From NCBI GenBank assembly GCA_003554535.1, contig PWGT01000034.1, forward strand, positions 1 to 9,835: a stretch of 9,835 bases of DNA, given 5' to 3'. Position 1 is the first letter of the stretch. Each line of letters opens with the position of its first letter. The notes beneath the pieces are model-generated. The model was not told where the DNA came from. It saw nothing but the letters and a program-made list of their open reading frames with translations, and did no database searches. The stretch comes from Syntrophomonadaceae bacterium. GTDB lineage: Bacteria; Bacillota_D; Dethiobacteria; DTU022; PWGO01. The position numbers were made by a program, and so were the translations under genes. Below are positions 1 through 9,835 of the stretch, piece by piece.

Positions 1-5
1 ACCAT
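1..5 (-). CDS. Start of a minus-strand gene leaving the window (partial)
   Basis: On the minus strand an ATG at 5..3 is preceded by a strong Shine-Dalgarno sequence (GGGAGGAG, then TT before the ATG), and about 80 bp further upstream there is a good sigma-A promoter with an extended -10. This is the usual signature of a gene start, but only the first codon and two more bases lie inside the window, so nothing can be said about the product. The 5' untranslated stretch contains the short direct repeat GGTATGTGGTAT, which could be a regulator site but is too short to argue for. Confidence 0.5.
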
Positions 6-86
6 AACTCCTCCCTTAGTTTGTATACCACATACCATTCTACTATGAACATATACTGAAATATAAATTTTTGTATTAAGCGTTTG

Positions 87-116
87 ATTATATCATAATT
101 TCTAAAAAATTTTCAA
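87..116 (-). promoter_or_regulatory. Sigma-A promoter with extended -10 for the left-edge gene
   Basis: Read on the minus strand: -35 TTGAAA (116..111), 18-bp spacer, -10 TATAAT (92..87) preceded by TG one base upstream (TGATATAAT), an extended -10. It points left toward the ATG at 5..3. The match is near consensus and correctly placed for the gene entering at the left edge. Confidence 0.7.
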
Positions 117-120
117 GTTA

Positions 121-409
121 GCTGATCTGGCCAGTGTGTCAATAATTAGCGGGTAATTTTTTTCTCGCTCCAGAAAATTTAACAAAAAGGCGATAAATCA
201 ACTTCCATAATATCAAATTAAAAACACGGTATGGGGATGGGTGGCTTTGCTGTTCGCTCTACCTTTTCTGGAACGAGGTCTCTTTTTTCCTTCAAAATTT
301 AATATTATTTCAATAAACCACACCGAAAAAAAAGAAAAATCTTCCGGGATAATCGGTGGTCAGGTCAAAAAACTGCATGTTTAAAATTCTGTTTAAAAAA
401 ACCAAGGTA
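121..409. other. Gene-free stretch with no recognised feature
   Basis: AT-rich sequence between the divergent promoters of the left-edge gene and the yhfC unit. I see no ORF with a ribosome binding site, no RNA gene and no convincing terminator. A loose pairing of ACCACACCG near 317 with CGGTGGT near 354 has one bulge and no T-tract. It may simply be a divergent intergenic region. Confidence 0.4.
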
Positions 410-413
410 TTTA

Positions 414-454
414 TGTAATATATACTTTACATTGTGCAAAATATATATTACAAT
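414..454 (+). promoter_or_regulatory. Promoter embedded in an 11-bp inverted repeat (candidate operator)
   Basis: -35 TTTACA (426-431), 17-bp spacer, -10 TACAAT (449-454). A perfect inverted repeat, TGTAATATATA (414-424) and TATATATTACA (442-452), brackets the -35 and runs into the -10. A repressor bound here would cover the promoter. No known regulator motif is assigned. The start site would be near 461, giving a leader of about 250 nt before yhfC. Confidence 0.5.
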
Positions 455-620
455 ATCAAGCAAGTTGTTGTAGAGCTAGCTCAAAATGCGAAAAGCAAGA
501 AAAAGCATTAGAGTGGCTTGGGTAGAGAGGCGTGGAATTCGGGATGCATTAATCTGGGAAGGCATTGCCATTATCTTAGCCTTCCATAGTATGTAAGTAT
601 GTAGGACGTATATTGGTGGT

Positions 621-667
621 GCCATAAGGTTGCATTTCTGGGAGGAGGAAAAAGTGTATCTTATGGC
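621..667 (+). promoter_or_regulatory. Leader hairpin GCCATAAG/CTTATGGC enclosing a strong ribosome binding site
   Basis: Perfect 8-bp arms GCCATAAG (621-628) and CTTATGGC (660-667) flank a 31-nt loop that holds GGGAGGAGG (640-648), the best ribosome binding site in the leader. The right arm lies inside the 9-codon upstream ORF that this site would serve, so translating that ORF would open the stem. There is no T-tract, so it is not a terminator. A second, weaker hairpin (GGAAGGC 557-563 with GCCTTCC 579-585) lies upstream. A cis-regulatory role is inference from the geometry. Confidence 0.4.
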
Positions 668-683
668 CTACCCGAGGAGTTAA
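654..683 (+). CDS. Possible 9-codon leader peptide upstream of yhfC
   Basis: GTG at 654 follows GGGAGGAGG with a 5-nt spacing, then eight further codons and TAA (681-683), giving the peptide MYLMAYPRS. The gene's own ribosome binding site (GGAAGGAG, 693-700) starts only 9 nt after this stop, so termination here could feed or modulate initiation at the ATG at 710. The spacing and strength of the site are the only evidence. A peptide this short can occur by chance, and its sequence resembles no attenuator peptide that I recognise. Confidence 0.35.
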   Translation: MYLMAYPRS

Positions 684-709
684 ATAAAACATGGAAGGAG
701 TAAAAGATA

Positions 710-1501
710 ATGGATAATGTAAGTCTCTCTTTAATCACTGCATTAGGTATGATAATTGTCGCACTCATACCGCTTTTCTATTGGCGCCGTTTGACGAATC
801 TCAAATTCCGCTGGTTCTGCTTGGGAGCCGGACTATGGTTCGTGTCAGTTGAATTGAAATCTATCTTCGCCTCTCTCTATGATGAGACCATAATTGGTTT
901 TTTAAGTGCAAACCTGCCGGAGCTATTATCCGGTGCAGCCGGAGGTTTGTATATAGGAATTCGATCGAGCTTTTTTGAGATAGGATTGACCCTGCTAGCG
1001 GTTCTTATTTGGAAACAACTCGGCAGAAATTCCGAACGGGCGATAGGAATAGGTATAGGAGCAGGTTCCTTTGAAGCTCTTTTATTGGGCTTAGGAGTAT
1101 TGTTTGGTGCTGTGGTCTATTTTGCCGGTTTACCGGGTGCTGAAGAAGTACGTGTTGCTCTTGATTCACCAGCGGAACTGACCACTCTTTTTTTCCTGAT
1201 AGGTCCGGCAGAGAGATCTTTAACGATACCAGTTCACGTTGCTTCCAGGGCATTGATAATACTTGGCGTTGCGAAAAAGAAGGCTTTAATGGTTTTCTTA
1301 GGATTTTTAATCTTCACGTTACTTGATGGAGTTGCCGGAGCCGCACATGTTTTCGGACTGGTTGGCGAAATATCTCTGTGGTGGATCCAGCTTGCCGTGC
1401 TTCCTTTTGCTTTGCTCAGTATTCCTCTTATTATATGGTGTTACAAAAAATGGAGGGAAAACGGCGCTTGCGGGCATGAAACGAGAATATGCGATGAATA
1501 A
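710..1501 (+). CDS. YhfC-like predicted intramembrane metalloprotease
   Basis: A 263-aa polytopic membrane protein with about seven hydrophobic segments and a short basic, then polar, C-terminus. It has the layout of the YhfC family (related to PrsW/CPBP intramembrane proteases), which is usually about 250-270 aa. The candidate metal-site residues I see are Glu90 in SSFFEIG, Glu122 in GIGAGSFEA, and Glu168-Arg169 with His176 in AERSLTIPVH, the spaced Glu...Glu...ER...His pattern of the family. Substrates are unknown. The start is set by GGAAGGAG (693-700) nine bases before ATG. An XRE regulator begins 31 bp downstream on the same strand, which suggests one transcript. Family assignment is from remembered motifs; proteolytic activity is inference. 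Confidence 0.72.
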   Translation: MDNVSLSLITALGMIIVALIPLFYWRRLTNLKFRWFCLGAGLWFVSVELKSIFASLYDETIIGFLSANLPELLSGAAGGLYIGIRSSFFEIGLTLLAVLIWKQLGRNSERAIGIGIGAGSFEALLLGLGVLFGAVVYFAGLPGAEEVRVALDSPAELTTLFFLIGPAERSLTIPVHVASRALIILGVAKKKALMVFLGFLIFTLLDGVAGAAHVFGLVGEISLWWIQLAVLPFALLSIPLIIWCYKKWRENGACGHETRICDE

Positions 1502-1532
1502 TAGCGACTAACTGTCGTAGAGGTGAATAAAA

Positions 1533-1754
1533 ATGGGAAAAGTACGAAACCGCATTAAAGTGGCCCGGGTAGAAAAAGGCTTTACTCAGGAAGAACTTGC
1601 AGAAAAGGTTGGGGTTACCAGGCAGACTATTGGCCTTATTGAAAAAGAACAATATAACCCAACGATTGTTTTATGCCTGAGGTTAAGCCAAGTATTAAGT
1701 AAAAGTCTTGATCAGCTATTTTGGATGGAGGTGAATGATAATAATGGAAAATGA
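1533..1754 (+). CDS. Small XRE-family transcriptional regulator
   Basis: A 73-aa protein that is essentially one helix-turn-helix domain. Residues 6-62 carry the lambda-repressor-like fold, with FTQEELAEKVGVTRQTIGLIEK (residues 17-38) as helices 2-3 and the usual NPT then LAxxL-like stretch after it. It matches the roughly 66-75-aa stand-alone XRE regulators common in Bacillota, cytoplasmic and DNA-binding, often paired with a small membrane protein, as here. The ribosome binding site is AGAGGTGA, six bases before ATG. Its end overlaps the next gene by 11 bp, implying translational coupling. It may autoregulate this unit, perhaps through the inverted repeat at 414-452, but no site is demonstrated. 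Confidence 0.88.
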   Translation: MGKVRNRIKVARVEKGFTQEELAEKVGVTRQTIGLIEKEQYNPTIVLCLRLSQVLSKSLDQLFWMEVNDNNGK

Positions 1755-1974
1755 TGAGAGAATCACTACTGCCAAAAGAGAAGCGGAAAGCATAGGATAT
1801 CGGCTTTTATTCTGGAGCCTGCTGGGGGTTTTTGTCTTTTATAGTATAATTCTGAGGCAACCTTCTTCAGAGATTTTGGTTGTATTAATTATTTGGCTAA
1901 TTTTTTTCGTGGTACTTTCTCTATTTTATATCTGGTACTTTATATATCGGTACTGGGAAAAGAAAACTCTGTGA
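1744..1974 (+). CDS. Two-helix membrane protein coupled to the XRE regulator
   Basis: A 76-aa protein with a charged N-terminus (ENDERITTAKREAES) and two transmembrane helices at about residues 20-37 and 44-67, ending in a basic tail. Small proteins of this type, starting NDER or similar, commonly follow XRE regulators in Bacillota; their role is not established, and sequestering the regulator at the membrane is only a guess. I chose ATG 1744 rather than the in-frame ATG at 1735 because GGAGGTGA (1727-1734) abuts the earlier one with no spacing and lies 9 nt before the later one. It overlaps the end of the XRE gene by 11 bp. Confidence 0.75.
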   Translation: MENDERITTAKREAESIGYRLLFWSLLGVFVFYSIILRQPSSEILVVLIIWLIFFVVLSLFYIWYFIYRYWEKKTL

Positions 1975-2000
1975 AATATCCTGAGTTTACAGGAAAAAGA

Positions 2001-2014
2001 GGTTTAACTAAACC
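2001..2014. repeat. Short inverted repeat GGTTTA-AC-TAAACC
   Basis: A 6-bp perfect inverted repeat with a 2-bp centre, 27 bp after the stop of the two-helix protein gene. It has no T-tract, so it is not an intrinsic terminator. It could be a protein-binding site or chance in AT-rich DNA. Confidence 0.25.
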
Positions 2015-2047
2015 AGGTTATTGACCAAGTTAGAAGACAAAAAGTAA

Positions 2048-2196
2048 AATGCTGGTAAGCGCCTGGCAAAAATAATATCTTTAAGAAAGAAACCCTGGTA
2101 TTATGGATTTACTAAGGATCAATAATTCCTGCCTGGCTAGTTCATGGTGGGGGGAATTTTCTACTTGCCATGGCCTATGCTTTTAACTTGTTGTAA
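2048..2196 (+). pseudogene. Probable decayed C-terminus of a CPBP-family membrane protease
   Basis: The frame from 2125 reads IPAWLVHGGGNF followed by a hydrophobic stretch and TAA (2194-2196). This resembles the last conserved motif of CPBP (Abi/CAAX-protease-like) proteins, a hydrophobic run with H-x3-N ending a transmembrane helix. Just upstream the codons GGA TCA ATA (2116-2124) would extend it as GSI, as in many homologues, but a stop precedes them. The neighbouring frame (2048-2122) is open and reads a basic stretch, RLAKIISLRKKPWYYGFTK, before stopping at 2123. The frame switch fits a frameshifted, truncated relic. No ribosome binding site or start codon fits an intact gene. The match is short, so chance remains possible. 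Confidence 0.4.
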
Positions 2197-2268
2197 AAGC
2201 AATGAGTAACAATAAATGGTTTTAGTATAAGATATTTTATATAAACTTTACTACTCTGAGGTGATATT

Positions 2269-2541
2269 TTGGACATTAGACTAATTATTTTATTGTTAGG
2301 TGTTTTAGCGGGAGGAAGTCTTATTTTAATTGAAAAAATCAAGGGGAAAAAAATAATTTTAAGAGATCGTAGGGAGTTCTACTCTTCCATCTTTTTTACA
2401 GTACTGATGCTGGTTTCTCTTATCCAATCTTTTTTAGAATCAGGATTAACACTTATATCCTTTATTTTTATGGCTTTCTTTATAATTGGGGTAATTATGG
2501 TGGTAAAAGCTAAACAAAAACTAATAGAGCCAGAAAGTTAA
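2269..2541 (+). CDS. Hypothetical 90-aa membrane protein, TTG start
   Basis: I do not recognise this protein. It has three likely transmembrane helices (about residues 3-21, 39-54 and 60-79), with a basic loop KGKKIILRDRRE between the first two and a charged tail. The TTG start is supported by GAGGTGAT (2258-2265) three bases upstream; no nearby ATG fits as well. It stands apart from the XRE unit (294 bp downstream of it) and 69 bp before another small membrane protein in the same direction. Codon use is very AT-rich, like the next gene. Confidence 0.6.
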   Translation: MDIRLIILLLGVLAGGSLILIEKIKGKKIILRDRREFYSSIFFTVLMLVSLIQSFLESGLTLISFIFMAFFIIGVIMVVKAKQKLIEPES

Positions 2542-2610
2542 TCTTTACACATTTTCTAAAATAAGCGAATTAAATATGCTCAAAAGTTTGCTTAAGGGAG
2601 TGATTTAATC

Positions 2611-2910
2611 ATGGAAGAAAAATATATTAAACGTCTTTTGGGGTTTTTATTATTGCATTTAATGATTTTTGTTATATCGTTTTATTTTATGTATGGCGTG
2701 GCTAACTCTGGACTTCATCATGTGTTAAATGGTCTTGCAGTTGTTTTATTTACTGGTTTATTTGTGCAATTTATTCCTACCCTTTGTAAAGAGAGTAACC
2801 GGTTTAACATAGGTAAATATACAGAAATTATTTCTGCATTTCTTTCTGGTGGTATTATTTTAATTGTTATTTTCCATATTAGCATAGGATTAAATTTAGA
2901 TTTGTATTAA
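2611..2910 (+). CDS. Hypothetical 99-aa three-helix membrane protein
   Basis: I do not recognise the family. Hydrophobic segments lie at about residues 9-31, 36-57 and 72-92, with a polar loop CKESNRFNIGKY between the second and third and a very short N-terminal cytoplasmic stretch (MEEKYIKR). The ribosome binding site AAGGGAG (2594-2600) sits 10 nt before ATG. Gene content and size resemble small membrane proteins of immunity or stress type, but nothing in the sequence shows a function. It could share a transcript with the 90-aa protein 69 bp upstream. Confidence 0.62.
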   Translation: MEEKYIKRLLGFLLLHLMIFVISFYFMYGVANSGLHHVLNGLAVVLFTGLFVQFIPTLCKESNRFNIGKYTEIISAFLSGGIILIVIFHISIGLNLDLY

Positions 2911-2962
2911 CAAGGTACAGATTGGTTTAATAAATGCTAAATTGCAACCAACGTGCAAAAAA

Positions 2963-3000
2963 AAGGTGACATTATAGAATAAAACTATCACTTTATTTTG
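2963..3000 (+). terminator. Weak hairpin, possible terminator after the 99-aa gene
   Basis: GTG...ATAG (2966-2976) can pair with CTATCAC (2985-2991) with a bulge on the left side, followed by the T-rich TTTATTTTG. The stem is short and AU-rich, so termination would be inefficient. Confidence 0.25.
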
Positions 3001-3041
3001 TCTGGTTAGTCCATTTCACTCCATTGGAAAGGAGAATAAAA

Positions 3042-3254
3042 ATGATCTCCAAATTTAAAACCCCTTCTGTTGCCATGCTGGTTGCAGCAGTTTCGCTGCT
3101 ATTAGTTGTTGGAATAGTAAGTTTAAGTGGGCCTATGTGGTCAGTGAAAACTCCACCCGAAGTTGTGGAAGAAGCATTTGAATTGATGCAAGAAGAACCT
3201 CAAAACCTCGAGGCTTTGAAGCCGTATTTGCTTGAGGAAACCCGTGGAAATTAA
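3042..3254 (+). CDS. Hypothetical 70-aa single-pass membrane or secreted protein
   Basis: Unrecognised. The N-terminus is MISKFKT, then a hydrophobic segment at about residues 8-29 (a signal anchor or uncleaved signal peptide), then an acidic, Glu-rich tail with many hydrophobic residues (EEAFELMQEEPQNLEALKPYLLEE) that probably forms an exposed helix. The start at ATG 3042 is fixed by AAAGGAG (3028-3034) seven bases upstream; an in-frame TTG at 3024 lies before that site and has no site of its own. It converges on the GNAT gene, with only 30 bp between the two stops. Confidence 0.55.
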   Translation: MISKFKTPSVAMLVAAVSLLLVVGIVSLSGPMWSVKTPPEVVEEAFELMQEEPQNLEALKPYLLEETRGN

Positions 3255-3284
3255 TTCGTTTTCAAGGTGTTGTAAATTTTTAAT

Positions 3285-3920
3285 TTAAATTTCTCTGTCG
3301 TAAATAAATACATCAAATGTAAATTCTCCGCTATGAAGATCAAAACTAACCGGCAAGCGTCCCTTAGGGGTGAATCCATTAAAATCATAAAAGCCGTAAT
3401 TACAGTTTTCATCGGTGTAAACATAAATATTTTTAACTGAATTCTGGCGGCAATAATCCAGGTAATTATTCAATAGTTGCTTACCTATCCCTTTCCCGCG
3501 GCATTTGCTGCTCACAACAAAAAAGACCAGCTCTCCATCGTATTCACTCTTTGTATTTTGGAGCAGTTTTGTATAAACTTTGATCAGGTTGAAAAAGCCT
3601 CGAACTAAGTTTCTCTCATGGCGTGATTTGAGCAGCAAACATGCACCATGAAACAATATGTAAGGGAGGTGAGTTAAATTTTTCAGTGGTATGCTTCTTC
3701 CGTCAACTCTACCATATAGAAATCCGACAACTTCCCCGTTTAGCTCTGCAACTTGGGTATAGTTTTGAGTTAATAAGGCCGTGTGCATGTTGGCATTAAG
3801 GATGTGTTTAACGCTATTTGGATTATTAGTGTATTTTTCAAAATGCCAGGCATCGTTTATAAGTACCTTCAAATCATTGTAATCATGTTTATTCACTTCT
3901 CTAAATAATATGTCGTTCAT
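3285..3920 (-). CDS. GNAT-family N-acetyltransferase
   Basis: A 211-aa protein with the GNAT fold: the acetyl-CoA binding motif A is LVFFVVSSKCRGKGIGKQLL (residues 131-150), with the R-G-K-G-I-G pyrophosphate loop at 141-146, followed by motif B YVYTDENCNYGFYDFNGF (about 166-183). The N-terminal part (residues 1-75) is the usual substrate-side half. An insert at about 76-125, rich in Leu, Phe and basic residues, makes it longer than the common 150-170-aa members. The substrate cannot be told; it transfers an acetyl group to an amine of a small molecule or protein. It starts one base after the MarR stop, with AGGAGGAG inside the end of marR, so the two are translationally linked. Confidence 0.85.
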   Translation of the reverse strand: MNDILFREVNKHDYNDLKVLINDAWHFEKYTNNPNSVKHILNANMHTALLTQNYTQVAELNGEVVGFLYGRVDGRSIPLKNLTHLPYILFHGACLLLKSRHERNLVRGFFNLIKVYTKLLQNTKSEYDGELVFFVVSSKCRGKGIGKQLLNNYLDYCRQNSVKNIYVYTDENCNYGFYDFNGFTPKGRLPVSFDLHSGEFTFDVFIYDREI

Positions 3921-3921
3921 T

Positions 3922-4365
3922 TTATATCTCCTCCTGTCTTTTTATTTCTTGGGTAGTGATGTTTAATATCTTTTCCAAAACCTGAATTTCTGTGGGACTT
4001 AACTGTTCCAGTATGCGCCAGCTTAGCTGGTTTAGATACTCATCGTCAATTTCGTAAAAATCAAGAAATTTGCTGGTTACTTTCAGATAATGCCTTCTCT
4101 TGTCTTTTTCATCAGGAATACTTTCCACGTATCCTTTTTCAATCAAGTTATTTATTCGGTAAGTCAGGTTGGGTTGTGAGATGTGCATAAAAGCAGACAA
4201 TTCAGAATAGGTTGGTTGTTGTAAGTGGTAAATTATCTCTAGCATTGAGATTTCCATGGCATTAAGGTTGGTAATTTCCTTATTGCTTTGAGTGAATAGT
4301 TTTTTATAGTACCTGATGAGTAAATGTGAATAAATCTCTTCCATTTTTTTGCGAAGATTTTGCAT
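3922..4365 (-). CDS. MarR-family transcriptional regulator
   Basis: A 147-aa protein of typical MarR length. The winged helix lies at about residues 36-97: TYSELSAFMHISQPNLTYRINNLIEKGYV (52-80) is helices 3-4 with the recognition helix, and ESIPDEKDKRRHYLKVT (81-97) is the wing with the family's D-x-R-D/R-x2-like element. The remaining N- and C-terminal helices form the dimer interface. The ribosome binding site is AAGGAG, eight bases before ATG. It is first in a two-gene operon with the acetyltransferase and lies directly behind its own promoter and a 36-bp palindrome, so autorepression relieved by a small ligand is the likely mode. Confidence 0.9.
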   Translation of the reverse strand: MQNLRKKMEEIYSHLLIRYYKKLFTQSNKEITNLNAMEISMLEIIYHLQQPTYSELSAFMHISQPNLTYRINNLIEKGYVESIPDEKDKRRHYLKVTSKFLDFYEIDDEYLNQLSWRILEQLSPTEIQVLEKILNITTQEIKRQEEI

Positions 4366-4377
4366 ATTAAGTGCTCC

Positions 4378-4413
4378 TTAGTTAAAAGATTTTAATTAAA
4401 ATTCTTTAACTAA
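4378..4413. promoter_or_regulatory. 36-bp palindrome, probable MarR operator
   Basis: Two 18-bp half-sites (4378-4395 and 4396-4413), each running TTAGTTAAA at the outside to a central TTTTAATTAAAA, match in 16 of 18 positions; only the two bases at positions 10-11 of each arm differ. The outer edge touches the -10 of the marR promoter and the site covers the likely transcription start. Length and symmetry fit one or two MarR dimers. Binding by the neighbouring MarR is inference. Confidence 0.65.
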
Positions 4414-4441
4414 TATTACACCATAATGATATGTTTGTCAA
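4413..4441 (-). promoter_or_regulatory. Sigma-A promoter of the marR-GNAT operon
   Basis: On the minus strand: -35 TTGACA (4441..4436, full consensus), 17-bp spacer, -10 TAATAT (4418..4413). It lies about 50 bp upstream of the marR start and overlaps the palindrome by one base. Confidence 0.8.
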
Positions 4442-4442
4442 A

Positions 4443-4472
4443 TGAAGTTTTTTTGCTGTGAAGTTTTTTTGC
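4443..4472. repeat. Tandem 14-bp direct repeat TGAAGTTTTTTTGC
   Basis: Two identical copies (4443-4456 and 4459-4472) at a 16-bp period, between the antiporter stop and the marR promoter. Because the A/T tracts are in phase at 16 bp rather than 10-11 bp, simple DNA bending is not clearly favoured. They sit just upstream of the marR -35, where an activator site or UP-like element could be. Confidence 0.4.
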
Positions 4473-4495
4473 CGAAATAATCTTTGCTTAATGTA

Positions 4496-6088
4496 TCAAT
4501 CGATTAAAATAACTGGAGTCGAAGAGTTATGAACCACATCTTCTGCTGTGTCCCCCATTAAAACTGTTGTATAGGCAGACTGGTTATGTTTCCCCATATA
4601 GATCTGGTTTACATCGTTTTTTTCTGCCTCTTCTACAATAAACTTTGCCGGGCTACCAGTTTCCACCTTTATTTTATAACTAATGTCCCGGGCCAGGGGG
4701 GCCACGATATTTTTCAATTCTTCTTTGCTGAAGGCAATTCTTCCCGATTGTTGCACATGTAGCACTACCAGGTGAGCATCCATCTGCCTTGCTGCTCTGA
4801 CTGCTTCTTGCAGGGCATTCTGGGAAGCTTCTGATCCGTCATAAGCAGCCAATAACACGTAATCATCCTGGATATTAACCTTGGTAGGATCCACTTTGCC
4901 TTTTTCAAGCAAGCGAGGGGCAAGAAAAACTGTTAAAAAGGCACCCAACGGGGCAGTGAGTATTATTGCCAATACTGAAATGGCCAGAATAATCTCTCCA
5001 TGAGGAACGCCCATAGCAAGAGGAATACCACCTATTGCAGCTTGCACAGTGGCTTTAGCCATATCTCCTCCCACCATAAAAACTCTTTCTCCAAGATTTA
5101 AAGAAGACCCCCAGGTAGAAGCAAAAATTCCTCCCCACCGGCCTATAAGAAGGCCGATAGCAATAATGGCCAATCCCTGAGGTCCCGCGTCTAAAATAAC
5201 CCCTACATCTACCGCAGCACCAATGAGCACGAATAAAAAGATTTCACCCGCGACCCATATCTTGTCTACTTCAACTCGCAGCCTGCGGGCTGTTACAGCA
5301 TCTTTTTCCAAAATGACAAAGCCTAAAACCATTACTGCCAGGAAGGCTGAAAAGGGAAGATAGTCATCCCCTATAATTAAGAGAAGCCCCAGACCCAGCG
5401 CTACAATTAGATCATGAATGTTGCTGCTAGTAAGATTACTGCGCCGGATCAAATATAAAGCCAAAAATCCAGCTGCTATCCCCAATCCAATTGCTAGGAT
5501 GACTTGAAGAGGAATATCCATGACCTGAAGTGCTACGGATGTTTCGCCTCCTCCAGCCCCATTCTCTACAATCCAGGCCAAAAAAACCCCAAACATAGTA
5601 ATTGCCGTAGCATCACTGGCAGTGCCCCCGGCTAAAATCAGATCGGGGATACCCTTTTTTACCCCCCATCCTTCACCTTTTAAGCGTAGCATTAGGGGCA
5701 CGATAACAGCAGGAGAAGCTGCACATACGATCCACCCCAGCAGGAAGCATATTAGCCATTCCCAACCAAAAATGAAGCGGGTAGCCACTGCTACTACTGA
5801 AGCTTCTATTACGGCGGGAAGGAAAGCGAGCCTAATGGCTACAGTCCCCTGAGAGATTATTTTGTTTTTATCCAGCCCCAGTCCTGCTTTGAATAAGATA
5901 AACAAAAGTGCTAACAAACGGATTTCTTCAGATATATTTAAGATATCATCCGGGAGAATATCCAAGTAATTAGGGCCCACTATAATTCCGGCTAAAAGCA
6001 TACCAATTAGTTTGGGCAACTTGACTCGACCAGCTAGTTCACCGGCCAAAAATCCTATCAAAAGAATAATCAAGATTCCTTCCAGCAT
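4496..6088 (-). CDS. CPA2/NHA-like cation:proton antiporter with C-terminal Usp domain
   Basis: A 530-aa protein. Residues 1-393 form about 12 transmembrane helices of the monovalent cation:proton antiporter fold. The conserved stretches CAASPAVIVP (122-131), LILAGGTASDATAIT (150-164) and MAKATVQAAIG (343-353) match the NHA/SLC9B-like branch, where homologues usually carry two adjacent acidic residues in the ion site; here the pair is Ser158-Asp159. Residues 408-530 are a universal stress protein domain (VLLAAYDGSE ... VLMGDTAEDVVHNSSTPVILI), with a weak nucleotide motif: G499-x2-N502-x9-G512-D513 instead of G-x2-G-x9-G-S/T. It would exchange protons for Na+ or K+, with the Usp domain as a cytoplasmic regulator. 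The leader holds a fluoride riboswitch. GGATGGTGG precedes the ATG. No strong terminator follows. Confidence 0.87.
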   Translation of the reverse strand: MLEGILIILLIGFLAGELAGRVKLPKLIGMLLAGIIVGPNYLDILPDDILNISEEIRLLALLFILFKAGLGLDKNKIISQGTVAIRLAFLPAVIEASVVAVATRFIFGWEWLICFLLGWIVCAASPAVIVPLMLRLKGEGWGVKKGIPDLILAGGTASDATAITMFGVFLAWIVENGAGGGETSVALQVMDIPLQVILAIGLGIAAGFLALYLIRRSNLTSSNIHDLIVALGLGLLLIIGDDYLPFSAFLAVMVLGFVILEKDAVTARRLRVEVDKIWVAGEIFLFVLIGAAVDVGVILDAGPQGLAIIAIGLLIGRWGGIFASTWGSSLNLGERVFMVGGDMAKATVQAAIGGIPLAMGVPHGEIILAISVLAIILTAPLGAFLTVFLAPRLLEKGKVDPTKVNIQDDYVLLAAYDGSEASQNALQEAVRAARQMDAHLVVLHVQQSGRIAFSKEELKNIVAPLARDISYKIKVETGSPAKFIVEEAEKNDVNQIYMGKHNQSAYTTVLMGDTAEDVVHNSSTPVILID

Positions 6089-6118
6089 TTAAGACCACCA
6101 TCCTTTCCGCAATTAAAC

Positions 6119-6158
6119 AAAAAACTCCTGTCTTCCCTACTTAAAGGAAAAACAGGAG
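6119..6158 (-). terminator. Intrinsic terminator of the fluoride riboswitch expression platform
   Basis: On the minus strand: CTCCTGT (6158..6152), an inner TTCC/GGAA pairing, then ACAGGAG (6131..6125), followed by TTTTTT (6124..6119). The 5' arm CTCCTG is also the last conserved segment of the aptamer, so ligand binding and terminator formation are mutually exclusive, as in known fluoride switches of the terminator type. Confidence 0.85.
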
Positions 6159-6210
6159 CCATTAGCCGCTTTTTTAGCGGCACTTATCGGCGAGCTCCAT
6201 CGCCATATAA
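6152..6210 (-). ncRNA. Fluoride riboswitch (crcB motif RNA)
   Basis: Read on the minus strand, the RNA runs GGCGATGGAGCTCGCC (6204..6189), GATAAG, then a stem GCCGCT/AGCGGC closed by an A-rich loop, then TAATGGCTCCTG. These are the conserved parts of the crcB aptamer in order: the GGCGATGG-A-G-TCGCC hairpin, the ATAA linker, the second variable stem, and the CTAATG-CTCCT segment that forms the pseudoknot and long-range pairs. The terminator after it uses CTCCTG as its 5' arm. With fluoride and magnesium bound, termination should be blocked and the antiporter made. Recognised from memory of the consensus; a covariance-model search would settle it. Confidence 0.9.
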
Positions 6211-6230
6211 TCCCTATAAAATCCTATATT

Positions 6231-6260
6231 ATTTTATGCATGGATATAAAAAAAAGTCAA
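6231..6260 (-). promoter_or_regulatory. Promoter for the riboswitch-antiporter transcript
   Basis: On the minus strand: -35 TTGACT (6260..6255), 18-bp spacer, -10 TAAAAT (6236..6231). The start would be near 6224, a few bases before the riboswitch P1 region, as expected. Confidence 0.6.
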
Positions 6261-6276
6261 GAAACTAAATATTATT

Positions 6277-6294
6277 CTCGGCCTAAAGCCTGAG
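6277..6294 (-). terminator. Weak hairpin after the tetR gene
   Basis: CTC-A-GGC TTTAG GCC-GAG on the minus strand forms a 6-bp stem with one bulged A, followed by AATAATATTT. It lies 24 bp past the tetR stop. The T-tract is interrupted, so termination would be partial. Confidence 0.35.
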
Positions 6295-6317
6295 GTTTTC
6301 CCGGCGTAATTATATAA

Positions 6318-6896
6318 TTATTGTATAAAAGCCGAAACATATCGGCGAAAAGATTTATATGGCTCAATACTTTTTTCTACTTTTGTGTCCATTATTGCGC
6401 CTTCAAAAGCGTGGAATAGAAACCGAGCGGTGTCATGTGTGTTTAATCCATTTGTTATGGATTTATTTTGTTTTGCTTCTATGAGGCAGTTTTCCAGTTG
6501 CAAAATAATGTTTTTAATAACCTCATGAAGATGCTCTCTCAGTTTGTCATTAGTGTCAGCAAGCTCAAGTGCGAGGTTGCCCAAGGGGCAACCCAGGGCA
6601 CACCCAGTTTTATTTAGTTCTTTTTCGAAGTGTGCAAATAAATTATCCAATCTTGTTAAAGGCGGGTGCCGCTTATCATTCAGGTAGGAATTAAATAATT
6701 CTCCTGTAGTGGTAGCAAAATAATCAATTACCGCAGAACCAAAATCTTCTTTGCTTTGGAAATAATGATAAAACGAACCTTTTGGTATCCCTGCAGCATC
6801 AAGTACTTGCTGAATACCTGTAGCATTGAAGCCCTGCTCATGTATCAGGGCGGCTCCTTTTCGGACAATTGTGTGGCAAGTTTTTTCCGGGGCCAT
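6318..6896 (-). CDS. TetR/AcrR-family repressor
   Basis: A 192-aa protein of standard TetR length. The N-terminal DNA-binding domain has FNATGIQQVLDAAGIPKGSF (23-42) followed by YHYFQSKEDF (43-52), the hallmark helix-turn-helix with helix 4. The C-terminal ligand domain contains GCPLGNLALELAD (102-114), a motif of a TetR subgroup that, in my recollection, includes NemR/YxaF/AcuR-like proteins. Cys99 and Cys103 (a CxxxC in TGCALGC), with Cys7 and Cys137, could sense electrophiles or redox change, but this is speculative. AAGGAG lies 10 nt before ATG, 25 bp after the Fe-S gene stop, so it is the last gene of that operon. It likely represses the operon through the operator at 8052-8066. Confidence 0.88.
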   Translation of the reverse strand: MAPEKTCHTIVRKGAALIHEQGFNATGIQQVLDAAGIPKGSFYHYFQSKEDFGSAVIDYFATTTGELFNSYLNDKRHPPLTRLDNLFAHFEKELNKTGCALGCPLGNLALELADTNDKLREHLHEVIKNIILQLENCLIEAKQNKSITNGLNTHDTARFLFHAFEGAIMDTKVEKSIEPYKSFRRYVSAFIQ

Positions 6897-6921
6897 AATG
6901 CCATTTCTCCTTGTGGCAGAA

Positions 6922-8004
6922 TTATCTATTCATTATTTTCATAAAAGCTTCCAGCCGGCCTTTTTCCTGTAGCACTTTTGTGCTCATTTCCATTATGTCT
7001 GACGGTGTAGAGGGCATCTGTTTTCTTTCTACAAGAACCATAGCTTCTGAGGGGCAGGTAGTTACACAAAGGCCACAACCGATGCATTCTTCAGTATTGA
7101 CTTCGGCAATGTCATTTTTCAATTCTATGGCTCCTACGGGGCAGCGATCTTCAATACAAATAGCACAACCAGTGCATTTATCGGAATGGACATATGCTTC
7201 AAAACGGCTTGGTTCAAAAGCATGGGGATGTTTAAGCTGAGTTCTTCCGCGCAAAACAGTGCAACAACAAGGGCAGCAGTTACAGATAAGGTTCGCCCGA
7301 TCAGCACTGTTATTGGTTGTATGTACAAGACCTTCCTGTTCAACTAAATCTAATACTTCCAGGCCTTCTTCCTTAGTTATCTGGCGGGCAAAGCCGCGTT
7401 CCACAAGAAATTCGGCAGCTTTGTCAAAAACTAAACACACTTCCCTGGGCTTATCACAAGCATTAATGCTGACCCGGCAGGCGCATTTGGTCAGAGCAAT
7501 AAAAGAAGCACTGTTGATAAAGTTCTTGACCTCTTCGTAGGGAAGGACTCGATCGCGGGCAGGTATTGATTTATCGACCGCCACCACCCGCATCAGCGGG
7601 GTGGGGTTCCCAGCAAAAGACATGCCCAATGCTTCCTGGTGGTACTCTTCCCAAAGTTCTCCCAGCTTCTCGTGCGTGGGTGTGCCTCTGCCTTTCATAA
7701 AAGGGAACTCAAATATACCAGGAATAAGAGGCAATAGTGCATACAAGTATTTGCCTTCTTTCTCCCGCGACATAATAATTCCCTTATTGGCCATTGATTC
7801 CAGCAGATTTATTGTTTCATCCTCGGCGCGTTCAGCTTTTTGTGCAATTTCTGCGGAGTCTTTCATTTTAAAACTCATATTAACAGCAACTGCTGCTTCT
7901 TCAGGTGTGAAAAGAGTCTTTAATATTTCGTAAATGGCTTCTGCTTTTGGTGCTGTCGCCGGGTGCGAATCTAATACTTCTCTTAATTCTTCATAAACAT
8001 CCAT
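6922..8004 (-). CDS. Cysteine-rich double 4Fe-4S ferredoxin-domain protein
   Basis: A 360-aa cytoplasmic protein. Residues 1-90 are helical and winged-helix-like (LFTPEEAAVAV ... ANKGIIMSREKEGKYLY). Residues 95-165 include LWEEYHQEALG. A cysteine cluster Cys174-x-Cys176-x6-Cys183-x6-Cys190 and the unusual CNCCPCCC (241-248) come before two ferredoxin motifs: CTGCAICIEDRCP (277-289, four bases per usual spacing plus one extra residue) and CIGCGLCVTTCP (307-318). It probably transfers electrons and may bind further metal clusters through the first cysteines. Start ATG 8004 is fixed by AAAGGGGG nine bases upstream and by a promoter that spans the in-frame ATG at 8073. It lies between an acyl-CoA synthetase and a TetR gene; the partner reaction is unknown. 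Confidence 0.78.
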   Translation of the reverse strand: MDVYEELREVLDSHPATAPKAEAIYEILKTLFTPEEAAVAVNMSFKMKDSAEIAQKAERAEDETINLLESMANKGIIMSREKEGKYLYALLPLIPGIFEFPFMKGRGTPTHEKLGELWEEYHQEALGMSFAGNPTPLMRVVAVDKSIPARDRVLPYEEVKNFINSASFIALTKCACRVSINACDKPREVCLVFDKAAEFLVERGFARQITKEEGLEVLDLVEQEGLVHTTNNSADRANLICNCCPCCCTVLRGRTQLKHPHAFEPSRFEAYVHSDKCTGCAICIEDRCPVGAIELKNDIAEVNTEECIGCGLCVTTCPSEAMVLVERKQMPSTPSDIMEMSTKVLQEKGRLEAFMKIMNR

Positions 8005-8044
8005 ATTTCTTCCCCCTTTGGAATTGGAAACTAAATTCAACACA

Positions 8045-8073
8045 ATTATATTAGACCGGTCGTCTATAATCAA
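8045..8073 (-). promoter_or_regulatory. Promoter of the Fe-S/tetR genes
   Basis: On the minus strand: -35 TTGATT (8073..8068), 17-bp spacer, -10 TATAAT (8050..8045, full consensus). The start near 8038 leaves a 34-nt leader before ATG 8004. It is an internal promoter between the synthetase and the Fe-S gene. Confidence 0.75.
8052..8066. promoter_or_regulatory. Probable TetR operator inside the promoter spacer
   Basis: TAGACCGGTCGTCTA on the + strand: outer arms TAGAC/GTCTA around the palindrome ACCGGT. It is one base shorter than the TAGACC-N4-GGTCTA form that I recall for NemR-type TetR boxes. It lies exactly between the -35 and -10, where bound repressor would exclude RNA polymerase. Confidence 0.65.
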
Positions 8074-8112
8074 ATATAATATTTTTTAGTCTCTCCAAGT
8101 TTTTTTATTGGA

Positions 8113-9810
8113 TTAACGACGAATCTTTCTTGAAGTTGTCTTTTCAAACTCGGTATCACGATATATGACCTGCCGTATATTTTTGTAAGAAACTAATTGT
8201 TCATTGACCTTTTGAACTTCTTTTTCCAATAAATTTTGGATATCTTTTTGGGCAGGTTCAGGCCCGAGTTTTTCTTTTACAACTTCCATGTCCGGGAAAA
8301 TTGTAGCGGTAATAATGATATCGTCTCGCTGGCTGTCTTCGCCGGAGATAACAGATTCAGCTACATAAGGAGAATGTCCCAGCAGTGACTCAATCTCTTC
8401 CGGGAAAATATTTTTACCATTCTTGGACACAATAACATTTTTCTTACGTCCAGTAATGATGCAAAATCCATTATCATCAATATAACCGAGATCGCCGGTA
8501 TGATAGAATCCATCTTCATCTATAGCTTCGGCTGTTGCCTCCGGATTTTTATAATAACCCAACATTATATTGGGACCACGGCCTACAATTTCACCGATGC
8601 CATTTTCATCCTGGTTAATTACTTTTAGTTCAACTCCGGGCAAAGGTAACCCGGCGGCATGGTTGTTAAAATCAACATCCCGGTTTAAGGCCAAAATTGG
8701 TGCACATTCAGTCAGTCCGTAACCTTGTATAGCTGCTATTCCCATATCTTGCATATCACTTAAAATTTTCGGATCAGCGGCAGCACCACCCGAAATTAAC
8801 ATACGCAAATTACCGCCCAAATTGTCAATTACCTCGGAGAATACTTTTCGGCGTAGATCAATGCCCAGCGACAAAAGGGATTTTGTAGCTTTCTGCCCCA
8901 GTTCAAATTTGCGAGCCATTTTTTGATCAGCTTTTGCTTTTTTCATGATGTTCCGATGAAACATTTCCAGCATCAGAGGCACTACCAAAATAATGGTGGG
9001 CTTGCTTTCCTGTATGTTAGGTAAAATGTAACGCAATCCTTCACAGATAGCAATGGTGGCCCCACGATAGATGGGACATAAAAATCCGCAAGTGCACTCG
9101 TAGGAGTGATGTAAAGGCAACACAGACAGGAAAACATCACCGGGTCCAATGTAAACCATGGAACTCATGCCCTCCAGGTTGGCGCAAACATTTTTTTGAG
9201 AGAGCATAACAGCTTTGGCTTCGGATGTTGTTCCACTGGTAAATAACAAGATAGTCATGGCTTCAGGATCAATTGGTGCATCAAGGAAAGTGCGATCTCC
9301 ATTTGCAAGAAGTTTGCGCCCTTTTACCATCATATCTTCAAAAAAGAGAATATCATCACGTTCTTGTAAGCGATCCATGCAAATAAAATTTTTAACCCCG
9401 GGGATGTCATTTCGAATTTCATCAACCGTCTTTTGTTTGGAAGCAGAATAAATCAAAATGTCTGCTTCGGCTCTATTCAACAGGTTGGCAATCTCTTGAC
9501 TTGGCAATTCCTTATCCAAAGGGACTACAACACCGGTTCCATTCGTTACACTAAGATAGGAGACGTACCATTCATATCTTGTCTCAGCAAGGATCGCTAC
9601 CCTGCTACCTTTGCTGACTTGATTAAGAAGAGCAGTTCCAAAAGCGTCAATATCCTCAGCATATTCTTTCATGGTTATATTTGAATAAGGTAGATTACGT
9701 GCTGCTTTCTCCATGAATGCTGGTTGATCTCCATAAAGTTCGACACTTTGTTTCAGCATATCACGCAAATCACGTATTTTTCGTACCTCATATAATGGTT
9801 TATCTTTCAC
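8113..9810 (-). CDS. Long-chain fatty-acid--CoA ligase (AMP-forming)
   Basis: A 565-aa ANL-superfamily enzyme of the FAA1-like (COG1022) type that activates a fatty acid with ATP to acyl-AMP and then to acyl-CoA. Visible motifs: phosphate loop LLFTSGTTSEAKAVMLS (188-204; the usual G-x-P-K-G part reads S-E-A-K-A), YGLTE (364-368), FYHTGDLG (435-442), TGRKKNVIVSKNGKN (453-467, hinge and adenylate binding), and the C-terminal TTSRKIRR with Lys562 as candidate catalytic lysine. No membrane segment or signal. The GTG start follows GGAGGTG by seven bases. The gene lies 39 bp upstream of the Fe-S coding frame's alternative start but has a separate promoter in between; it may still read through into the Fe-S/tetR genes. 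Confidence 0.87.
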   Translation of the reverse strand: MKDKPLYEVRKIRDLRDMLKQSVELYGDQPAFMEKAARNLPYSNITMKEYAEDIDAFGTALLNQVSKGSRVAILAETRYEWYVSYLSVTNGTGVVVPLDKELPSQEIANLLNRAEADILIYSASKQKTVDEIRNDIPGVKNFICMDRLQERDDILFFEDMMVKGRKLLANGDRTFLDAPIDPEAMTILLFTSGTTSEAKAVMLSQKNVCANLEGMSSMVYIGPGDVFLSVLPLHHSYECTCGFLCPIYRGATIAICEGLRYILPNIQESKPTIILVVPLMLEMFHRNIMKKAKADQKMARKFELGQKATKSLLSLGIDLRRKVFSEVIDNLGGNLRMLISGGAAADPKILSDMQDMGIAAIQGYGLTECAPILALNRDVDFNNHAAGLPLPGVELKVINQDENGIGEIVGRGPNIMLGYYKNPEATAEAIDEDGFYHTGDLGYIDDNGFCIITGRKKNVIVSKNGKNIFPEEIESLLGHSPYVAESVISGEDSQRDDIIITATIFPDMEVVKEKLGPEPAQKDIQNLLEKEVQKVNEQLVSYKNIRQVIYRDTEFEKTTSRKIRR

Positions 9811-9835
9811 TTTATCGCACCTCCATAGTTTTGAA

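Follow-up and report, generated by a model that had tools for sequence, protein, structure and literature searches.

Fluoride-riboswitch-controlled NHA-type antiporters, including a Usp-fused clade, seldom co-occur with the usual fluoride exporters

In the genomes compared, NHA-type antiporters encoded behind fluoride riboswitches seldom co-occur with the usual fluoride exporters, Fluc/CrcB and CLC-F, which suggests, from comparative sequence analysis, that these antiporters are able to substitute for the exporters. By this pattern, a protein assumed to be a helper becomes a candidate to replace them. The starting point is a 9,835-nucleotide stretch of DNA from a Syntrophomonadaceae bacterium (the window), in which a fluoride-sensing riboswitch with an overlapping terminator is confirmed, at the level of sequence, to precede an antiporter-Usp gene. 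The features concerned are as follows.

6231..6260, minus strand: sigma-70-like promoter, TTGACT-18-TAAAAT (pattern match, tentative)
6146..6213, minus strand: fluoride riboswitch aptamer, RF01734 (Rfam covariance-model match)
6123..6160, minus strand: intrinsic terminator forming the expression platform (16 pairs, then a T run)
4496..6088, minus strand: antiporter-Usp fusion gene, 530 aa (open reading frame and Pfam)
4937..6067, minus strand: antiporter membrane domain PF00999, NHA/SLC9B-like (residues 8-384, 117.3 bits)
4502..4852, minus strand: C-terminal Usp domain PF00582 (residues 413-529, 75.9 bits against a cut-off of 24)

An earlier note on this DNA had proposed a fluoride riboswitch in the leader, with a terminator whose 5' arm is the last aptamer segment, and had suggested a covariance-model search. 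That search bore out the riboswitch: RF01734 matched at 6213-6146 on the minus strand with 47.4 bits (gathering score 34; E 7.6e-11) over model positions 1-64 of 64, and no other Rfam family matched in the window at E<=1. The terminator likewise lies where it had been placed (6160-6123, 16 pairs and a T run), its 5' arm overlapping the 3' segment of the aptamer, where GGCUCCU... starts the terminator stem. The 401-nt stretch searched holds two such sites, against 0.3 expected, and 34 nt separate the terminator end from the 530-aa gene. The leader (6215-6110, minus strand) folds at -43.2 kcal/mol (z -5.45, 0/200 shuffles as low); the plain fold of the 68-nt aptamer by itself is unexceptional (z -1.36, 20/200 shuffles as low). 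A GCUCC that is pairable with the aptamer loop is also part of the terminator's 5' arm; we assigned this pseudoknot by visual inspection of the Rfam alignment, guided by the known architecture of the riboswitch class. As for the promoter said to lie just upstream, a site is present, but its frequency is no better than chance (one match against 1.2 expected), so it is plausible and not evidence by itself. If the leader behaves like known members of its class, the terminator would form and transcription would stop when fluoride is absent; with fluoride bound, the aptamer pseudoknot would hold the 5' arm of the terminator and the gene would be read, making an ON switch. Terminators overlapping the crcB motif, and the prediction of an ON switch, appear in the accessible text of Weinberg 2010 (PMC2864571).

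The gene product is an NHA-like antiporter fused to a Usp domain, as the earlier note had read it: both PF00999 and PF00582 match, and NHA2 (SLC9B) is the best profile match of the antiporter domain among solved structures (E 1.7e-64). PF02537 (Fluc/CrcB) was absent from this protein and from the other eight window ORFs scanned, PF00654 (CLC-F) was absent from this protein, and neither CrcB nor CLC-F was found among the nine scanned window ORFs. The Glu214-Arg431 salt bridge and Lys459 of bison NHA2 (residues as given in the accessible text of PMC8850199) are kept in the window protein as E95, R317 and K345. In contrast, the first Asp of the NHA2 DD motif is Ser and Trp456 is Asp. The additional N-terminal helix of NHA2 (14 TM) is absent: model residue 1 of the window protein already aligns to NHA2 residue 113-114, and a longer start would not fit behind the terminator at 6123. 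Of the two proteins, only that of the window carries a C-terminal Usp.

The Usp domain of the window reads G2xN9xGD, which departs from G2xG9xG(S/T), the motif that we take to mark ATP-binding Usp proteins, so its nucleotide motif is degenerate. The relatives L001, L003, L006, L008 and L010 are also without the canonical G2xG9xGS, which is kept in four cyanobacterial-type Usp domains (L014, L022, L039 and L057). Because the window Usp has lost a motif that the cyanobacterial-type members keep, nucleotide sensing is not general. The fusion is not peculiar to the window. Pfam found the antiporter and Usp domains together in all eight long relatives scanned, which come from spirochaetes, an archaeon, Bacillota, cyanobacteria and a methanotroph. 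Several close fused relatives (among L001-L010 and L022) bear names suggesting alkaline or salty habitats, such as Alkalispirochaeta alkalica, Haladaptatiplasma halalkaliphilum, Halanaerobiaceae and the T1Sed, B1Sed and CSSed sediment bins, the last of which we presume to be from an alkaline or salty habitat.

Other genes surround this unit. Upstream of the switch (9834-6318, minus strand), an AMP-binding ligase, a 4Fe-4S protein and an AcuR-like TetR regulator lie in a row. Some relatives of the 4Fe-4S protein are named RnfB, and among its best 120 relatives there are some named as Dethiobacter, Syntrophomonadaceae, Firmicutes and deltaproteobacterial MAGs, so an anaerobic member of the Bacillota may be the host. 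Below the antiporter (4365-3285, minus strand) are a MarR regulator and a GNAT acetyltransferase, with a promoter-like site, TTGACA-17-TAATAT, ahead of them at 4441-4413; no terminator-like site was found in 3200-4520. At 710-1501 on the plus strand is a YhfC-family intramembrane metalloprotease-like protein (PF10086, 36.8 bits).

A genome scan with the single protein as query found no relative, and an alignment-based scan found 569, of which the best 80 make up our homologue set. Of these 80 loci, 59 belong to a long clade, including the fragments L037 (301 aa, excluded from the tree) and L059 (424 aa), and 21 are short; the long loci were taken as fused from their length (525 aa or more) together with the Pfam scan of eight. 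In a membrane-domain tree of 80 rows, the window included, long and short forms part at one branch (SH-aLRT 100), with one state change. The window lacks the DD motif (NHA2 Asp277-Asp278) and reads S158-D159 there. S158 replaces the first Asp in 59/59 fused loci, while D158 stands in 21/21 short loci; D149, nine residues earlier, is found in 59/59 fused loci, and none of the 21 short loci has an acid at 149. D159 is retained in 56/59 fused and 20/21 short loci, and E95, R317 and K345 are each kept in 58/58 readable fused and 21/21 unfused loci. D149 was considered as a plain substitute for D158 and rejected: in the model both lie in one helix (147-178), and at nine residues, or about 13 A by helix rise, D149 could hardly occupy the place of D158. 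By analogy with ND antiporters, the SD site may mean electroneutral exchange, although NHA2 is itself reported as electroneutral with a DD motif (accessible text of PMC8850199).

The earlier note had also called for a survey of antiporter-Usp fusions for crcB leaders. We searched the whole genomes behind the homologue loci with RF01734 (38 + 41 genomes, 79 in all). L021 stands outside this set; the aptamer motif is present there by a crude pattern. A switch lay directly upstream of the antiporter and on its strand in 48 of the 79 genomes reached through the best-80 list, counting as linked L002 (32.9 bits) and L045 (31.9 bits), which fall just below the Rfam cut-off. Filters were stricter in the 41-genome search, and in the 299-genome search described below, so some switches may be missed in both. 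Linkage was computed from positions, with contig numbers unmatched by the script, and spot checks agreed. The survey thus found crcB leaders at 31/58 fused loci, compared with 17/21 unfused loci. Linkage was seen in 27/32 genomes outside the cyanobacteria and in 21/47 cyanobacteria, and in nine of the ten top-listed relatives (L001-L010, with L010 unlinked). The linked state changes at least 15 times on the protein tree; gains or losses of linkage have therefore been frequent. By record titles, from which all our phylum names for loci are taken, the homologue-bearing non-cyanobacteria comprise spirochaetes, Thermoplasmata, many Bacillota, Nitrospirae, Mollicutes, Lentisphaeria and Proteobacteria, and those with a linked antiporter include four records of spirochaetes (L001, L002, L003 and L009) and one titled Mollicutes (L072). 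One locus titled Nitrospirae (L069) has two equal-score fluoride riboswitches before its antiporter, at 3231 and 4859, on one strand and 1.6 kb apart; every ORF of at least 120 aa listed in the interval runs on the opposite strand, with a maximum length of 438 aa.

The pairing of a fluoride switch with an antiporter is not new; the Usp-fused, SD-site clade is a new variant of it. In the accessible text of a review (PMC11139923), Na+/H+ antiporters, for which Baker 2012 is cited, are the next most common target of fluoride switches after the exporters. The earlier note was therefore right to list antiporters among fluoride-switch regulons and to see an antiporter here in place of CrcB or CLC-F, although such a target is not in itself unusual. 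Its statement that Usp genes occur in such regulons also holds, for one uspA, in the accessible text on the FRM operon of Enterobacter cloacae (PMC5533749). That operon resembles the window in having a Usp under a fluoride riboswitch; it differs in that uspA stands as a gene of its own next to ppaC, eno, gpmA and crcB, whereas the Usp of the window is a domain of the antiporter. Strains with uspA, crcB or both deleted still grew on fluoride, according to the same text. In Clostridioides difficile, by its description in the accessible text of PMC11477304, a switch-CLC-NhaP operon likewise places an antiporter, of NhaP type, behind a fluoride switch, and differs from the window in that NhaP shares the operon with a CLC-type protein. 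The published fluoride riboswitches with antiporter targets are like that of the window in aptamer, overlapping terminator and kind of target; the Usp fusion distinguishes the target in the window. A literature search that left out subscription papers and preprints found neither a fluoride-switch antiporter-Usp fusion nor antiporter-CrcB avoidance, and the accessible text of the published accounts does not mention such avoidance. Fluc/CrcB and CLC-F belong to protein families unrelated to the window antiporter, and have in common with it riboswitch control and an apparently alternative occurrence.

The alternative occurrence was seen in three sets of genomes. Exporter calls for CLC-F relied on a signature that we take to be a GNN/GTN/GM-type first motif plus GREG or GRES followed by T, A or V. 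CLC-F-like proteins were called by motif from the alignment, with L160, L198, L236 and L153 read by eye, since the regular expression alone matched five loci. Among the 79 antiporter-reached genomes, CrcB was found in 10 (3/38 and 7/41), compared with 10/14 named control genomes, and CLC-F-like proteins in four, with fragment rows left out of the motif reading. Neither exporter was found in 65/79 of these genomes, nor in 37/48 of the linked ones. Linked antiporters occurred with CrcB in seven genomes, five cyanobacteria and two Anaerosolibacter (G014, G021, G022, G042, G046, G052 and G060), two of which (G021 and G022) have a second switch in front of CrcB. They occurred with CLC-F-like proteins in G011, G012, G036 and G057, and, in the phylum sample described below, in G178.

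The second set was an order-level sample of 31 genomes around G018, whose record is titled as an Alkaliphilus MAG. Switches were present in 13/31 genomes, and 11 of the 12 fetched switch loci precede an antiporter and one precedes CrcB (12/13 precede an antiporter with G018). CrcB was present in 9/31: in 0/12 genomes with a linked antiporter compared with 9/19 others (p 0.005, kinship ignored), a split made by linked antiporter, so that the 19 may include unlinked antiporters.

The third and largest set was a sample of 299 genomes from the phylum of G018, which includes G018 itself, chosen for its antiporter, and G033, also in the earlier set. One oddity is that G033 (L075) is titled Fusobacteria bacterium yet was drawn within this phylum, so either title or grouping is off, and we do not count it for the Fusobacteria. 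Counts in this sample are not corrected for kinship, and genome completeness is unstated. CrcB was found in 123 genomes, the antiporter in 24 and CLC-F-like proteins in 13. For CLC proteins, 51/299 genomes matched; motifs were read for 30 loci, giving the 13 CLC-F-like calls (two of which, L269 and L271, have an in-frame stop), and lower-scoring matches beyond these loci were taken as not CLC-F. CrcB occurred in 0/24 antiporter genomes compared with 123/275 without the antiporter (Fisher 3e-6, kinship ignored), and CrcB or a CLC-F-like protein in 2/24 (G114 and G178) compared with 134/275 (7e-5, kinship ignored). Antiporter and CLC-F alone did not avoid each other in this sample (2/24 v 11/275, p 0.28). 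CLC-F and CrcB did (0/13 v 123/286, p 0.001, kinship ignored), and the accessible text of the review also reports their mutual avoidance (PMC11139923).

Switches (E<=0.001) were present in 119/299 genomes of this sample, 102 of them over the cut-off. Of these 119 genomes, 69 had CrcB only, 20 the antiporter only, six a CLC-F-like protein only and one both the antiporter and CLC-F; 23 had none of the three. Those 23, which include G110, G118, G137, G141 and G144, comprise some weak matches below the cut-off, and other genes may follow their switches. A switch over the cut-off lay 41-211 nt upstream of 20/24 antiporters, the exceptions being G114, G317, G321 and G383. Any exporter at all was found in only 136/299 genomes, compared with more than 85% of GEBA strains in the accessible text of the review (PMC11139923), so exporters may be missed here.

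Our preferred reading, held with moderate confidence, is that the fluoride-induced NHA-type antiporter does the exporters' job, probably by H+/cation exchange. With confidence just as evenly balanced, we read the antiporter as the main fluoride-defence transporter of many lineages, replacing Fluc/CrcB or CLC-F, and not as a helper. HF would enter the cell and split, and F- would be held inside by the pH difference; from simple chemistry, HF should equilibrate across the membrane, so that cytoplasmic F- rises with that difference. An antiporter bringing H+ in against Na+ or K+ would lower the pH difference, and F- would leave as HF. Such an H+/cation route would replace an exporter without moving F-. 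Exchange in the opposite direction, with H+ moving out as in the review's pH-helper reading, would by itself favour more F- inside. The Usp domain, at a guess, would be a regulatory part of the antiporter.

The strongest competing account, which we think doubtful but far from negligible, is that the antiporter serves only to restore pH and Na+/K+ balance during fluoride stress, the main work falling to exporters, known or unrecognised. This is how the accessible text of the review treats riboswitch-controlled Na+/H+ antiporters, as pH helpers (PMC11139923), and the C. difficile switch-CLC-NhaP operon (PMC11477304, accessible text) agrees with it. Two of our own loci do too: in G014 (L016) CrcB, and in G057 (L036) CLC-F, directly follows the antiporter behind one switch, and these arrangements indicate that the antiporter can act alongside an exporter as well. 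A helper, however, ought to be found together with exporters, and this is contrary to the 37/48 linked genomes in which no known exporter was found and to the absence of CrcB from all 24 antiporter genomes of the phylum sample.

It is rather unlikely, in our estimate, that the avoidance of CrcB reflects shared ancestry only, with no functional link. The counts were made without a species tree, and exporter-poor cyanobacteria are without exporters whether or not they have the switch (23/26 unlinked and 13/21 linked genomes), both of which favour that account. Against it, the pattern recurs within the sample of a single order (0/12 v 9/19) and in genomes titled to many phyla.

That the protein itself exports F- (as F-/H+ or F-/cation exchange), with the SD site as a step towards anion handling, seems improbable: the avoidance of CrcB, S158 and D149 in 59/59 fused loci and the retained R317 and K345 would fit, whereas the unfused clade with the classical DD (D158 in 21/21) is linked as often or more (17/21), which shows that association with the switch does not require the SD site, and structure and paper searches, which were not designed to exclude one, found no anion-transporting member of the fold. 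The SD site was also rejected as the cause of CrcB avoidance, because the phylum-sample antiporters, which by ORF length belong to the short form, avoid CrcB too.

More tentatively than the replacement reading itself, we suggest that fluoride-riboswitch NHA-type antiporters could form a third stand-alone class of prokaryotic fluoride-defence transporters, acting through F- transport or through the pH difference, with the Usp-fused SD clade as a specialised branch. This third class would, and here we are similarly reserved, replace Fluc and CLC-F in lineages thought to be without a fluoride exporter; the accessible text of the review names Tenericutes, Spirochetes and Fusobacteria as such groups (PMC11139923). 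If the antiporter does replace the exporters, some lineages listed as exporter-less do have a fluoride defence, and that defence may work by a different principle. The S158/D149 change in the Usp-fused clade singles out residues for testing.
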